Assembly (NCBI RefSeq): GCF_001854245.1
Contig: NZ_CP015381.1
Span: 2,825,001 to 2,889,000, forward strand
Origin: Desulfococcus multivorans
GTDB taxonomy: Bacteria > Desulfobacterota > Desulfobacteria > Desulfobacterales > Desulfococcaceae
Direction of reading: 5' to 3'
Length of the DNA: 64,000 nucleotides
Every line of letters starts with the position of its first letter. Position 1 is the first letter of the stretch. Positions 1 through 64,000 of the stretch are shown here, in pieces. Made by a program: the position numbers and the translations under genes. The notes under the pieces were generated by a model. That model was not told the origin of the DNA. It searched no databases and saw nothing but the letters and a program-made list of their open reading frames with translations.

Positions 1-2
1 TC

Positions 3-701
3 AGCGGCATCGTCATCATCGTCGGGAACTACGGCAGCGGAAAAACCGAAGTCGCCGTCAATCTCGCCGTCAACCAACGGCAGTCCGGTCGTCACGTCCG
101 TATCGGAGATCTCGATCTTGTCAATCCCTATTTTCGAACGCGTGAGGCCAAGACCGCCCTTAACGACCTGGGCATCGATGTTGTCCTCCCACCGTCGGAA
201 TATTTTCACGCGGATCTCCCCATCCTGACGCCGGCCATTGCCGGAATGATCCAGGCCCCCGGCCAACTTGTCATTCTGGATGCAGGTGGAGACGACGCCG
301 GCGCGACGGTTCTCGCGGCATTGGCGGATCCGTTGCGGGGGAAAAATATCCGGATGCTTCAGGTGGTCAATCCTTTCAGACCGTTTACCCATACACTGGA
401 GGGATGTCTTAAAATCAAAAAAGAAATTGAAATCGCATCGAAACTCAACGTCAACGGTATCATCGGCAACGCCAACCTCATTGACGATACCGTTGTTCAG
501 GATATTTACGATGGATACGATTTCGTGAACACCTATGCAACGGAAAGCCGACTCCCCCTGGAATTCATTACCGCTCGGGAATCGTTGATTCCCGAACTTG
601 ATTTAAGCCGCTTTTCTTGTCCAGTTCTCCCCATTTTAAGGCAACTTGTTCCCCCCTGGAAGACAGCCGCCACGATAGGATCCGGCCGTTTAAAAATATA
701 G
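3..701 (+). CDS. P-loop NTPase of the CobQ/MinD/ParA type (5' partial)
   Basis: The reading frame is open from the left edge, so the start lies outside the window and about 232 residues are visible. Near the visible N-terminus is a Walker A motif (GNYGSGKTE), followed by a D-L-D-L-V-N-P-Y segment resembling the Walker A'/switch region of deviant-Walker ATPases and an L-V-I-L-D-A-G-G-D-D Walker B-like segment. These features place it in the CobQ/CobB/MinD/ParA nucleotide-binding superfamily, whose members use ATP in cofactor loading or positioning. It is followed after 59 bases by the 2-oxoacid:ferredoxin oxidoreductase genes on the same strand, which suggests a linked role. The specific function is not recognisable. 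Confidence 0.75.
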   Translation, partial: SGIVIIVGNYGSGKTEVAVNLAVNQRQSGRHVRIGDLDLVNPYFRTREAKTALNDLGIDVVLPPSEYFHADLPILTPAIAGMIQAPGQLVILDAGGDDAGATVLAALADPLRGKNIRMLQVVNPFRPFTHTLEGCLKIKKEIEIASKLNVNGIIGNANLIDDTVVQDIYDGYDFVNTYATESRLPLEFITARESLIPELDLSRFSCPVLPILRQLVPPWKTAATIGSGRLKI

Positions 702-703
702 CT

Positions 704-719
704 GCAGCGCGTGCGCTGC
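704..719. other. Short intergenic hairpin before the oxidoreductase operon
   Basis: A 7-bp GC-rich inverted repeat (GCAGCGC / GCGCTGC) with a 2-base spacer sits directly after the stop codon of the P-loop gene. There is no run of T after it, so it is not a convincing intrinsic terminator. It could stabilise the upstream transcript end or attenuate readthrough into the next gene. Confidence 0.3.
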
Positions 720-760
720 GGTTTGAGTCCCCCTAATCCAGCAAACAGGAGTCTTGAGGT

Positions 761-994
761 ATGTCATATCGTCACGAAATCGACGCAGATCGCTGCAAAG
801 GCTGCGGATTGTGCGTAAAATTCTGTCCCAAAAACGTCCTGGAAATTTCGGACAAGGTAAATTCAAAGGGCTATTTCCCTGCCTACCAGGCACGTCCCGA
901 GGACTGCATCTTTTGTGCCATCTGCTGCACCATGTGCCCCGACGTGGCCATTACCATCAGCGAAACGGCGGAAGCGGCCGAATCTAAAGAATAA
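761..994 (+). CDS. 2-oxoacid:ferredoxin oxidoreductase, delta (ferredoxin) subunit
   Basis: A 77-residue bacterial-type ferredoxin with two tetranuclear cluster motifs: C-K-G-C-G-L-C followed by C-P near residues 12-24, and C-I-F-C-A-I-C-C followed by C-P near residues 49-60. It would carry electrons from the thiamine-diphosphate subunit to soluble ferredoxin. The next three genes encode the alpha, beta and gamma subunits, so this is the separate delta subunit of a four-subunit enzyme of the KOR/VOR type. An AGGAGT-like ribosome site lies upstream. A competing frame seven bases upstream lacks the cysteine pattern and is rejected. Whether the substrate is 2-oxoglutarate or branched-chain 2-oxoacids cannot be decided from this subunit. 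Confidence 0.9.
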   Translation: MSYRHEIDADRCKGCGLCVKFCPKNVLEISDKVNSKGYFPAYQARPEDCIFCAICCTMCPDVAITISETAEAAESKE

Positions 995-1005
995 TGGAGG
1001 AAGAT

Positions 1006-2073
1006 ATGAGTAAAGTACTCATGAAAGGAAACGAAGCCATCGGAGAGGCCGCCATCCGGGCCGGGTGCTTGAATTATTTCGCATATCCCATTACGCCCCA
1101 GTCGGAGGTCGCCGAATATCTCTCCAAGCGAATGCCCGAAGTCGGCGGGGTTTTTCTTCAAGGAGAGAGCGAAGTCGCTGTCGGTTACATGCTCTTCGGT
1201 GCATCCGGCTGCGGTGAAAGGGTTTTCACGACTTCGTCCAGCCCGGGCATCAGTCTGATGAGCGAAGCCATCAGTTACATCGCCGGCGCTCAGTGCCCCG
1301 TGGTTTTCGTCAATATCATCCGCGGCGGGCCGGGATTGGGCGGCATTCTGCCGTCTCAGGGAGATTATTTCCAGGCCGTCAAGGGCGGCGGTCACGGTGA
1401 CTACCGAATGCTCGTCATGGCCCCGGCCAGCGTCCAGGAAGCGGTCGAAATGGTGATGGAGGCGTTTCCCCTGGCTGAAAAATACCGTAACCCCGTCATG
1501 ATTCTGGGGGACGGACTTATCGGCCAGATGATGGAACCGGTTGAATTCCCGGAACATCTGGCGACAAAGCCATCCAACAAGGATGCATGGGCCACAAACG
1601 GCATGAGCACCCGCAACAGTGATAAAAGCAACCTCGTCAAATCCCTCTATCTCGATCCGAAGGCTCTCAACGACCACAATCTTTTGCTCAAATCCAAATA
1701 CGATCGGATGCGCTGCGAAGAAGTCCGCTACGAGGCCTACAACACCGAAGGCGATTACGGCCTTTTGATCGTGAGCTACGGCACCATGAGCCGCGTCTGC
1801 AGGACGGCCATCGACAACCTCAAGGCGCAGGGTATCGAGGTGGGAATGATTCGCCCCAAGACGCTCTTCCCGTTTCCCGAAAAGGAGATTCTCGACGCGG
1901 CGTCCCGTGAAAGCTGTGGTATGGTACTCTCCATCGAGATGAGCATGGGACAGATGGTGGAAGACGTCGACCGATGCGTCAAGGGAAGGCGGCCGGTCAA
2001 ATGGTACGGAAAATGCGGGGGAGAAGTACCCACGCCCGAAGAAATCATGGATGTCGTAAAGGAGCATTTGTAA
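1006..2073 (+). CDS. 2-oxoacid:ferredoxin oxidoreductase, alpha subunit
   Basis: About 355 residues. The N-terminal half matches the pyrimidine-binding domain of the family (A-Y-P-I-T-P-Q-S near residue 28, then the G-E-S-E-V-A region near residue 57) and the C-terminal part carries a transketolase-C-like domain. In this complex it helps bind thiamine diphosphate and coenzyme A during oxidative decarboxylation of a 2-oxoacid to an acyl-CoA. An upstream ATG at 994 overlaps the previous stop codon, but the ATG at 1006 has a GGAGGA site five bases away and is preferred. The size and single-domain architecture are closest to the VorB/KorA type. The gene is in an operon with the delta subunit upstream and the beta subunit overlapping at the TAATG. 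Confidence 0.9.
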   Translation: MSKVLMKGNEAIGEAAIRAGCLNYFAYPITPQSEVAEYLSKRMPEVGGVFLQGESEVAVGYMLFGASGCGERVFTTSSSPGISLMSEAISYIAGAQCPVVFVNIIRGGPGLGGILPSQGDYFQAVKGGGHGDYRMLVMAPASVQEAVEMVMEAFPLAEKYRNPVMILGDGLIGQMMEPVEFPEHLATKPSNKDAWATNGMSTRNSDKSNLVKSLYLDPKALNDHNLLLKSKYDRMRCEEVRYEAYNTEGDYGLLIVSYGTMSRVCRTAIDNLKAQGIEVGMIRPKTLFPFPEKEILDAASRESCGMVLSIEMSMGQMVEDVDRCVKGRRPVKWYGKCGGEVPTPEEIMDVVKEHL

Positions 2074-2837
2074 TGGGAAAGACTTTTAAAAAACCCGAAG
2101 CGCTCACGGAAAACCACACCCATTATTGTCCCGGCTGCACCCACGGCATCATACACCGGCTGGTGGCCGAGGTCATCGATGAGTTGGGAATTCGAAAACG
2201 GACGGTGGGTATCGCTCCAGTGGGTTGTGCCGTATTGGCCTACAACTATTTTGCCTGTGATTTCCAGGAAGCGGCCCACGGACGCGCTCCGGCCATGGCC
2301 ACCGGAATCAAGCGGGTCCGACCGGATCTCATGGTGTTCACTTACCAGGGGGACGGCGATCTGGCAAGCATCGGCATGGGTGAAATCATCCATGCCGCCA
2401 ATCGCGGCGAGAAATTCACGACCATCTTCGTCAACAATGCGGTCTACGGGATGACCGGCGGCCAGATGGCCCCGACGACCATGCCGGGCCAGCGGACGAC
2501 TACAAGCCCGCTGGGAAGGGATCCCCGCGAGACAGGGATGCCCATCAAGGTCGCGGAGCTGCTGGCATCCCTTCAGACGCCGGCCTACATCTCCCGACAG
2601 ACGGTCATCGGACCCAAATACGTCAACCGGGCCAAAAAGGCGATTCGCCGGGCCTTTGGCTATCAGTTGGAAAATCGCTGCTTCAGCCTCGTCGAGCTTG
2701 TGAGCACATGCCCCACCAACTGGGGAATGACACCGGTCGAAGCCTTGAAATGGGCCGAAGACGTCCTCCTCCCCTACTACAAACTGGGTGACTACAAGAC
2801 ACCAGAGCCGTCCGAAACAGCAGACGATAACCATTGA
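2073..2837 (+). CDS. 2-oxoacid:ferredoxin oxidoreductase, beta (thiamine diphosphate) subunit
   Basis: 254 residues. It carries the family's C-P-G-C-T-H-G motif near residue 19, a thiamine-diphosphate/magnesium motif (G-D-G-D-L-A-S-I-G, near residue 90) and the downstream N-N-A-V-Y-G-M-T-G-G-Q segment. The ATG shares bases with the alpha-subunit stop codon (TAATG at 2071-2075) and is preceded by AAGGAG, so translation is probably coupled. An in-frame ATG 99 bases upstream lies inside the alpha gene and is rejected. The substrate is unproven; the fused name KorB/VorA is the safest description. Electrons pass to the delta-subunit clusters. Confidence 0.9.
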   Translation: MGKTFKKPEALTENHTHYCPGCTHGIIHRLVAEVIDELGIRKRTVGIAPVGCAVLAYNYFACDFQEAAHGRAPAMATGIKRVRPDLMVFTYQGDGDLASIGMGEIIHAANRGEKFTTIFVNNAVYGMTGGQMAPTTMPGQRTTTSPLGRDPRETGMPIKVAELLASLQTPAYISRQTVIGPKYVNRAKKAIRRAFGYQLENRCFSLVELVSTCPTNWGMTPVEALKWAEDVLLPYYKLGDYKTPEPSETADDNH

Positions 2838-2854
2838 TGAACTCAGGAGATAAT

Positions 2855-3391
2855 ATGCAAAGCGAAGTGATGTTTGCCGGTTTCGGGGGCCAGGGAATCC
2901 TGATGATTGGGAAAATACTGGCCCATGCCGCCATGGAGGAAGGATACGAGGTGGTCTGGATTCCGTCCTACGGCCCTGAAATGCGGGGCGGCACGGCCTA
3001 CTGTACCGTGGTCATCAGCGACCGTCCCATCGGCTCTCCGATCATCAAAAACCCCATGCATCTGATCGCAATGAACCGTCCGTCTCTGGAAAAGTTCGCA
3101 CCGACGGTCAAACCCAACGGGGTTATCCTTGTCAACAGTTCCCTGATTCCCATTCGATCCAACCGCACGGACGTCGATGAACTGATCGTGCCCGCGACGG
3201 ATATCGCCAAGGAGCTCGGCAGCATAAAAGCCGCAAACATCGTAGCCCTCTCCGCCTTCGTCAGTCGGAGCAAGGTCGTCGACTTCGAGCGTCTCAGGGA
3301 GTGCGTCAAGGCGGAGTTCGCCGGTAAAAGCAAGTTTATACCGCTGAACATGGAAGCCATGGACCGCGGCAGAGCGGCCGCATCGAGATAA
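2855..3391 (+). CDS. 2-oxoacid:ferredoxin oxidoreductase, gamma subunit
   Basis: 178 residues with the glycine-rich signature of the gamma domain at the N-terminus (F-A-G-F-G-G-Q-G-I, residues 7-15) and the G-P-E-M-R-G-G-T segment near residue 43 that is typical of this subunit. The gamma domain completes the catalytic heteromer. The ATG at 2855 has an AGGAGA site four bases away. Earlier in-frame ATGs at 2834 and 2837 overlap the end of the beta gene and have no such site. It is the last gene of the operon; the 60-base gap to cmk shows no clear terminator. Confidence 0.9.
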   Translation: MQSEVMFAGFGGQGILMIGKILAHAAMEEGYEVVWIPSYGPEMRGGTAYCTVVISDRPIGSPIIKNPMHLIAMNRPSLEKFAPTVKPNGVILVNSSLIPIRSNRTDVDELIVPATDIAKELGSIKAANIVALSAFVSRSKVVDFERLRECVKAEFAGKSKFIPLNMEAMDRGRAAASR

Positions 3392-3451
3392 CGGCACTGA
3401 AAAGGGGGTCGCCCCCTTGCGATCCTCTCACAATCCAGCGGAGGTGATGTC

Positions 3452-4135
3452 GTGCGATCTCTTTTGATCACCATCGACGGGCCCGCCGGCGCCGGAAAGA
3501 CAACCGTGAGCCGGGCCCTCGCCAAGCGCCTTTCCTATACCTATGTCGACACCGGCGCGCTCTACCGGGGCATCGCCCTTGCCGCACGGGACGCCGGCAT
3601 TGATCCGGACGAAGAGACGAACCTGGAAAACCTGTTTAAAACCATCGCGCTGACCTGTACAAAAACGCCTGCAGGCCCTCGGCTTTCCCTGAACGGTGTC
3701 GATATCTCGGACAAAATCCGCACCCCCGAAATCGCCATGGCGGCATCCCACATCTCGGCCAAGCCCGTGGTTCGAAGATACCTCCTGACCCTTCAGCGCC
3801 GGCTGGGGAAAGACAAAGGGGTCATTTTCGAAGGCCGGGATATGGGAACCGTCGTCTTTCCCGATGCAGACGTCAAATTTTTTCTGGTCGCCGACCTGAA
3901 AACACGCGCTGCCAGACGCTTCGTTGAACTGGGGCACAAAACCGAGGCTCTGAGCCTCGAGCGTGTCAAAAAGGAAATGAAAATTCGGGACGAGAACGAC
4001 AGCACTCGGTCCATCGCCCCCCTGAAAGCCGCCCAAGACGCCGTCGTCATCGATTCAACGGCACTCGATGTCCACGAGGTCGTCGAATTGATGATTTCCC
4101 ACATACGGCACCACTCTTCAAACGTCGACTCTTGA
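3452..4135 (+). CDS. cmk: Cytidylate kinase
   Basis: 227 residues starting at GTG with a strong GGAGGTGA site; an ATG five bases upstream is out of frame. The N-terminus holds the Walker A motif G-P-A-G-A-G-K-T-T (residues 9-17). The F-E-G-R-D-M-G-T segment near residue 128 and the K-I-R-D-E-N-D-S-T-R segment near residue 178 are characteristic of CMP/dCMP kinases. It phosphorylates CMP and dCMP with ATP in pyrimidine nucleotide synthesis. The cmk-rpsA gene order seen here is common in proteobacteria and supports the assignment. The length is the usual one for the family. Confidence 0.95.
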   Translation: MRSLLITIDGPAGAGKTTVSRALAKRLSYTYVDTGALYRGIALAARDAGIDPDEETNLENLFKTIALTCTKTPAGPRLSLNGVDISDKIRTPEIAMAASHISAKPVVRRYLLTLQRRLGKDKGVIFEGRDMGTVVFPDADVKFFLVADLKTRAARRFVELGHKTEALSLERVKKEMKIRDENDSTRSIAPLKAAQDAVVIDSTALDVHEVVELMISHIRHHSSNVDS

Positions 4136-4144
4136 AAATAAATG

Positions 4145-4173
4145 TTGTCATTACAGAGATAATGGTATATATT
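4145..4173 (+). promoter_or_regulatory. Sigma-70-like promoter of rpsA
   Basis: TTGTCA at 4145-4150 and TATATT at 4168-4173 are separated by 17 bases, each one mismatch from consensus. Transcription would begin near 4180, leaving a leader of about 57 bases before rpsA. The site lies in an AT-rich gap directly after cmk, so rpsA can be transcribed independently of cmk. Positions are read from the sequence; activity is inferred. Confidence 0.6.
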
Positions 4174-4237
4174 GTTTGAGTTTATGTTCTCCTGAGGGAG
4201 GCATAACTAAAATAAGGCCAAGGGGGTATTTTTTTAA

Positions 4238-6073
4238 ATGGAAAACGAAATTAAAAATGATGGAACCGACCAAACCCAAAATTCAGAGGTAGTCGAAAAC
4301 ATGGAAGTCGAAAACATGGAAAACGACACGCCTGAAAGTGGTCTGGAGGTATCCGGGAATCTCAACGAATTGTCCGATGACGAAACCAGCATGGAACGTT
4401 TGATGGATCTCTATGAAGAAAGCTTCAAACGATTCGAGGAAGGTGAGGTCGTCACGGGTAAAATCATATCCTTAGACAAAGATTACGTGCTTGTCGATAT
4501 CGGCTATAAATCCGAGGGACAGATTCCGATCCATGAATTCAAGGACGAAAAAGGGGAGGTCGCGGCCAAGGTCGGCGACGCCGTAGAGGTCATGGTGGAA
4601 TGGTGGGACGATGAGGAAGAGGTTGTCGTTCTCTCCAAGGAGAAAGCCGAGAAGATCAAGGTTTGGGATGAAATCAAGAAGGCTTACGACGACGGCGGAA
4701 CCGTCGACGGCGTGATCACCAACCGCGTAAAAGGCGGCTTCTCCGTCGATATCGGGGTTCAGGCCTTCCTGCCGGGATCCCAGGCCGACCTGCGTCCCAT
4801 CCGGAACCTGGATGAGATGGTGGGTCAGTCCTTCACGTTCAAGATCCTTAAATATAACCGAAAACGCAGCAATATCGTTTTGTCCAGACGCGTCATTCTG
4901 GAAGAAGAGCGCGAAGCCGCACGGGCCGCTACCCTCGCCTCCATCGAGGAAGGCAAGGTTATGGGCGGCATCGTCAAAAACATCACCGAATACGGTGTCT
5001 TCGTGGATCTCGGCGGTGTGGACGGTCTTCTGCACATCACCGACATTTCCTGGGGGCGGGTCAAACATCCCTCGGAACTCTTTTCCGTCGGTGACGAGAT
5101 CACCGTGAAAATTCTGAGTCTCGATCTCGAGAAGGAGCGGGTATCTCTCGGCATGAAGCAACTGACACCCGATCCCTGGTCCACCGCAGCCCAGAAATAT
5201 CCGGTCAATTCCAGAATCACCGGTAAGGTGGTCAGCCTGACCGACTACGGTGCCTTCGTGGAACTGGAGGAAGGTATCGAAGGACTTATCCACGTCTCCG
5301 AAATGTCCTGGACCCGGAAGGTGCGCCATCCCTCCAAGGTCGTATCCGTTGGCGAAGAGGTCGACGCCGTCGTACTGGACATCAAGCCCGAAAGCCGCCG
5401 AATTTCTCTGGGCATGAAACAGGTCGTTCCCAACCCGTGGGATGTTATCAGCGAGAAGTATCCTGTCGGCACCACCATCGAAGGCAAAATCAAGAACATC
5501 ACTGATTTCGGTCTATTTATCGGCATCGATGAAGGCATTGACGGGCTGGTTCACATTTCTGACATTTCATGGACAAAACGCATCAAACATCCCTCGGAAA
5601 TCTACAAAAAAGGGGATGTCGTCCAAGCGGTCGTTCTTGACATCGAAAAAGAAAATGAACGCTTTTCCCTGGGCATCAAACAGATGCAGACAGATCCATG
5701 GGAGACGGTGGGCGAGCGCTACGACGTCGGTAAGGAGATTACCGGAACGGTGACCAACATCACCGACTTCGGCATCTTCGTCGAACTGGAGGAAGGCATA
5801 GAAGGCCTGGTTCACGTATCGGAAATCAGCAAGGAGAAGATCAAGAATCCGGGCGACAAGTTCAATGTCGGCGACATGATCACCGCCAAGGTGATGAACA
5901 TCAACAGTGATGAACGACGGATCGGCTTGTCGATCAAACGCCTCGACATGGAGGATGATCAGTCCATCCTGAGCGACTACATCAATAAGATGGGGCCGGC
6001 CACGTCCACCTTTGGCGAGATTCTCAGGGAAAATCTTCAGGAAAAGATGAACGAAGACCGCAATTCCAATTAA
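4238..6073 (+). CDS. rpsA: Small ribosomal subunit protein bS1
   Basis: 611 residues containing six consecutive S1/OB RNA-binding repeats from about residue 68 to residue 575, each with a G-x-V-x-x-I start and D-x-G (or E-x-G) core such as Y-G-V-F-V-D-L-G. The last four repeats show the S-W / K-H-P-S-E signature and end in S-L-G-[MI]-K-Q. Protein S1 binds mRNA leaders on the 30S subunit and promotes initiation. An acidic extension of about 60 residues precedes the first repeat. The start has a purine-rich AAGGGGGT site about ten bases upstream. It is downstream of cmk with its own promoter, and a strong terminator follows. Confidence 0.97.
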   Translation: MENEIKNDGTDQTQNSEVVENMEVENMENDTPESGLEVSGNLNELSDDETSMERLMDLYEESFKRFEEGEVVTGKIISLDKDYVLVDIGYKSEGQIPIHEFKDEKGEVAAKVGDAVEVMVEWWDDEEEVVVLSKEKAEKIKVWDEIKKAYDDGGTVDGVITNRVKGGFSVDIGVQAFLPGSQADLRPIRNLDEMVGQSFTFKILKYNRKRSNIVLSRRVILEEEREAARAATLASIEEGKVMGGIVKNITEYGVFVDLGGVDGLLHITDISWGRVKHPSELFSVGDEITVKILSLDLEKERVSLGMKQLTPDPWSTAAQKYPVNSRITGKVVSLTDYGAFVELEEGIEGLIHVSEMSWTRKVRHPSKVVSVGEEVDAVVLDIKPESRRISLGMKQVVPNPWDVISEKYPVGTTIEGKIKNITDFGLFIGIDEGIDGLVHISDISWTKRIKHPSEIYKKGDVVQAVVLDIEKENERFSLGIKQMQTDPWETVGERYDVGKEITGTVTNITDFGIFVELEEGIEGLVHVSEISKEKIKNPGDKFNVGDMITAKVMNINSDERRIGLSIKRLDMEDDQSILSDYINKMGPATSTFGEILRENLQEKMNEDRNSN

Positions 6074-6094
6074 TCGGCCTTCATTCTTGATACA

Positions 6095-6127
6095 AAAGCG
6101 GGCAGTCTTCAGACTGCCCGCTTTCGT
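6095..6127 (+). terminator. Intrinsic terminator after rpsA
   Basis: A near-perfect inverted repeat (AAAGCGGGCAGTCT / AGACTGCCCGCTTT) with a tiny loop, followed by a mixed T-rich tail. It lies 21 bases after the rpsA stop and before the convergent gene at 6151, and could act in both directions because A-rich sequence precedes it. Confidence 0.8.
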
Positions 6128-6150
6128 TTCCGGCGGCGGCATCCCGCCGA

Positions 6151-6759
6151 TCATTCAAAAATGCGAGTGTCCCCCAACCCCTCCCGGAGGATCTCGGGTT
6201 CGTCGTTTTGCAGCGAAATCACGCTGGACGGCACGCCGGGAACCGGTCCGCCGTCGATGACAATGTCGATTCTCGAACCAAAGTGATCGTGAATGAGGGA
6301 TGCATCGTAAAAGATATCGCCTTCCGGCGTCGTCGCGCTGGTGGAGATGATGGGGTTGCCCAGACCTTCGACCAATGCAACGGGAATAGGATGGTCAGGC
6401 ACCCGGATGCCCGCCATCTTTCTGTTGGTCAGCATGATCTTGGGAACGAGTTTGGAACCTTCCAGAATAAAGGTGTAGGGTCCCGGCAGCAGTCGTTTCA
6501 TGGTTTTGTAGGCGTAGTTCGAAACCTTGGCGTAGTCACTGATGTTTTTGAGATTCGAGCAGATGAAGCTGAAGGGCTGCCGCTTGTCTCTCTGTTTGAT
6601 CTGATAGATCTTCTGGATCGCCTTTTTGTTCATGATATCGCACCCGATACCATAATAGGTATCCGTGGGATAGGCGATAACACCTCCCCTTTCCAGAGCC
6701 TCAACGACTTTTTTAATCAGACGTTCCTGGGGATTTTCCGGATTTATTTCAATAAGCAT
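6151..6759 (-). CDS. YciO/Sua5/TsaC-family protein, probable L-threonylcarbamoyladenylate synthase
   Basis: About 202 residues of the YrdC fold: G-G-V-I-A-Y-P-T-D-T-Y-Y-G-I-G-C near residue 25, K-R-x-x-x-x-P-F-S-F near residue 57, L-L-P-G-P-Y-T-F near residue 88, and I-S-T-S-A near residue 137. Members with catalytic function convert threonine, bicarbonate and ATP to threonylcarbamoyl-AMP for the t6A base of tRNA. The YciO branch is close in sequence but its activity is less certain, so the call stops at family level. The start could also be three codons upstream (6768); neither has a strong ribosome site, and the shorter one gives the usual M-L-I-E-I-N-P N-terminus. It is convergent with rpsA. 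Confidence 0.85.
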   Translation of the reverse strand: MLIEINPENPQERLIKKVVEALERGGVIAYPTDTYYGIGCDIMNKKAIQKIYQIKQRDKRQPFSFICSNLKNISDYAKVSNYAYKTMKRLLPGPYTFILEGSKLVPKIMLTNRKMAGIRVPDHPIPVALVEGLGNPIISTSATTPEGDIFYDASLIHDHFGSRIDIVIDGGPVPGVPSSVISLQNDEPEILREGLGDTRIFE

Positions 6760-6918
6760 GGGCCACATCCATTCGCTGTTCAGACAATAAGCCTCGTTTT
6801 TCGGCCTTCGGCGGACACCAATTGTCAGTCTTCAGTCTCGACCATCACGAAAACCGACACTTAAAATATAATATTAATCTCATCGGCAAGGTCCTGTCAA
6901 GACGACACAAAATAAAGA

Positions 6919-6947
6919 TTGCGAAAGGCTGTTCGCTCTGTTATCAT
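6919..6947 (+). promoter_or_regulatory. Candidate sigma-70-like promoter of guaB-dnaE with a long leader
   Basis: TTGCGA (6919-6924) and TATCAT (6942-6947) are 17 bases apart. Transcription would begin near 6954, giving an untranslated leader of about 215 bases before guaB. The 400-base gap from 6769 to 7168 contains no gene. The leader contains a 6-bp CATCCC/GGGATG pair near 7029-7080 but matches no riboswitch I recognise. Confidence 0.45.
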
Positions 6948-7168
6948 TTGCGTTTAATTTATCTCTGATACCTTCATCGAAGGTCGATTTTCAGACGGTT
7001 CCGCAGGAAGCTCGAGAACAAGGCTTGCACATCCCGAAAAATACGAATCAGTTACCCGTACGTTGTAAAGACGAGGGATGCTGGCAGCGCGGATATCGGA
7101 CTTGTTGCGGAGGCGTCATCCTTTAAAAATCAGCGTAAAACGTTTATTTTCATTCTTGGAGGCATGTC

Positions 7169-8632
7169 ATGACCAACCGTTTCCCGGAGGAAGCTTACTC
7201 CTTTGACGACGTATTGCTGGTCCCCAGATATTCGGCGGTACTGCCCAAAAGCACCCAAACCGTGACCCGCCTGACCCGAAAACTCTCCCTCAACATTCCT
7301 ATTGTCAGCGCGGCGATGGACACGGTGACCGAATCTCGAATGGCCATCAGCATGGCAAGAGCAGGCGGCCTGGGATTCATTCACCGCAATCTGGACATCG
7401 AAAGCCAGGCCCGGGAAGTCGACAAAGTCAAGAAATCCGAAAGCGGCATGATCATCGACCCGGTGACCATCCACCCGGATCAAGTGATTGCCGATGTGCT
7501 CAAAATCATGGAGCGCTACCGGATATCCGGGCTTCCGGTCACCCGCGGCGACCAGTTGGTGGGGATTCTCACCAACCGCGATCTGAGATTCGAAACGGAT
7601 TTCAGCAAGAAGGTATCCGAGGTGATGACCAGCGAAAACCTCGTCACGGTATCCGAGGGTATATCCCTGGAGGAGTGCAAGAAAACCCTCCACAAACACC
7701 GGATCGAAAAGCTGCTGGTGGTCGACAGGAACGGCCGTTTGAAAGGGATGATCACCATAAAGGATATCGAAAAGATCAAAAAATATCCCAATGCCTGCAA
7801 GGACGACCGGGGAAGGCTCCGCGTCGGAGCGGCCGTGGGCGTCGGTCCGGACATGCTCGAACGGGCTGAAGCGCTGCTGAAGGCCGATGCGGACATTCTT
7901 CTCATCGACACCTCCCACGGTCACAGCAAAAACGTCATCGATGCCGTCAAGACCCTCAAAAGCACCTTCCCGGAACTCCAGCTGATCGCGGGAAACGTTG
8001 GTACCGGGGAGGCCGCTCAGGACCTCATCTCCGCCGGCGTCGACGGCGTCAAGATCGGTATCGGTCCGGGTTCCATCTGCACCACCCGCATCGTCGCCGG
8101 CGTCGGCGTTCCCCAGATCACCGCCATCATGAACTGCAGGGAGGTCTCTGAAAAAACCGGCGTTCCGCTCATCGCGGACGGCGGGATCCGCTTCTCCGGC
8201 GACATCACCAAGGCCATCGGGGCGGGGGCTCACGTCATCATGGCCGGGGGGCTTCTTGCGGGTGCCAAGGAAAGCCCGGGGGAGATGGTCTTTTTCCAGG
8301 GGCGAAGCTACAAGGCATACCGGGGTATGGGCTCCGAAGAGGCCATGCGGCAAGGCAGCAAGGATCGATACTACCAGGGCGAGGAAGCCGAGGAGGACAA
8401 GCTGGTGCCTGAAGGCATTGTCGGTCGCGTACCCTACACCGGCCTGCTCTCGGAGATCCTGTTCCAGCTTGTCGGCGGCCTCAAGGCGGGTATGGGATAC
8501 CTCGGTTGCGACAGTATCGAATCGCTCCGGCAAAACGCCCGCTTCATGAAAGTCAGTGCCGCCGGTATGCGGGAAAGTCATGTCCACGACGTTATCATTA
8601 CAAAGGAAGCGCCCAACTATCGCCTGGATTAA
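7169..8632 (+). CDS. guaB: Inosine-5'-monophosphate dehydrogenase
   Basis: 487 residues, the usual length. A TIM-barrel catalytic domain is interrupted by two CBS repeats at about residues 95-205. The catalytic loop G-P-G-S-I-C-T-T-R near residue 300 contains the active-site cysteine, followed by the flap with Y-R-G-M-G-S near residue 385. The enzyme oxidises IMP to XMP with NAD+, the committed step to GTP. The CBS pair usually binds adenine or guanine nucleotides for feedback control. The start has a TTGGAGG site. dnaE follows after 34 bases on the same strand, so the two are likely co-transcribed from the promoter at 6919. Confidence 0.97.
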
Positions 8633-8666
8633 TCCCGAAAGCAAACCTTTTCCAACGGACACCGTC

Positions 8667-11600
8667 ATGACACAGCAACACCCCCGTTTCGTCCATCTTC
8701 ATCTCCATACCCAGTACAGCCTCCTGGACGGCGCCATTCGAATCGACGCACTGATGCAGCGGGCAAAGGATTACGGGATGGATACCGTGGCCGTGACCGA
8801 CCACGGCACCATGTTCGGTGCACTGGAATTCTACGAAAAGGCCGTCAAGGCAGGCATCAAGCCCATTATCGGCTGCGAGTGCTATGTCGCCCCTCGAAAC
8901 CTGGCCGACAAGACGCCCCTGGACAGCAAGGGGACCCGGCATCTGGTACTCATCGCGGAAAACCAGGAGGGGTATCGAAACCTGTGCAAGCTGGCCTCCA
9001 TTGCCCAACTGCAGGGATTTTACTACAAGCCCCGCATCGACCGGCAAATTCTCCGTGAATACAGCAAAGGGCTGATCGCCTCCTCCGCATGCCTTCACGG
9101 TGAGATCCCGATGCTTCTCAAAAAGGGCCGGATAGAGGAGGCTGACCAGGCCGCCCGCTTCTATCTGGAAACCTTCGGCGAAAATCATTTCTTTCTCGAG
9201 GTCCAGAGCAACGGCATCCCCGAGCAGGACATCGTCAACCAGGGCATTCTGGACATGAGCCGACGGCTCTCCATCCCGATCATCGCCACCAACGACTGCC
9301 ACTATCTGGATAAGGAGGACGTCCGGGCCCACGATGTCCTGCTGTGCATCCAAACCGGTAAAACCGTCCATGACGCCGGTCGATTCAAGTTTGCCACGGA
9401 TCAGCTCTATTTCAAGTCCCAGGCGGAGATGGCCAAAACCCTGGGGCACTTCCCCGGGGCCATCGAAAACACCGTCGAAATCGCCAATCGCTGCCATATC
9501 GAATTCGACTTCAAAACCTACCATTTCCCTAAATTCGACACATCGTCAAACCTGTCCGCCGACGAGATATTTGAAGCGGAGGTCCGAAGCGGCTTTGCCC
9601 GGCGGATGACCCATATCCGACGAAAACACGAGGATATCGACGAAAAGGTCTATACGGAACGTCTCGAATACGAGATCGGCATCATCAAACAGATGGGATT
9701 TGCCGGATACTTTCTTATCGTCGCCGATTTTATCCGCTACGCAAAGGAGAACGGGATCCCGGTGGGGCCGGGAAGAGGATCGGCGGCCGGCAGCATCGTG
9801 GCATACGCCATGGGCATCACCGATCTCGATCCCATCGAGCACGGCCTGATCTTCGAGCGGTTCCTGAATCCGGCTCGGATCAGCATGCCGGATATCGATG
9901 TGGACTTTTGCATCAACGGCCGGGAGCAGGTTTTCAAGTACGTCGTGGACCGTTACGGCGGGGGGGAATACGTCGCCCAGATCATCACCTTCGGAAAACT
10001 GAAAACCCGCGCCGTCATCCGGGATGTCGGCCGCGCCCTGGACATTCCGCTGAAGGAGGTGGATGCCATTGCCAAGATGGTGCCCGATGTCCTCAACATC
10101 AGCCTGGACAAGGCTCTCGAGCAGGAGCCCCGTCTGGCCGAAATGGCGGAAAACCAGCCGGCCATCGCCGAGCTGATCCAGATCTGCAGGATATTGGAAG
10201 GACTCCCCCGCCACGCGTCGACCCATGCCGCCGGCGTGGTCATCGGGGATAAGCCGTTGGCCGACTACCTGCCGCTGTATCGGGGAAAAAAGGGCGAGGT
10301 GGTGACCCAATTCGACATGAAACGGGTCGAGCAGATCGGCCTGGTCAAGTTCGATTTTCTGGGTCTTCGGAACCTCACGGTCATCGACAACACCCTCAAA
10401 TTGATCGCCCAAAACGGAAAAACCCCGCCGGATCTGCTTGATCTGGATTTTGAAGACGAGAAAACCTATCAGCTCCTTTCCCGGGGAGACACCACCGGCG
10501 TGTTTCAGCTGGAAAGCTCCGGCATGAAAGATCTGTTAGCCCGGCTCAAACCCGCCCGCTTCGACGATGTCACCGCTCTGGTGGCGCTTTATCGCCCCGG
10601 TCCCCTCGACAGCGGGATGGTGGACGATTTTGTCGAGCGAAAGCACGGGCGTCAGAAGGTCGAATACCTCCTTCCGGAATTGGCGCCCATTCTCGAGGAG
10701 ACCTACGGCGTCATCCTTTACCAGGAGCAGGTGATGAAGATCGCCGGGACTCTTGCCAACTACTCCATGGCCGAAGCGGACGGACTCCGGAAGGCCATGG
10801 GAAAAAAGATTGCCGAGATCATGGCTCAGCATCGGGAGCGCTTCATCAAAGGCGCCCTCGAAAACAACTATCCCGAGGAGCAGGTCACCAAGATTTTTGA
10901 CCTGATGGAAAAGTTCGGCGGATATGGGTTCAATAAATCCCACAGCGCCGCCTATGCATTGATCGCCTATCAGACGGCCTACCTCAAGGCGCATTTTCCC
11001 GTGGAATTCATGGCCGCGCTTCTCACCAGTGAAATGGGGTCCATCGACAGCGTCGTCAAGTTCATCGCGGAATGCCGCCGGCACCACATCCCGGTCCTCC
11101 AGCCGGACATCAATACCAGCGGAAAGAGCTTCACGGCGGACGGCGATAAGATTCTGTTCGGGTTGGTGGCCGTCAAAAATGTCGGAGAGGGTGCCATCGA
11201 CGCCATCCTGGAAGCCCGTAAGGACGGCGGCACGTTTTCGTCCCTTTACGAGTTCTGTGAGCGGGTCGATCTGAAAAAGGTGAACAAGCGGGTGCTCGAG
11301 AGCCTCATCCAGTGCGGCGCTTTCGACACCACCGGCGCCCATAGGGCCCAGATGATGGGCGCCCTTGAAGAGGCCCTTGAATACGGCCAGCGCGTCCAGA
11401 AAGAAAAAGCAAGCCCCCAGATGGGGCTATTCGACACCCTCGACATCGAACGGCAGGCCTTCAACGCACCGCCCATGCCCGACGTTCCGGTATGGGACAG
11501 CAAGTATCAGCTGACCCTCGAAAAGGAATCTCTGGGATTCTACATTACCGGTCATCCCCTCGAGCAGTTCCAGAAGACCCTCGAAAAATTCACCACCGCC

Positions 11601-12194
11601 GACGCCCTCTCTTTGCAGGACAGGTCCGACGGCGAGGCGGTCCGCATCGGCGGCATTATCAGCGAGGTCAAAACCATCCGGACCAAGCGGGGAGACCTGA
11701 TGGCCTTCGTCACCACGGAAGACATGTCGGGGTCTGTCGAAACCACCGTATTCTCGTCGGTCTACGAATCCGCGGTGGGATTACTGGTTGCGGACACCCC
11801 GGTCCTGATCGAGGGAAGACTCCAGAAAGAAGACAACACGGCAAAAATCATCGCCGCCAGGATCGTATCGATGGCATTGGCCGAGGAGACCTGGACGGCC
11901 GGCGTTCACATCAATCTGGACATAGACCGGATCGATCGCGACGGTCTGCTGAAACTGAAGGATATCCTGGCGAAACATCCGGGATCCTGTCCGGCGTATC
12001 TGCACCTGGTGGCTTCCGAGTCGTCGGATACCATCATAGCGATGTCCGAAAGCATTCAACTCCGGGCGGGCGAAGCGCTTTCCCGGGAGGTTAACGGCTT
12101 TCTAGGCTACGATGCGTTGGAGCTCGTGTGCAAGGCTGCCGAAGCCTCGACGGGTGACGCAAAATCCGGAAACAGGCGTTGGGCGCGCTCCTGA
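8667..12194 (+). CDS. dnaE: DNA polymerase III alpha subunit
   Basis: 1175 residues. An N-terminal PHP domain begins with H-L-H-L-H-T-Q-Y-S-L-L-D-G. The polymerase core includes G-P-G-R-G-S-A-A-G near residue 365 and the catalytic aspartates in P-D-I-D-V-D-F (near residue 410) and K-F-D-F-L-G (near residue 560). A helix-hairpin-helix region and a C-terminal OB fold (V-R-I-G-G-I-I, near residue 993) follow. It is the replicative DnaE-type polymerase subunit. The open frame extends 111 bases upstream into guaB, but the residues there are unlike the family; the ATG at 8667 gives the standard N-terminus and is chosen. It is convergent with the diguanylate cyclase at 12224. Confidence 0.97.
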   Translation: MTQQHPRFVHLHLHTQYSLLDGAIRIDALMQRAKDYGMDTVAVTDHGTMFGALEFYEKAVKAGIKPIIGCECYVAPRNLADKTPLDSKGTRHLVLIAENQEGYRNLCKLASIAQLQGFYYKPRIDRQILREYSKGLIASSACLHGEIPMLLKKGRIEEADQAARFYLETFGENHFFLEVQSNGIPEQDIVNQGILDMSRRLSIPIIATNDCHYLDKEDVRAHDVLLCIQTGKTVHDAGRFKFATDQLYFKSQAEMAKTLGHFPGAIENTVEIANRCHIEFDFKTYHFPKFDTSSNLSADEIFEAEVRSGFARRMTHIRRKHEDIDEKVYTERLEYEIGIIKQMGFAGYFLIVADFIRYAKENGIPVGPGRGSAAGSIVAYAMGITDLDPIEHGLIFERFLNPARISMPDIDVDFCINGREQVFKYVVDRYGGGEYVAQIITFGKLKTRAVIRDVGRALDIPLKEVDAIAKMVPDVLNISLDKALEQEPRLAEMAENQPAIAELIQICRILEGLPRHASTHAAGVVIGDKPLADYLPLYRGKKGEVVTQFDMKRVEQIGLVKFDFLGLRNLTVIDNTLKLIAQNGKTPPDLLDLDFEDEKTYQLLSRGDTTGVFQLESSGMKDLLARLKPARFDDVTALVALYRPGPLDSGMVDDFVERKHGRQKVEYLLPELAPILEETYGVILYQEQVMKIAGTLANYSMAEADGLRKAMGKKIAEIMAQHRERFIKGALENNYPEEQVTKIFDLMEKFGGYGFNKSHSAAYALIAYQTAYLKAHFPVEFMAALLTSEMGSIDSVVKFIAECRRHHIPVLQPDINTSGKSFTADGDKILFGLVAVKNVGEGAIDAILEARKDGGTFSSLYEFCERVDLKKVNKRVLESLIQCGAFDTTGAHRAQMMGALEEALEYGQRVQKEKASPQMGLFDTLDIERQAFNAPPMPDVPVWDSKYQLTLEKESLGFYITGHPLEQFQKTLEKFTTADALSLQDRSDGEAVRIGGIISEVKTIRTKRGDLMAFVTTEDMSGSVETTVFSSVYESAVGLLVADTPVLIEGRLQKEDNTAKIIAARIVSMALAEETWTAGVHINLDIDRIDRDGLLKLKDILAKHPGSCPAYLHLVASESSDTIIAMSESIQLRAGEALSREVNGFLGYDALELVCKAAEASTGDAKSGNRRWARS

Positions 12195-12223
12195 CGTCTG
12201 TCCTTCATGCGAACGACGCCGCC

Positions 12224-13660
12224 TCACGGCTCATGAAGATCCGAGTTACGCCAATCCGCCTCCATTGTTTTGTCGTAAAATGCGTAGCATCCGCCGCCGT
12301 TCTTTCGTTTGGCTTTGAACATGGCGATGTCGGCACAACGGATCAACGATTCGACGTTGTCGGAGTCCTTGGGATAGGTGCTGATACCGATGCTCGGTGT
12401 AATGAAATCGATATTGTGACCTTCGATACGGTATGGCCGCGACAAAGCCTTTAGAACCCGACGGGCCGCCTCTTCCGGGTGGGATTCGTCCTTCAGATTG
12501 TTGAGAATCACGACGAATTCGTCGCCGCCGATACGGCAGATATGATCGGTTTCCCGGAGACTCGCTTTCAGGCGCGCCGCAACCTCTTTGAGCACCTTGT
12601 CTCCAATGTGGTGACCATAATCGTCATTGACCCGCTTGAACTCATCCAGGTCGAGATAGAAGATATTCTTTTCCTTACAATCCCGCTTGGCGATGGCCAG
12701 AGTCTCGCGCATGCGCTCAAAAAAGGCTTTACGATTATATAGTCCGGTCAGGGAGTCGTGATATACAAGATAGATCAACTCACTGACGTTCCGGGCGACA
12801 CCCCTGAATCCGATAATTTCACCGGCAAGATTTCGGATCAGCGACACTGAAATCTCGATATGGCAGGCGGAACCGTCCTTTCGGAGGAGACGCCAGCCAA
12901 TGCCTTTCTGGGCCTGGCCGGTTTCGTATGCTTTGCGGAATATCCTGAAGGCCTTCTCCGCCGTACCGCGATCCATGAACTCGCGGAAATTCATGCCGAC
13001 CAGCTTATCCTTGGCATAGCCGAGCATCCGATGCAGCGCATCGTTGAAGAAAAGCAGGTTCCCGGATAGATCGGCTTCATAGAAATATTCCTCGATGTTC
13101 TCGAGCATCGTCCGATACCGCTCTTCGCTCCTCCTGAGAGAGTCCTGTTTGTCACGGATCACCTCGAAACGACGCTTCAATCTCTCATTTTCCCGGAATA
13201 GATCCCGAGTTCTTTTGCGCAGGCTCTCGATCTCCTCGACAAGCCGTTCCCGGGCTGCGGCTTGCTCCGCTATGGTCCGCTCCTGCTCCGCCAGTTCCGC
13301 CGTCATGCCGTAGACGGCTGCCGCCAACGTCCCAATTTCGCCGTCATCCGGGATATAACGGTTTTCGGATTTTTCGGATAGTTGGCGGTTTCGGACAAAT
13401 TGCCGGGCCTGGTCGGTGATCTTGATCAAGGGTTTCAGGATGGACCGGATCAAAACCCCCATCAGAAGAACGCCGAAGAGCAGAACCGCGGACGCCCGAA
13501 CGACATAACGTTCCGGTTGCCATGGAAACGCGGCGACGCCGCCGACATCCATGATCAAAACGACAGAGAGAAGAAGGAAAAGTCCCAGCGTGGCGAGGCA
13601 GAAGGCAATGAAGAGTTTTCTGAAAAGTGCCGATGAAAACATACGCCTCCTCATCAGCAA
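12224..13660 (-). CDS. Membrane-anchored PAS-GGDEF diguanylate cyclase
   Basis: 478 residues. Two hydrophobic helices (about residues 13-37 and 52-70) flank a short periplasmic stretch and are followed by a HAMP-like linker and a coiled coil (about residues 115-175). A PAS domain spans roughly residues 178-300 and a GGDEF domain residues 305-465. The active site reads R-I-G-G-D-E-F-V-V and an intact R-E-T-D inhibitory site lies five residues before it, so the protein should make cyclic di-GMP and be product-inhibited. The region before PAS contains no recognisable periplasmic ligand domain. The start is TTG with AGGA eight bases upstream; ATG at 13654 is an alternative. No partner gene is adjacent. 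Confidence 0.9.
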   Translation of the reverse strand: MLMRRRMFSSALFRKLFIAFCLATLGLFLLLSVVLIMDVGGVAAFPWQPERYVVRASAVLLFGVLLMGVLIRSILKPLIKITDQARQFVRNRQLSEKSENRYIPDDGEIGTLAAAVYGMTAELAEQERTIAEQAAARERLVEEIESLRKRTRDLFRENERLKRRFEVIRDKQDSLRRSEERYRTMLENIEEYFYEADLSGNLLFFNDALHRMLGYAKDKLVGMNFREFMDRGTAEKAFRIFRKAYETGQAQKGIGWRLLRKDGSACHIEISVSLIRNLAGEIIGFRGVARNVSELIYLVYHDSLTGLYNRKAFFERMRETLAIAKRDCKEKNIFYLDLDEFKRVNDDYGHHIGDKVLKEVAARLKASLRETDHICRIGGDEFVVILNNLKDESHPEEAARRVLKALSRPYRIEGHNIDFITPSIGISTYPKDSDNVESLIRCADIAMFKAKRKNGGGCYAFYDKTMEADWRNSDLHEP

Positions 13661-13721
13661 ACATTTTTCCTGCGACAGAAGGCTTGATCAACCGCATCCG
13701 TATGTCTAAGGCCGTCGGAGA

Positions 13722-15737
13722 TCAGCCCATGTATACGGAAAGCATATCCTTCCTGGCATCAACATGTTGAATGGTGACCTGAATCACGTCCTCGGGCTTG
13801 AGATTGAGACCCGTGGTGTTGGGGAGTGCGCATTCGATCATGTAATCCGTCATGAGGGCGAGGTAGAAGCCTTTTCGTCTGGCCAGTACAATGGCTTCCT
13901 CCTTCTGACCGATTCGTTTTTCGAGGTACTTCAAAAGCCAATAGCGTTTGCGTCGGTTCTGGATCCGGATTACGGCGCTCATAGGCTGTTCAAGCGCCTG
14001 AATCGTCTTTTCGATGTCGGTCGTCGTGTATGCCGGGTTCAATCCATAAACCGATCGGATCTGTCGTTGGGTCACCAGATCGAAATATTTCCGGATGGGC
14101 GACGTCGCGGTCACATAAGCGCTCAAGCCGAGACCTGAATGTCTTTCGGGCTCGGGGCTCAGGATGAATCGGCTCAAAAATTTCCGCTGCATCCAGTTCT
14201 GAAAAAGCGTGCCGCCGTTTTCATTGAAAAGCCGTTCCCGGGGATCAGGTTGTGATCTGTATACGGCCGGTAGTTTTCTCTCCGCCAGAAATTCGGCCAT
14301 CAACCAGTTGGCCATAATCATGATTTCCGATACGAGCAGCCGGGCCGGGCTCTCCCGGTTGGTCTTGTTGACGATCAGTTCACCGGTCTCGTCGATCCAT
14401 ACGTTGACCTCCGGGAGAGAAATATGAACCGCACCGTCCGCCAAACGCCTCTGACGAAATTTTCTGGCGATCTGAAACAGAATCGAAATATCCCTGTTCT
14501 CCTCGGCGATCATATTGACGTCGTAATAGGTCAGCTGATCCGTCACCCGGATCAGGCTGGGAAAGACCTCGTAACTTTCTATATCGGCATTTCGACTCAA
14601 GCGGATGACGGTGCTGATGCCGGGCCGCAGCTCTCCGGCCTTCAGGCTGCAATGCCCTTCCGCCAGCTCGGGCGGCAGCATGGGAATCTTTCGGTCGGGC
14701 ATATAGATCGAGCTTCCCCGCATGACGGCCTCCCGGTCGACAGCGCAGTCCGTTTCGACGAAATGCCCCACATCGGCGATATGAACGCCGAGAAAATAGT
14801 GATCCCCGTGATCCTCGATGCTCAACGCATCGTCGAAATCAAGCGTCGACTGCCCGTCAATGGTGATCATCCTGAGGTCGCCCAGATCCCGTCGGGCCGG
14901 GCTTCGGGCGGGAAAAGAGGATTTCAGCAGGGACGCGGTGAGCGTCATGACCGCTTCGGGAAAATCGGTATGGATACCATATCGGTAGAGATCCAGGTTT
15001 TCATCGGAATTCCAGACGCCGAGCTTGACGAAAGCCTGAAATAGATTTTCGATGTCGCCGATGCCCGCTTTAGCCGTTATGGCTTTGCCGAGGTCGGCGT
15101 AGGCACTTTCTTTCTCATATAAATAATATGAGGTCAGAATCTTGATGAACTCTTTTTCGTCCGACGAGAGTTCCATCCGATCGCAATCCGGCAGCGACCC
15201 CTCCAGAATCCGCTTGAGCCATTCTCCGCCTTTTTCGATCAGTCGGTGTTTCCGGAGAGCCTCGGCGGCTTGAGCGCGGAGTTGAACCAACTGCTCCGCC
15301 GAATAGGGGTAGAAACCCTCCTGGTTGAATTTGAAGTAAAGGCGGTTTTTGAAAAACGCCCGAATCACCGCCGATTCATGATCACCGTCGGCACCGTCGG
15401 GGAAACAGAGTTCGGTGATGGTGTGAAGCGGAATCCAATTTTGCTCCGCATTCAGCACCTCCCAAAGCTCCTGGATATCGACCTTCTCGGATAGTGCTTC
15501 CCGAAGCCGGACGGTCTCTTTCAGCCCTGCGACGAGCCGGTCCCTTCCGCCGGAAAGATCCAGACTTCGGTTCGACGCGTGCAGCAATCGGCCTTCGGAC
15601 ATTTTGATTTCACGATTGTTTTCAGCCAACAATCGAAGTTTTTGTCTGTCGGCTTCCAGCACGACGGCGCAATTGATCTTCTGACGATCGATAAATTCAA
15701 CAACTATTCCTGGTTCCATAACCAATAACCATACCAA
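13722..15737 (-). CDS. RNase II/R-family (RNB-domain) exoribonuclease
   Basis: 671 residues. The N-terminal 270 residues are divergent; the RNB catalytic domain starts near residue 287 with R-x-D-L-x-x-L-x-x-x-T-I-D and holds the metal-binding aspartates in T-I-D-G-Q-S-T-L-D-F-D-D-A. H-I-A-D-V and M-L-P-P-E-L-A follow, as in the family, and T-S-P-I-R-K-Y-F-D-L near residue 553. It would degrade RNA 3' to 5'. It is shorter at the C-terminus than classical RNase R and ends with only a small, weak S1-like stretch. The start could be at 15719, which gives M-E-P-G-I-V-V; neither start has a convincing ribosome site. Confidence 0.85.
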   Translation of the reverse strand: MVWLLVMEPGIVVEFIDRQKINCAVVLEADRQKLRLLAENNREIKMSEGRLLHASNRSLDLSGGRDRLVAGLKETVRLREALSEKVDIQELWEVLNAEQNWIPLHTITELCFPDGADGDHESAVIRAFFKNRLYFKFNQEGFYPYSAEQLVQLRAQAAEALRKHRLIEKGGEWLKRILEGSLPDCDRMELSSDEKEFIKILTSYYLYEKESAYADLGKAITAKAGIGDIENLFQAFVKLGVWNSDENLDLYRYGIHTDFPEAVMTLTASLLKSSFPARSPARRDLGDLRMITIDGQSTLDFDDALSIEDHGDHYFLGVHIADVGHFVETDCAVDREAVMRGSSIYMPDRKIPMLPPELAEGHCSLKAGELRPGISTVIRLSRNADIESYEVFPSLIRVTDQLTYYDVNMIAEENRDISILFQIARKFRQRRLADGAVHISLPEVNVWIDETGELIVNKTNRESPARLLVSEIMIMANWLMAEFLAERKLPAVYRSQPDPRERLFNENGGTLFQNWMQRKFLSRFILSPEPERHSGLGLSAYVTATSPIRKYFDLVTQRQIRSVYGLNPAYTTTDIEKTIQALEQPMSAVIRIQNRRKRYWLLKYLEKRIGQKEEAIVLARRKGFYLALMTDYMIECALPNTTGLNLKPEDVIQVTIQHVDARKDMLSVYMG

Positions 15738-15826
15738 TCCATCGGTTGAAAGTCAATGAATGGATGCGACAAATGCCCGGCAATATTCCCCATGGTCCAA
15801 TTATCGTGCCGGGGATACGCCCGAGG

Positions 15827-15855
15827 TTTACTTCGCCCCTTCGGGGAGGTATAGT
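15827..15855 (+). promoter_or_regulatory. Candidate promoter of the ABC exporter operon
   Basis: TTTACT (15827-15832) and TATAGT (15850-15855) have a 17-base spacer. The spacer itself contains a small inverted repeat (CCCC-TTC-GGGG), which could be an operator or coincidence. Transcription would start about 30 bases before the GTG at 15893. Confidence 0.45.
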
Positions 15856-15892
15856 GAGCGCATAAGGTGTTTAACCGCCAATCCGGAGCGCC

Positions 15893-17647
15893 GTGACAGT
15901 GACATCATCACCGTTTGACCTCATCAAGCCCTATCTTTACCACCGACGATTTTCCATTGCCGTCGGTCTCCTCTGCCTCATGACGGTGGACCTCCTTCAG
16001 TTGGTGATTCCCCGAATCATCAAAGCGGCGGTGGACGGTCTCGCGACACTCTCCGCAACACCCGACGGCCTGATGACCCAGGCCCTCTGGATTGTGGTGA
16101 TCGCCGTCATCATCGGCGGGTTTCGTTTCCTTTGGCGTCACTTTCTGATGGGGCTCTCCAGAGAGATCGAAAGGGGGCTCAGAAACCGTCTGTTCCGCCA
16201 CCTCCAGACGCTTTCGGCAGGTTATTTTCACAAAACCCAGACCGGCAATCTGATGGCCCATGCCACCAACGACATCCATCACATCCGGATGGCGGTGGGC
16301 ATGGGGCTGGTGGCCCTGATGGATGCAGTGCTGCTGGGGGCCAGCACCATCGGCTTCATGGCCTATATCAATGTCCGCCTGACCTTGTTTACCATCATCC
16401 CCATGCCCCTCATCGTTATCAGCACCCGAATCTTCAGCAAAAAGATGCATCTCGCCTACCAATCCGTTCAAGGGACCTACGCGCTGCTTACCGAACGGAT
16501 TCGGGAACACATCACCGGCATCCGAATCATCAAGGCCTATACCCGGGAAACGGAATCCGCCGGAGCAGTCGAGGCCGTGTCAAAAGATTACATCGACAGG
16601 AATGTGCGATTGATCTGGATCACCGGCGCCTTTTTCCCGATGATGCTCCTCTTCTCCAACATCTCCCTCGCGCTGGTGCTTTATCTGGGAGGGCGGCAGA
16701 CCATCTTCAACCGGATCACCCCCGGTGATTTCGTCGCTTTCATCAGCTACCTCGGGCTCTTGACATGGCCCATGATGGCCATCGGATGGCTGATCAACCT
16801 GATTCAACGGGGAAAGGCATCCCTGGAGCGCATCGGATCGATTCTCGACACCCGTCCGGAGATCCGAAACCGAACCGGCGCCCGTCCCTTCGCCGGTCTA
16901 TCCGGGGGTATCCGGGGCAACGGGATTCGATTCCGTTACGACAAGGCGTCCCCCTGGATTCTGGATGACATCTCCCTTTCTATCCCGAAGGGAACGACCC
17001 TGGGAATCATCGGCCCGCCGGGTGCCGGGAAAAGCACGCTGATCGCTCTTTTCGCCCGTATCCTGGACACCTCCGCAGGGTGCGTTGAATATGACGGTGT
17101 CGACATCCGGAATCTCAGGCTTGAGGATGTCCGGTCCGGGATCGCCTTCGTTCCTCAGGAACCGTTTCTGTTTGCCGGAACGCTTCGGGACAACATCACC
17201 TTCGGCGCCGCGGTATCCGACGAAAGGCTATTGAAGGCGCTTCGAACGGCGGCACTGGAAAACACCGTTGGAACGCTCCCCCGGGGAGTAAACACTATCG
17301 TGGGCGAAAAAGGGGTGATCCTCTCGGGAGGACAGAAGCAGCGCGTGGCCCTGGCTCGTGCATTTCTTCGAGAGCGACCGATTCTGATGCTGGACGACCC
17401 CATCAGTCAGGTGGACGCCGAGACCGGAGACGCTATTTTACGGGCGCTGAGGGCCCTCGTCGGAAACCGAACCCTGATCATTGCCTCCCATCGCATTTCG
17501 GCGGTTCAATTCGCCGACAACATCATCACCCTTCAAGAGGGCAGAATCACCGAATCCGGGAGCCACCGGGAGTTGGTTGCCCAAAACGGATACTACGCCA
17601 GAACGTACATGCTTCAACAGATCCAGGAGGTCGACGATGTCGTCTGA
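15893..17647 (+). CDS. ABC exporter half-transporter (degenerate-site subunit)
   Basis: 584 residues: six transmembrane helices within about residues 18-300, then a nucleotide-binding domain with Walker A G-P-P-G-A-G-K-S-T, Q-loop, canonical signature L-S-G-G-Q-K-Q-R and Walker B I-L-M-L-D-D-P. The position of the catalytic glutamate after Walker B is aspartate, the hallmark of the degenerate site in heterodimeric exporters such as the BmrCD/TM287-288 type. It starts at GTG with a CCGGAG site. The partner gene overlaps its 3' end by 11 bases. It probably exports lipids or hydrophobic drugs; the substrate is unknown. Confidence 0.9.
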   Translation: MTVTSSPFDLIKPYLYHRRFSIAVGLLCLMTVDLLQLVIPRIIKAAVDGLATLSATPDGLMTQALWIVVIAVIIGGFRFLWRHFLMGLSREIERGLRNRLFRHLQTLSAGYFHKTQTGNLMAHATNDIHHIRMAVGMGLVALMDAVLLGASTIGFMAYINVRLTLFTIIPMPLIVISTRIFSKKMHLAYQSVQGTYALLTERIREHITGIRIIKAYTRETESAGAVEAVSKDYIDRNVRLIWITGAFFPMMLLFSNISLALVLYLGGRQTIFNRITPGDFVAFISYLGLLTWPMMAIGWLINLIQRGKASLERIGSILDTRPEIRNRTGARPFAGLSGGIRGNGIRFRYDKASPWILDDISLSIPKGTTLGIIGPPGAGKSTLIALFARILDTSAGCVEYDGVDIRNLRLEDVRSGIAFVPQEPFLFAGTLRDNITFGAAVSDERLLKALRTAALENTVGTLPRGVNTIVGEKGVILSGGQKQRVALARAFLRERPILMLDDPISQVDAETGDAILRALRALVGNRTLIIASHRISAVQFADNIITLQEGRITESGSHRELVAQNGYYARTYMLQQIQEVDDVV

Positions 17648-19655
17648 TCGCGGCTATGCCCCGGAAAGCACCTTGGAAAAAGCATACGATGCCGATCTGT
17701 TCCGAGAGCTTTATCCGTATATTCGTCCCCATGTGAAGGCGATCATCCTGGCTGCCTTTCTGGCGCTTCTCCTGACCGCGACAAACCTTGGCATGCCCTA
17801 TATCACGAAGGTCGCCGTGGATCGTTACATCGTCCCCGTTTCCAGGCAGGAGGATCCCGGAGCCACGCCTCGAGCGGACGGTTTCCCGACCGAATCGGAC
17901 CGGCGCCTGACCCTCGACATCTCCGAACCCGAGGCAGCCGCCGTGGTCGCCCGGTATCCCGATAAATTCGAGGTGCGGGAGCGGTCGGCGGAAATCTCCG
18001 TCTCCGATATCCAGCGTCTGTCCGAGGCGGAAATCCGGGCTCTCCGCATGAACGATCTCACCGGCGTCGGTTTGGCGGCCGCGGCGTTTTTGATCCTTAC
18101 CCTGATCGAATTCGGCCTCAACTTTTCCCAGGTAATCGTCATGGAAATCGCCGGCCAGCGCATTATGCACGATTTGAGAATGCAACTCTTCCGACACATC
18201 CAAAGCCTTTCCCTGTCCTTTTTCAACCGAACGCCCGTGGCCCGGCTGGTGACCCGGGCCACCAACGACATCCAGAACATGCACGAGTTCTTTACCTCCA
18301 TCATTGTATTTGTCTTCAGGGACCTTTTCCTTCTCCTGGGTATCACCGGCATGATGCTGGCCATTCATTGGCAGCTGTCCCTGGTCTGTTTTGCCGTCAT
18401 CCCTTTTGTTTTTTTTGCCGCCTTCTTCTTTTCCCGCATCGCCCGAACCGTATTCCGGACCCTCCGCATCAAGACGGCGGAGATCAATGCGCGCTTTTCC
18501 GAAACCATCGCCGGCATCTCCGTCATTCAGATGTTCGGGGAAGAAGAAAACAATGCCCGCGATTTCGAAAAATTGAACCAGGAGTTCTATCAGGCGGGCA
18601 TAAAACAGATCCATATCTTCGCCGTGTTCATGCCGTTGATCGAGCTCTTCAGCACCGTTTCCCTGGCCCTCGTGATCTATTACGGCGGCAGGGGCGTCAT
18701 CGGCGATGACATCAGCCTGGGGATCCTCGTCGCCTTCATCAGCTATATGCGCATGTTTTTCAGGCCGATCCGGGATCTTGCCGAAAAGTACAACATTCTT
18801 CAGAACGCCATGTCTTCCGCTGAACGGATTCTGTTGATCATGAACACCCACGAGACCCTCGATCAATCCCGTGAACCCCGCCGTCTCGAACCGCCCATGA
18901 ACTTCGAATCCCTGTCCTTCGAAAACGTCGGGTTGAGCTACATCGAGGGAGAGCCCGTCCTGAGAGGGATTACGCTTTCCATCGAAAAAGGCGAAACCCT
19001 TGCCGTTGTCGGCCCGACCGGATCGGGTAAAACGTCTTTGATTCACCTGATCCTTCGATTGTATGATCCCACGTCCGGCGAAATCCGGATCAATGGAAAG
19101 GCGATTCAGGAATGGTCGACCTCGGCGCTTCGCGCCAAAATGGCGCTCGTTCCCCAGGATCCCTTCCTGTTTTCGGAAAGTATTCGAGACAATATCCTTT
19201 TGGGAGATCCCGGGATCTCCCAAAAGGATTTCGATCGGATGATCGAGGCCGCCAACCTGATGCCGCTGATCCGCCGACTCCCGGAAGGGCTGAACACACG
19301 GTTCAGCGAAGGCGGCGGATCCGTCTCGAGCGGAGAGCGTCAGCTGGTGGCCATCGCCCGGGCTTTGGCGCGAAATCCGGACCTGATTCTCCTGGACGAG
19401 GCCACTTCCTACATCGATTCGGAAACGGAGCTCAAGATACAGGAAGCCCTTTCCAACCTGATGCGGGGTCGCACCGCCGTGGTCGTGGCACACCGGCTTT
19501 CGACCGCCCGGCATGCCGACCGGATCATTGTGGTCAAAAAGGGTCGGATTATCGAATCCGGCACCCACGAATCGCTGATGGCATTGGGGAAATTTTACTA
19601 TCGACTCAATCGACTGCACCATTCGGTCGACGCGCAGGAGATCCCCCCGCGCTGA
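17637..19655 (+). CDS. ABC exporter half-transporter (catalytic-site subunit) with an extracytoplasmic insert
   Basis: 672 residues. After the first transmembrane helix (about residues 35-55) there is an insert of about 100 hydrophilic residues before the second helix, longer than in the partner and probably outside the membrane. The nucleotide-binding domain has Walker A G-P-T-G-S-G-K-T-S, Walker B L-I-L-L-D-E-A with the catalytic glutamate, but a non-canonical signature V-S-S-G-E-R-Q. Paired with the upstream gene this gives one complete and one degenerate ATP site, as in heterodimeric exporters. The start at 17637 has CAGGAGG and lies inside the end of the partner gene. A perfect 36-bp palindrome occurs within this gene. 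Confidence 0.9.
   Translation: MSSDRGYAPESTLEKAYDADLFRELYPYIRPHVKAIILAAFLALLLTATNLGMPYITKVAVDRYIVPVSRQEDPGATPRADGFPTESDRRLTLDISEPEAAAVVARYPDKFEVRERSAEISVSDIQRLSEAEIRALRMNDLTGVGLAAAAFLILTLIEFGLNFSQVIVMEIAGQRIMHDLRMQLFRHIQSLSLSFFNRTPVARLVTRATNDIQNMHEFFTSIIVFVFRDLFLLLGITGMMLAIHWQLSLVCFAVIPFVFFAAFFFSRIARTVFRTLRIKTAEINARFSETIAGISVIQMFGEEENNARDFEKLNQEFYQAGIKQIHIFAVFMPLIELFSTVSLALVIYYGGRGVIGDDISLGILVAFISYMRMFFRPIRDLAEKYNILQNAMSSAERILLIMNTHETLDQSREPRRLEPPMNFESLSFENVGLSYIEGEPVLRGITLSIEKGETLAVVGPTGSGKTSLIHLILRLYDPTSGEIRINGKAIQEWSTSALRAKMALVPQDPFLFSESIRDNILLGDPGISQKDFDRMIEAANLMPLIRRLPEGLNTRFSEGGGSVSSGERQLVAIARALARNPDLILLDEATSYIDSETELKIQEALSNLMRGRTAVVVAHRLSTARHADRIIVVKKGRIIESGTHESLMALGKFYYRLNRLHHSVDAQEIPPR
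19194..19229. repeat. Perfect 36-bp palindrome inside the ABC exporter gene
   Basis: Arms of 18 bases (ATCCTTTTGGGAGATCCC and its exact reverse complement) meet with no spacer. It lies within the coding sequence and encodes the residues N-I-L-L-G-D-P-G-I-S-Q-K-D just after the Q-loop. There is no T-tract, so it is not an ordinary terminator. Confidence 0.95.
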
Positions 19656-19784
19656 TCCGGGAAGGACGACACGTGCCCTTCCCTTCCCCGCGAACCTGGA
19701 GCACGATCCGGAGAAAACGCCGACCGGCAGAAACGCAGCCCGTAAAAAAGACACCTCGAGAGGAAATTCAGGGAGACAAAACGC

Positions 19785-20843
19785 CTATCTGAAAACGATG
19801 GACGCACCGCCGGGATCGAGAACCCGACCGATGATTCCGGCATGGGTAATGCCCGCCTGATGAAGCCGCTCGATCAGCGCATCAGCCTGCGACGCCGTTA
19901 CGGCGACAAGAAGCCCGCCGCTGGTCTGAGGATCGAAGAGGATCTCTTCCTCCCATCGCCTGAGCCGCCCTGGAAACCGAACCCGTTTTTCGGTCAATCG
20001 GCGGTTGTCCGCGTTCATGCCGGTGGTCACTCCTTCCCTGTAGGCATCCAGCGCCTCATCCATGAACGGGATTTTTTCGAATTCGATCTCCAGCGTTGCA
20101 TTCGATCCCCGGGCCATTTCCAATCCATGACCGGCCAGCCCGAATCCGGTGACATCCGTCGCGCCGTGAACGTCAAAATCAGCCATGATTTCGGCTGCTT
20201 TTCGATTCAGGGTCGTCAACACACGGATACAGCGTTCCATCGCGCCCCGGGAAACCCGCTTTTTCAGGTTGGCATTGAACAGAACCCCGCTACCGACAGG
20301 TTTGGTCAAAATCAGCCGATCACCCGGCCGTGCGCCGGAGTTGCGCCACACCCGTTCAGGATGAACAAGTCCCGTCACGGAAAGCCCGAACTTGGGCTCC
20401 GCATCCTCGGTGGTATGCCCCCCCAGCAACACGGCGCCGGCCTCGGTAATCTTGCTCACGGCCCCGGTGATGATGCCCAGAAGCACATCAGGCCCCAGCT
20501 TCTCTCCCGGAAAACCAACAAGACTCAGGCAGGCAATGGGGCGGCCGCCCATGGCATAGATGTCGCTGATGGCGTTGGCTGCGGCGATCTGGCCGAAAAG
20601 ATACGGATCGTCCACCGGCGGGGTAATGAAATCCGCCGTAACGACAAGGGCCTCCTGGTCGTTCAGCCGGTAGACGCCGGCATCGTCTGACGTATCGAAC
20701 CCCACGATGATGTTGGGATCATCGCTTTTCGGCAGGGCCGCCAATAAAGCCTCCAGCCCGACCGGGCTGAGCTTCGCCGCTCACCCGCAGGTTTTGGCAA
20801 GGCGGGTGAGCGTTGGCCTGTGCAGCAAATCAGAAATCTTCAT
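19785..20843 (-). CDS. selD: Selenide, water dikinase containing selenocysteine
   Basis: 352 residues if the in-frame TGA at 20783-20781 (codon 21) is read as selenocysteine. The N-terminus then reads T-C-G-U-A-A-K-L-S-P, matching the catalytic Cys/Sec segment of selenophosphate synthetases (G-C-G-C-K in the E. coli enzyme). Downstream are the ATP/metal motifs G-F-D-T-S-D-D-A, T-A-D-F-I-T-P, A-N-A-I-S-D-I-Y-A-M-G-G and G-G-H-T. The enzyme makes selenophosphate from selenide and ATP for Sec-tRNA synthesis. A conventional caller starts at 20744 and loses the active site. An AGGTTGTC sequence precedes the ATG at 20843 as a modest ribosome site. A SECIS-like hairpin follows the TGA at the correct distance. 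Confidence 0.92.
20747..20774 (-). promoter_or_regulatory. Bacterial SECIS-like hairpin in selD
   Basis: On the minus strand the sequence after the TGA folds into an upper stem CAGCCC/GGGCTG closed by the tetraloop GGTC, with a lower AAGC/GCTT pairing around it. The upper stem begins 11 bases after the TGA, the spacing described for the minimal SECIS element of E. coli formate dehydrogenase, and the loop contains the GU expected for SelB binding. Confidence 0.8.
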
Positions 20844-21000
20844 GACAACCTCGACGACGCTGATGGTATATGGACGCATTCGGAGAAAATTTCGGACATA
20901 TTATGAAAAATCATGAAAAAAGCAAACATTTCATCCTTTTTTTCAGTATTCCGGGGGACGGGCATCGCGGGTTCCGGTCTCTCTGTATGGGAGATAGCGC

Positions 21001-21029
21001 TTGCCAAATCAGCCCGCGCATGGTATGAG
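21001..21029 (+). promoter_or_regulatory. Candidate promoter of fhs
   Basis: TTGCCA (21001-21006) and TATGAG (21024-21029) are separated by 17 bases. Transcription would start near 21036, about 150 bases before fhs. The 343-base gap between the divergent selD and fhs genes otherwise shows nothing I recognise. Confidence 0.4.
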
Positions 21030-21186
21030 TGACCGATTTTTAACGCATGTATTCATGGAATGAGCTCATCCTAGCCGATATTGGCCGGTTCAGACAATAA
21101 ATGGATGTCGGTTATCCATCGTGACGGGATGCCTCGTATCGAGGATCCCTGGCGCTAACATTAATAACTAAAGGAGAATTGGATCT

Positions 21187-22950
21187 ATGGCTTACAATGC
21201 AGTAGAAATGGCCGACTGGCAGATTTCCGAGGAAGCCGAAAAAAACATGCCCCTGCCGGAGGATTGGATCGACAAACTGGGGCTTGAAAAAGAAGAGCTC
21301 CTTGCCATGGGCCGTCTGGCCAAGCTCGACTTTCTGAAGATCATCGATCGCCTCAAGAACAAGCCCGACGGCAAGTACATCGAGGTTACCGCCATCACGC
21401 CCACCCCTCTCGGCGAAGGTAAAAGCACCACCTCCGTGGGTCTGATGGAAGGTCTGGGGAAACGCGGCGTCAGCGTCGGCGGCGCCCTGCGACAGCCCTC
21501 GGGCGGCCCGACCATGAACGTCAAAGGTACGGCGGCGGGCGGCGGCAACTCCCTTCTGATCCCCATGACCGAATTCTCCCTGGGCCTCACCGGCGACATC
21601 AACGACATCATGAACGCCCACAACCTGGCCATGGTGGCGTTGACCGCCCGCATGCAGCATGAAAGAAACTACAATGACGAACAGCTGGCCCGGCTGACCG
21701 GCATGCGCCGCCTCGATGTCGACCCCACCCGCGTCGAAATGGGATGGATCATCGACTTCTGTGCACAGGCCCTCCGCAATATCGTCATCGGTTTGGGCGG
21801 CCGCACCGACGGCTTCACCATGCAGTCCAAGTTCGGCATTGCCGTCGGGTCCGAGTGCATGGCGATTCTGGCCGTTGCCAAAGACCTGGCCGATCTGAAG
21901 GAGCGCCTCAACAACATCACCGTAGCCTTCGACAAGAGCGGAAAGCCCGTCACCACCGGCGATCTGGAAGTCGGCAACGCCATGACCGCCTTCATGAGAA
22001 ACACCATCAACCCGACCATGATGTGCACCGCGGAATACCAGCCGTGTCTGGTTCATGCCGGTCCCTTCGCCAACATCGCCGTGGGCCAATCCTCCATCAT
22101 CGCAGACCGCGTCGGCCTCAAGCTGTGGGATTACCATGTCACGGAGTCCGGATTTGCCGCGGACATCGGATTTGAGAAGTTCTGGAACGTGAAATGCCGC
22201 TTCAGCGGATTGAAGCCCCACGTCTCCGTACTCACCTCCACCATCCGCGCTCTCAAGATGCACGGCGGCGGACCCAAGGTAGTCGCCGGGAAAGCCCTTC
22301 CCGATGAATACACCAAGGAGAACCTCGCCCTCGTCGAAAAGGGATGCGAGAACATGGTTCACATGATCAACGTCATCCGGAAGGCCGGCATCAATCCGGT
22401 TGTCTGCATCAACCGCTTCTACACGGATACCGATGCGGAATGCGCCATCGTCCGGAAGGCCGCCGAGGCCGCCGGCGCCCGTTGCGCGGAATCCAAGCAT
22501 TGGGAGCTGGGCGGTGAAGGCGCGCTGGAGTTCGCCGATGCGGTCATCGACGCCTGCAACGAAGAGAACGATTTCAAATTCCTCTATCCGCTGGAGATGA
22601 AGCTGCGCGACCGCGTCAACACCATCGCCACGGAGGTCTATGGTGCCGAAGGCGTCGACTGGAGCCCCGAGGCCAACGCCAAGGCCGAGATGCTTGAAAA
22701 AGATCCCAAATATGCCGACTTCGCCACCATGATGGTCAAGACGCATCTGAGCCTTTCCCATGACCCGGTGGTCAAGGGTGTGCCCAAGGGCTGGCGCCTG
22801 CCCATCCGCGACGTGTTGATCTACTCCGGTGCCAAGTTCCTCTGCCCCTGTGCCGGCACCATCAGCCTGATGCCCGGAACCAGCTCCAACCCGGCATTCA
22901 GAAGAATCGACGTTGATCCCGCCACCGGCAAGGTCAGCGGCCTGTTCTAA
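21187..22950 (+). CDS. fhs: Formate-tetrahydrofolate ligase
   Basis: 587 residues, slightly longer than the common 555-560. It contains [12 protein letters not shown] near residue 72 (the P-loop that binds ATP), R-Q-P-S-G-G-P-T near residue 100, and F-S-L-G-L-T-G-D-I near residue 134. It condenses formate with tetrahydrofolate to 10-formyl-THF with ATP. In autotrophic or completely oxidising sulfate reducers this is a step of the Wood-Ljungdahl methyl branch. An AAAGGAG site precedes the start. The gene is monocistronic, followed by a strong terminator. Confidence 0.97.
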
Positions 22951-22981
22951 AGATTCCTATCGAATTCCAGAGAATTCGCAC

Positions 22982-23015
22982 AAGGCCTGAGGATAACTTC
23001 CTCAGGCCTTTTTTT
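22982..23015 (+). terminator. Intrinsic terminator of fhs
   Basis: An 11-bp perfect stem (AAGGCCTGAGG / CCTCAGGCCTT) with a 7-base loop and a run of T directly after it, 31 bases downstream of the fhs stop. Confidence 0.92.
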
Positions 23016-23219
23016 CGTGACGCGATGCCGCCTTGTGGGGGGAGGGGGTTGCCGCAAACCCGCTGCACCGTAAAATTGATCATCGTCCCGACAGTGATTA
23101 TGTTTACGCCGATACGGCATTGACCCCGAACCCAACGCGCCGTCCCATAAAACAGATCGGACCGGCAATCGACGGACGGACGACGCCGCATCCATCACCG
23201 TCGAACATGAAAGGCGATT

Positions 23220-23615
23220 ATGAATCCAAAATTGACGATTCTATCGGTGCTCCTCATAACGACGCTCATCGCGTCGCCGGCGTCGGCCCTGCGCTGCGAC
23301 GGCAAGGTTATCGTCCGGGGGATGACGTCATCCGAGATTATTAAAAACTGCGGTGAGCCCACCTGGGTGGATGAGCGTCAGGAGGAACGGTTCAGTCGAA
23401 ACTGCCGCGATCCCTTTTTCTGGACGGATCCGGACGACTATGAACGATACGAGGAACACTACTATATCTATCGCGGCAAACGGTACACGGGATGCAAGAA
23501 GATCGTCACCATCCAGGAGTGGTTCTATAACTTCGGCTCCAGCCGCCTGACCCAGACCCTGATTTTTGAAAACAGCCGTCTCGTGCATATTCGGCAGGGC
23601 GGATACGGATATTGA
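23220..23615 (+). CDS. Secreted DUF2845-type protein
   Basis: 131 residues with a Sec signal peptide (hydrophobic residues 5-20, cleavage after A-S-A near residue 23). The mature part begins with L-R-C-D-G-K and holds the G-M-T-S-S-E-I-I-K-N-C-G-E-P pattern typical of the DUF2845 family, small periplasmic proteins of unknown function. Four cysteines (in R-C-D, N-C-G, N-C-R and G-C-K) could form two disulfides. A dense charged/aromatic stretch follows (D-D-Y-E-R-Y-E-E-H-Y-Y-I-Y). It stands alone between the fhs terminator and a broken gene. Confidence 0.8.
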   Translation: MNPKLTILSVLLITTLIASPASALRCDGKVIVRGMTSSEIIKNCGEPTWVDERQEERFSRNCRDPFFWTDPDDYERYEEHYYIYRGKRYTGCKKIVTIQEWFYNFGSSRLTQTLIFENSRLVHIRQGGYGY

Positions 23616-23639
23616 GGGAATCATCATGAACCCCACTGT

Positions 23640-23843
23640 GTCGGACCCGACACCAACGCCGGTTCTATCCGCACCATCAAACGCGGGATCGTGATGGGAA
23701 CGGCCTCCCCCGCACATTTGGGCAGAAGCACCCACGTATGGGAAATCCGCATCACCGACAACCACGATCGTCTGGTCTGCCTGTCCAGAATTACGATGGC
23801 GATTCTTCAGCGCCGATGCGGCCGTCGGGCATGCATGAGGTAG
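23640..23843 (+). pseudogene. C-terminal remnant of a PaaI/YdiI-type hotdog thioesterase
   Basis: An uninterrupted frame of about 67 codons reads I-R-T-I-K-R-G-I-V-M-G-T-A and then H-L-G-R-S-T-H-V-W-E-I-R-I, L-V-C-L-S-R-I-T-M-A-I-L. This is the C-terminal half of the thioesterase family that includes DHNA-CoA thioesterase MenI/YdiI. The N-terminal half, with the catalytic helix, is absent: the upstream sequence runs straight into the end of the DUF2845 gene. An internal ATG at 23694 would give only 49 residues. The end overlaps the 3' end of ubiG on the other strand. It is probably a decayed gene, truncated by a deletion. Confidence 0.65.
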
Positions 23844-24529
23844 TTCACCCGGGTATTGTTGTTCAAAAAATATCGGCGACTGAAGGGGTTGTACTGCAAT
23901 CCGGCGACATTCCTGACGTCGAGCCCCGCACTTTCGGCCCATTGGGTCAGCTCGCCGGGTCGGACGAACATTCGGAAACTGTGGGATCCCCTCTCCAGGA
24001 GACGGAGAACGTATTCCGCCCCGACAATGGCAAAAACGAAGGATTTGAGATTGCGGTTGATGGTGGCGAAAAACACGTCGCCTCCCGGCCTGACCAAACG
24101 TCCGCACGCCGCTACGATCGACGCGGGCCTGGGAACATGTTCCAGGAGTTCCATACAGGTCACGACGTCGAAAGCGGCGGGGGCGGCATCGGCCAGCGCC
24201 TCCACCGTTGTCCTGCGGTAATCGACGGCGTGTCCCGATAGCACCATATGCCGGCGGGCGGCCATGAGGGGGGCCTCCCCCATGTCGATCCCCGTTACAC
24301 GGGCGCCCTCGGCCGCCAGGGCCTCGCTCAGGATGCCGCCGCCGCACCCCACGTCAAGGACCCGGACGCCCCGGAGCCGGGTACGCTCCCGGATATACCC
24401 CAACCGGAGGGGGTTGATGTCGTGAAGAGACTTCAATACACCGTTGCGGTCCCACCAACGGTCGGCAACCCTCTCGAATTTATCCAGTTCCCTTTCATCC
24501 AGGTTCAGGGGATCCTCCACTTGTTTCAT
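23807..24529 (-). CDS. ubiG: UbiG-like SAM-dependent methyltransferase
   Basis: 240 residues. The Rossmann-like methyltransferase domain has V-L-D-V-G-C-G-G-G-I-L-S-E near residue 57, V-T-G-I-D-M near residue 77 and F-D-V-V-T-C-M-E-L-L-E-H-V near residue 118. The N-terminal W-W-D-R-N-G-V-L-K-S-L-H-D-I-N-P-L-R segment is the UbiG signature. UbiG performs O-methylations in ubiquinone synthesis, but a menaquinone-based anaerobe would not need that, so the substrate here is uncertain. The UbiA-like gene is divergent and 129 bases away. Confidence 0.8.
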   Translation of the reverse strand: MKQVEDPLNLDERELDKFERVADRWWDRNGVLKSLHDINPLRLGYIRERTRLRGVRVLDVGCGGGILSEALAAEGARVTGIDMGEAPLMAARRHMVLSGHAVDYRRTTVEALADAAPAAFDVVTCMELLEHVPRPASIVAACGRLVRPGGDVFFATINRNLKSFVFAIVGAEYVLRLLERGSHSFRMFVRPGELTQWAESAGLDVRNVAGLQYNPFSRRYFLNNNTRVNYLMHARRPHRR

Positions 24530-24658
24530 CCATCCTCCCGCAGCCGTCGGCCGTTCAACAGCCGGATATTCGATCCGTCTTGACTTGCCGTCGGTTATCG
24601 TTTATTTAAGGCGCAATCAACAATTCGCCGTCACGTCAATGCCGCTTCCGGGAGTTAC

Positions 24659-25615
24659 ATGTTGAAAACCACTGCAAATCCGATGCGGTTCATCCGCGAT
24701 CATCGTTTCAAGCTCTTTGTGGCCCTGTCTCGCACGCCCCATGGGCTGCTGGATATGACAACACCCTGTTTTGCGGCCTGTCTGTGGCTGGGCGGCCTGC
24801 CGCCGCTCCCGGTTCTGCTGCTGGGTATCGTAACGGTTTTCGCCGGATATACCGCCGTCTATGCATTGAACGACGTCGTCGATTATCGGGTGGACCAGGA
24901 AAAGCTCAGGCAGGCAGACTGCAGGGTGCGAACCGGGACGGAGGACATCGACGCGGCCCTGGTTCGGCATCCCATGGCCCAGGGCCTGTTGCGGTTTCGG
25001 GAAGGGCTGTTCTGGTCCGCGGCCTGGGCGGCAGTCGCCCTTGTCGGTGCCTATCTTCTCAATCCGGTTTGCGCATGGATTTTCATAGGAGGCTGTCTAC
25101 TCGAAGCGACCTACTGCCTTCTTTTGAAGGTCAGCCCGATGAGAATATTCATCAATGGAATCGTCAAAACCCTGGGGGCCGTCGCCGCCGTCTTCGCCGT
25201 CGACCCGCACCCGTCGGGGCTTTTTCTGGCGACCCTATTTTTCATGCTGTTTTTCTGGGAGGTCGGCGGTCAGAATATCCCCAACGACAGCAGCGACATG
25301 GATGAAGACATCCAGCTGAACGCCAAGACCGTCCCCGTCCGGTTCGGCCTCGATTTCTCATCCTTCGCCGCCGTCGTGACCCTGGGAGCCGCGGTGCTCT
25401 TAACCCTGGTGCTTTTCAGCCTGTCCCGGGCACGATTCAGCGCGATAGATTATCTGGTCGTTCTCAGTTTAGGAATCTGGCTGCTCATCATGCCGGCCGC
25501 CGAGTTCCGAAGAAATCCCACGCAGGTCAGCGCGATGCGTCTCTTCAATCGTGCCAGTTGGTATCCGCCGGCCCTGTTTTCGATAACAGCCCTACGCATC
25601 CTTTTCCTCGCCTGA
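24659..25615 (+). CDS. UbiA-family prenyltransferase
   Basis: 318 residues, mostly hydrophobic with eight to nine predicted transmembrane helices. The first aspartate-rich motif is N-D-V-V-D-Y-R-V-D near residue 78 and the second is D-S-S-D-M-D-E-D near residue 217; both bind magnesium and prenyl diphosphate in this family. It joins a polyprenyl chain to an aromatic ring or related acceptor. Neighbouring ubiG and ubiE genes point to quinone synthesis. The exact branch (UbiA, MenA or MqnP) cannot be told. Its stop codon abuts the convergent ubiE stop with no intervening base. Confidence 0.85.
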   Translation: MLKTTANPMRFIRDHRFKLFVALSRTPHGLLDMTTPCFAACLWLGGLPPLPVLLLGIVTVFAGYTAVYALNDVVDYRVDQEKLRQADCRVRTGTEDIDAALVRHPMAQGLLRFREGLFWSAAWAAVALVGAYLLNPVCAWIFIGGCLLEATYCLLLKVSPMRIFINGIVKTLGAVAAVFAVDPHPSGLFLATLFFMLFFWEVGGQNIPNDSSDMDEDIQLNAKTVPVRFGLDFSSFAAVVTLGAAVLLTLVLFSLSRARFSAIDYLVVLSLGIWLLIMPAAEFRRNPTQVSAMRLFNRASWYPPALFSITALRILFLA

Positions 25616-26440
25616 CTACGGCCTCTTGGTACCGGTGTGGGCCACTGCGATGCCGTTGGTCATCCGCTCATAGATCACTTCTGAAAACCCGACTGAAGTC
25701 AGCACATCCCTCAGTTCATCCGGCATCAGGAACAGGCGTATGGTTTCCGGCAGACAGGTGTATGCCTTCCGCTCACCCATCATCAGATCCCCCAGAAGCG
25801 GCATGATGTGGAAGGAATAGACGTCGTACAGGCATCGAAACCACGGCCATACGGGTTTGGAGAATTCCAGACAGAGGAAGCGGCCCCCGGGTTTCAGAAC
25901 GCGGCACATCTCACTGAAGGCCTGTTTCATATGGGTGATGTTTCGAACGGCAAAGCCGATCATCACCACATCGAAGGTGTCGTCGGGAAATGAAATCCGC
26001 TCGGCGTCCCCCTGGACGTAATGAATGTCCCTGCGGATATCGGCGTTGGTCCGCTTCATGCGACCGGCATTGATCATGTCCCGGTTGATGTCGTAGAGCA
26101 CGATATTCCCGGAGCGTCCCATCGCCTTTCCGGCCATGACGGACAGATCTCCGGTCCCCCCACAGACATCGAGAACCCTCTCACCGGACTTCAATCCAAG
26201 CCGGGTGATCGCAGCCTTCTTCCACAGATAATGAATACCCAGGCTGAGCACCGTATTCATCATGTCGTATTTGTGGGCCACGGAATCAAAATGGCGCCTC
26301 ACCCGGTCCGCCTTCTCCTGCTCGGAAAGTTCCTCGGAACCGAACCGTGCCTGCCGTTTCAGGAATACGACATCATCCAGTTGTTCTTTTCGCTTCTTTT
26401 CTTCCGACCATGTAGGTAAATTCAAGGACATCTCTTCCAT
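25616..26440 (-). CDS. ubiE: UbiE/MenG-type quinone C-methyltransferase (copy 1)
   Basis: About 274 residues. After a charged N-terminus of about 45 residues comes V-R-R-H-F-D-S-V-A-H-K-Y-D-M-M-N and the SAM motif V-L-D-V-C-G-G-T-G-D-L. Later elements include G-D-A-E-R-I-S-F-P-D and V-L-K-P-G-G-R-F-L-C-L-E-F-S-K-P, the UbiE signature. It methylates demethylmenaquinone in menaquinone synthesis. Starts at 26533 or 26431 are also possible and none has a strong ribosome site. A second, related copy is at 48373. It is convergent with the UbiA-family gene. Confidence 0.88.
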   Translation of the reverse strand: MEEMSLNLPTWSEEKKRKEQLDDVVFLKRQARFGSEELSEQEKADRVRRHFDSVAHKYDMMNTVLSLGIHYLWKKAAITRLGLKSGERVLDVCGGTGDLSVMAGKAMGRSGNIVLYDINRDMINAGRMKRTNADIRRDIHYVQGDAERISFPDDTFDVVMIGFAVRNITHMKQAFSEMCRVLKPGGRFLCLEFSKPVWPWFRCLYDVYSFHIMPLLGDLMMGERKAYTCLPETIRLFLMPDELRDVLTSVGFSEVIYERMTNGIAVAHTGTKRP

Positions 26441-26585
26441 CTTTCGATTACGGCATGATTGCCGTCCCGCCCGGCAGGCTTCGGGTTCGGAACCTTGAAA
26501 CCTCCGGGAGTTCAAGCATATGAAGGCGCTCAATATGTCAAAGATATAAACTTAATTCAAGCCTTATGTGCCTCACAGAGTTTTA

Positions 26586-26614
26586 TTGACCCTATCCCCT
26601 TTCCGTGGTAAAAT
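26586..26614 (+). promoter_or_regulatory. Promoter of the NosL/copper-handling operon
   Basis: TTGACC (26586-26591) and TAAAAT (26609-26614) with a 17-base spacer, each one mismatch from consensus. The predicted start near 26621 leaves about 50 bases before the ATG at 26672. It drives the five same-strand genes that follow. Confidence 0.6.
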
Positions 26615-26671
26615 TTACGCAAATTTTCTCAAATTCATCATAACGAACCTTCATACCGTTGGGGGGGCAAA

Positions 26672-27604
26672 ATGAAATACCGCTCTCTTTCGATATTCGC
26701 GGCACTCCTGCTGATCGCCCATGTCACCGCCTTTGCATCCGTGGTTACCGACCTTGCGGATACCGAGAAATACCCCAGATGCCCTCTTTGTGATATGGAC
26801 CGGAAACAATTCGCCTTCGCCAGAATCCTGGTGACTTATGACGATGCCTCGGAATCGGGCTACTGCTCCCTGCACTGCGCCGCCATCGCCATGGCCATCC
26901 ATCTCGACAAAGCACCGATCAGGATTCAAGTCGGCGATTACGACACCCGGGAGTTGATCGATGCGGAAGCCGCGGTATGGGTCATTGGCGGCGCCAGGAT
27001 AGGCGTTATGACCCACCGGGGGAAATGGGCTTTCAAGGACCGGTCGCGCGCGGAAGCGTTCATCGGTACGCACGGCGGAACAACAGCGGATTTCGAAACC
27101 GCCGTGAAGACCGCCTATGAGGATATGTACGCCGATTCCAGGGCGGCCAGGGAAAAACGGAAGAAAACGGCTGTCATGCATGAAGCCCCGGCGGCGGCGC
27201 CCCCCAAACCCAGCCCTGAAGAAAAATGCCCGGTCTGCGGCATGTTCGTCGGCAAATATCCCGACTGGATCGGGGTAATCACTTTCAAGGACGGCCGGCG
27301 GCACTATTTTGACGGCGCCAAGGATCTCTTCAAGTATCTTTTCGATATCGAAACCTACAATTCGCGGCAGAAGGTCGCCGACATCCGGGATATTCACGTC
27401 ACCGACTACTACGACATGAAATTTATCGATGCCAGGGCCGCCTTTTACGTGATGGGCAGTGACGTCTACGGACCCATGGGGCGAGAGTTGATACCGCTCT
27501 CCAACCGTCCTGATGCCGAGACTTTCATGAAGGATCACAAGGGGATCAGGATCCTTCAATTCAACGAAATAACGCCGGAAATCATCCGTCGCCTGGATGA
27601 ATGA
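26672..27604 (+). CDS. Tandem NosL-domain protein
   Basis: 310 residues with a Sec signal peptide (residues 1-22, no lipobox) and two NosL domains. The first has C-P-L-C-D-M near residue 37 and C-S-L-H-C near residue 70. The second, after a proline/alanine linker, has C-P-V-C-G-M near residue 190. NosL proteins bind copper(I) and help assemble nitrous-oxide reductase or other copper sites, and are normally single-domain lipoproteins. No nosZ gene is in this window. The downstream FixH-like and TauE/SafE-like genes and the cbb3 oxidase operon suggest that copper supply to the oxidase is the likelier role. Confidence 0.85.
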   Translation: MKYRSLSIFAALLLIAHVTAFASVVTDLADTEKYPRCPLCDMDRKQFAFARILVTYDDASESGYCSLHCAAIAMAIHLDKAPIRIQVGDYDTRELIDAEAAVWVIGGARIGVMTHRGKWAFKDRSRAEAFIGTHGGTTADFETAVKTAYEDMYADSRAAREKRKKTAVMHEAPAAAPPKPSPEEKCPVCGMFVGKYPDWIGVITFKDGRRHYFDGAKDLFKYLFDIETYNSRQKVADIRDIHVTDYYDMKFIDARAAFYVMGSDVYGPMGRELIPLSNRPDAETFMKDHKGIRILQFNEITPEIIRRLDE

Positions 27605-27918
27605 ACATGCGGGGATCTACCGGTTACGCGCTGCTGACTGTGATCGGCATGGCGGTGATGTTTTTTCTCCTGTGCATCCACCCGCTATTTCACCGCGCCA
27701 ACGTCGAACGGGCGAGAGCCTTGCGTCGGGCCATGGTCGCTGATCTCGGGATCACCGACCTTTGCCTCTTCACCGAAGCGCCTTACACCCGCAACCCTGC
27801 CGTGACCGACGGTCATGCCCCGTTCCAGAACCATCCCCTGGCCCTGGAGCACATGCCCTCGGGAATCTTCATCCGGCCCTCTCACCGGCTATCCCGACCC
27901 GCCAATGCATTGGATTGA
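27601..27918 (+). CDS. Small single-pass membrane protein of the NosL operon
   Basis: 105 residues with one hydrophobic helix at about residues 9-25 (Y-A-L-L-T-V-I-G-M-A-V-M-F-F-L-L-C). The remainder has no motif I recognise. The ATG shares four bases with the NosL stop codon (ATGA), so it is translationally coupled, and the following permease overlaps its 3' end. Its position suggests a small subunit or adaptor of the permease. It is not an antisense artefact because it alone fits the operon spacing. Confidence 0.65.
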   Translation: MNMRGSTGYALLTVIGMAVMFFLLCIHPLFHRANVERARALRRAMVADLGITDLCLFTEAPYTRNPAVTDGHAPFQNHPLALEHMPSGIFIRPSHRLSRPANALD

Positions 27919-29041
27919 GCGACATCGCCGCTTGATGGACTACACGCTGTCAAGCCTTTTCCGGCGGAAAGGACGGCACCTGATGCTGCTGGCGACCTAC
28001 ACGATCGTGATTTTCATCCCGGCGTCAGCCGTTTTTTTCGCCGCGGCATTGCAGGATGAGGCCAACGCACTGCTCGACGGCGCACCGGACATCACCATTC
28101 AGCGGATCATTGCCGGCCGTCAGGTCTTCGTACCGGTGGACTATGCCGATCGACTGCACGCCATTCGCGGTATACGATCGGCGAGAACCCGTCTTTGGGC
28201 CTACTATGTCAACCCCGTCAACGGATCCCGATACACCATCATGGTGCCGCCGGATTTTTCCTATGCGGATGACGAGATCGTGGTCGGTGAAGGCGTCATG
28301 CGAACCTGGGACGCCATCGAGGGGCGTCGTCTTTTTTTCACTGCCCATGACAGATCGGGGATCCTGTTGAATGTCGTCACCACCCTGGAAACGGATACAG
28401 GTCTGGTCTCATCGGATCTCATCCTCATGTCCGAGTCGAGCTTCAGACGCGTGTCCGGCCTCCCGCCGGGGTTTGCCGCGGACATCGTCGTTACGGTGCG
28501 CAACATTCGGGAGGTGCCGACCATCGCCGCCAAGATCACGCATATCCTCCCGGAAACCGTTCCGATATTGAAGACCGATCTCCTCCAGACCTACCAGGCA
28601 GCCTTCGACCGGCGAAGCGGCATCGCCGTCGTGCTCTTTTTCGGCACGCTTCTGGCCTTTTTGGTCTTCGCCGGAGACAGGGCGCTGGCCATGAGCGGTG
28701 AAGAAATATACGAAATCGGGGTCCTGAAAGCGTTGGGATGGGACACTTCGGATATCCTCTCCATGAAGTTCTGGGAGAGCGCCGTCATGTCGTTGACCGC
28801 TTTTACGGCAGGCATCGTGTCGGCCTATCTTCACACCTTTCAGATGTCGGCGCCGCTTTTCGCCGGTATCCTCAAGGGATGGTCCGTCCTCTACCCGAGG
28901 TTCGACCTGCCGCCGAAAATCGACGCCGGCGACGTCTCTCTCCTGTTTCTGATGAGCGTCGTCCCTTATACCCTGGCAACCGTCATTCCCGCATGGCGGA
29001 CCGCAACGCTTCCGCCGGACGAAGCGCTGCGGAGCCGGTAA
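27905..29041 (+). CDS. FtsX/MacB-type ABC transporter permease without a neighbouring ATPase
   Basis: About 378 residues. A helix near residues 20-42 is followed by an extracytoplasmic domain of about 210 residues and three helices in the last 130 residues, with the cytoplasmic-loop signature E-I-Y-E-I-G-V-L-K-A-L-G-W near residue 267. This is the FtsX fold that partners a LolD/MacB-like ATPase. No ATPase gene lies in this operon; the nearest is at 56399 next to its own permease. The start overlaps the small gene upstream (27905; 27935 is an alternative). In NosL-linked systems such permeases are thought to move a copper- or sulfur-related cargo, which is inference here. Confidence 0.75.
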   Translation: MHWIERHRRLMDYTLSSLFRRKGRHLMLLATYTIVIFIPASAVFFAAALQDEANALLDGAPDITIQRIIAGRQVFVPVDYADRLHAIRGIRSARTRLWAYYVNPVNGSRYTIMVPPDFSYADDEIVVGEGVMRTWDAIEGRRLFFTAHDRSGILLNVVTTLETDTGLVSSDLILMSESSFRRVSGLPPGFAADIVVTVRNIREVPTIAAKITHILPETVPILKTDLLQTYQAAFDRRSGIAVVLFFGTLLAFLVFAGDRALAMSGEEIYEIGVLKALGWDTSDILSMKFWESAVMSLTAFTAGIVSAYLHTFQMSAPLFAGILKGWSVLYPRFDLPPKIDAGDVSLLFLMSVVPYTLATVIPAWRTATLPPDEALRSR

Positions 29042-29077
29042 GGGATCGGCGGGTTCCGGAAAGAAGGGATACGGGCA

Positions 29078-29539
29078 ATGATGCATCACGTTCGGATTAT
29101 ATCGGCGTGTCTTGCAACCGCGGGGATTTTCGTCTACCTGGCGACACTCCGGCCCGACCAGGCGCCGCGGACATCCTCGGGCGTTATGCAAAACTGCGAC
29201 ATCCAGCGCGGCCCGTGCACCCAGCCTCTCGGGAGCGGATCGGCAACCCTGGAGATCCTGCCCAGACCGGTTCGGGCCATGAGGGATCTGACCTTCCGCA
29301 TCACGCTTGCCGTCGACCCGGCGGACGGTTCGACACTGTCGGCCCCTCCTTACATCGACCTGGATATGCCGGATATGTTCATGGGATACAACCGAGTCCA
29401 CCTGACGCCGGAACGTCCCGGAATCTGGTCGGGGACGGGGGTCATCGTGCGATGCCCCAGCGGGATTCCCACATGGAAAGCCGTATTGACGGTTCCAGAC
29501 ACGGGGGAGACTGTCTTTGTTTTCGATGTCCGCTACTGA
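29078..29539 (+). CDS. FixH/YtkA-like membrane-anchored protein
   Basis: 153 residues. One N-terminal helix (about residues 6-24) anchors a periplasmic beta-rich domain. A methionine-rich segment D-M-P-D-M-F-M-G-Y-N near residue 97 and the C-P-S-G-I-P-T-W segment near residue 129 resemble FixH/YtkA-like proteins that assist copper-oxidase assembly. Two extra cysteines (N-C-D-I-Q-R-G-P-C) lie near residues 39-47. Its placement between a NosL-linked permease and a TauE/SafE-like gene and the presence of a cbb3 operon in the window support that reading. Confidence 0.6.
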   Translation: MMHHVRIISACLATAGIFVYLATLRPDQAPRTSSGVMQNCDIQRGPCTQPLGSGSATLEILPRPVRAMRDLTFRITLAVDPADGSTLSAPPYIDLDMPDMFMGYNRVHLTPERPGIWSGTGVIVRCPSGIPTWKAVLTVPDTGETVFVFDVRY

Positions 29540-30227
29540 TATGCCGGCAGCCCTGCTGTTTTTCCTCTCCACCGGTTTCGCGGTGGGATTCGGCCATTGC
29601 ATCGGCATGTGCGGCCCTATTGTCGTCGCCATGAGTCTCCAGTCTCCGGGAAAACACCACCTTCTTCGCCATCTGCTCTACAACACCGGCCGCATCACCA
29701 CTTACACCCTTCTCGGCGGCATCGTCGGGGTCTCCGGATCGTTGACCCGCCTTGCCGCCCATACCCTGGGGCTGCAAAAAGCGGTTATGGTGGGAACAGG
29801 CCTCATGATTATCGCCACCGGCCTCGCTATGGCCGGCTGGCTTCCCATGGGTCGCCTTTTTCCGACCACCGCCTCGGACGACGGTTTCGTCGCCCGGGGC
29901 TACAGGCGTCTGATCCGGGCATCCCGACAGCCCGCAACCTGTTTTCCGTTGGGTCTCCTGTTGGGGCTTCTGCCCTGCGGTCCGATCTACACCGCCCTGT
30001 TGTCGGCCGCACGACTTGCCATGGAAAACCACAACCCCATCGCCGGATTTCTGACGGGAGCCTCGGCCATGTGCGCATTCGGATTGGGAACCTTCCCCGC
30101 GCTGATAATCGTCGCCCGGATGACAAGCGTCCGATGGATCCGCTCCAGGGCCTTGATCTACCGTATCGGCGCGATCCTCATCACCCTGTTCGGAGGGATC
30201 TTCGTATTCCAGGGAATCCGGATGTAG
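29517..30227 (+). CDS. TauE/SafE-like (UreH/DsbD_2) membrane protein
   Basis: About 236 residues with six hydrophobic helices. The first carries G-H-C-I-G-M-C-G-P near residue 25, and a later one G-L-L-P-C-G-P-I-Y near residue 158; both are signatures of the family often found next to ccoI/fixI. Related proteins move small sulfur or metal species, and a role in copper handling for oxidase assembly is inferred from context. The start overlaps the previous gene: TTG at 29517 has GGGGGAG seven bases away, while ATGs at 29526 and 29541 are alternatives without one. This is the last gene of the operon. Confidence 0.8.
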   Translation: MFSMSATDMPAALLFFLSTGFAVGFGHCIGMCGPIVVAMSLQSPGKHHLLRHLLYNTGRITTYTLLGGIVGVSGSLTRLAAHTLGLQKAVMVGTGLMIIATGLAMAGWLPMGRLFPTTASDDGFVARGYRRLIRASRQPATCFPLGLLLGLLPCGPIYTALLSAARLAMENHNPIAGFLTGASAMCAFGLGTFPALIIVARMTSVRWIRSRALIYRIGAILITLFGGIFVFQGIRM

Positions 30228-30269
30228 CCGCCGTCTCCCGGATCGAGCCGGGTTGCCGAACCGCCAACC

Positions 30270-31193
30270 CTACGCCAGAAAAAGCTCGGTACTGATGTAG
30301 CGTTCCCCGGTGCTCGGCAGAACCACCACAATCACCTTTCCTCCGGATTCGGGCCGACGGGCCACCCGAAGCGCAGCCGACACCGCAGCCCCCGACGAAA
30401 TGCCGCAAAGGATGCCCTCCATTTTTGCCAGCTGCCGGGCGGTCTCGATAGCGGTATCGCTTTCAACGGAAATCACCTCGTCGATAATCTCCCGATCCAG
30501 CACCTCGGGGACAAATCCAGCGCCGATCCCCTGGATTTTGTGGGGCCCCGGCCTTCCCCCGGACAGCACCGGGGACTCCGCCGGCTCGACGGCAACGGCC
30601 TGGAATGACGGTTTCCGGGCTTTGACGGCCTGGGCCACACCGGTGATGGTGCCGCCGGTGCCCACACCTGAAACCACAATATCCACCCGTCCGTCGGTAT
30701 CACGCCAGATCTCCTCCCCGGTGGTCCTGCGATGAATATCGGGATTGGCGGGATTGGAGAACTGATCCGGCATAAATGCATCGGCGTGCCGGGAAACGAT
30801 CTCGCCGGCGGCTTCGATAGCGCCTTTCATCCCTTTCGATCCGGAGCTCAGAACCAGTTCGGCACCGAGATGCTTCAGCAGCTTTCGGCGCTCGATACTC
30901 ATGGTTTCAGGCATGGTGAGGCAAAGCCGGTATCCCTTGGCCGCACAGATGAATGCCAGAGCGATTCCCGTATTGCCGCTGGTGGGCTCGACAATGAGGG
31001 TGTCCCGCCCAATCTCTCCCCGGGACTCCGCGGCCGCGATCATGGCTGCGGCGATGCGATCCTTTACGCTCCCCAGCGGATTGAAAAATTCGAGCTTGGC
31101 ATAAAGCGCGGCGGCGAGGCCTTCGGCTATTCGGTTCAGCTTCACCAGGGGGGTTCCCCCGATCGTCTCCTGCATATTCCCGTAAATCGTCAT
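30270..31193 (-). CDS. cysK: Cysteine synthase (O-acetylserine sulfhydrylase)
   Basis: 307 residues, the usual length. The pyridoxal-phosphate lysine lies in P-L-G-S-V-K-D-R near residue 42; T-S-G-N-T-G near residue 69 binds the substrate carboxylate, and G-V-G-T-G-G-T near residue 174 binds the cofactor phosphate. It makes cysteine from O-acetylserine and sulfide. The serine acetyltransferase gene is 14 bases upstream on the same strand, so the two form a cysteine-biosynthesis operon. Confidence 0.96.
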
Positions 31194-31207
31194 CTTGTCT
31201 CCATTGT

Positions 31208-32158
31208 CTATCGGTAAACGAGCTTGGGCGGCTCCATCAACACCCTGGTGTCCGGAGGAATCGACGCCGTGAGCCAGACATTGCCCCCGATCACGCAGCG
31301 GCGTCCGATCACCGTATCGCCCCCGAGTATGGTGGCGCCGGAATAGATGATCACGTCGTCTTCGATCGTGGGATGCCGCTTCTTTCCCCGAAGTCGCTCC
31401 CCCGCATCCTTGGGCAGGGAGAGCGCCCCCAGCGTCACGCCCTGGTAGACACGGACGTTGTGCCCGATCACGGTGGTCTCGCCAATGACCACGCCGGTGC
31501 CGTGATCGATGACGAATCGCGTTCCGATTTCAGCGCCCGGATGGATGTCGATTCCGGTGATGCTGTGGGCATACTCGGTCATGATACGGGGCAGAAGGGG
31601 CACCTCGAACTCGAACAGCCGGTGGGCCACGCGATAGACCATAATGGCAAAAATCCCCGGGTAGCTGAAAATGATTTCGTCCTCGCTCGCGGCCGCGGGA
31701 TCTCCCTCATAAGCCGCCGCCACATCGGCAGACAGCATCGCCTGGATGTCCGGCACCGACCGGAAAAGGGCCAGAGCGATCTCCTGGCCCTGCTCCTCGC
31801 ATTTCATGCAGGGTTTTTCGTACCGGAAGCAGTCATGCCGGATGCTCCGGCATATCTGCTCTGCGAGCATATCGTAGAGCCCTGAAACCGACTGCCCGAG
31901 CATGTATTTGAGATTGACGGGATCCATCCGGTTTCGATTGAAGTAGCCGGGAAAAATCACGTCCCGCAACCCTTCAACGATCTCGATCACCGATTCCCGC
32001 GATGGGATCGGTTCGTAAGCGGTGTGGTGGCAGCATTGCCTGTTTTCACAAGACCGGACGATCTGATCGACGATCTCCGGCAGATGCGCCCGAAAACTCG
32101 AGGATCGTCCGGCATCACGTCGGCATGAGGTCTCTTGGGTGTGCCTGTCTTTCTCCAT
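31208..32158 (-). CDS. cysE: Serine O-acetyltransferase
   Basis: 316 residues. The C-terminal half is a left-handed hexapeptide beta-helix ([10 protein letters not shown], then [10 protein letters not shown] and [10 protein letters not shown]) with the catalytic histidines. The N-terminal 180 residues are the longer form seen in deltaproteobacterial and plant-like EpsC/CysE proteins. It acetylates serine with acetyl-CoA to feed cysK. The ATG has AGGAGATG upstream. The protein ends K-L-V-Y-R rather than with the C-terminal isoleucine used by some enzymes to bind cysteine synthase. Confidence 0.93.
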
Positions 32159-32297
32159 GAAGTCATCTCCTGATGATGATACGAAACCGTCGTTTGGGTA
32201 TGAGGATAAGGATAATCATTTCCAGCCGTTTGAAAAGCCGTCGCGCGTAACCGGAGCCCATTGCCGGCAACGATTGGATCCTCATGGGAAATAGTTG

Positions 32298-32325
32298 TTT
32301 ACACACGCTATACATCTGGTATATC
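32298..32325 (+). promoter_or_regulatory. Possible promoter of the DUF4124-like gene
   Basis: TTTACA (32298-32303) and TATATC (32320-32325) with a 16-base spacer in an AT-rich stretch. A start near 32332 would fit translation from 32377 and not from the upstream ATG at 32284. Confidence 0.35.
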
Positions 32326-32376
32326 TCAATTAACCTGAATCTATATACAAAATTCTTTCAAGAGAGATCCGTGATC

Positions 32377-32814
32377 ATGATAAAAAAACTGCGCTTCACC
32401 ATTTTGATCCTGTTGTCCATCGCCATCGGGAGCGCCGTCTATCTTCATCATCACAACAGATTGGCAAAATATTCGCCGGAGCTGGATCGACTTATTGTCG
32501 ATCTGGACCGGCAGGTCTCCGTCGCCTGGGAAGCGACGTCACGACTCCGAACCATCATGACGGAAACGGCTCCGAAACTTTTCCCCCTGGAAAAGCTTCA
32601 AAAATACATTCCCAAATCCGACGCGCCCGAACATACGCCGTCTCGATCCGAAATCGGATGGACCGCCGACGGCGACGCCACTCCAGACCCCTTGCGGCAG
32701 ATCGAGCCGCTTCCCGAAACCATCTACACGTGGGTCGACAATCGCGGCATCCGGCATTTCAGCACCACGAAGCCCCATGACCGGCGCATTGGGGTTGAAA
32801 CCTTTAAACGATAA
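32377..32814 (+). CDS. Membrane-anchored DUF4124-like protein
   Basis: 145 residues. A basic start (M-I-K-K-L-R) and one hydrophobic helix (about residues 6-22) anchor the protein. A short amphipathic region follows. The C-terminus reads I-Y-T-W-V-D-N-R-G-I-R-H-F-S-T, matching the DUF4124 pattern (Y-x-W-x-D-x-x-G-x-x-H-F-S) found in small periplasmic proteins of unknown role. An upstream ATG at 32284 is in frame but has no ribosome site and overlaps a candidate promoter. It is a single gene divergent from cysE. Confidence 0.7.
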   Translation: MIKKLRFTILILLSIAIGSAVYLHHHNRLAKYSPELDRLIVDLDRQVSVAWEATSRLRTIMTETAPKLFPLEKLQKYIPKSDAPEHTPSRSEIGWTADGDATPDPLRQIEPLPETIYTWVDNRGIRHFSTTKPHDRRIGVETFKR

Positions 32815-32894
32815 CCCGCATCGCAGCGCAGACGGCCATGTCGTCGATGCCGCTGCATGCCGTCAGGCATCAACCCGACAGGACGGAGGTAGCC

Positions 32895-33323
32895 ATGAAA
32901 GAGACGCTCAAGCCCGGTTTGACATTCGAATTTCATTACAAGGTCCCTGAAGACAAAACAGTCCCTCGGCTCTTTCCCGAATTTCCGGAAGGTCAGATCA
33001 TGCCGAATGTTTTTGCCTCGGGGTACATGATCGGCCTTTTCGAATTCGCCTGCATCAAGGCCGTCAAACCGCATCTGGACTGGCCCGACGAACAGACCGT
33101 CGGCATCGGCTTTCAGCTCAACCACACCGCCGCCACGCCGCCGGGATTCACGGTGACCGTCAAGGTGAAGCTGACGGCGGTTGAAGGCAAAAAGCTGACC
33201 TTTGCCATCGAAGCCTTTGACGGCATCGACCGGATATCCAGGGGCACGCATGAGCGGTTTGTCATCGATCCGGTGAAATTCAATGCCGCTGTGGCGGAAA
33301 AACGCAATAAACACATCTCATGA
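32895..33323 (+). CDS. Hotdog-fold thioesterase-like protein
   Basis: 142 residues. The sequence resembles fluoroacetyl-CoA thioesterase-like and other small hotdog proteins: M-P-N-V-F-A-S-G-Y-M-I near residue 36 in the position of the catalytic helix, then G-I-G-F-Q-L-N-H-T-A-A-T-P-P-G near residue 71 and G-T-H-E-R near residue 117. Such proteins hydrolyse acyl-CoA thioesters. The start has GGAGGTAGCC immediately upstream; an earlier ATG at 32838 lacks one. The gene stands 80 bases after the DUF4124-like gene and its substrate is unknown. Confidence 0.65.
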   Translation: MKETLKPGLTFEFHYKVPEDKTVPRLFPEFPEGQIMPNVFASGYMIGLFEFACIKAVKPHLDWPDEQTVGIGFQLNHTAATPPGFTVTVKVKLTAVEGKKLTFAIEAFDGIDRISRGTHERFVIDPVKFNAAVAEKRNKHIS

Positions 33324-33457
33324 CCCGGATTGAGGGTAACGGCTTTAAAATCGTATCTCCCAAAATCTTTGCTTGATTGGCCGAAAAGAATGTTTACCCT
33401 TTCGATGATGCAATAGGGATTCTTTTCACTTCAACCTTCGATGAAAGGGGATGCGTC

Positions 33458-33880
33458 ATGAAAGATTCAGGAAGCTTGCATTTAAAGGTTCAGGAACTCT
33501 GTGATTGTTATGCCACCACCGATCCGCTCAAGGAGATGTCCGAACTCCCCCGCGATGCGGACAAGGATGAAGCGGCACTGAAGTGGCTTTCGCTGGCGGC
33601 GCTTCACGGGGTAAATAGTAATGCCAAAGAAATCGAGCTGGTTGTCAAGGACGACGGGACGGTCAAGGTCACAGCGGAGTACCGAACCGGGGAATTGCCT
33701 TCCCCCGGACCCAACGTCGCCGGGAAAATCATTGAGGCCCTCAAAGGCATCACCCATTTTGAGGAGGGTAAGGGCAAGACACCCCTGGCTTTGGGAATTC
33801 GCGACAGCAGCATCGAGCTGCAGATCAAGATGAAACCCAAAGACGGGGGAAACAAGATCTCCATCAAATTCCCGGAATAG
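33458..33880 (+). CDS. Conserved-looking protein of unknown function
   Basis: 140 residues, soluble, acidic/basic mixed and no signal peptide. The residues D-K-D-E-A-A-L-K-W-L-S-L-A-A-L-H-G-V-N near residue 36 look like an amphipathic helical core, and the second half is rich in beta-prone segments (V-K-V-T-A-E-Y-R-T-G-E-L). I do not recognise the family. AAGGGGATG precedes the ATG. A hairpin with T-tract follows 16 bases after the stop, so it is probably a single-gene transcript. Confidence 0.6.
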   Translation: MKDSGSLHLKVQELCDCYATTDPLKEMSELPRDADKDEAALKWLSLAALHGVNSNAKEIELVVKDDGTVKVTAEYRTGELPSPGPNVAGKIIEALKGITHFEEGKGKTPLALGIRDSSIELQIKMKPKDGGNKISIKFPE

Positions 33881-33895
33881 GGGCCTCGATCGAAA

Positions 33896-33915
33896 GGCGA
33901 CGCGCCCGCCGTTTT
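33896..33915 (+). terminator. Weak intrinsic terminator
   Basis: GGCG / CGCC stem with a 7-base loop, followed by GTTTTTG, right after the unknown gene ending at 33880. The stem is short but GC-rich and the T-run is well placed. Confidence 0.4.
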
Positions 33916-34071
33916 TGTTTATCCGTAAGCCTTTCCGGCATCCAGATGCCGCGCCCTGTCGGGTACATCCGTCAATCGTCCTCAGCCCGGACCAGTTCGT
34001 CCGGGCCCCATTCCTACGACATCTTCAGAAAATTTGCTCATTTTAGTCTTTTAATATAGCTTCTTAAAGGC

Positions 34072-34077
34072 TATAAT
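34072..34077 (+). promoter_or_regulatory. Possible -10 element upstream of the response regulator
   Basis: A perfect TATAAT is present in the AT-rich sequence of the 432-base gap 33881-34312, but no good -35 hexamer lies 16-18 bases upstream. The remainder of the gap holds a dispersed palindromic repeat arm (34100-34184) and nothing else I recognise. Confidence 0.3.
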
Positions 34078-34099
34078 AAAATATCATTCAACTGTTGAT

Positions 34100-34184
34100 T
34101 TTCATGATGATGACCGGAAAGAGGCGCCGGGAGGGTACGGTCCGCGCCCCTTCAGCGGTGAGTTTTAGTGCCGCTTAAGCGCCG
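34100..34184 (+). repeat. Dispersed palindromic element, single arm (copy A)
   Basis: Starts TTTCATGATGATGACCGG and continues through GCGCCGGGAGGGTACGGTCC, CGCGCCCC and TTTTAGTGCCGCTTAAGC. The same series of blocks occurs at 48126 as the left arm of a large palindrome. Here only one arm is present, between the weak terminator and the response regulator gene. Confidence 0.85.
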
Positions 34185-34312
34185 TGCATTCCGATCAACC
34201 TTACGGAAGTCGACAGTCGAGCATTTTTTTTGCGTCTCGATCGGCACGGCAATGGATAGGCGGACAATCGACCGCTTACTGTCGGAATCCCTGCAACGGG
34301 TGGAAAGCCTCT

Positions 34313-34969
34313 ATGAACATTTACACCATCATTCTGGCGGATGACCATGTCATCCTGCGCCAGGGCATACGCAAAATCATCGAGGACGAAAACGGACTGA
34401 AGGTCATCGACGAGGTCGGAGACGGCCTGGCCTTGCTGAAAACCTTGAAAATCAACACGCCCGACATGGTGATCGTCGATATCTCCATGCCCAGGATCCG
34501 GGGTATCGAGGCCGTCAGCGAAATCAAGGCCAATTACCCCAATATCAAAGTGCTGATCCTCAGCATGCACAAATCCAGGCAATATCTGTTACAGGCCGTT
34601 TCCGTCGGCGCCGACGGGTATCTGCTGAAGGAAGATACGGACGACGAGCTTTTCACGGCCATCAAAACCATCCGCAAGGGAAAGGTCTATCTGTCCCCCA
34701 GTATGACCAGAGGCCTGACGCAAACCTTTATCGACGCCTGCATCAACGGACCGGATGTCAACACCGAGCCGCTGAGTGTCCGGGAAAAAGAGGTCCTCAA
34801 AATGGTTGTCGAAGGATATACCTGCAAAGATATATCGGAGCTGCTTCACATCAGCCTGCGGACGGTGCAGCACCATCGCGCCAACATTCATAAAAAACTC
34901 AGGATCAAGAAAATGCCGGATCTGGTGAAGTATGCCATGGACAACGGCTACATCTCGATGACGGACTGA
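34313..34969 (+). CDS. NarL/LuxR-family response regulator
   Basis: 218 residues. The receiver domain (1-125) has the acidic pair L-A-D-D near residue 9, the phosphorylation aspartate in M-V-I-V-D-I-S-M-P near residue 56, and the conserved lysine in L-L-K-E-D near residue 107. A GerE/LuxR helix-turn-helix follows (L-S-V-R-E-K-E-V-L-K-M-V-V-E-G-Y, near residue 150). The ATG at 34313 gives the usual receiver start; the open frame before it has no ribosome site. No histidine kinase gene is adjacent, so the partner is unknown. It is convergent with the ccoI gene at 35004. Confidence 0.9.
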   Translation: MNIYTIILADDHVILRQGIRKIIEDENGLKVIDEVGDGLALLKTLKINTPDMVIVDISMPRIRGIEAVSEIKANYPNIKVLILSMHKSRQYLLQAVSVGADGYLLKEDTDDELFTAIKTIRKGKVYLSPSMTRGLTQTFIDACINGPDVNTEPLSVREKEVLKMVVEGYTCKDISELLHISLRTVQHHRANIHKKLRIKKMPDLVKYAMDNGYISMTD

Positions 34970-35003
34970 GAATGACGCGGCTTTCCGTCTGCGGTCAAAA
35001 AAC

Positions 35004-37529
35004 TCAGGTCCTCCGCCGCACCAGAAGAAGCGTGTTGCCGATAACCGTGAGACTGCTGAGCAGCATGGCCGTTACCGCCACCAACGGCGTCAGTATGCCC
35101 GCCATGGCGACGGGAATGCTGAGCACATTATAGACGCCCGAGCAGATGAGGTTCTGGAGAATCTTCCGATTGACCTTCACCGCGAGATCAAAAAAGGTCA
35201 AAATCCGGCGCGGGTCGCTTTGCATGAGGGTCATGTCGGCCACATCCTTTCCAAGATAAGGACCGGAATGAACAGCCACGGAAAGATACGCCGCCGCCAG
35301 CGCCGGCGCATCGTTGATCCCGTCGCCGATCATCGCCGGTTGCATACCTTCCGCCTCGAGCTGCCGGATGAACGCCGCCTTGTCGCCGGGCAGCATGCCG
35401 CCGAGGCTTTCATGGATGCCGACGAGACGGCCGACGGCCAAGGCTGTCCGGGATTCGTCCCCCGAGATCAGCGCGACCCGAAAGCCCCGGCGCTGCAATT
35501 CCAGAACAGTCGGCTTCGCCCCGGGGCGAATCCGATCTCCAAAGCGCAACACGGCGACAAGACGCCCCCCCCAGGCCAGATACACCCGCGACAAACCGTC
35601 GTCCTGCAGGCGCCGGTCGTCATCCCGATTCCCGGCCTCGGGCACGAAATTCAGTGCGCCGATTCGCGCCCTCCGGCCTTGCCATATCCCGGAGACCCCG
35701 TTGTCGTGACCCTTCAGGGCCGAAACCGTCGCGGCTGAGATCCTTTCCTCGGCACATTTCCGACGGATCTCCACCGCCAGGTAATGATCGGACGCCTGCT
35801 CCAGCCCGGCCGCCAGGGCGAGAGCATCCGCCCGTTGAAACGGCTCGAAGGACACCACCTCCCGCAGCTCGCAACGCCCCTCGGTCAAGGTCCCGGTCTT
35901 GTCGAACACCACGGCATCCACTCCACCGGCTTTCTCAAAGCACGAAAACTCCTTCACCAGAATTCCGTTTCTGCCGGCAACGGAGATGCCGGCGACCCTG
36001 GCCAGAGGGATTGCGATCCCCAGCGCACAGGGACATGAGATGACCATTACCGTAATGGCCCGGACCATGGCGGTTTCAAATCCCACCCCCCGCATCCACC
36101 AGAAGGCACCGGTGGACAGCGCCAGGCCCAGAATCAGCGGGACAAAGACAAAGAGAAGCCGGTCGGTTTTGCCTTCAAAAGCCGTTTTTTCATCGAGGCT
36201 GCGCTGGATGATCCGGATAATCCGACCGATGGTCGAATCTTCCCCCACGGCCTCGGTCTTCACCTTGAAAACCCCCCGCGCTACGGTAGTTCCGCTGTGG
36301 ATGTGGTGTCCCGGCAATTTTCGAATCGGCGCGGCCTCTCCGGTCAGGGAGGCTTCATCCAGAAGGCCCTCCCCCGAAACCACCACGCCGTCGGCGGGAA
36401 CGATGTCGCCCGCCTCCACAAGAAACATATCCGTCTTCTGGAGCATGTCGACGGAAACATACCGCCCCTTGGGATACAGGTCGCAGATCCGCTTCACCTT
36501 TGTGGGTTTCAGTGCGAACAGATTCGCCAGATCCCTGGAAACATGGTTTCTGGCGTTCCGCTCCAGCATCTTGCCCAGAAGTGTCAGGGTGATCAGCATG
36601 GACGCCGTGTCGAAATAGAGGTGGATGCTCCCCTGGATCAGGTTATAGACGCTGTAGGCAAAGGCGCTCCCCGAAGCGATACTGATCAGGCTTTCCATGG
36701 TGAAAACGGCCGATCGCACCCCCGCCCACGCCTTTTGATGAATACGCCGGCCCCCGTAAAAAAAAGGGACGCTCGCCAATATGAAAACAGGCCATGACAG
36801 ATAGGTTACGGCGTCTTTGGACAGATCCGTGAAAAATCCCGAATAAAGGGCAAAGGAGAGCATCATCACATTCACGGAAAAGACAGCGGATACGGCAAAT
36901 CGGTAAATTTCCCGTCGGTGTTCCGATGCACCGCCCTCGTGATCGTCCACGGGCCGGTAGCCGAGTTTCTCGATATGGCGGCGAATCTGGTCGGGCGAGG
37001 TGCGTACGGGGTGATATCGGCACTGGAAGGTATCGGTGGAAAAGCGGGTGTCGGGGGAGATAACGCCGGGCAGTTTCTTGAGGGTTTCATCGATGAGCCA
37101 GGCGCAGGCGGGGCACCACATCCCCTCCACCCGGAAGGAAAGCCCAAGAAGATCCGCCGCATCTTCGGACAGTTCGGACCCTTTCGAAGCCGTATCCGCC
37201 GTTTCCGGTGCATTCGCCGGGGCTGCCGTCGGGTCGTCCCCGGCCTGGGGGATAATCCCCATCCGTCGGCATTCCTTGAACAGTTCGGTTTCCTGAAACG
37301 GGATGGGGTCGGCGCCGTCCGATGCGTCTCGGGCCTCCGTCAGCATCCGGAACACCTGCCGGCAGCCTTCGCAACAGAAGAATTGCATTGCTCCCGACAC
37401 TTCGGCCCGGACAGCGCCCTGCCGCAGGGGCAACCCGCAGAGATCGCACGCGCTCCGGGCGGCCGACGTTGTCGGCTTGTCCGCGGTCAGCGTACGCCCA
37501 GGGATCTGACGTAGGCGACGATCTGCCAC
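35004..37529 (-). CDS. ccoI: Copper-transporting P1B ATPase, CcoI/FixI type
   Basis: 841 residues. The N-terminus has a cysteine-rich metal-binding module (C-D-L-C-G and F-C-C-E-G-C, about residues 28-57) of the kind found in FixI/CcoI, then a heavy-metal-associated domain with M-W-C-P-A-C-A-W near residue 136. Eight helices follow, with the S-C-P-C-A-L metal site, the phosphorylation motif D-K-T-G-T and G-D-G-I-N-D-A-P. It delivers copper for cbb3-oxidase CuB assembly. The usual His-Pro of the nucleotide-binding domain reads S-D-H-Y-L-A. The gene starts at GTG 37529, overlapping the upstream cytochrome gene by 43 bases, and ends the act-cco operon. Confidence 0.92.
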   Translation of the reverse strand: MADRRLRQIPGRTLTADKPTTSAARSACDLCGLPLRQGAVRAEVSGAMQFFCCEGCRQVFRMLTEARDASDGADPIPFQETELFKECRRMGIIPQAGDDPTAAPANAPETADTASKGSELSEDAADLLGLSFRVEGMWCPACAWLIDETLKKLPGVISPDTRFSTDTFQCRYHPVRTSPDQIRRHIEKLGYRPVDDHEGGASEHRREIYRFAVSAVFSVNVMMLSFALYSGFFTDLSKDAVTYLSWPVFILASVPFFYGGRRIHQKAWAGVRSAVFTMESLISIASGSAFAYSVYNLIQGSIHLYFDTASMLITLTLLGKMLERNARNHVSRDLANLFALKPTKVKRICDLYPKGRYVSVDMLQKTDMFLVEAGDIVPADGVVVSGEGLLDEASLTGEAAPIRKLPGHHIHSGTTVARGVFKVKTEAVGEDSTIGRIIRIIQRSLDEKTAFEGKTDRLLFVFVPLILGLALSTGAFWWMRGVGFETAMVRAITVMVISCPCALGIAIPLARVAGISVAGRNGILVKEFSCFEKAGGVDAVVFDKTGTLTEGRCELREVVSFEPFQRADALALAAGLEQASDHYLAVEIRRKCAEERISAATVSALKGHDNGVSGIWQGRRARIGALNFVPEAGNRDDDRRLQDDGLSRVYLAWGGRLVAVLRFGDRIRPGAKPTVLELQRRGFRVALISGDESRTALAVGRLVGIHESLGGMLPGDKAAFIRQLEAEGMQPAMIGDGINDAPALAAAYLSVAVHSGPYLGKDVADMTLMQSDPRRILTFFDLAVKVNRKILQNLICSGVYNVLSIPVAMAGILTPLVAVTAMLLSSLTVIGNTLLLVRRRT

Positions 37530-37966
37530 CGCTCGGGAATGGCGATGGTGGTGGCCAAAGCAGGCTGTCGGCCATCGACAAGCCCATAGCTGACGGTCTT
37601 GAAAAGTTCCCCGTCCGTCTGGAACTGGACCCGTTCACTTCTCAAATCGGTCGGCAGGGGCTCGAAACTCTGACCGACGGTGCCGTTGCCGTCATGGTAC
37701 TTACCGTGACATTGGGCGCAATAGATCTGATACCCCGCCTCACCGGCCGCGAGAACCTCCGGATCCTCAGCCGAAACAGGGGAACGGAGCGCCTTGCCGT
37801 CCGTAAGCCGGTAAACGGCCTCGGCATCCGCCAGGGGAACGGTCTGGCCATCCATGACCAACAGCGGGACCTCGTGGGGCTTGACGGCCGGTGTTTCCCA
37901 CATGCGCCAGTCGTTGCATCCCGTCGCAACCAGCGCGCAGAACAGGGCTAAAATAATCCGGCGCAT
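37487..37966 (-). CDS. Monoheme cytochrome c lipoprotein, probable ActE-like
   Basis: 159 residues. A lipobox V-A-T-G-C ends at residue 17, so the protein should be lipid-anchored outside the inner membrane. One heme motif C-A-Q-C-H lies near residue 83, with a methionine-poor C-terminus ending Q-I-V-A-Y-V-R-S-L. The region after the lipobox resembles the ActE start (M-W-E-T-P, then V-P-L-L-V-M-D-G). In alternative complex III ActE is the monoheme cytochrome that passes electrons on. Its position, distant from actA in the operon, is unusual. It could equally be the oxidase's own cytochrome donor. Confidence 0.75.
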   Translation of the reverse strand: MRRIILALFCALVATGCNDWRMWETPAVKPHEVPLLVMDGQTVPLADAEAVYRLTDGKALRSPVSAEDPEVLAAGEAGYQIYCAQCHGKYHDGNGTVGQSFEPLPTDLRSERVQFQTDGELFKTVSYGLVDGRQPALATTIAIPERWQIVAYVRSLGVR

Positions 37967-37969
37967 CCC

Positions 37970-38194
37970 CTATTCCCCCTCGCTTCCCCGGACATGCTGG
38001 GGATTCGGCAGTTTCTCGTAAACGGCATAGGGAGACTCTCCGGGCACGTCTCTGACGGCCCGATACGCCCAGTCCGGCTGTCCCCGGTCCCCCACCATCA
38101 CGAAAGCGAAGACGCCTTTCGTCAATATGAAGGCCAGAATCAGCGTAATGATCACCCATGATCGAAATTCCGATGTCTCGTAATGTTGTTCCAT
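37970..38194 (-). CDS. Small membrane protein of the act-cco operon
   Basis: 74 residues with one hydrophobic helix near residues 11-32 and a charged, proline-containing C-terminus. I do not recognise a family. It abuts the 91-aa gene upstream and lies three bases before the cytochrome lipoprotein, so it is embedded in the operon. Its size and topology fit a small accessory subunit of a membrane complex. Confidence 0.65.
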   Translation of the reverse strand: MEQHYETSEFRSWVIITLILAFILTKGVFAFVMVGDRGQPDWAYRAVRDVPGESPYAVYEKLPNPQHVRGSEGE

Positions 38195-38470
38195 TCAGAT
38201 CTTTACCCCCAGTATTCCGGTAAACCAGATATACAGAAATCCCCATATCAGGGTGCCGGCGATGGTCAGCGTCATCGCCAGGGGAAACGGTGCATCCCGG
38301 CCCTCGATGCCTCCCGGAAAGCGTTCGATGATCGCCGTTTTTCGCCGTTCCGAATCTTTCCCGCGAAAATGCGTGAATCCCAGAAAAAGCCCGAACACCA
38401 GAATAAAGATCAGCGCCGGAAACAGATAGAGCATGACGTGCTGAAAATTCAAGAGTTCATAGAAACGCAT
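38195..38470 (-). CDS. Two-helix membrane protein resembling the CcoP N-terminal anchor
   Basis: 91 residues with two hydrophobic helices (about 10-30 and 63-86). The segment F-P-G-G-I-E-G-R-D-A-P-F-P-L ahead of the second helix resembles the D-G-I-x-E-x-D-N-P-L-P-x-W region at the start of CcoP/FixP, where it precedes the anchoring helix. Here no heme motif follows; the soluble cytochrome domain instead appears fused to the CcoO homologue. That reading is inference. The alternative is a CcoQ-like small subunit. Confidence 0.6.
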   Translation of the reverse strand: MRFYELLNFQHVMLYLFPALIFILVFGLFLGFTHFRGKDSERRKTAIIERFPGGIEGRDAPFPLAMTLTIAGTLIWGFLYIWFTGILGVKI

Positions 38471-38480
38471 GAGACCTCCT

Positions 38481-38744
38481 CTACCGCCCCGCGACCGTCA
38501 GGGCAAAGACAACGACGCTTCCGCTCGTAATCAACCCGGTGACAACGAGAAAAATCAGCACCCCGACTTCGTATCGGCTTGCCCTGGACAGGTGGACGGG
38601 GGCAGCGTCTCCGTCATCTTCCAGAGGCAGAAACCGTGCACGATCCTGGTCCCGGAACTGTCCGCTGCCAACCGCCCACAGGAAGACGGGAATGGTGATC
38701 AGGAAGCCCAGGACGATGTAGCTGATAAAGTATGGATAATACAC
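38481..38744 (-). CDS. CcoS-like oxidase assembly protein with a second helix
   Basis: 87 residues. The first helix is followed by W-A-V-G-S-G-Q-F-R-D-Q-D and an acidic L-E-D-D-G-D, closely matching the W-A-x-x-S-G-Q-F-D-D and D-D-D pattern of CcoS, the small protein needed for cbb3-oxidase cofactor insertion. Typical CcoS has a single helix; this one has an additional hydrophobic helix at about residues 60-85. Its location directly after the oxidase subunits supports the assignment. Confidence 0.7.
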   Translation of the reverse strand: MYYPYFISYIVLGFLITIPVFLWAVGSGQFRDQDRARFLPLEDDGDAAPVHLSRASRYEVGVLIFLVVTGLITSGSVVVFALTVAGR

Positions 38745-38753
38745 GAGTCCTCC

Positions 38754-39695
38754 TTACGGCACAATGGGTTCGTAGGCGGCGTCGATGCCTCTGGGCGGTG
38801 TGTTGGCATCGCTCTGGTTGATAAAATAGACCGCAACGAAATTACCCACATCCCAGATCTTCTCGGATTCCAGTTCTTTTTTGAAGTAGGGCATGGCCGA
38901 ACCTGCAATCCCGTTCATGATCTGGTAGTAGAGGATACCGCCGGTGACCCCACGATCTTTGAGCAGGGTGAAATTAAGCGGCGGCGGATAGAGGAAGGGC
39001 TGTGCCGGTCCCATCCCGTCCCCCACCGGGCCATGACAGCCGATGCAGAAGTCCTGGTAGATCTTGTGTCCGCGGGCCAAACCGGCGGCACTCGTCGGAT
39101 AGGGATTGGGGATGTTGCGCCACCCTTCGGGGACCTGGGCATGAAGGAACGCCACGTTTTCCACCGGACCGGACTCGTAGGCGGAGATCAGTTTTTCCTT
39201 CCATTCCCGCTGACGCGTCATCCGATCGTCCGCCTCCTTGAACCCCAGACTCTGCTTGTAGGTGATCAGCAGATCGATGTTCTTCCGACCCAGATAATCG
39301 AATGCGGGCATAATGGAAAGCGGCCGCGTGAAACGGGGGTTCATGAAATGGGCCAGGTGCCAGTCGTCGGGATGTTCCCCGCCCTCCTGGGAAAGATCGG
39401 GCCCCGTACGCTGAGAGCCGAGCAGGATCGGATGATCGCCCACATAGTCCCCTGCCTGGGCGATCCGCTCGGCGCCGTGCCCCCAGTCGATGGTGCGGAT
39501 CGACTGGCTGTGGCAGTAGACGCACCCGTTGGCGATGTACAGCTCCCGACCGGCGGCCTCGATCTCCGAACGGGATCGGAAGATCTCGGAAGGCGTGCGG
39601 TCCACCGTGAAGTAAGGGGTGACGATCATGATCAGAACGATGGTCGTCAGTATCGCGACGGAACCGATGAGAACGACTCTTGGGGTCATCTTCAT
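38754..39695 (-). CDS. ccoO: CcoO-type oxidase subunit II fused to a second cytochrome c domain
   Basis: 313 residues. One N-terminal helix (about 8-28) is followed by the CcoO-like segment with E-L-Y-I-A-N-G-C-V-Y-C-H-S-Q near residue 59, which attaches the first heme. A second cytochrome domain begins near residue 205 with C-I-G-C-H-G and the M-P-Y-F axial-ligand region near residue 270. Classical cbb3 oxidases have a monoheme CcoO and a separate diheme CcoP. Here two hemes are on one chain and no separate CcoP exists. The ATG overlaps the ccoN stop by four bases. Confidence 0.85.
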   Translation of the reverse strand: MKMTPRVVLIGSVAILTTIVLIMIVTPYFTVDRTPSEIFRSRSEIEAAGRELYIANGCVYCHSQSIRTIDWGHGAERIAQAGDYVGDHPILLGSQRTGPDLSQEGGEHPDDWHLAHFMNPRFTRPLSIMPAFDYLGRKNIDLLITYKQSLGFKEADDRMTRQREWKEKLISAYESGPVENVAFLHAQVPEGWRNIPNPYPTSAAGLARGHKIYQDFCIGCHGPVGDGMGPAQPFLYPPPLNFTLLKDRGVTGGILYYQIMNGIAGSAMPYFKKELESEKIWDVGNFVAVYFINQSDANTPPRGIDAAYEPIVP

Positions 39696-41065
39696 GATGC
39701 AGCTTCTCCGGTGTTGAAAAACAGGGTTCTCAGGACGTTATACAGACCGATCAGCGCGCCGGTGAATATCATCACGCCAAGGGAGGCCCGGATGACATAA
39801 TACACGTGAAGCTCCGGCAGCACCCGGTAGACCGTCTCTCCGTTCAGCCATGCCGTGCCCTGGATCAGCCCCACGATCGTGAGGACCACCGTGAATCCGG
39901 TCACGCCGATCAGCACCAGCCAGTACTGCAGATCGGCAAGGAAACGACTGTAGAGCGGTCTGTCGAGAACCTTGGGCAGCACATAGTAAATGCCCCCCAG
40001 GGCGATCATCCCTGCGAATCCCAATACGCCGATGTGCGCATGCCCCACCACCCAGTTGTTGAAATGCGTGATCCGCTGGACATCGGGAAGGGCCATCATG
40101 GACCCTTGAATGCTCACGAAAAAATACATGATGGTGCCGGTAAACACGAACTTGGCCGAAACGTCCGCATGCACCTCCCCCAAACGGCCCTTGGCCGTGT
40201 ACCAGATGTTGATCAGAAAGGCCATGACGGGAATGACCATGCCGACGCTGTCGACGATGCCGATGACCTTGAGCCAGGTGGGTACGGGCACCTGGAGCAG
40301 ATGATGGGTTCCCACATGGGTGTAGACGATGATCAGCGACCAGAACCCCAGAAGAGAGAGGGTGTGACTGTATAGCGGGTTTCGGCAGGCTCTGGGAATG
40401 ACGTAATAGGCGACCCCCGCCGCCAGCGGCGTCAAAAGGAGCCCGAAGATGTTGTGACCGTAAAACCACAGAATGATGGCGTCGGGGATGCCGGTGAGCG
40501 CCCCGGAGGTGGGGCGCCAGATCACGTTGCCCAACGCAAAGGTCAGGCCCGTCAGGACGATCGCCGCATTGGCGTACCAAACCGAGACATACAAGGTTTT
40601 TTCCTCCCGGTTTTTGACGGTCATCACAAAATTGTAAAGCACCAGGCCCATGGCGGTCACGATCAGCATGTCCACCGGCCAGATGAATTCCGCGTACTCA
40701 CGCCCCTGGCTGAAGCCCGCCGACAGGGTGAGGGCGCCCGCCGCCACCATCAGGTTCCACAGACCCGCCGTCAGCATGCCGAGCCGTTCGCTGAAGAGCT
40801 CGGTCTTGAGAAGCCGGGGAAGGTAGTAGAAGGCCGCACCGAGAAGCCCCGGAGTAACGAACCCGAAGAGAACCAGATTGACGTGCATGGGTCTGAGCCG
40901 GCCGAAAACGAGCCATCCCATGCCCCGTGTAAGATCCGGCGCAATGAGCTCCGTTGCGGCCAGCAGACCGATAAAGGTGGCCACCGCCATCCAGAATGCG
41001 GATGTCATGATGAACAGGAGGGACGTCTGATTTTTCTCGGGCAGAATCTTGGAAACCGGAATCAT
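39692..41065 (-). CDS. ccoN: cbb3-type cytochrome c oxidase subunit I
   Basis: 457 residues with about twelve hydrophobic helices. Ligand motifs visible include F-Y-G-H-N near residue 205, the adjacent histidines in T-H-H-L-L near residue 255 that bind CuB, and V-V-G-H-A-H-I-G near residue 342 with the heme ligands. The overall pattern is the CcoN/FixN branch of heme-copper oxidases that reduce oxygen to water with high affinity. The in-frame region upstream belongs to the actA gene; ATG at 41065 has GGAGAAG eight bases away and is preferred over 41080. Confidence 0.93.
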   Translation of the reverse strand: MIPVSKILPEKNQTSLLFIMTSAFWMAVATFIGLLAATELIAPDLTRGMGWLVFGRLRPMHVNLVLFGFVTPGLLGAAFYYLPRLLKTELFSERLGMLTAGLWNLMVAAGALTLSAGFSQGREYAEFIWPVDMLIVTAMGLVLYNFVMTVKNREEKTLYVSVWYANAAIVLTGLTFALGNVIWRPTSGALTGIPDAIILWFYGHNIFGLLLTPLAAGVAYYVIPRACRNPLYSHTLSLLGFWSLIIVYTHVGTHHLLQVPVPTWLKVIGIVDSVGMVIPVMAFLINIWYTAKGRLGEVHADVSAKFVFTGTIMYFFVSIQGSMMALPDVQRITHFNNWVVGHAHIGVLGFAGMIALGGIYYVLPKVLDRPLYSRFLADLQYWLVLIGVTGFTVVLTIVGLIQGTAWLNGETVYRVLPELHVYYVIRASLGVMIFTGALIGLYNVLRTLFFNTGEAAS

Positions 41066-41084
41066 TGCGATCTTCTCCATTCCG

Positions 41085-41636
41085 TCAGCTGTGACATGCC
41101 AGCCAGCAGTCCAGGGGTCCTTGGTTTTGTTGATGGCACTGGATGCAGAAGCCCATTCTGAACCGTTCCCCCTTGATACGATCCATCGTCTCCACCGCAC
41201 CGTGGCATTCGGCACACGCGAAATCCCGCTTGATGTGCCGCTCATGGTTGAAGAGGACGTGCTCCGGCAGGAAGTTGGCCTTGACCCAGGGTGTCGGGGT
41301 ATTCGTATCGAAGTACTGGTGTTCCTTCATAATCTGAGGATGGCCGGCAATGATGTAGGAATGGCAGTAGAGGCATTTCTCCACGGGCGGAAGACCGGGG
41401 TGGCGGGATCTGGCCACGTAGGGATGGCAGAATTTGCAGTCGATGGCCTTGACCCCGGCATGCAGTCGATGGCTGAAGGGGATCGGCTGTTCCGGCCCGA
41501 TGTTGGTGGCGGGAGAGGCATAGAACAGAAAGAGGAAGCCTCCCGAGAGGAGCGCGAGACACCCGATCCAGAGGATCGGCATCCGATTCTCCCGGAGCGC
41601 GCTCAACATCTTCCGTATCGATTCAATCCATTTCAT
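41085..41636 (-). CDS. actA: ActA-type multiheme cytochrome of alternative complex III
   Basis: 183 residues with one N-terminal helix (about residues 21-40). Heme motifs are C-K-F-C-H, C-L-Y-C-H, C-A-E-C-H and C-I-Q-C-H, then a final C-W-L-A-C-H with three residues between the cysteines. A-S-P-A-T-N-I, F-S-H-R-L-H-A-G and Q-P-I-P resemble ActA, the pentaheme subunit that receives electrons from quinol. The ATG overlaps the actF stop by four bases. actA is normally the first gene of the cluster; here it follows actF. Confidence 0.85.
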   Translation of the reverse strand: MKWIESIRKMLSALRENRMPILWIGCLALLSGGFLFLFYASPATNIGPEQPIPFSHRLHAGVKAIDCKFCHPYVARSRHPGLPPVEKCLYCHSYIIAGHPQIMKEHQYFDTNTPTPWVKANFLPEHVLFNHERHIKRDFACAECHGAVETMDRIKGERFRMGFCIQCHQQNQGPLDCWLACHS

Positions 41637-42841
41637 CTCGTTATCTTTTCTCCGTTATTCAGGAACAGTTCGGGAAACAGCCTCAGAAGGTACGCCACCG
41701 CACCGGACAGCAGGCTCAGAAATCCCAGGCTGATCAGGACATCGAAAATCCGGAGCGGCAGGGATTGGGTATCGAACCGCAACGGCGGCCCCACCATGAC
41801 GAGGTTTTCGAACCAGATGCCGGTAAGCGCCAGAGAAGTGAGAATCAGCATGACAGCGGGCTTCATCTTGACGTTCCGGTTGAGCAACGTAAAAAACGGG
41901 ATCATGAAGGCGGCCGTGAAGGCGATGATGAACGCCAGTTTCCATGACTGATATTTGAAGCGTTCGATAAGGTAGTGGGTCTCCTCGGGAATGTTGCCGT
42001 ACCAGATCACCAGGACCTGGGCGTACAGGAAATAGGCCCACATGACGCAAAATGCGAAGAACAGTTTACCGATGTCGTGAAAATGAGCGACATCGATCCG
42101 GGTCTCCTCTCCATGGACGAGATAGAGGATCGAAGCCAGAATGATCAGTCCGCCCATCCCGATGTAAAAGGCCTTGATGAAAAAATAGCCGCCGAACAGG
42201 GTGGAAATGAAATGCGGATCCATGCTCATGACCCAGTCGACGGAAATCAGCGACAACACCAGTGCATAGGCGATCATGTAAAGGACGGCCAGGGTCGTCA
42301 TGCGATCCCGGCAGACGGACGGATCCACCGGCCGGACCGGAATACGACCCAACAAGGATCGAAGCCCGCCCGCCCCGCCCAGAGGGATGGTTTTGCACCT
42401 GAAGGCATGGTAGACGTAGGCGATGCCCAGGCCATAGAGCACCATCAGGCCCACCAGGTTTCGGGTCATGAGAAACGGCACGTTCAGCCAGACCTCCTTG
42501 CCGTGCAGATCCTGTCCCAGCCAGGGGAAGAGATGGGCCCTGCCGAAATAAAGGAGGAAAAACAGAACGAAGGATATCGGAAAAAAAGCCGCAAAGGCCT
42601 CCGACAGATTCTGAAGCGCCCCGCTCCACCGGGCCTTGGTGACGTGCATGATCATGGAGAACAGCAAAGCACCCTGGGCGATGGCGGAACAGAAAAGCAC
42701 ATTGACCAGATAAACCTGCCATGCCCTGGCATCTTCCCTGAATCCCAGGAGAATCAGGAAACTGCCAAAGCCCGCGCAAACGAGAATGGTCAGGATGGCC
42801 GCAAAAGGCCGTTTCGACAGATGCGTTTGTTGTCGCGTCAT
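41633..42841 (-). CDS. actF: ActF, membrane subunit of alternative complex III
   Basis: 402 residues and about ten hydrophobic helices. The pattern matches the ActC/ActF family: W-V-M-S-M-D-P-H-F-I-S-T near residue 195, Y-F-L-Y-A-Q-V-L-V-I-W-Y-G-N-I-P-E-E near residue 275. ActF is a paralogue of the quinol-facing membrane subunit. The open frame upstream extends into actD's region without a start signal; ATG at 42841 has AGAGGAG. It overlaps the following actA by an ATGA. Confidence 0.9.
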   Translation of the reverse strand: MTRQQTHLSKRPFAAILTILVCAGFGSFLILLGFREDARAWQVYLVNVLFCSAIAQGALLFSMIMHVTKARWSGALQNLSEAFAAFFPISFVLFFLLYFGRAHLFPWLGQDLHGKEVWLNVPFLMTRNLVGLMVLYGLGIAYVYHAFRCKTIPLGGAGGLRSLLGRIPVRPVDPSVCRDRMTTLAVLYMIAYALVLSLISVDWVMSMDPHFISTLFGGYFFIKAFYIGMGGLIILASILYLVHGEETRIDVAHFHDIGKLFFAFCVMWAYFLYAQVLVIWYGNIPEETHYLIERFKYQSWKLAFIIAFTAAFMIPFFTLLNRNVKMKPAVMLILTSLALTGIWFENLVMVGPPLRFDTQSLPLRIFDVLISLGFLSLLSGAVAYLLRLFPELFLNNGEKITR

Positions 42842-42905
42842 ACCGCTCCTCTGCATTCGACTGCATGCCAAGTGTTGGTGTTCAATCCGGGAATCCTTTT
42901 CCGTC

Positions 42906-43457
42906 TCAGGTCCGAAGCGCTTCCGCGGTTCGATCGTTGCCCGCCGACACGTCGAAACGGCGGATCTCCGCCCCCAGGTCCGCCAGAAAAGCCGAAAGCG
43001 CCTCTTCCTTCCCGGCCTCGCATCCGGCGACGACACCGAAACGATCACCCGAGCACCGGGGATCGTAGATGCCTTTCAGGCTTTTGAATTCGGGAATCCG
43101 GGCGTAAATCAGGATGCCCAGGACAGTCCCCAGAATGCCGAAGAGAATGGTCATCTCATAGCCCACGACAAAAAACGGAATCAACGAAACCACCGGCTTG
43201 CCGCTCACGATCAGGTTCCACTGCACCGACGAGTAGATGGAGAGTGCATACCCGAAGAAAAAGCCGAAGATCCCTCCGGCGAGGGTGAAGTAGCCGACCC
43301 GGCTCTTTTTGAACCTGAGGGCGTGGAGAATCGAATGGCTCGGATAGGGACCGTGAACCCGACAGAGTTCCCACGGCGACGACCTGAGCGCGTCGATCGC
43401 CGCCGCCACGCTGCTTTCCTCCTTGAACAGACCCATCACGTATCGGTTAGTGGACAT
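42906..43457 (-). CDS. actD: ActD, small membrane subunit of alternative complex III
   Basis: 183 residues with two central hydrophobic helices (about 58-78 and 93-116) between soluble ends. The N-terminal M-G-L-F-K-E-E-S-S-V-A-A-A-I and H-G-P-Y-P, and the G-L-T-G/G-I-F-G region of the helices, follow the ActD pattern. ActD bridges the membrane and peripheral subunits. The start overlaps actC's end by 11 bases. Confidence 0.88.
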   Translation of the reverse strand: MSTNRYVMGLFKEESSVAAAIDALRSSPWELCRVHGPYPSHSILHALRFKKSRVGYFTLAGGIFGFFFGYALSIYSSVQWNLIVSGKPVVSLIPFFVVGYEMTILFGILGTVLGILIYARIPEFKSLKGIYDPRCSGDRFGVVAGCEAGKEEALSAFLADLGAEIRRFDVSAGNDRTAEALRT

Positions 43458-44763
43458 CGGCGTCTCCTGGTTTGAGGGCCTCTTTCATCTCCGTCATGGA
43501 GACGGAGGGCATATGTTTCACAAAAAGAATGAAAAGCAGAAAAAACATGCAGAAGGTCCCGAACATGATCCCCAATTCGATGAAGGACGGGCTGTAGAGG
43601 CCCCAGGCGTGGGGGATGAAGTCGTGGGCCGGGCCGCCGACGATGATCACGAAACGTTCATACCACATACCGACGTTCACCAGGATGGAGATCGTCATGA
43701 GCCATTTCAGGCTGGTACGGACCTTCCTGAAAAAGAAGAAGAGGGGCGCCACGCAGTTGCAGGTGGTCATGATCCAGAATTCCAGGCCGTAATCCCCGAA
43801 GATCCGCCATCGAAAGGCTTCCTGCTCCACCGGATTGAAGCTGTACCAGGCAATGAAAATCTCGAAGACATAGGCGTAGGTCACGATAAACCCGGTGAGG
43901 ATGATGGTCTTGGCCACGTTTTCGAGGACGTCCACGGTGATGAGCGCTTCATAATGGAAGATCCGGCGAAGGGGGATCATCAGGGTGAGCACCATGGCGA
44001 GACCCGAATGGATGGCCCCCGCCACGAAATAGGGGGCGAAGATGGTGCTGTGCCAGCCGGGAACGATGCCCAGGCCGAAATCCCACGACACGACGCTGTG
44101 GACCGAGATGACCAGGGGGGTCGCCAGGGCCGCGAAGAAAAGATACCCCCGGGCGTAGTGGCGCCATTGCTCGAATTTGCCCGTCCAGCCGAAGGAGAGG
44201 ACCGTATAGATCTTTTTCCGAAGCCCTTCCGCACGATCCCGGATGGTCGCCAGATCCGGAATCATGCCCGTATACCAGAACAGGGCGCTCACCGTCAGGT
44301 AGGTGCTGATGGCGACGATATCGAACATCAGCGGCGAGGTGAAGTTGGGCCAGAGGTTCCGCTGGTTGGGATAGGGCAGCATGTAGTAGACCAGCCAGAC
44401 GCGCCCCAGGTGAATGAGGGGGAAGAGGCCGGCGGTGCATACGGCGAACACCGTCATGGTTTCCGCGGCCCGGGCGATGGGATTCCGCCATCCGGCCCGG
44501 AAAAGGAACAGAATAGCCGAAATCAGGGTCCCGGAATGGGCGATGCCCACCCAGAAGACGAAGTTGATGAGGTATGTCCCCCATGCGACAGGATTGTTCT
44601 GCCCGCCGACACCGATGCCCACGTAGATCTGGTAGATCCAGCAACCCAGTCCCATGAGTGCGCCCATGAACAGCAGCGCCGCTATGCCCCAGTAGGACCG
44701 GGGGGGCGGGCTCAGCGTATTCAGAACGATGGAATCGACTTTGGCCGGAGTGAGGTTCGACAT
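43447..44763 (-). CDS. actC: ActC, NrfD-family quinol-binding membrane subunit
   Basis: 438 residues with ten hydrophobic helices of the NrfD/PsrC fold. Recognisable segments are W-G-T-Y-L-I-N-F-V-F-W-V-G-I-A-H-S-G near residue 61, H-L-G-R-V-W near residue 118, and S-V-V-S-W-D-F near residue 222. It oxidises menaquinol at the membrane surface and hands electrons to the ActB iron-sulfur clusters. It is five bases after actB and overlaps actD. Confidence 0.92.
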   Translation of the reverse strand: MSNLTPAKVDSIVLNTLSPPPRSYWGIAALLFMGALMGLGCWIYQIYVGIGVGGQNNPVAWGTYLINFVFWVGIAHSGTLISAILFLFRAGWRNPIARAAETMTVFAVCTAGLFPLIHLGRVWLVYYMLPYPNQRNLWPNFTSPLMFDIVAISTYLTVSALFWYTGMIPDLATIRDRAEGLRKKIYTVLSFGWTGKFEQWRHYARGYLFFAALATPLVISVHSVVSWDFGLGIVPGWHSTIFAPYFVAGAIHSGLAMVLTLMIPLRRIFHYEALITVDVLENVAKTIILTGFIVTYAYVFEIFIAWYSFNPVEQEAFRWRIFGDYGLEFWIMTTCNCVAPLFFFFRKVRTSLKWLMTISILVNVGMWYERFVIIVGGPAHDFIPHAWGLYSPSFIELGIMFGTFCMFFLLFILFVKHMPSVSMTEMKEALKPGDADVH

Positions 44764-44768
44764 AGGAA

Positions 44769-47726
44769 TCAGATCTCCTGGACGACTTTTTTGAGATAAA
44801 TAACAGCGGGTTTCGTATTCAGATATCCCATGACCTGATAGGCCCTCGGGTCGTCGGTCATCTTTCGGACCCGGCTTTCCCTGTCCGCGAGATTTCCGAA
44901 AACCAGCGCGTCGGTGGGACAGGTCTGAACGCAGGCCGGCACCATTTCTCCATCCCGGATCCGGCGGTTCTCATCCCTGGCCCGGCCGTGGGCATCCTTG
45001 ATTCGCTGAACACAGAAGGAGCATTTCTCCATCACCCCCCGCATGCGGACCGTCACGTCGGGATTGAGCTGCAGGGGCAGCGGATTGGGCCGATCCCATT
45101 CATACCAGTTGAATCTTCGGACCTTGTAGGGACAGTTCTGGGAGCAGTACCGGGTCCCGATGCACCGGTTGTAGATCTGGTTGTTGAGCCCTTCGTGGCC
45201 GTGGTGGGGGGCATAGACCGGACAGACCGATTCGCAGGGCGCATTGTCGCAATGCTGGCACATCATCGGCAGGAAAATCATCTTTTCCATCCGGTCGGGA
45301 TCGTGATACCGCTCGATGCGGAGCCACGACATCTCCCGCCCTTCGATAATCCGCTCTTCCCCGACCACGCCGATGTTGTTCTCGGCGTAGCAGGCCACGG
45401 CGCAGGCCCCGCAGCCGATGCAGCGATCCAAATCGACCACCATCCCCCAGCGATAGTCATCCCGGTGCTCGTGGGGCGGATACACGTCCCGGTGGGGATC
45501 GTATCCATCGGGAAGCGGCAGGGTCATAGGGAATTCGTTCATACCGAAGCCCACGGTATGGCTGCCGGGATGCGCCTTTCCGCCGAGTTCGGCCATGCCC
45601 ACGGTGAGGGCGATCTTGCGGCCGTGCTGAAACTTGCTGCCGTCGGTATTGGCGAGCACCATTCGCCTGCCCTCGGGAAGCATGTCCACACCCTGCACCA
45701 CCAATGTCGGACCGCCGGAGACCGGATCGACCGTATCCGGGAGGAGCCGGAAAGGATTGCCGCCGTTGCCTCGGGCATATCGGCCGAAAGCCTCGTGCCC
45801 CTGCCCCGTCGTCATCACGAGAACGCCCGGATCGAGGCCGAAGCAGGGATAGGCCGGGGCGCTCAAACGGCCCCATGGGGATTGGATCTCCAGGCAGTCT
45901 CCGGATTTGAGGCCTTCCCGGGCCATGGTGTCGGGGTGAATCCAGACCGGCGCCTGCCAGGCGACCTTGGTGATGGGATCGGGATACTCGGCCAGCCAGG
46001 GCTTGTTGCCCCCGCGCCCGTCGAAGAACCGAAGGGAGGGGGCGGCGATGAAGGTGAATTTCCCGGCCGCCGTCCCGGGTTCGGGATCCAGGCCGGCCAG
46101 CAATTTGACGCTGTCGAACGAGAACTTCCACGTATATGGCGAGGCCTCGGCGGCCGCGTCGAAAATTCCTCCCCGCTGAACCGTCTCGAGCCATTCCCGA
46201 TCGTCGGCGATCCGTCCCGCCGCCTCGAGCCGATCGCGGGTCATGCGCCGGGCCCGGCTGTCAGCCGGGGTTTCGTCGCCGGCAAATCCCGCCAGAAGGT
46301 CTGTCAGGGCTGAAAAGTCCGTAAGCTTCCCCATGGCCGGTTGCAGGGTCGAGACGATGCCGTGCCGCCCCGCGTATTCACCCCACCGCTCCAGCGGAAG
46401 CCGCACCGGCAGGATGAGATCGGCCAGGGCGGTGGTATCGTCCATGAAATTGCTGAAGCTGACCGTAAACTGCGACGGCCGCCCCAGGAGTTCCCGGAGC
46501 CCCAATGATTCGGGCAGGGCAAAGACGGGGTTGACGTTGTTGAGCATCAGAACGGCATTGTCCCGTGCGCCGATCGTTTTGAACAGCTGGTGGACGTCCG
46601 CACGTTCCGAAGCGATTTCCACGCGATGCCGACAGGTGAAATCGAACCGCGACAGCGTCGGATCAAGCACGAGATTGAGAAGATTGACGGCGACATTGGC
46701 GGCGAGGCCCTCCCGGGCGCCGGCTCCCGCGCCCTGCCCCAGGACCAGAGGCCGCCTGGCCGCCAGCAGCCGGTCGATCAGCATGCGGCAGGCCGACGGA
46801 TCCATGCCCGCGATCCGGCAGGTGGATGCCGCCGTGTGGGGTCGCGACACCTTTTCAAGGGCATCGCGGATATTCGCCGGCAGGTCGCGGCCTTTTCCCG
46901 CGGCCAGCGCTTCCCGAATGCAGGTCAGCGCGACAAAGGCTTCCGTACCGCACCGGATGGACAACCATTGGTCCGCATTGACCGCCGTCAGGGACTGGTA
47001 CGGCCCCACATGAATGAACAGCCCCTTTCCACCGTCGCGATACCCATGCATGGTTTTGAATTTTCGGGCGTATTCCACCGGAGAAAGCCAGGTCTCCAGG
47101 AAGTCCGCTCCGAAGCCGACAAGAACGTCCGCCGCGTCGATGTGATAACGGCACAGGCCTTTGATGCCGAAGGTCAAGGCATTGGCCGCTTTCAGGGATT
47201 CGTAGGCAAAGGCCTCGAACAACACCGGCGGGCCGGACTTCACGGCGCCCATAAACTGGTTCATGGCGTCAAGCGTGGTCTCTCCCACGACTTCGGACAG
47301 GAGAAAAACATTGCCGTCGCCGGCCGTCGCCGCTTCGGAAAGCCGCTCCCGGACCACGGCCGTGGCCGCCTCCCGGGTGAGGGGCCGCCACCGGCCGTCG
47401 GTCTTGATCAGCGGCGTTCTGATTCTGTCGGGGTTGTAGACCCCCTGGAGGGCCGCCTGGCCCCGCATGCAAAGCTTTCCCCGGTTGACGGGATGAAACG
47501 GGTTTCCCTCGACCTTGATCACCCGGCCCTCGCGATTTTTGGCGATAAGACCGCATCCGGCGGGACATTCCCGGCACGTGGAAGCATACCAGGCGGGCTT
47601 CCCGGTGACCATATCGTCCGGGGCACGGACCAGGGTGTAAAGATTTTTTTCGGGGTTGCCGGTGCAGCCGGCGGCAACGGAAAGGCTGCCGATACCGGCA
47701 ATCTTCAGGAAAGTTCGGCGATCCAT
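44769..47726 (-). CDS. actB: ActB, molybdopterin-oxidoreductase-like and iron-sulfur subunit
   Basis: 985 residues. The N-terminus R-R-T-F-L-K with a lipobox V-A-A-G-C (about residues 3-20) suggests Tat export and a lipid anchor. The first two-thirds is a molybdopterin-oxidoreductase-like domain beginning with C-R-E-C-P-A-G-C; in this complex it is thought not to bind molybdenum. The last 230 residues carry four cysteine groups (R-C-I-G-C-G-A-C, C-Q-H-C-D-N-A-P-C, C-I-G-T-R-Y-C, C-S-F-C) for iron-sulfur clusters. An open frame reaches 47870, but the Tat start at 47726 with GGGGAG is chosen. It is the first gene of the operon. Confidence 0.93.
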   Translation of the reverse strand: MDRRTFLKIAGIGSLSVAAGCTGNPEKNLYTLVRAPDDMVTGKPAWYASTCRECPAGCGLIAKNREGRVIKVEGNPFHPVNRGKLCMRGQAALQGVYNPDRIRTPLIKTDGRWRPLTREAATAVVRERLSEAATAGDGNVFLLSEVVGETTLDAMNQFMGAVKSGPPVLFEAFAYESLKAANALTFGIKGLCRYHIDAADVLVGFGADFLETWLSPVEYARKFKTMHGYRDGGKGLFIHVGPYQSLTAVNADQWLSIRCGTEAFVALTCIREALAAGKGRDLPANIRDALEKVSRPHTAASTCRIAGMDPSACRMLIDRLLAARRPLVLGQGAGAGAREGLAANVAVNLLNLVLDPTLSRFDFTCRHRVEIASERADVHQLFKTIGARDNAVLMLNNVNPVFALPESLGLRELLGRPSQFTVSFSNFMDDTTALADLILPVRLPLERWGEYAGRHGIVSTLQPAMGKLTDFSALTDLLAGFAGDETPADSRARRMTRDRLEAAGRIADDREWLETVQRGGIFDAAAEASPYTWKFSFDSVKLLAGLDPEPGTAAGKFTFIAAPSLRFFDGRGGNKPWLAEYPDPITKVAWQAPVWIHPDTMAREGLKSGDCLEIQSPWGRLSAPAYPCFGLDPGVLVMTTGQGHEAFGRYARGNGGNPFRLLPDTVDPVSGGPTLVVQGVDMLPEGRRMVLANTDGSKFQHGRKIALTVGMAELGGKAHPGSHTVGFGMNEFPMTLPLPDGYDPHRDVYPPHEHRDDYRWGMVVDLDRCIGCGACAVACYAENNIGVVGEERIIEGREMSWLRIERYHDPDRMEKMIFLPMMCQHCDNAPCESVCPVYAPHHGHEGLNNQIYNRCIGTRYCSQNCPYKVRRFNWYEWDRPNPLPLQLNPDVTVRMRGVMEKCSFCVQRIKDAHGRARDENRRIRDGEMVPACVQTCPTDALVFGNLADRESRVRKMTDDPRAYQVMGYLNTKPAVIYLKKVVQEI

Positions 47727-47957
47727 GAAAAGCGCTCCCCACCCATTGGGCAAATGCGGATAGGCCTGCCTGAGGCATCCCATATCCAATGTCAGGTTTC
47801 GGTTCCGGGATTCGTTTCCCTCGTCCGGTGTCGATGCCGGGCCTTGAACGGCAAGCTCCCGGCGATTCATGTCTGTCTTCTAAGCTGTGCTGATTTGACG
47901 CTTCGGGTCGGCGGACTTGTCACGGCGGTAAAAACCCGCGCCGACAATAGGATTCAA

Positions 47958-47987
47958 GAGATAACAAAAGCTCTTGTGAAGTGTCAA
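47958..47987 (-). promoter_or_regulatory. Possible promoter of the act-cco operon
   Basis: On the minus strand a perfect TTGACA (47987-47982) precedes TATCTC after 18 bases. The -10 is poor, so this is tentative; it lies about 230 bases upstream of actB. The stretch 47727-48125 contains no gene I recognise. Confidence 0.3.
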
Positions 47988-48125
47988 GAATGATTTGCAG
48001 CCGGGTCAAGGCGTTAACGCACGGCAGTCATCCCCTCGGGGCGGCAGAGGGGCAGGTCCCGGCCGTGGAAGAAGATTTGCACCGGGTCGGTTTCTGTTCT
48101 ATAATGCCCCAACTTTAATGTCCCA

Positions 48126-48355
48126 ACTTTCGACTTTCATGATAGTGAGCGAAAAGAGGTGCCGGGAGGATACGGTCCGCGCCCCTTCAGCAGTGAGTTT
48201 TAGTGCCGCTTAAGCGCCGCGGCGGATCAGCGGCCCGGACTGTTTGAGCGCAAGCGAGTTTCCGGGCCGCCCGGAGCAAGCTTCAGCGGCACTTGAACGA
48301 AACCGTGTGGGGCGCGGACCGTATCCTCCCGGCACCGGCCTATGAGAGTCGAAAT
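48126..48355. repeat. Large imperfect palindrome, dispersed element copy B
   Basis: Two arms of about 85 bases (48128-48213 and 48270-48354) are mostly reverse complements; each contains a block reading GCCGGGAGGATACGGTCC (or its complement) and GTGCCGCTTAAGC-like inner ends. A further 9-bp inverted repeat (CGGCCCGGA / TCCGGGCCG) lies between the arms. Copies of one arm or compact forms occur at 34100, 53580 and 62211. No coding potential or transposase is present. Confidence 0.9.
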
Positions 48356-48372
48356 TTGAGGAATGTTTCTCA

Positions 48373-49188
48373 ATGGGATTGAATGAAGCGCGGCGAAAAC
48401 AGCGGACGATCGGAAAGACCGGCATCATGACAGAAGCGTTGAAATCAGAAGAGACCACCCATATTGGATATCGCAGGATCTCCCGGGAAGAGAAGACCCG
48501 GTGGGTCCGCCGCCAGTTCGACACGGTCGCCGCCAGGTACGACCTGATGAACACCCTCCTCAGCTTCGGCATCCATTATCTCTGGAAACGCCGGGCCGTC
48601 TCGCTCCTCGATCTGAAACCGGGGGACGCCGTGCTGGACGTCTGCGGCGGCACCGGAGATCTGGCCGTATCGGCCCTCAGGCGGGTCGGCGCCGGGGGGA
48701 AGGTCGTCCTGTACGACATCAACCGGGAAATGATGAATGCCGGCAGGAAAAAGGGAACCCATCCCCACCTGCGCCGTCGCATCCGTTTCCTTCAGGGGGA
48801 TGCCGAACGGATGGCGCTCCGGGACAATGTCTTCGATGCGGCGATAGTGGGGTTCGGCATTCGCAACCTGACCGACATGATGGCCGGCTTTCGGGAAATG
48901 CACCGTGTCCTCAAGCCGGGCGGACGGACGGTCTGCCTCGAGTTTTCCCGGCCCACCGCACCCCTATTCCAATGGATGTACGACCGGTATTCCTTCCACG
49001 TCATGCCGTGGCTGGGCGAACGATTGACCGGCTCCCGGCAGGCCTACACCTATCTTCCCGAATCGATCCGAATGTTTCCGGACCCCGATGCATTGGCCAA
49101 ACAGCTTGCCGCCGTCGGATTCTCCAATGTCGCCTACTGGAAGCTGACCAACGGCGTCGCCGTGATCCACAAGGGCCTGAAGGCTTAG
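48373..49188 (+). CDS. ubiE: UbiE/MenG-type quinone C-methyltransferase (copy 2)
   Basis: 271 residues, with a clear relationship to the copy at 25616: V-R-R-Q-F-D-T-V-A-A-R-Y-D-L-M-N, V-L-D-V-C-G-G-T-G-D-L, then V-L-K-P-G-G-R-T-V-C-L-E-F-S. It has the same predicted methyltransferase activity on demethylmenaquinone or a related quinone. The start at 48373 has GAGGAA ten bases upstream; 48427 is an alternative. It is followed after 15 bases by a small gene and the Rad50-like ATPase, so all three may be co-transcribed. Confidence 0.88.
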   Translation: MGLNEARRKQRTIGKTGIMTEALKSEETTHIGYRRISREEKTRWVRRQFDTVAARYDLMNTLLSFGIHYLWKRRAVSLLDLKPGDAVLDVCGGTGDLAVSALRRVGAGGKVVLYDINREMMNAGRKKGTHPHLRRRIRFLQGDAERMALRDNVFDAAIVGFGIRNLTDMMAGFREMHRVLKPGGRTVCLEFSRPTAPLFQWMYDRYSFHVMPWLGERLTGSRQAYTYLPESIRMFPDPDALAKQLAAVGFSNVAYWKLTNGVAVIHKGLKA

Positions 49189-49203
49189 GCCGGCGGCGAT
49201 GAA

Positions 49204-49434
49204 GTGCCCAAATCGCCTCGTTCTGATACCATCGAGGTCGATATCGAGATGATGACCTCGACCACCGAACTTTTGTCGGATCTCTTCACCGCACGCCTGG
49301 AGACGCTGGCCGCGGAACACGGGCTGACGACGGCGGAGACGGAAAGAATCCTTGCAGTGTTCCGGCAGGCTCTCGCCAACCCCTTCATGACCGAGGAACA
49401 CATCTATCGAAAGCTTTCCGGCGAGGATACCTGA
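49204..49434 (+). CDS. Small helical protein preceding a Rad50-like ATPase
   Basis: 76 residues if GTG at 49204 is used, or about 60 if ATG at 49249 or 49252 is used. The sequence is mostly predicted alpha-helix (L-L-S-D-L-F-T-A-R-L-E-T-L-A-A, then T-A-E-T-E-R-I-L-A-V-F-R-Q-A-L) without membrane segments or cysteines. I do not recognise a family. It ends two bases before the ATPase start, so the two are tightly coupled and may form a complex. Confidence 0.55.
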   Translation: MPKSPRSDTIEVDIEMMTSTTELLSDLFTARLETLAAEHGLTTAETERILAVFRQALANPFMTEEHIYRKLSGEDT

Positions 49435-49436
49435 AC

Positions 49437-51287
49437 ATGACTCCGGACCGTCCGGACAGAATCCGGCTCGACGAGATCACCCTGGAGAATATCGGCTGTT
49501 TCGTTCGGAAAACCATTCGGTTCTCCGAGCTCACCGTGATCTTCGGCGAAAACCGGACGGGAAAATCCACCCTGGTGTATGCGGTCTATTTCGCGCTCTA
49601 CGGGGCGCACCTCAACCACCGCCTCAAGGTCGCCGATCTCTGCCGCAAGGGCGAAGCCGCCGGAACGGTTACCCTCCGCTTCGAGAAAGGGGGCATCGCC
49701 TACAAGCTGCAGCGGACAACGGACGCCTTACCGAAGCTCTATCGCCGCCCAGCCCCTGAAGCGGCCTGGGAAACCGTCCCTGTCCACGCACCCGAGGTCC
49801 TCGACGCCGTCATTGGCGTCCGACCGGAAACCGCGTCCGTCAGCTCGTTTTTCCGGGAGAGCGAGCTGATCTATTTTCTCCAGGATATGCCGAAATACAA
49901 CCAGACCCTGCTCCAGAGCTTCATCGGCATGGATGACGGCCTTGTGCTTCGCACGCGGTTCAAAAAGGCTCTCGGCAGGGCGCGGGAGGTTAAAAAGGCC
50001 ATCGAAAACGCCGCCCCCAGGAAAAGCGTCGACCCGCTCCACCTCGAACTCACCCGTCGACAGCTGGCCGAGTCCGAAAAAGCCCTTACGGAACTGGAGC
50101 AGATTCGCCGAACCGACCGAGGCGCAGGTGTCCCGGATCCGGCGATTTACCAGCTTCTCGTCCGCCGACACCAGACTGAGTCCAAAACCCTGGAGACGCT
50201 CAAATCCCTTGCGGAAAAACTTCCATCAGCCAAGGCCCTGGCGACGGAAAAACGTGACCTCGAATCCCGTCTGCAGGAAGCCGAGACAGCCCTGGCCGAT
50301 GCGGAAGCCCTGCAACGCCGCATCGGCGGCCTCATCCAGAAAACCGACAACCTGAAACTGCGCCTGAAACACCTCGCAACGTTGGAAGCCCGGGCGGCCT
50401 GTCCGATTTGCGATCAGGCGGTCTCTCCGGACCAGGCCGCAAGTCTCGTCCGGAAAATCGAATGCCAGTTGTCCCGTGCCGAGGACGAAAAAAGCCGCAT
50501 CGAGGCGCGCCTGAAGAATATGGAGCGCCTCGCAAGGGATTCGACCCGTCATCGGGAACGACTCCTGGAAATCGACGGCAAGATACAGAAAATAAATGAT
50601 ATTCAACAACGCATCGACGAGGTGACCGAGCAGGTGACGGCGTTGGCCCGGGATCTGGACCGGCTTGAGCGCCCGGAAGACGGCATCCGTGAAGCCCCGG
50701 CCCCTTACGACCCCGAGACGGCGGTGGACAGTCGGCGGCTTCAGCTCCAGGAGCAGATCATCCGACATCGCGTCACCCTGACACGTTACGCGGATGATTT
50801 GAAACGCGCTGATGAGCATCGCGTGCACATTGCCCGGGCCGATCGGCAGGTGCTGCTCTGCACCGTTGCCGCCAGGGCGGTGGAAGAGGCACTCCAGAGC
50901 CTGGGAAGCCGTCTCCTCGAAAAAATCCGGAAAAGCGTCGGCGACTGGTCGCGCCATTTCTCTTTCCTGGACCGGTTCGACATCGAGATCAGCGACCGGG
51001 AGCTGCTGCCCCTGATCCAGGCCAGGGGATACCGGTACAAGCTCAACCAGATGAGCAAGAGCGAACGGATCTTCCTGTACCTGATGCTCAAGCTCGCCAT
51101 CGGCGACGCCCTGGGCCACCTCGGCTTCTTCATGCTCGACGATCCGGCCGACGGCCTCGACCTCAAACGCAAGCAGACCCTGGCCTATCTTCTGACAGAG
51201 GCGGCCTCCCGCCGCCAGGTGCTGGTCACCACCAACGATGCCGATTTCGGGGACTTTTTCGCCGGCGGCGTCCGGACGGAACTCTGA
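49437..51287 (+). CDS. Small Rad50/SMC-like ATPase with a zinc-hook motif
   Basis: 616 residues. The N-terminus has E-N-I-G-C-F followed by Walker A G-E-N-R-T-G-K-S-T near residue 37. Two coiled-coil stretches (about 185-320 and 345-490) flank a C-P-I-C zinc-hook motif near residue 322. The C-terminus has a signature-like M-S-K-S-E-R and Walker B F-F-M-L-D-D-P-A-D-G-L-D. The arrangement is that of Rad50/SbcC, which tethers DNA ends, but arms are short and the Walker B ends in D-D instead of D-E. No Mre11/SbcD nuclease gene is nearby. A DNA-repair or defence role is inference. Confidence 0.75.
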   Translation: MTPDRPDRIRLDEITLENIGCFVRKTIRFSELTVIFGENRTGKSTLVYAVYFALYGAHLNHRLKVADLCRKGEAAGTVTLRFEKGGIAYKLQRTTDALPKLYRRPAPEAAWETVPVHAPEVLDAVIGVRPETASVSSFFRESELIYFLQDMPKYNQTLLQSFIGMDDGLVLRTRFKKALGRAREVKKAIENAAPRKSVDPLHLELTRRQLAESEKALTELEQIRRTDRGAGVPDPAIYQLLVRRHQTESKTLETLKSLAEKLPSAKALATEKRDLESRLQEAETALADAEALQRRIGGLIQKTDNLKLRLKHLATLEARAACPICDQAVSPDQAASLVRKIECQLSRAEDEKSRIEARLKNMERLARDSTRHRERLLEIDGKIQKINDIQQRIDEVTEQVTALARDLDRLERPEDGIREAPAPYDPETAVDSRRLQLQEQIIRHRVTLTRYADDLKRADEHRVHIARADRQVLLCTVAARAVEEALQSLGSRLLEKIRKSVGDWSRHFSFLDRFDIEISDRELLPLIQARGYRYKLNQMSKSERIFLYLMLKLAIGDALGHLGFFMLDDPADGLDLKRKQTLAYLLTEAASRRQVLVTTNDADFGDFFAGGVRTEL

Positions 51288-51336
51288 GGCGGCCGTCATC
51301 CTCCGGGACCCGATTCGGTTCGGGCGCGTTTACCGC

Positions 51337-51365
51337 TTGACGTTCCCGGCACCGCTCCCTATAGT
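51337..51365 (+). promoter_or_regulatory. Promoter of the CBS-domain gene
   Basis: TTGACG (51337-51342) and TATAGT (51360-51365) with a 17-base spacer, each one mismatch from consensus. Transcription would start near 51372, about 43 bases before the ATG. Confidence 0.6.
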
Positions 51366-51414
51366 TCTATTGAACCCGGAATGATCCCAAAAGTCCTATC
51401 TGAGAGGTGAGGCT

Positions 51415-51897
51415 ATGCTGAGCGTAAAAGACATCATGACGACAGAGGTGATCACCGTGACACCGGAAACGGAGATCGTGGAGGCAACCCGGCTGCTTCT
51501 GGAAAATCACATCAACGGCCTCCCGGTGGTCGACGACAAGGGAAAAGTAGTGGGCATCCTCTGCCAAAGCGATCTGATCGTTCAGCAGAAAAAGCTGCCC
51601 CTCCCCTCCTTTTTCACCTTCCTGGACGGATTCATTCCCCTGACCTCCATGAAACAACTGGAGAAGGAGATTCAAAAGGCGGTGGCCGTCACCGTGGCCC
51701 ACGCCATGACGCCCAACCCGGTCACCGTCACGCCCGACACGGGGTTGAACAGTGTCGCAGCCCTGATGGTGGACAGAAATTTTCACACCCTTCCAGTGGT
51801 GGAGAAAGGGCGCCTGGTGGGGATCGTCGGCAAGGAAGACGTGATTCGAACCCTGACCAACGCAACCCTCGAAAAAGAGGCGTCATTGCCCCATTGA
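51415..51897 (+). CDS. CBS-domain protein
   Basis: 160 residues consisting of two CBS repeats (about residues 7-60 and 97-155), each with M-T-x-x-V-x-T-V-x-P and L-P-V-V signatures. Between them is a loop with a hydrophobic segment (P-S-F-F-T-F-L-D-G-F-I-P-L-T). Stand-alone CBS pairs bind adenosyl nucleotides and act as energy sensors. The start has a GAGAGGTGAGG site. The gene appears monocistronic with its own promoter; no partner can be named. Confidence 0.85.
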   Translation: MLSVKDIMTTEVITVTPETEIVEATRLLLENHINGLPVVDDKGKVVGILCQSDLIVQQKKLPLPSFFTFLDGFIPLTSMKQLEKEIQKAVAVTVAHAMTPNPVTVTPDTGLNSVAALMVDRNFHTLPVVEKGRLVGIVGKEDVIRTLTNATLEKEASLPH

Positions 51898-52058
51898 CAG
51901 CCGTTCGCTTCCACGCACCTTGAACAGTTCGCCAAAGACAGGCCCGCGGCGCCACACCCCCGGACCGCGACGGCTTCGTCACGGTCCGCAGAGAACGTTG
52001 CGGCATTCAGAGACCGGCATGTTCAGGGCGGTGACGCTGGTGAATGGGCCGTGGAATA

Positions 52059-52943
52059 TCAGGAAATATCGGGGGTCACCGCCTCGTACAGGGGCATGAG
52101 CGTCTTGAAGAGGCTGGAGATTTCGGCGGCGATGGCCGTCTGTTTTTCCAGAACGGTCGATTTCTCCTCGATCCTGACGATATTGAGGTCCAGGCCGCGA
52201 TCCTCGGGCAGGTCTTCGAGAAAGGCGTGAAGGGAATCGATCTCCTTGCTGCCGTCGTGAAGCCGAATCCGCCATTTGCCTTCGTGGGCCTCGATCACGC
52301 CTTTGAAACCCTTCTCCTCGAGATCATAGATGACGATATCGTTCTCGGCGGCCGTTCGGCACATCCATTCCTCGTTGTCCGAGTCCTTGAGCCATGAAAT
52401 GAAGGTTGCCGGATCATTGCCTTCTCGGGGATATTCGAGGTAAAGACCATAACAAAGCCGTTTTTCGTCGACCTCGGCAAAGAACTTGGCCTGGAGAATG
52501 TCATTCTCTTCCGCCTTGTGAGTGACATCCGCCCAGTGGATGACGGGCTTCCGGTAAACGGCCCATGAGTTGAACGAAAACTTTTCCGAGGGCAATTTTT
52601 CCGTAACGGCCCCGCCCAGGCAGTTCCGGCTCCGCCAGGTGGTGGCGGTGATGTTCTTTTTGAAATCCCCCTCTTCAAACCCGTTGAACTTGTTGCCGTA
52701 GCGGGATGAGGCGGTCCTGGTCTTCTGGGGCTTGGCGGCTTTCTTCTTCTGGGCGGCCGCCTTCAGGCGCTTCTCCAGATCGAGCCGTTCCTGAATCCGT
52801 TGCTGCAGGTCGATGTCCGTCGTGACCTCTTCACCGGTCTCCCAGCGGATGACCATCGAATCTCCGTCAATGGCGATGACCTCGTACGGTCCTTTCATGT
52901 TTTCATATTTGTCCCCTACCTTGAACTCGATGATGTCGATCAT
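52059..52943 (-). CDS. Unknown protein with a Tudor/KOW-like N-terminal segment
   Basis: 294 residues. The first 45 residues (F-K-V-G-D-K-Y-E, I-A-I-D-G-D-S-M-V-I-R-W) look like a small beta-barrel. A basic helical linker rich in lysine and alanine follows (about 45-85), then a mixed domain with W-A-D-V-T-H-K-A-E-E-N-D near residue 138 and D-S-D-N-E-E-W-M-C near residue 185. I cannot name the family; the linker and acidic residues could suit nucleic-acid binding. The ATG at 52943 has AAAGAGGA upstream and is chosen over one 18 bases earlier. No co-oriented neighbour is close. Confidence 0.6.
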   Translation of the reverse strand: MIDIIEFKVGDKYENMKGPYEVIAIDGDSMVIRWETGEEVTTDIDLQQRIQERLDLEKRLKAAAQKKKAAKPQKTRTASSRYGNKFNGFEEGDFKKNITATTWRSRNCLGGAVTEKLPSEKFSFNSWAVYRKPVIHWADVTHKAEENDILQAKFFAEVDEKRLCYGLYLEYPREGNDPATFISWLKDSDNEEWMCRTAAENDIVIYDLEEKGFKGVIEAHEGKWRIRLHDGSKEIDSLHAFLEDLPEDRGLDLNIVRIEEKSTVLEKQTAIAAEISSLFKTLMPLYEAVTPDIS

Positions 52944-53252
52944 AAATTCCTCTTTCCGCATGTTTCTGTGGGTTGCCTTCGATTATATGTCAAGCCGGTT
53001 TACGGCGCTATCTTCCCGGCATGCCGACCAACCGCCGTCATCGGAGATCAGATTCGGAATCCAGCGCCGGCCGTGCGTATTTTCAGCCGCTCTGAACAGC
53101 ATGCAGCCACCCGCTCATAAAAATCTGGATGCATCCTGATTTGAATGCATCTTGAAAAGACACTGAAAGCTCGGAACAGAATCACGGGGAGAGACGTGTA
53201 ACAGCGCCCATGAACCGGCGACTGCAGCGGGAGCGTCATCGTGTTCGCAGCA

Positions 53253-53282
53253 TTGACGGAATACAATAAAAAAATATATTAT
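53253..53282 (+). promoter_or_regulatory. Promoter of the candidate small RNA
   Basis: TTGACG (53253-53258) and TATTAT (53277-53282), one mismatch each, spaced by 18 bases. Transcription would start near 53289. No open frame of useful size lies downstream before the terminator at 53417. Confidence 0.55.
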
Positions 53283-53288
53283 CAATCA

Positions 53289-53450
53289 CTTAATAGTATC
53301 TTTCCGACGGCTCGGTATACACTTGTACATATCCACCTTTCGACGTGCCAATGCCGGGACCTTCGGGGGAGGATTCACACCCATCACGCAGTTTTATCAG
53401 GGGGTTGGCCTTAAAGCTGAAAGGGGGCGTTTGTATGCCCCTTCAGTTTT
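53289..53450 (+). ncRNA. Candidate small RNA of about 160 bases
   Basis: A predicted transcript from the promoter at 53253 to the intrinsic terminator ending at 53450. The interval lies within a 739-base gap (52944-53682) without coding sequence. It contains short self-complementary blocks and no ORF with a ribosome site. The size is similar to 6S RNA, but I cannot show the 6S secondary structure or match it to another known RNA. Confidence 0.5.
53417..53450 (+). terminator. Intrinsic terminator in the 52.9-53.7 kb gap
   Basis: A ten- to twelve-bp stem (CTGAAAGGGGGC / GCCCCTTCAG with small irregularity) with an eight-base loop, followed by TTTT. There is no gene immediately upstream on this strand, which is why a small RNA is suspected. 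Confidence 0.65.
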
Positions 53451-53579
53451 GAGCCCGCTTCCGGTCAACGTTGCGAACGTCGAAAGATAAGTTGTGTTAT
53501 TTACTTATAGCAGATTGACGGTTTTAAGGCAATAGCAGGCAAGCTTTTTATCGGCGGATCCGCCTGAAAGGACGATCGC

Positions 53580-53675
53580 GGGCCGTCCGGAGCAAGCTTA
53601 AGCGCCACTTGAACGAAACCGCGCGGGACGCGGGCCTTATCCTCCCGGCACCGGCCTGTGGAATTCGAAAGTCGA
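53580..53675. repeat. Dispersed palindromic element, single arm (copy C)
   Basis: Resembles the right arm of the palindrome at 48270-48354 over its whole length: GTCCGGAGCAAGCTTAAGCG, CACTTGAACGAAACCG, and TATCCTCCCGGCACCGGCCT. It begins 16 bases after a perfect 12-bp palindrome (GGCGGATCCGCC, 53553-53564) and ends 7 bases short of the MATE gene's stop codon. Confidence 0.85.
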
Positions 53676-53682
53676 GTAAAGA

Positions 53683-55101
53683 TCATTTGCGGGCTTCGGC
53701 AGGCTCGATGACGCGCATGGCAAGCCATCTGCCCCGACGGAAGCGGATGAAAGCGGCCGTAAACAGGGAGACGATAAAACACACGACGCAGCTCCAGGCG
53801 AAATAGATCCCCATGTCCAGAAAGAAAATCCCGATATAGATGGGCAGGATCATGACCACGATTGACAGCACACCATTGGCCCACATGATGAATCGCGTAT
53901 CGCCGGCCCCCTTGAGGGCCCCGGTACGGATCATGTACTGGGCGTCAAAAAAAATATAGAAAGCCACGAACCGGAGCAGAATGACGCCCATCTCGGTCAT
54001 GCGGGCCGATGCCGCCGGCGCAAGCTGCGGGGTTTGAAAAAGGGAGAGGGTCCATCGGGGCCAGACCAGATAAAAGAACCCCGTCACCAGAATATAGAGA
54101 TAGATGATGTGGAGCGTGGCCCGCGTATCGGCCTGGGCCGCCGCCGGTTCTCCCCGACCCAGGGCCTGGCCGACCAGGGTGCTGGTCCCCATGGAAAACC
54201 CCATGATCGGCATGAACGTCAGGGAGTTGATGGTCAGAACGATGTTGGTGACCGCCAGTTCGATGCTGCCGATGCGCCCGACGATGAGCACGAAAAAGGT
54301 AAAGGCGAAAAGATCCAGGGTGAACTGGAGGGATCCGGGGATGCCGAAGCGAAGCAGGCGCCTGAAAAGCGCCGCTTCAATCCGCCGGTCGCTGCGCACC
54401 CCGAACCGTCGGTCATTGTCGCGGGTGAAAATCAGCCCGGTGAACAGCAATGCCATGACGGCCCAGGAAATCACCGTACCGAGGCCGGCGCCGGCAATGC
54501 CCATCTCGGGAAGATGCCATCGCCCGTTGATGAGGGCGTAATTGAGGGGGATGTTGATCAACATGCCGGCCAGATGCACCAGCATGACGGGCCGGGTGCG
54601 GCCCCTTCCGGAAAAAAAGGAGGAGAGGGTCGAAGCGAGCACGCAAAACCCGCCCCCGAGACAGAGCATTCGAAAATAGACCACCTCCATACGCCGGATC
54701 TCCGGGGCATGCCCGACAAGATCGAACAGGGGCACGGCGACAAACGAGAGGGCCGACAACGCCGCGGCGGCAGCGGCGGAAAAATAGATCCCCTGCCACA
54801 AGGCGCGCCCCACCCGAAGCGCCATGCCGGCCCCGGTGTACTGGGCCACGAACACGTTGACGTAGGTGCCGACACCCATGAAGAAACCAATGAACAGAAA
54901 GGCCGTCAGCCCGCCGGGGGTCGAGGCGGCGATGGCATCGATGGAATACCGGGCCAGAAAGATCCGGTCCGTCACCTCCAGAATCATGGTGGTGGCCATG
55001 CTCACCACCAACGGCAGGCTGACCCGAAGCACCTGACGGTAACGGTAAAGCGGCTCCGGTCGAAACCCTGTAAATTTCAGTGTTCGTGTTCTGATGTCCA
55101 T
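53683..55101 (-). CDS. MATE-family efflux transporter
   Basis: 472 residues with about twelve hydrophobic helices in two repeated halves, the MATE/NorM arrangement. Recognisable segments are F-I-G-F-F-M-G-V-G-T-Y near residue 70 and G-F-S-M-G-T-S-T-L-V-G-Q-A-L-G near residue 305 in the second half. Transporters of this type export organic cations or drugs using sodium or proton gradients. The start at 55101 is followed by M-D-I-R-T-R-T-L-K. It is a single gene; the 510 bases upstream contain two long direct repeats. Confidence 0.9.
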   Translation of the reverse strand: MDIRTRTLKFTGFRPEPLYRYRQVLRVSLPLVVSMATTMILEVTDRIFLARYSIDAIAASTPGGLTAFLFIGFFMGVGTYVNVFVAQYTGAGMALRVGRALWQGIYFSAAAAAALSALSFVAVPLFDLVGHAPEIRRMEVVYFRMLCLGGGFCVLASTLSSFFSGRGRTRPVMLVHLAGMLINIPLNYALINGRWHLPEMGIAGAGLGTVISWAVMALLFTGLIFTRDNDRRFGVRSDRRIEAALFRRLLRFGIPGSLQFTLDLFAFTFFVLIVGRIGSIELAVTNIVLTINSLTFMPIMGFSMGTSTLVGQALGRGEPAAAQADTRATLHIIYLYILVTGFFYLVWPRWTLSLFQTPQLAPAASARMTEMGVILLRFVAFYIFFDAQYMIRTGALKGAGDTRFIMWANGVLSIVVMILPIYIGIFFLDMGIYFAWSCVVCFIVSLFTAAFIRFRRGRWLAMRVIEPAEARK

Positions 55102-55327
55102 ACCGCTCCGAGATCCTCCCTGACGGGAGCATCGTAAGACCCTGTAAAATATAGGAAACCGATCAGGCCCGACGGCCGATCCCTCTTTTGCCGATTAGGC
55201 ATAACGCCGTAACCTAAGGGTTGAGGACAAGGCCGTCAAGCCTTTATCCGACGGACGGGGGCAGCCCTGGCGTCCCGAACCCGACGGCAGGGAGGCACTT
55301 GTCCCCGGGGAGATCCCGTGGTATGTA

Positions 55328-55456
55328 TGGGGAGGCTGAAGGCTGAAGACTGAAGGCCGAAGGGGGATAAGGGCGGCGGTTGTTGCAGAGTCGTACCTTC
55401 AGACTGTCGGCTTCAGTCGAATCTCCTGATGAAAGAGAGGCAGGCGGGGAGGTCGT
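55328..55456. repeat. Direct repeat, first copy (154-bp period)
   Basis: 129 bases repeated at 55482-55610 with a single visible mismatch (A/G near 55411). It begins with heptanucleotide-type CTGAAGG/CTGAAGA units and includes the ribosome-site region GGCGGGGAGGTCGT that precedes the next gene. Confidence 0.9.
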
Positions 55457-55481
55457 TTTTCCGGGATGAGTTCTGTTCTGG

Positions 55482-55610
55482 TGGGGAGGCTGAAGGCTGA
55501 AGACTGAAGGCCGAAGGGGGATAAGGGCGGCGGTTGTTGCAGAGTCGTACCTTCAGGCTGTCGGCTTCAGTCGAATCTCCTGATGAAAGAGAGGCAGGCG
55601 GGGAGGTCGT
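55482..55610. repeat. Direct repeat, second copy
   Basis: Second copy of the 129-base repeat. It ends with GGGGAGGTCGTC directly before the ATG of the histone-deacetylase-like gene, so the gene's ribosome site lies inside the repeat. The first copy has the same site but no start codon after it. Confidence 0.9.
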
Positions 55611-55611
55611 C

Positions 55612-56355
55612 ATGAAAGTCGTTTTTCACGAGGATTTCTATACGGTTTACACCAATGAGCCGGCGGCGGCTGAAGGCCGGATCGAGGCCGTGGTGGCGGC
55701 CATACGGGATAAGGCCGAATTCGTGGAAGCCGTCCCGGCGGACGAGGACGACATCCGGGCGGTACACACCGGGATGCACGTGATGCGCATACGGGAAAAA
55801 GGGCTTTACGACATCAGCGCCCTGGCTGCGGGCGGCGCCGTCCAGGCAGCGGAGATCGGCCTTGTTGAGCCCTGCTTCGCCCTCATCCGCCCCCCCGGCC
55901 ACCACGCATCCGCGGACAGCTGCTGGGGATTCTGTTATTTCAACAACATGGCCGTGGCCCTGACGGCCCTCAAACGGCGGCAAAAGATCCAAACCGCCTT
56001 TGTCCTCGACATCGACCTCCATTACGGAGACGGCACCGTCAATATCCTGGATCCGGAGGACTGGGTGAGGATCCACAACCCCGAGGAGCGCCGCCGGCAC
56101 GAATACCTCCGCAACGTCGCCCACGTTCTCTCCAACATCGCGGTCGACATTATCGGCATTTCCGCCGGCTTCGATCATCACCGGGAGGACTGGGGCGGGC
56201 TTCTGGAGACCGAGGACTACTACGAGATCGGTTTTCTGGTGCGGGAAACCGCCAGACGGAGCGGCGGCGGCTGCTTCGCCCTTCTGGAAGGTGGTTACAA
56301 TCACGACGTGCTGGGGGAGTGCGCCGCCGCGCTCATGGCAGGCATGTCCGCATAA
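55612..56355 (+). CDS. Histone-deacetylase-superfamily (AcuC/acetylpolyamine amidohydrolase-like) protein
   Basis: 247 residues, shorter than the usual 300-plus. The catalytic segments are intact: R-P-P-G-H-H-A near residue 95, C-Y-F-N-N-M-A-V-A near residue 108, the zinc ligands in D-I-D-L-H-Y-G-D-G near residue 135, G-I-S-A-G-F-D-H-H near residue 184, and L-E-G-G-Y near residue 228. It should deacetylate an acyl-amine or acetyl-lysine substrate. The start at 55612 has GGGGAGG. The YbbA-like ATPase follows after 43 bases. Confidence 0.87.
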   Translation: MKVVFHEDFYTVYTNEPAAAEGRIEAVVAAIRDKAEFVEAVPADEDDIRAVHTGMHVMRIREKGLYDISALAAGGAVQAAEIGLVEPCFALIRPPGHHASADSCWGFCYFNNMAVALTALKRRQKIQTAFVLDIDLHYGDGTVNILDPEDWVRIHNPEERRRHEYLRNVAHVLSNIAVDIIGISAGFDHHREDWGGLLETEDYYEIGFLVRETARRSGGGCFALLEGGYNHDVLGECAAALMAGMSA

Positions 56356-56398
56356 CCGGGGGGCATGCCCCCGATACCCACGAAAGGCCAAGACCACG

Positions 56399-57076
56399 AT
56401 GACGATACTGGACGCCCGGAACCTGACCCGGACCTATCGGGTGGAAAACCGGGAGATCACCATCATCAGGGATGTCTCCCTCTCGGTCGACCCAGGGGAG
56501 TTCCTGGTCATCCAGGGCAACAGCGGGAGCGGCAAGACGACCCTCCTGACCCTCCTGTCGGGCCTGGACCGGCCGACGTCGGGCCGTATTTTCATCCGGG
56601 ACCGCGAGATCACCCACCTGGGCGAAGACGAGATGGCGCCCTTCCGGAACCGGGCCTTCGGATTCGTGTTCCAGTCCTTTCACCTGGTGCCGTCCCTCAA
56701 CGCCCTCGAGAACGTCATGTTTCCCGCCGAACTTTCCGGGAACGGGCATGCCCGAAAGAAGGCCGAAGCCCTGCTCGACCGGGTCGGCCTCCTGCCCCGC
56801 CGCGGCCACTTCCCCCACCAGCTCTCAGGCGGGGAGAAGCAGCGCGTGGCCATCTGCCGGGCCCTGGTCAACGAACCGGATATCGTCTTCGCCGACGAGC
56901 CCACGGGCAACCTCGACGCCGACAACAGCGCGGCCATCCTGACCCTGCTGCTTCACCTCCGGAAAGAAAAAGGGGCCACCCTCATCCTGGTCACCCACAG
57001 CGCCGAGATCGCCCAAAAGGCGGATAGAAGGCTGCTGCTCAGCAACGGCGAGATTTCAACCGCGAGAGGAAACTGA
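56399..57076 (+). CDS. ybbA: YbbA/LolD-type ABC ATPase
   Basis: 225 residues. Walker [10 protein letters not shown] near residue 40, signature L-S-G-G-E-K-Q-R near residue 143 and Walker [13 protein letters not shown] near residue 163 are all intact. The type fits the LolD/MacB/YbbA branch that serves FtsX-like permeases. The permease gene begins one base after the stop. In E. coli YbbA-YbbP is encoded divergently from the thioesterase gene tesA; here a TesA-like gene follows on the same strand. Confidence 0.9.
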
Positions 57077-57077
57077 C

Positions 57078-59576
57078 ATGTTCCACGCCAGGTTCCTGTT
57101 TCGGCAGTTCGTCGCCGGCGGCCGCCAGGCAGCGGTCTTCGTCCTGTGCGTCACCCTCTCCATCGTCGCGGTGGTGGCGGTGAACGGATTCCGGGAAAGC
57201 CTCAACCGGTCCCTGCTCCAGGATGCCCGGGCACTGCACGGGGCCGACATCATCGTGAGATCCCACTTTCCCCTCTCGGCCCCCCTTCTGGCGGCGATCC
57301 GGGATATCGAGGCCCAGGGGCGGGCGGAGAGCACCCCCGTCTACGAGTTCTATTCCGTTGTCCGGAGCGCCCGAGGGGATGCCTCGCTCCTGGCGGACCT
57401 GAAGATCGTCGGCCCGGCATACCCCTTTTACGGCGAGGTGACGCTGGCGTCGGGCCGGCCCTTCGACCGGGTCCTCGCCCCCGGGAGCGTCGTGGCGGAG
57501 CAGGCCCTGCTGGAGCGGCTCGGCCTGTCGGTGGGAGACACCCTTTACGTCGGGAGCGCCAGTCTCACCATCCGGGATGTCGTCCTGAAAGAGCCGGACC
57601 GGCCGGTGGGCTTCCTCTCCTTCGGACCCCGGCTCTTCATCAGCGAGCCGGACATTCCAGGGCTGGATCTCCTCAAAAAAGGGAGCCGCGTCCGCTACAT
57701 CCGCCTCATCAAGATCGGGGAGAACGAAAACCTCGAGGCCCTGGCGTCGATGCTGGAGAAGGCGGCCGTGGAGGGCCAGGAGCAGGTGGAAACCTTCAGG
57801 ACGGCCCGGTCGCGGATCAAGCGGTTTTTCGACAACTTCCTGTTCTTTCTCTCCCTCATCGCCGTCTTTACCCTCCTGCTCTCGGGCCTGGGCATCCGAA
57901 GCGCCCTCGGCGCCTACCTGAAAGACAAGGAGAAGACCATCGCCGTCATCAAGGCCATGGGGGGAACGCGACGCTTTGTCACCCTCAACTATCTGGCCCT
58001 CGTCGCCGTCTTCGGCCTTGTCGGCACCCTCATCGGCCTGGGCCTGGGGATTCTTCTCCAGCACGGCCTCTTTTTGATGCTGGGCGATCTCATGCCCAGG
58101 GGCAGCGGGGCGGTAGTTTCAGCGTCGACCCTCGCCCAGGGGATCCTCCTGGGCATCCTTACGGTGATCCTTTTCGCCTTCCTGCCCATCCACCGCCTCA
58201 GGGACGTCCGGCCCCACCTGATTTTCAGGAAGTCGAACGAACCCGCCCGAAAGGGCACGGACTTTTACGTCACCCTGTTGTTGATCCTGCTCTTCTTCAC
58301 GGGGATGATTCTTTTCCAGCTCAAGGATGTCGAAACCGGCCTCAAGTTCCTGGGGGGCACCCTCGGCCTGATCCTTCTCTCCGCCCTGATCACCCAGGGC
58401 ATGCTGCTGCTGTTGAAACGACTGGGGAGCCGCCCCCTGGCGCTCCGGCAGGCCGTGCGGGGGCTGTTCCGGACGGGCAACGCCACCCGATCGACCATCA
58501 TCACCCTGAGCGCCTCCCTATCCCTGATCTTCACGATCTTCCTGGTGGAGCAGAACCTGGATGCCGCCTTCATCCGCTCATACCCCCGGAATACCCCCAA
58601 CCTTTTTTTCATCGACATCCAGCCCGACCAGGTGGCTGAATTCTCCCAGGTCATCGGCCGGAATTCCGAGTTCTATCCGGTGATCCGATCGCGGCTGCTC
58701 TCCGTCAACGGCGAAAAGATCGACCGGGAGACAGAGCGGCTCAGGCGGGGGGACAACCTCACCCGACCCTTCAACCTGACCTACCGGGATCATCTGCTGC
58801 CGGACGAAATCCTCGTTGATGGAAAAGCGATGTTCCAGGAGGACATCCCGGGGCTCCAGGTGTCGGTACTGGACACGGTGGTGGAGATGCGGTCCATGAC
58901 CGTGGGCGACGAACTGACCTTCCGGATACAGGGGATCCCCGTAACAGCGACAGTATCGAGCATCCGCAGCCGCACCCGGGAAACCATCGAGCCCTATTTC
59001 TATTTTGTTTTCCCCGGGGATTCGATCCTCAAGTCGGCGCCCCAGACCATCTTCACGGCAATCCGGATCGATGCGGCGGATATCCCGGCCGTCCAGAACA
59101 GGGTCGTCTCCCGGTTTCCCAATGTCAGCGCCATCGACGTCAGCCAGACCCTCGGCACCTTCGCGGGGCTCCTCCACCGCCTCTCCATGGTGATTCGAGC
59201 CTTCACCCTCCAGAGCATCGCGGCGGGGCTTTTGATCATCGTCAGCGCGATCTTCGCCACCCGCATCGCCCGCACCCAGGAGGCCGCCTATTTCCGGATC
59301 CTGGGGGCCAAAAGCCGGTTCATCATGGCGGTGTTCTCCCTGGAAAACGTGATCATCGGCGCCGGAAGCGCCGTCCAGGCCCTCGTGATATCCCAGACGG
59401 CGAGCCGGCTTATCGCCACCCGGATGCTGGACATCGACTACCGGCCCTATCCTGCAGAGAGCGGCCTGATGGTCCTTGGCACCATCCTGCTGGTGCTCGT
59501 GGTCGGGAGCATCGCAACACTGCCCATCCTCAAACAGAAGCCGGTGGTGTTCCTGCGGGAGCAGACGGAGGAGTGA
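57078..59576 (+). CDS. ybbP: YbbP-type ABC permease (FtsX family)
   Basis: 832 residues, matching the roughly 800 of E. coli YbbP. It has an N-terminal helix, an extracytoplasmic region to about residue 255, three helices, a central cytoplasmic/periplasmic region and a second FtsX-type core at the C-terminus. FtsX-type segments include K-D-K-E-K-T-I-A-V-I-K-A-M-G-G near residue 288 and R-I-L-G-A-K-S-R near residue 750. The partner ATPase lies upstream. The system is thought to extract or move hydrophobic compounds across the membrane; its cargo is unproven. Confidence 0.88.
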   Translation: MFHARFLFRQFVAGGRQAAVFVLCVTLSIVAVVAVNGFRESLNRSLLQDARALHGADIIVRSHFPLSAPLLAAIRDIEAQGRAESTPVYEFYSVVRSARGDASLLADLKIVGPAYPFYGEVTLASGRPFDRVLAPGSVVAEQALLERLGLSVGDTLYVGSASLTIRDVVLKEPDRPVGFLSFGPRLFISEPDIPGLDLLKKGSRVRYIRLIKIGENENLEALASMLEKAAVEGQEQVETFRTARSRIKRFFDNFLFFLSLIAVFTLLLSGLGIRSALGAYLKDKEKTIAVIKAMGGTRRFVTLNYLALVAVFGLVGTLIGLGLGILLQHGLFLMLGDLMPRGSGAVVSASTLAQGILLGILTVILFAFLPIHRLRDVRPHLIFRKSNEPARKGTDFYVTLLLILLFFTGMILFQLKDVETGLKFLGGTLGLILLSALITQGMLLLLKRLGSRPLALRQAVRGLFRTGNATRSTIITLSASLSLIFTIFLVEQNLDAAFIRSYPRNTPNLFFIDIQPDQVAEFSQVIGRNSEFYPVIRSRLLSVNGEKIDRETERLRRGDNLTRPFNLTYRDHLLPDEILVDGKAMFQEDIPGLQVSVLDTVVEMRSMTVGDELTFRIQGIPVTATVSSIRSRTRETIEPYFYFVFPGDSILKSAPQTIFTAIRIDAADIPAVQNRVVSRFPNVSAIDVSQTLGTFAGLLHRLSMVIRAFTLQSIAAGLLIIVSAIFATRIARTQEAAYFRILGAKSRFIMAVFSLENVIIGAGSAVQALVISQTASRLIATRMLDIDYRPYPAESGLMVLGTILLVLVVGSIATLPILKQKPVVFLREQTEE

Positions 59577-59585
59577 GAGGGGCTA

Positions 59586-59681
59586 AAGGCTGAAGGCTGA
59601 AGACTGAAGACTGAAGGGGGCATAAAAGCCCCGTCCGTTAAAACGCACCCCTTCAGCCTTCAGTCTTCAGCCTTCAGCCTT
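59586..59681. repeat. Heptanucleotide inverted repeat
   Basis: Units of CTGAAGG / CTGAAGA repeated five times in the left arm (59586-59620) and inverted in the right arm (59648-59681), with about 27 bases between. The arms are almost perfect complements. The same heptamers begin the direct repeats at 55328 and 55482, so the HDAC-YbbAP block is bracketed by this repeat type. No T-tract is present. Confidence 0.85.
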
Positions 59682-59705
59682 GACTTCAAAATAAGGAAAC
59701 GACAG

Positions 59706-60419
59706 ATGAAACCTTCTCTTTTGGCGGCAGTCCTCCTCGCCGTCCTGACGGCAACCGTCTTCGGCGGCTGCGACAAGGCGCCCAAAGCCGGGACGCCGGA
59801 GGCGTCCGGCGCCCTCGAAGCGGCCGCTCCCGACCCGAACGAAACCGGACGCTCCGGCGTCATCGTCGCCGTTGGAAACAGCCTGACGGAAGGCTACGGC
59901 GTGGACGAGGAACAAGCCTACCCGGCCCTCCTCGAAAAGAAGCTTAAGGCTTCGGGCCATGACTTCAACGTGATCAACGCCGGCATCAGCGGCGAGACCA
60001 GCAGCGGGGCCCTGTCGCGGATTCAATGGATCATGACCCTGAACCCGGACATCGTCATCCTGGAGACCGGGGCCAACGACGGCCTCAGGGGCATCGATCC
60101 CGATCTCACCCGGAAGAACCTCTTCGAGATCGTCCGCCGCCTCGAGAATGAAGGGGTCGTGGTGGTGCTGGCCGGTATGCGGATGGTCCTGAACCTCGGC
60201 CTCGGCTTCACCGACGCCTTCCGGGAAATCTATCCCTCGGTGGCTGCCGAAGCCGACGTGATCCTGATCCCGTTTTTCCTCGAGGGCGTGGCGGGAGATC
60301 CCCGCCTCAACCAGGCGGACGGCATCCACCCCAACCCCGACGGCTACCGGATCGTCGCCGACACCGTCTACCCCTATGCCGTGGCGGCCATCGAACGCCT
60401 GAGGACCCGTCGGAACTGA
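59706..60419 (+). CDS. TesA-like GDSL esterase/lipase, lipoprotein
   Basis: 237 residues with an N-terminal signal ending V-F-G-G-C (residue 22), a plausible lipobox. Block I of the SGNH/GDSL fold reads V-G-N-S-L-T-E-G near residue 56, where the common aspartate of GDSL is asparagine; the nucleophile serine remains. Block II S-G-E-T-S-S-G, block III E-T-G-A-N-D-G and block V D-G-I-H-P-N complete the catalytic set. Enzymes of this type cleave acyl thioesters or aryl esters. Its position after ybbAP matches the E. coli neighbourhood. Confidence 0.87.
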   Translation: MKPSLLAAVLLAVLTATVFGGCDKAPKAGTPEASGALEAAAPDPNETGRSGVIVAVGNSLTEGYGVDEEQAYPALLEKKLKASGHDFNVINAGISGETSSGALSRIQWIMTLNPDIVILETGANDGLRGIDPDLTRKNLFEIVRRLENEGVVVVLAGMRMVLNLGLGFTDAFREIYPSVAAEADVILIPFFLEGVAGDPRLNQADGIHPNPDGYRIVADTVYPYAVAAIERLRTRRN

Positions 60420-60453
60420 AGGACCTGTCAAGGCATCGGGAGATCCCGACCGA

Positions 60454-60480
60454 CCCCCCGCGTTTTTCATCCTCGGGGGG
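60454..60480. terminator. Possible shared terminator between convergent genes
   Basis: A 7-bp stem CCCCCCG / CGGGGGG with a 13-base AT-containing loop lies between the TesA-like stop at 60419 and the convergent gene end at 60489. There is no T-run, so the call is weak. Confidence 0.35.
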
Positions 60481-60488
60481 CCGGCATG

Positions 60489-61400
60489 TCAGCCGACGAT
60501 CCTGTCCAGCAGAGACAGGATTTCCCGGATTTTTTTCATCCCGTCCGTCCACTCCCGGGGAATGGCGTCCATTCCCAGATGGGCGGCCAGGACCATGCCC
60601 GTCATGCTTCCCCGGGCCGCGCTGTCGCCGCCGCCCATGACCGCCTGGATCAGGGCTTCCCTGAGGTCGGTTTCGTATTTCGCGATGAGATGGATCACCC
60701 CTGGAAAGACCTGGGGGGTCTCGCAGGCCCGACCGAATTTCCCGATGGCCGCCACGCTCTCTTCATTTCCGGACTTGAGCCCCTCCTCAACCCACATGGC
60801 CACGGGGGTCATCTCAAAAGCCTCGGAAGCCGCCAGACGCTCCACGGCCGCCCTGGGCGATTCACCCTTCAAGACTGCCGCGGTCACCCGGGCAAAAAAC
60901 TCGGCCGTGTCCAGGGTGTTGGGGTCGTCGTGGGTCATCCGGGCCTGGGCCCGGGCCACCTCCGCCAGGCGATCGGCGTCGTCGCCATACAAACCCACCA
61001 GAGGCGCCATCCTCGCAGCGCCGGCAAAATCACCGGTATGGGATCCGGCGTTCTCCGCAGTCTTGCCCTTGGCGTAATAGCCCAGGGTTTTTTTCGTGGC
61101 GCCGTCCACATAACCGTCGTAGTCTTCAAACAACTGCCGCCACCGCCGGGAAAAGTTCTCGAGGTCGAAGGCTTTTCGCTCGGCGACGGAGGTCAGCAGC
61201 ACCAGCATCTGGTCTCCATAATGGGTGAACTCCCCCTTGTCCCGCCTGGGGTGATAGGAATCCGACCCGGGCTTCTCGAGCGTCGTCACCCGCCCGAAAC
61301 GGTTGACGATCTCCTCGACATCGTAGATCCAGTGGGCGCCAAGGGCCAGGGAATCCGCCGCGAATGACGCCAGAACCGCTGCTTTCTTGTTGTCGCTCAT
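60489..61400 (-). CDS. ADP-ribosylglycohydrolase-family protein with altered metal motifs
   Basis: 303 residues. The fold is recognisable from A-A-D-S-L-A-L-G-A-H-W near the N-terminus and G-G-G-D-S-A-A-R-G near residue 262. Typical members have T-D-D-T and G-G-D-x-D-T metal motifs; here they read H-Y-G-D-Q and G-G-G-D-S-A-A-R-G. The protein may belong to a divergent subfamily with a different substrate or may have lost ADP-ribose hydrolysis. ATG at 61400 has GGGAGGACAGC directly upstream; an ATG 21 bases earlier is less likely. Confidence 0.8.
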   Translation of the reverse strand: MSDNKKAAVLASFAADSLALGAHWIYDVEEIVNRFGRVTTLEKPGSDSYHPRRDKGEFTHYGDQMLVLLTSVAERKAFDLENFSRRWRQLFEDYDGYVDGATKKTLGYYAKGKTAENAGSHTGDFAGAARMAPLVGLYGDDADRLAEVARAQARMTHDDPNTLDTAEFFARVTAAVLKGESPRAAVERLAASEAFEMTPVAMWVEEGLKSGNEESVAAIGKFGRACETPQVFPGVIHLIAKYETDLREALIQAVMGGGDSAARGSMTGMVLAAHLGMDAIPREWTDGMKKIREILSLLDRIVG

Positions 61401-61460
61401 GCTGTCCTCCCATGTTTGCATCGTCTTGTGATGCCGTTGTCGAAAAATCGCCCGATGCCG

Positions 61461-61934
61461 CTACTCCTTTTCATGGGTGTGCCCGAGATAGAGGTCCGAA
61501 AAGGTCTTGATGGCCCCCCGGAGCTTGGCCACATTCTCCAGATCCATGGTCTGCTTGCATTTCATGGCGTAGACGAGGATCTGGTGCAGGGCCGCCAGCT
61601 TCTTGTCGTAATCCTTGGCGTCCAGGGCGATGCGCTGGGTCATGAAATACTGGGCGGTCGTGTGCTGAATCTTGTCGGCGTGGAGCTCCTTGTTGTTGAT
61701 CCACCGGACCAGCTGATTATAGTTCACCGGCGTCTTTCCGGAGAGTTCGGTCGCCTGCTGCATCGATTTCTCGATGGTCGTCGCATCCTCCAGCATCATC
61801 TGAATCCGCGCCCCGTCGTCGTAGATGCCGCAGGGAATCTCACAGTGGGCCCACGCCCCGTGAGGCATCACAACCCCCGCCGTCCAGAGGATAACCGTAA
61901 GGATGAAAGACACTGCCGTAAATTTCCTGTTCAT
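61461..61934 (-). CDS. sodN: Nickel superoxide dismutase
   Basis: 157 residues. A signal peptide ends in A-W-A at residue 29, and cleavage there exposes H-C-E-I-P-C-G-I-Y, the nickel hook in which His1, Cys2 and Cys6 bind nickel. The remaining helices (R-I-Q-M-M-L-E-D-A-T-T-I-E, and so on) fit the four-helix NiSOD fold. It disproportionates superoxide. The start at 61934 has AAAGGAGTG; a longer frame upstream lacks family residues. No sodX-type peptidase gene lies beside it, so ordinary signal peptidase I may free the hook. Confidence 0.93.
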   Translation of the reverse strand: MNRKFTAVSFILTVILWTAGVVMPHGAWAHCEIPCGIYDDGARIQMMLEDATTIEKSMQQATELSGKTPVNYNQLVRWINNKELHADKIQHTTAQYFMTQRIALDAKDYDKKLAALHQILVYAMKCKQTMDLENVAKLRGAIKTFSDLYLGHTHEKE

Positions 61935-62210
61935 GACACACTCCTTTCGCTCATGGGTTGAAAAACGGTTTCTGAAGCCTCTCCCACCGGCAGGACGGCT
62001 TTGTCCAAGCCCATCCATCGCCCGGCGGGAGATCCGAGATAAACTAATATATTGCCGAAAACGGAAATGGGAACGGTTGAATTTGAATTCGGCCGTTTCT
62101 ATCTTTCTCTGCAGGGGCATGCCGAAGGCTTCAGGGATGTATCCACGGCTATGGGAACTTTCATGCCCCTCGAGGCTTTACTTTCCAGATACCGTTGTGA
62201 AGTTAACCCG

Positions 62211-62290
62211 ACTTTCGACTTTCACGGGCCGCTGCCGGGAGGATACGGCCCGGCACCTTTTTCCGGTCACCATCATGAAAGTCGAAAAGT
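62211..62290. repeat. Dispersed palindromic element, compact form (copy D)
   Basis: Both ends carry the CGACTTTCA-type sequence in inverted orientation (ACTTTCGACTTTCA at the left, TGAAAGTCGAAAAGT at the right) around a GCCGGGAGGATACGGCCC core. It is the same family as copies A to C but reduced to the outer arms. It ends 24 bases before the ATG of the SleB-like gene. Confidence 0.85.
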
Positions 62291-62313
62291 TGATCCATTC
62301 AGGAGGTTTGACC

Positions 62314-62934
62314 ATGCGCTACATATGGATTGCGGCCTGTCTTGCAATCATCCTTCTCGCAACAGGACTGATATCGGCCGATCAGGAACAGAAAGCGGAA
62401 ACCGCTGAGAGCAAGGCGGCGGTGCTGGAGCAGAAGGCATCGGCCGAGGGCGGCAAAGCATCGCCCATGCCATCCGAAGTTATCACGAAGCCTGAAGCGC
62501 AGGCGGTCGATCCGGCCGGACAGGAGCGCTTGGACGATGCCGTCACCTGCCTTTCCCGGACCATCTACTGGGAGACCAGGGGTGAAGGGGTTGCCGGCAT
62601 GGAAGCCATCGCCAACGTCGTTATGAACCGGCTTGGCCATGAAGGCTTCCCAAACACGATTTGCGGGGTTGTGACGCAAGGCCGCGAAGAGGGTGCCTGC
62701 CAGTTCTCGTGGTGGTGCGACGGCCGTCCGGATGACGCCGAAGAGGAAAAATCCTACGAGATCGCCAAGGAAATCGCTCGAAAAGCCCTCAACCGGCAGC
62801 TGAAGGACCGAACCGGCGAGGCATTGTATTTCCACCACCGGAGAGTCAACCCCGACTGGTCCGCTGAATACCTGAAAACGACAGAGGTGGGCGAGCACAT
62901 CTTCTACAAGCCCCACGGTGGAGAGGCGATGTAG
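62314..62934 (+). CDS. SleB/cell-wall-hydrolase-type secreted protein
   Basis: 206 residues. A signal-anchor or signal peptide covers residues 1-22, followed by a low-complexity alanine/glutamate/lysine region. The C-terminal half holds the hydrolase-2 family core: L-S-R-T-I-Y-W-E-T-R-G-E-G near residue 86 (with the catalytic glutamate), M-E-A-I-A-N-V-V-M-N-R and C-Q-F-S-W-W near residue 132. Such enzymes cleave peptidoglycan. ATG at 62314 has AGGAGGTTTGACC. The stop codon (TAG 62932-62934) lies in a dispersed repeat that starts at 62931. Confidence 0.87.
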   Translation: MRYIWIAACLAIILLATGLISADQEQKAETAESKAAVLEQKASAEGGKASPMPSEVITKPEAQAVDPAGQERLDDAVTCLSRTIYWETRGEGVAGMEAIANVVMNRLGHEGFPNTICGVVTQGREEGACQFSWWCDGRPDDAEEEKSYEIAKEIARKALNRQLKDRTGEALYFHHRRVNPDWSAEYLKTTEVGEHIFYKPHGGEAM

Positions 62935-62996
62935 GGGCGGGCCTACGTGTCCGCCCTGACAACAATGATGGGCAGACACACAGGTCTGCCCCTACT
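62931..62996. repeat. GTAGGGGC-type palindromic repeat overlapping a stop codon
   Basis: Inverted arms GTAGGGGCGGGCCTACGTG... and ...CACAGGTCTGCCCCTAC with a short spacer, a pattern known to recur in many bacterial genomes. It overlaps the end of the SleB-like gene and supplies its TAG. Confidence 0.8.
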
Positions 62997-63116
62997 ACCG
63001 TATCACGGCCTGGGATCAGGCATCAAACGGGCGCTCGAGAAATGGCCTTCCATCGATTTTACCGACGACCATGACGGCTGCCTGTTGGTTCCATGCATCA
63101 AACCGGTGCGGAACCG

Positions 63117-63800
63117 TCAGGCCAACTGTTTCCGTGCAATGGTGAGCAGGTTGGCCGAAACGATCGACGCCCAGACATAGCTTTTGAACGAGCGCCGGCC
63201 CTTCCAGGTGCAGCGGTCCACTCCGAAACTGCGCTTGAGCCGGGATATTCCGGATTCGATGCCCGCCCTGAATCGACGCAGACGCTTTAGACATACTCGC
63301 TCCGGCACATCTCGAGCATTTCCAGGCCGCGCTTTTTGGCAAAGCATACGTCTTTAATCTCCTTTCCTTTTGCAGCCTTCAGATTCTCCCTGGAAGCCAA
63401 TCCACCGTCCAGCGCCGCTTTGAGCGGGTAGCGCCCATAGATCTGCTGTTGCCGATCGAGCATCATCTCTGTCAGGGTGACATCCGCGGGGTTGCCTTCA
63501 ACGATCCGGCAATCGAGGATCAGATTCGACCGGCCGCCGGTAAATATGAAAGGCCGGTTCCTGATAGGTGAAACCGAACAGCCGCAATACCACCGCCGTT
63601 CCGAGGACCTATTCGGCGCTCATGCCTTTTGCCCCGGCGCGACTCGCGCCGGAACATCCTTTGCAAAGATCTTGCAGCACAAACCGGCATATGATAGGTT
63701 TGCCGTCAATGATGCCGGAGACGGCTTCCAACTCTTTGGCTTGGACATGACTGGCGATTTCGGGCATCAGAGGCATTTGCCGGTTCCATTTTTCGCGCAT
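63117..63800 (-). pseudogene. Degraded transposase (ISNCY/IS5-like DDE type)
   Basis: Pieces of one transposase remain in at least three frames. The 63800-63609 part reads M-R-E-K-W-N-R-Q-M-P-L-M-P and ends at a TAG in the usual G-M-S-A-E-Q position. A middle frame gives S-N-L-I-L-D-C-R-I-V-E-G-N-P-A-D and A-L-D-G-G-L-A-S-R-E-N-L. The last frame gives R-R-F-R-A-G-I-E-S-G-I-S and S-Y-V-W-A-S-I-V-S-A-N-L-L. The central region is missing, so there is a nonsense codon, two frameshifts and an internal deletion. Terminal repeats were not recognised. The last 200 bases of the window show no further gene. Confidence 0.82.
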
Positions 63801-64000
63801 TTTGTGTTGGCCCTTTTCTTAGCTTTGGCAGTATTAACGGTTGGTTGGCGCCTTCGTTCATACTACGCTCAGCCTCGAAAAACCAGCACAACCCCTAAGG
63901 TCTGATCTGACCGGGCAGCAAAAGATAACCATGAAAAGCCGAGCTTGGTTCCCGGTCAGAAACCTGCGTTCGACAGTCGTAGATTCACAAAAATATCAAT

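Follow-up and report, generated by a model that had tools for sequence, protein, structure and literature searches.

Where does selD begin on the minus strand of this DNA, and how is the TGA codon within its frame decoded? The stretch that we analysed (64,000 nt, hereafter the window) corresponds to C1:2825001-2889000 of the Desulfococcus multivorans genome, which is a single contig (C1) of 4,455,399 bp.

Reading frame of selD and its in-frame TGA

From a likely ATG start, the selD frame passes through the TGA and stays open to a TAG stop at 19787-19785 (Table 1). The minus strand from 20843 to 19785 spells MKISDLLHRPTLTRLAKTCG-TGA-AAKLSPVGLEALL..., and its translation is MKISDLLHRPTLTRLAKTCG-U-AAKLSPVGLEALLAAL.... 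The extended protein scored 377.8 bits against the NCBIfam model selD (TIGR00476, curated cut-off 125) and is homologous to the SelD structures 3u0o and 2yye; selenophosphate synthesis is its predicted activity. When the extended N-terminus was aligned to 3u0o, which we take to be E. coli SelD (catalytic residues C17 and K20), the TGA fell on the first Cys of GCGCK, that is, on the catalytic residue, and the Lys three residues on was matched as well (U-A-A-K). A sequence-only reading of the window had placed an in-frame TGA at the catalytic position (T-C-G-U-A-A-K, 20783-20781), and both the assignment and the coordinates were right.

Table 1. Features of the selD locus (window positions) and of two related loci elsewhere in the genome (C1 positions)
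Feature	Position	Strand	Basis or remark
selD, including in-frame TGA and final stop	19785..20843	-	predicted 352-aa selenoprotein SelD; family score and structure homology
Likely ribosome-binding site GAGG	20849-20852	-	5 nt upstream of ATG 20843
Likely start codon ATG	20841..20843	-	from sequence; in orthologues a start lies some 18-22 codons ahead of the Sec codon
TGA, predicted selenocysteine codon (residue 21, catalytic position)	20781..20783	-	alignment; TGA in 30/30 orthologues
Putative SECIS hairpin (stem of 7 bp; apical loop GGUC, 20760-20763)	20753..20770	-	synonymous conservation, covariation, covariance model, fold
TTG chosen by automatic calling	20742..20744	-	13th codon after the TGA; not a conserved start
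Second SelD	C1:392674-393675 (L002 1483-2535)	+	in-frame TGA at the catalytic codon, GAG-U-ASK
selC* opal tRNACys and selB*	C1:1714445-1716502 (L015, L051)	-	tRNA directly upstream of the second SelB

The putative SECIS hairpin

A hairpin with a GGTC loop had been claimed to begin 11 bases past the TGA, and this spacing was borne out for a stem of 6-7 bp. A 6-bp core begins 11 nt after the TGA and the GGUC loop 17 nt after it; the arms of the full stem pair nt 14-20 with nt 25-31, counted from the T of the TGA (window positions 20770-20764 and 20759-20753). Folded alone, the 20-nt hairpin reached -11.6 kcal/mol (z -3.1), and in a context of 49 nt the fold was unremarkable (z -0.78). With a loop of 4 nt (GGUC), 7 bp, a spacing of 17 nt and -11.1 kcal/mol, the site lies within the published constraints for bacterial SECIS elements (PMC13188914; energy threshold below -7.5). 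Since 110 of the 2218 TGA triplets in the window (about 5%) pass the same constraints, energy and shape alone are not diagnostic, and the single-sequence evidence is weak. An Rfam search of the 64,000-nt window at gathering thresholds gave no match.

The comparison of orthologues was decisive, and it places the predicted hairpin beyond chance. We used a set of 30 sequences including the window SelD, the remaining members being 60-70% identical. Codons +5 to +8 after the TGA, which itself is found in every member of the set, keep AGC or GAC, CCG, GTC and GGG. Synonymous conservation at these codons, measured against a codon-usage simulation, gave z values of 12.7, 10.4, 16.5 and 17.4, the strongest such stretch in selD. 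Compensatory stem changes appeared once clade members of other phyla were added (AGCCC/GGGCT, AGTCC/GGACT and AATCC/GGATT). The pair that closes the loop varies between G-C, A-U and U-A around an invariant GU, with none of 500 shuffles as high, and together they correspond to the published N1-G[G|U]-N2 pattern. Where Asp or Glu replaces Ser at +5, the next Leu is encoded by CTC and pairing is restored, usually with one bulged base; CTC occurred in 12 of the 13 sequences with Asp or Glu versus 0 of the 17 others (Fisher 1.5e-7, with the sequences treated as independent despite their relatedness). A covariance model from which the family of the source genome had been left out gave 42.9 bits at the window site, while the runner-up in the whole genome reached 16.5 bits.

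Decoding of the UGA codon

The genome carries SelA, a canonical SelB and a tRNASec with a UCA anticodon; thus selB and selC, whose absence had been named as counting against a selenoprotein SelD, were both found, as was selA. Given the catalytic-site alignment, the conserved and covarying hairpin and this machinery, the window gene very probably encodes a selenocysteine-containing SelD with its own SECIS element. The genome paper names selA, selB and selD together with five selenoproteins, and SelD is not among the five (PMC5109826).

In the mechanism that we propose, canonical SelB carrying Sec-tRNASec would bind the hairpin that closely follows the UGA within the reading frame, with the invariant GU of the apical loop as the likely contact, and selenocysteine would be inserted at the catalytic residue 21. 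The full-length SelD would then convert selenide and ATP to selenophosphate, which SelA would use for the synthesis of Sec-tRNASec. Because Sec-tRNASec would depend on selenophosphate in this way, each SelD molecule would need earlier SelD activity.

In D. multivorans, this earlier activity could come from either of two Sec-SelD genes. The second SelD is 47% identical to the window SelD, and the genes around it form what looks to us like a selenium cluster. No Cys-SelD was found in the genome: the two further matches of the SelD search are ThiL and HypE, which leaves no Cys-SelD to prime the pathway. Thus, the claimed need of the gene for its own product applies to the two predicted Sec-SelD genes together, but not strictly to the window gene alone. 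A selenouridine trait as the reason for a second SelD was rejected, since the search for selenouridine synthase (SelU/YbbB) gave nothing above the cut-off in this genome.

The genome also encodes a second potential reader of UGA. At C1:1716415-1716502, a divergent tRNA has a UCA anticodon, A1:U72 and U73 followed by CCA, and scores 45.6 bits against Rfam tRNA-Sec (cut-off 47); the second SelB beside it scores 274 bits. By these features, the two match the selC* tRNACys and SelB* of Desulfobacterales, which are proposed to deliver Cys at UGA according to the summary of Mukai et al. (2017) in PMC7609411. In the order, a UCA tRNA was present in the fetched flank of 20 of the 23 selB* loci.

Residue 21 could be Cys in part. 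If selC* and SelB* read the UGA, they would yield a Cys-SelD, at least under selenium starvation, and SelD is functional with Cys in many bacteria (PMC4561486). We nevertheless regard this reading as improbable, even though both components occur in the source genome. A SelD of the window clade and selB* occurred together in only 2 of 242 genomes, where 3.6 were expected (Fisher p 0.55), and no link between them was found. In addition, the same TGA and SECIS are retained in genomes without selB*, where their reader must be canonical SelB. Owing to these two observations, canonical selenocysteine insertion accounts for the TGA far better than Cys insertion. It is likewise doubtful, with only a small chance in its favour, that in genomes with both systems selC*/SelB* puts Cys at some SelD UGAs. 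Were this true, a Cys-SelD could restart selenophosphate synthesis on the return of selenium, which would solve the self-dependence of SelD.

Among the neighbours of selB* that we looked at, no obvious UGA-containing genes were found. The selB* gene often lies near or before genes for a 2-hydroxyacyl-CoA dehydratase-type protein and a BadF/HgdC-type ATPase (L195-L199, L208), which may be functionally linked to SelB*. In one genome, selC*-selB* is present as two tandem copies, with a TAG inside the frame of the second (L054, G214:C40). The second cysteinyl-tRNA synthetase of D. multivorans is fused in frame to a cysteine-synthase-like domain (L209 2155-4443; C1:1621157-1623443, minus strand).

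Translation from the TTG at 20744 would give a SelD-like protein with a shortened N-terminus that lacks the catalytic loop, and we consider this extremely unlikely. The mechanical ORF caller does begin there, as the sequence-only reading had stated, because a GGAGG lies 5 nt upstream. However, the orthologues conserve neither the TTG nor the GGAGG; in them the matching codon is TTG in 9 of 30 and CTG in 12 of 30, whereas the peptide N-terminal to the Sec codon is kept at the protein level. Moreover, selection on a SECIS element makes sense only with ribosomes that cross the UGA. The annotation is to be corrected, as the call from 20744 loses the N-terminus and with it the catalytic residue. 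A sequencing error, or a mutation that turned a Cys codon into TGA and selD into a pseudogene, has practically no probability as the origin of the TGA: beyond the single base that separates TGA from TGC or TGT nothing speaks for either, while the same TGA occurs in independent genomes of several phyla, the remainder of selD is intact with a full family score, and the orthologues already contradict both.

The SelD clade and known systems

Genes for a predicted selenocysteine-containing SelD of the window type are not confined to D. multivorans. Relatives with at least 60% identity were found in 38 of the 242 sampled Desulfobacterales genomes, 37 at full length and one partial. The window-type SelD is the only SelD found in 24 of these 38 genomes. 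Among the 27 with a completeness of 90% or more, this applies to 15, where self-dependence would therefore be literal. Further relatives came from assemblies of Poribacteria, SAR324, KSB1, Calditrichota and Gemmatimonadota, nearly all of them metagenome bins, so that single placements may stem from wrong binning. A maximum-likelihood tree separated all 33 clade members from 25 other SelDs by a branch with 100/100 support; SelDs of 49-53% identity were left out, hence the tree sets no lower boundary to the clade. The second SelD of the genome falls among the 25 others, so the pair did not arise by a recent duplication. Clade members are of the Sec type in every case in which the N-terminus was read. 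Taken together, the sequences place the window SelD in a distinct and well-supported clade of predicted Sec-SelDs that spans several phyla; its covarying SECIS is unusually clean.

The gene neighbourhood of the clade is not conserved, and an fhs neighbour was seen again in just one relative, a member of the same family. In a few relatives (L085, L086, L089, L093), the surroundings of SelD include a DoxX/MauE-like membrane protein, a rhodanese with the motif CGFxKCTRSH and a C_GCAxxG_C_C-type protein, possibly a set for selenium or sulfur handling. The same CGFxKCTRSH rhodanese recurs near selB* in L196, L199 and L201.

Sec-SelD, its SECIS and its self-dependence have long been known, deltaproteobacteria included (PMC1794560, PMC4561486). 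The sequence-only reading had called the arrangement established in some other lineages; it is indeed a known one, but the word "other" did not hold, since nearly all listed SelD genes of Desulfobacterales carry TGA, and many deltaproteobacteria have SelD among their listed selenoproteins (PMC1794560). The window SelD resembles the Sec-SelD/SPS2 of deltaproteobacteria, Clostridia and Pasteurellales (PMC1794560, PMC4561486) in its family, the catalytic Sec position, the in-frame bacterial SECIS and the predicted self-dependence. Unlike the clostridial SelDs and the other SelD of its genome, it belongs to a separate clade and has a PVG/GGUC-type SECIS.

The selC*/SelB* opal system, as summarised in PMC7609411, is present in D. 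multivorans and expected to read UGA. It differs in its proposed insertion of Cys; it does not co-occur with the window-type SelD, and no cysS* lies directly beside the D. multivorans selB*.

A limited literature search did not turn up any bacterial genome reported to have two Sec-SelDs, which is not proof of novelty. In Photobacterium profundum, two selD genes, one Sec and one Cys, were reported in 2005 (PMC1273633). D. multivorans likewise has two SelD genes of different origin, but in contrast to that Sec and Cys pair both carry TGA and a Cys-SelD is absent. Two predicted Sec-SelDs thus coexist in one genome with two elongation factors expected to read UGA, which makes it possible to test how SelD restarts after selenium starvation and what SelB* decodes. 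Compared with the known systems, the unusual points are the two Sec-SelD genes in a single genome and, alongside them, a separate system by which this stop codon may also be read.
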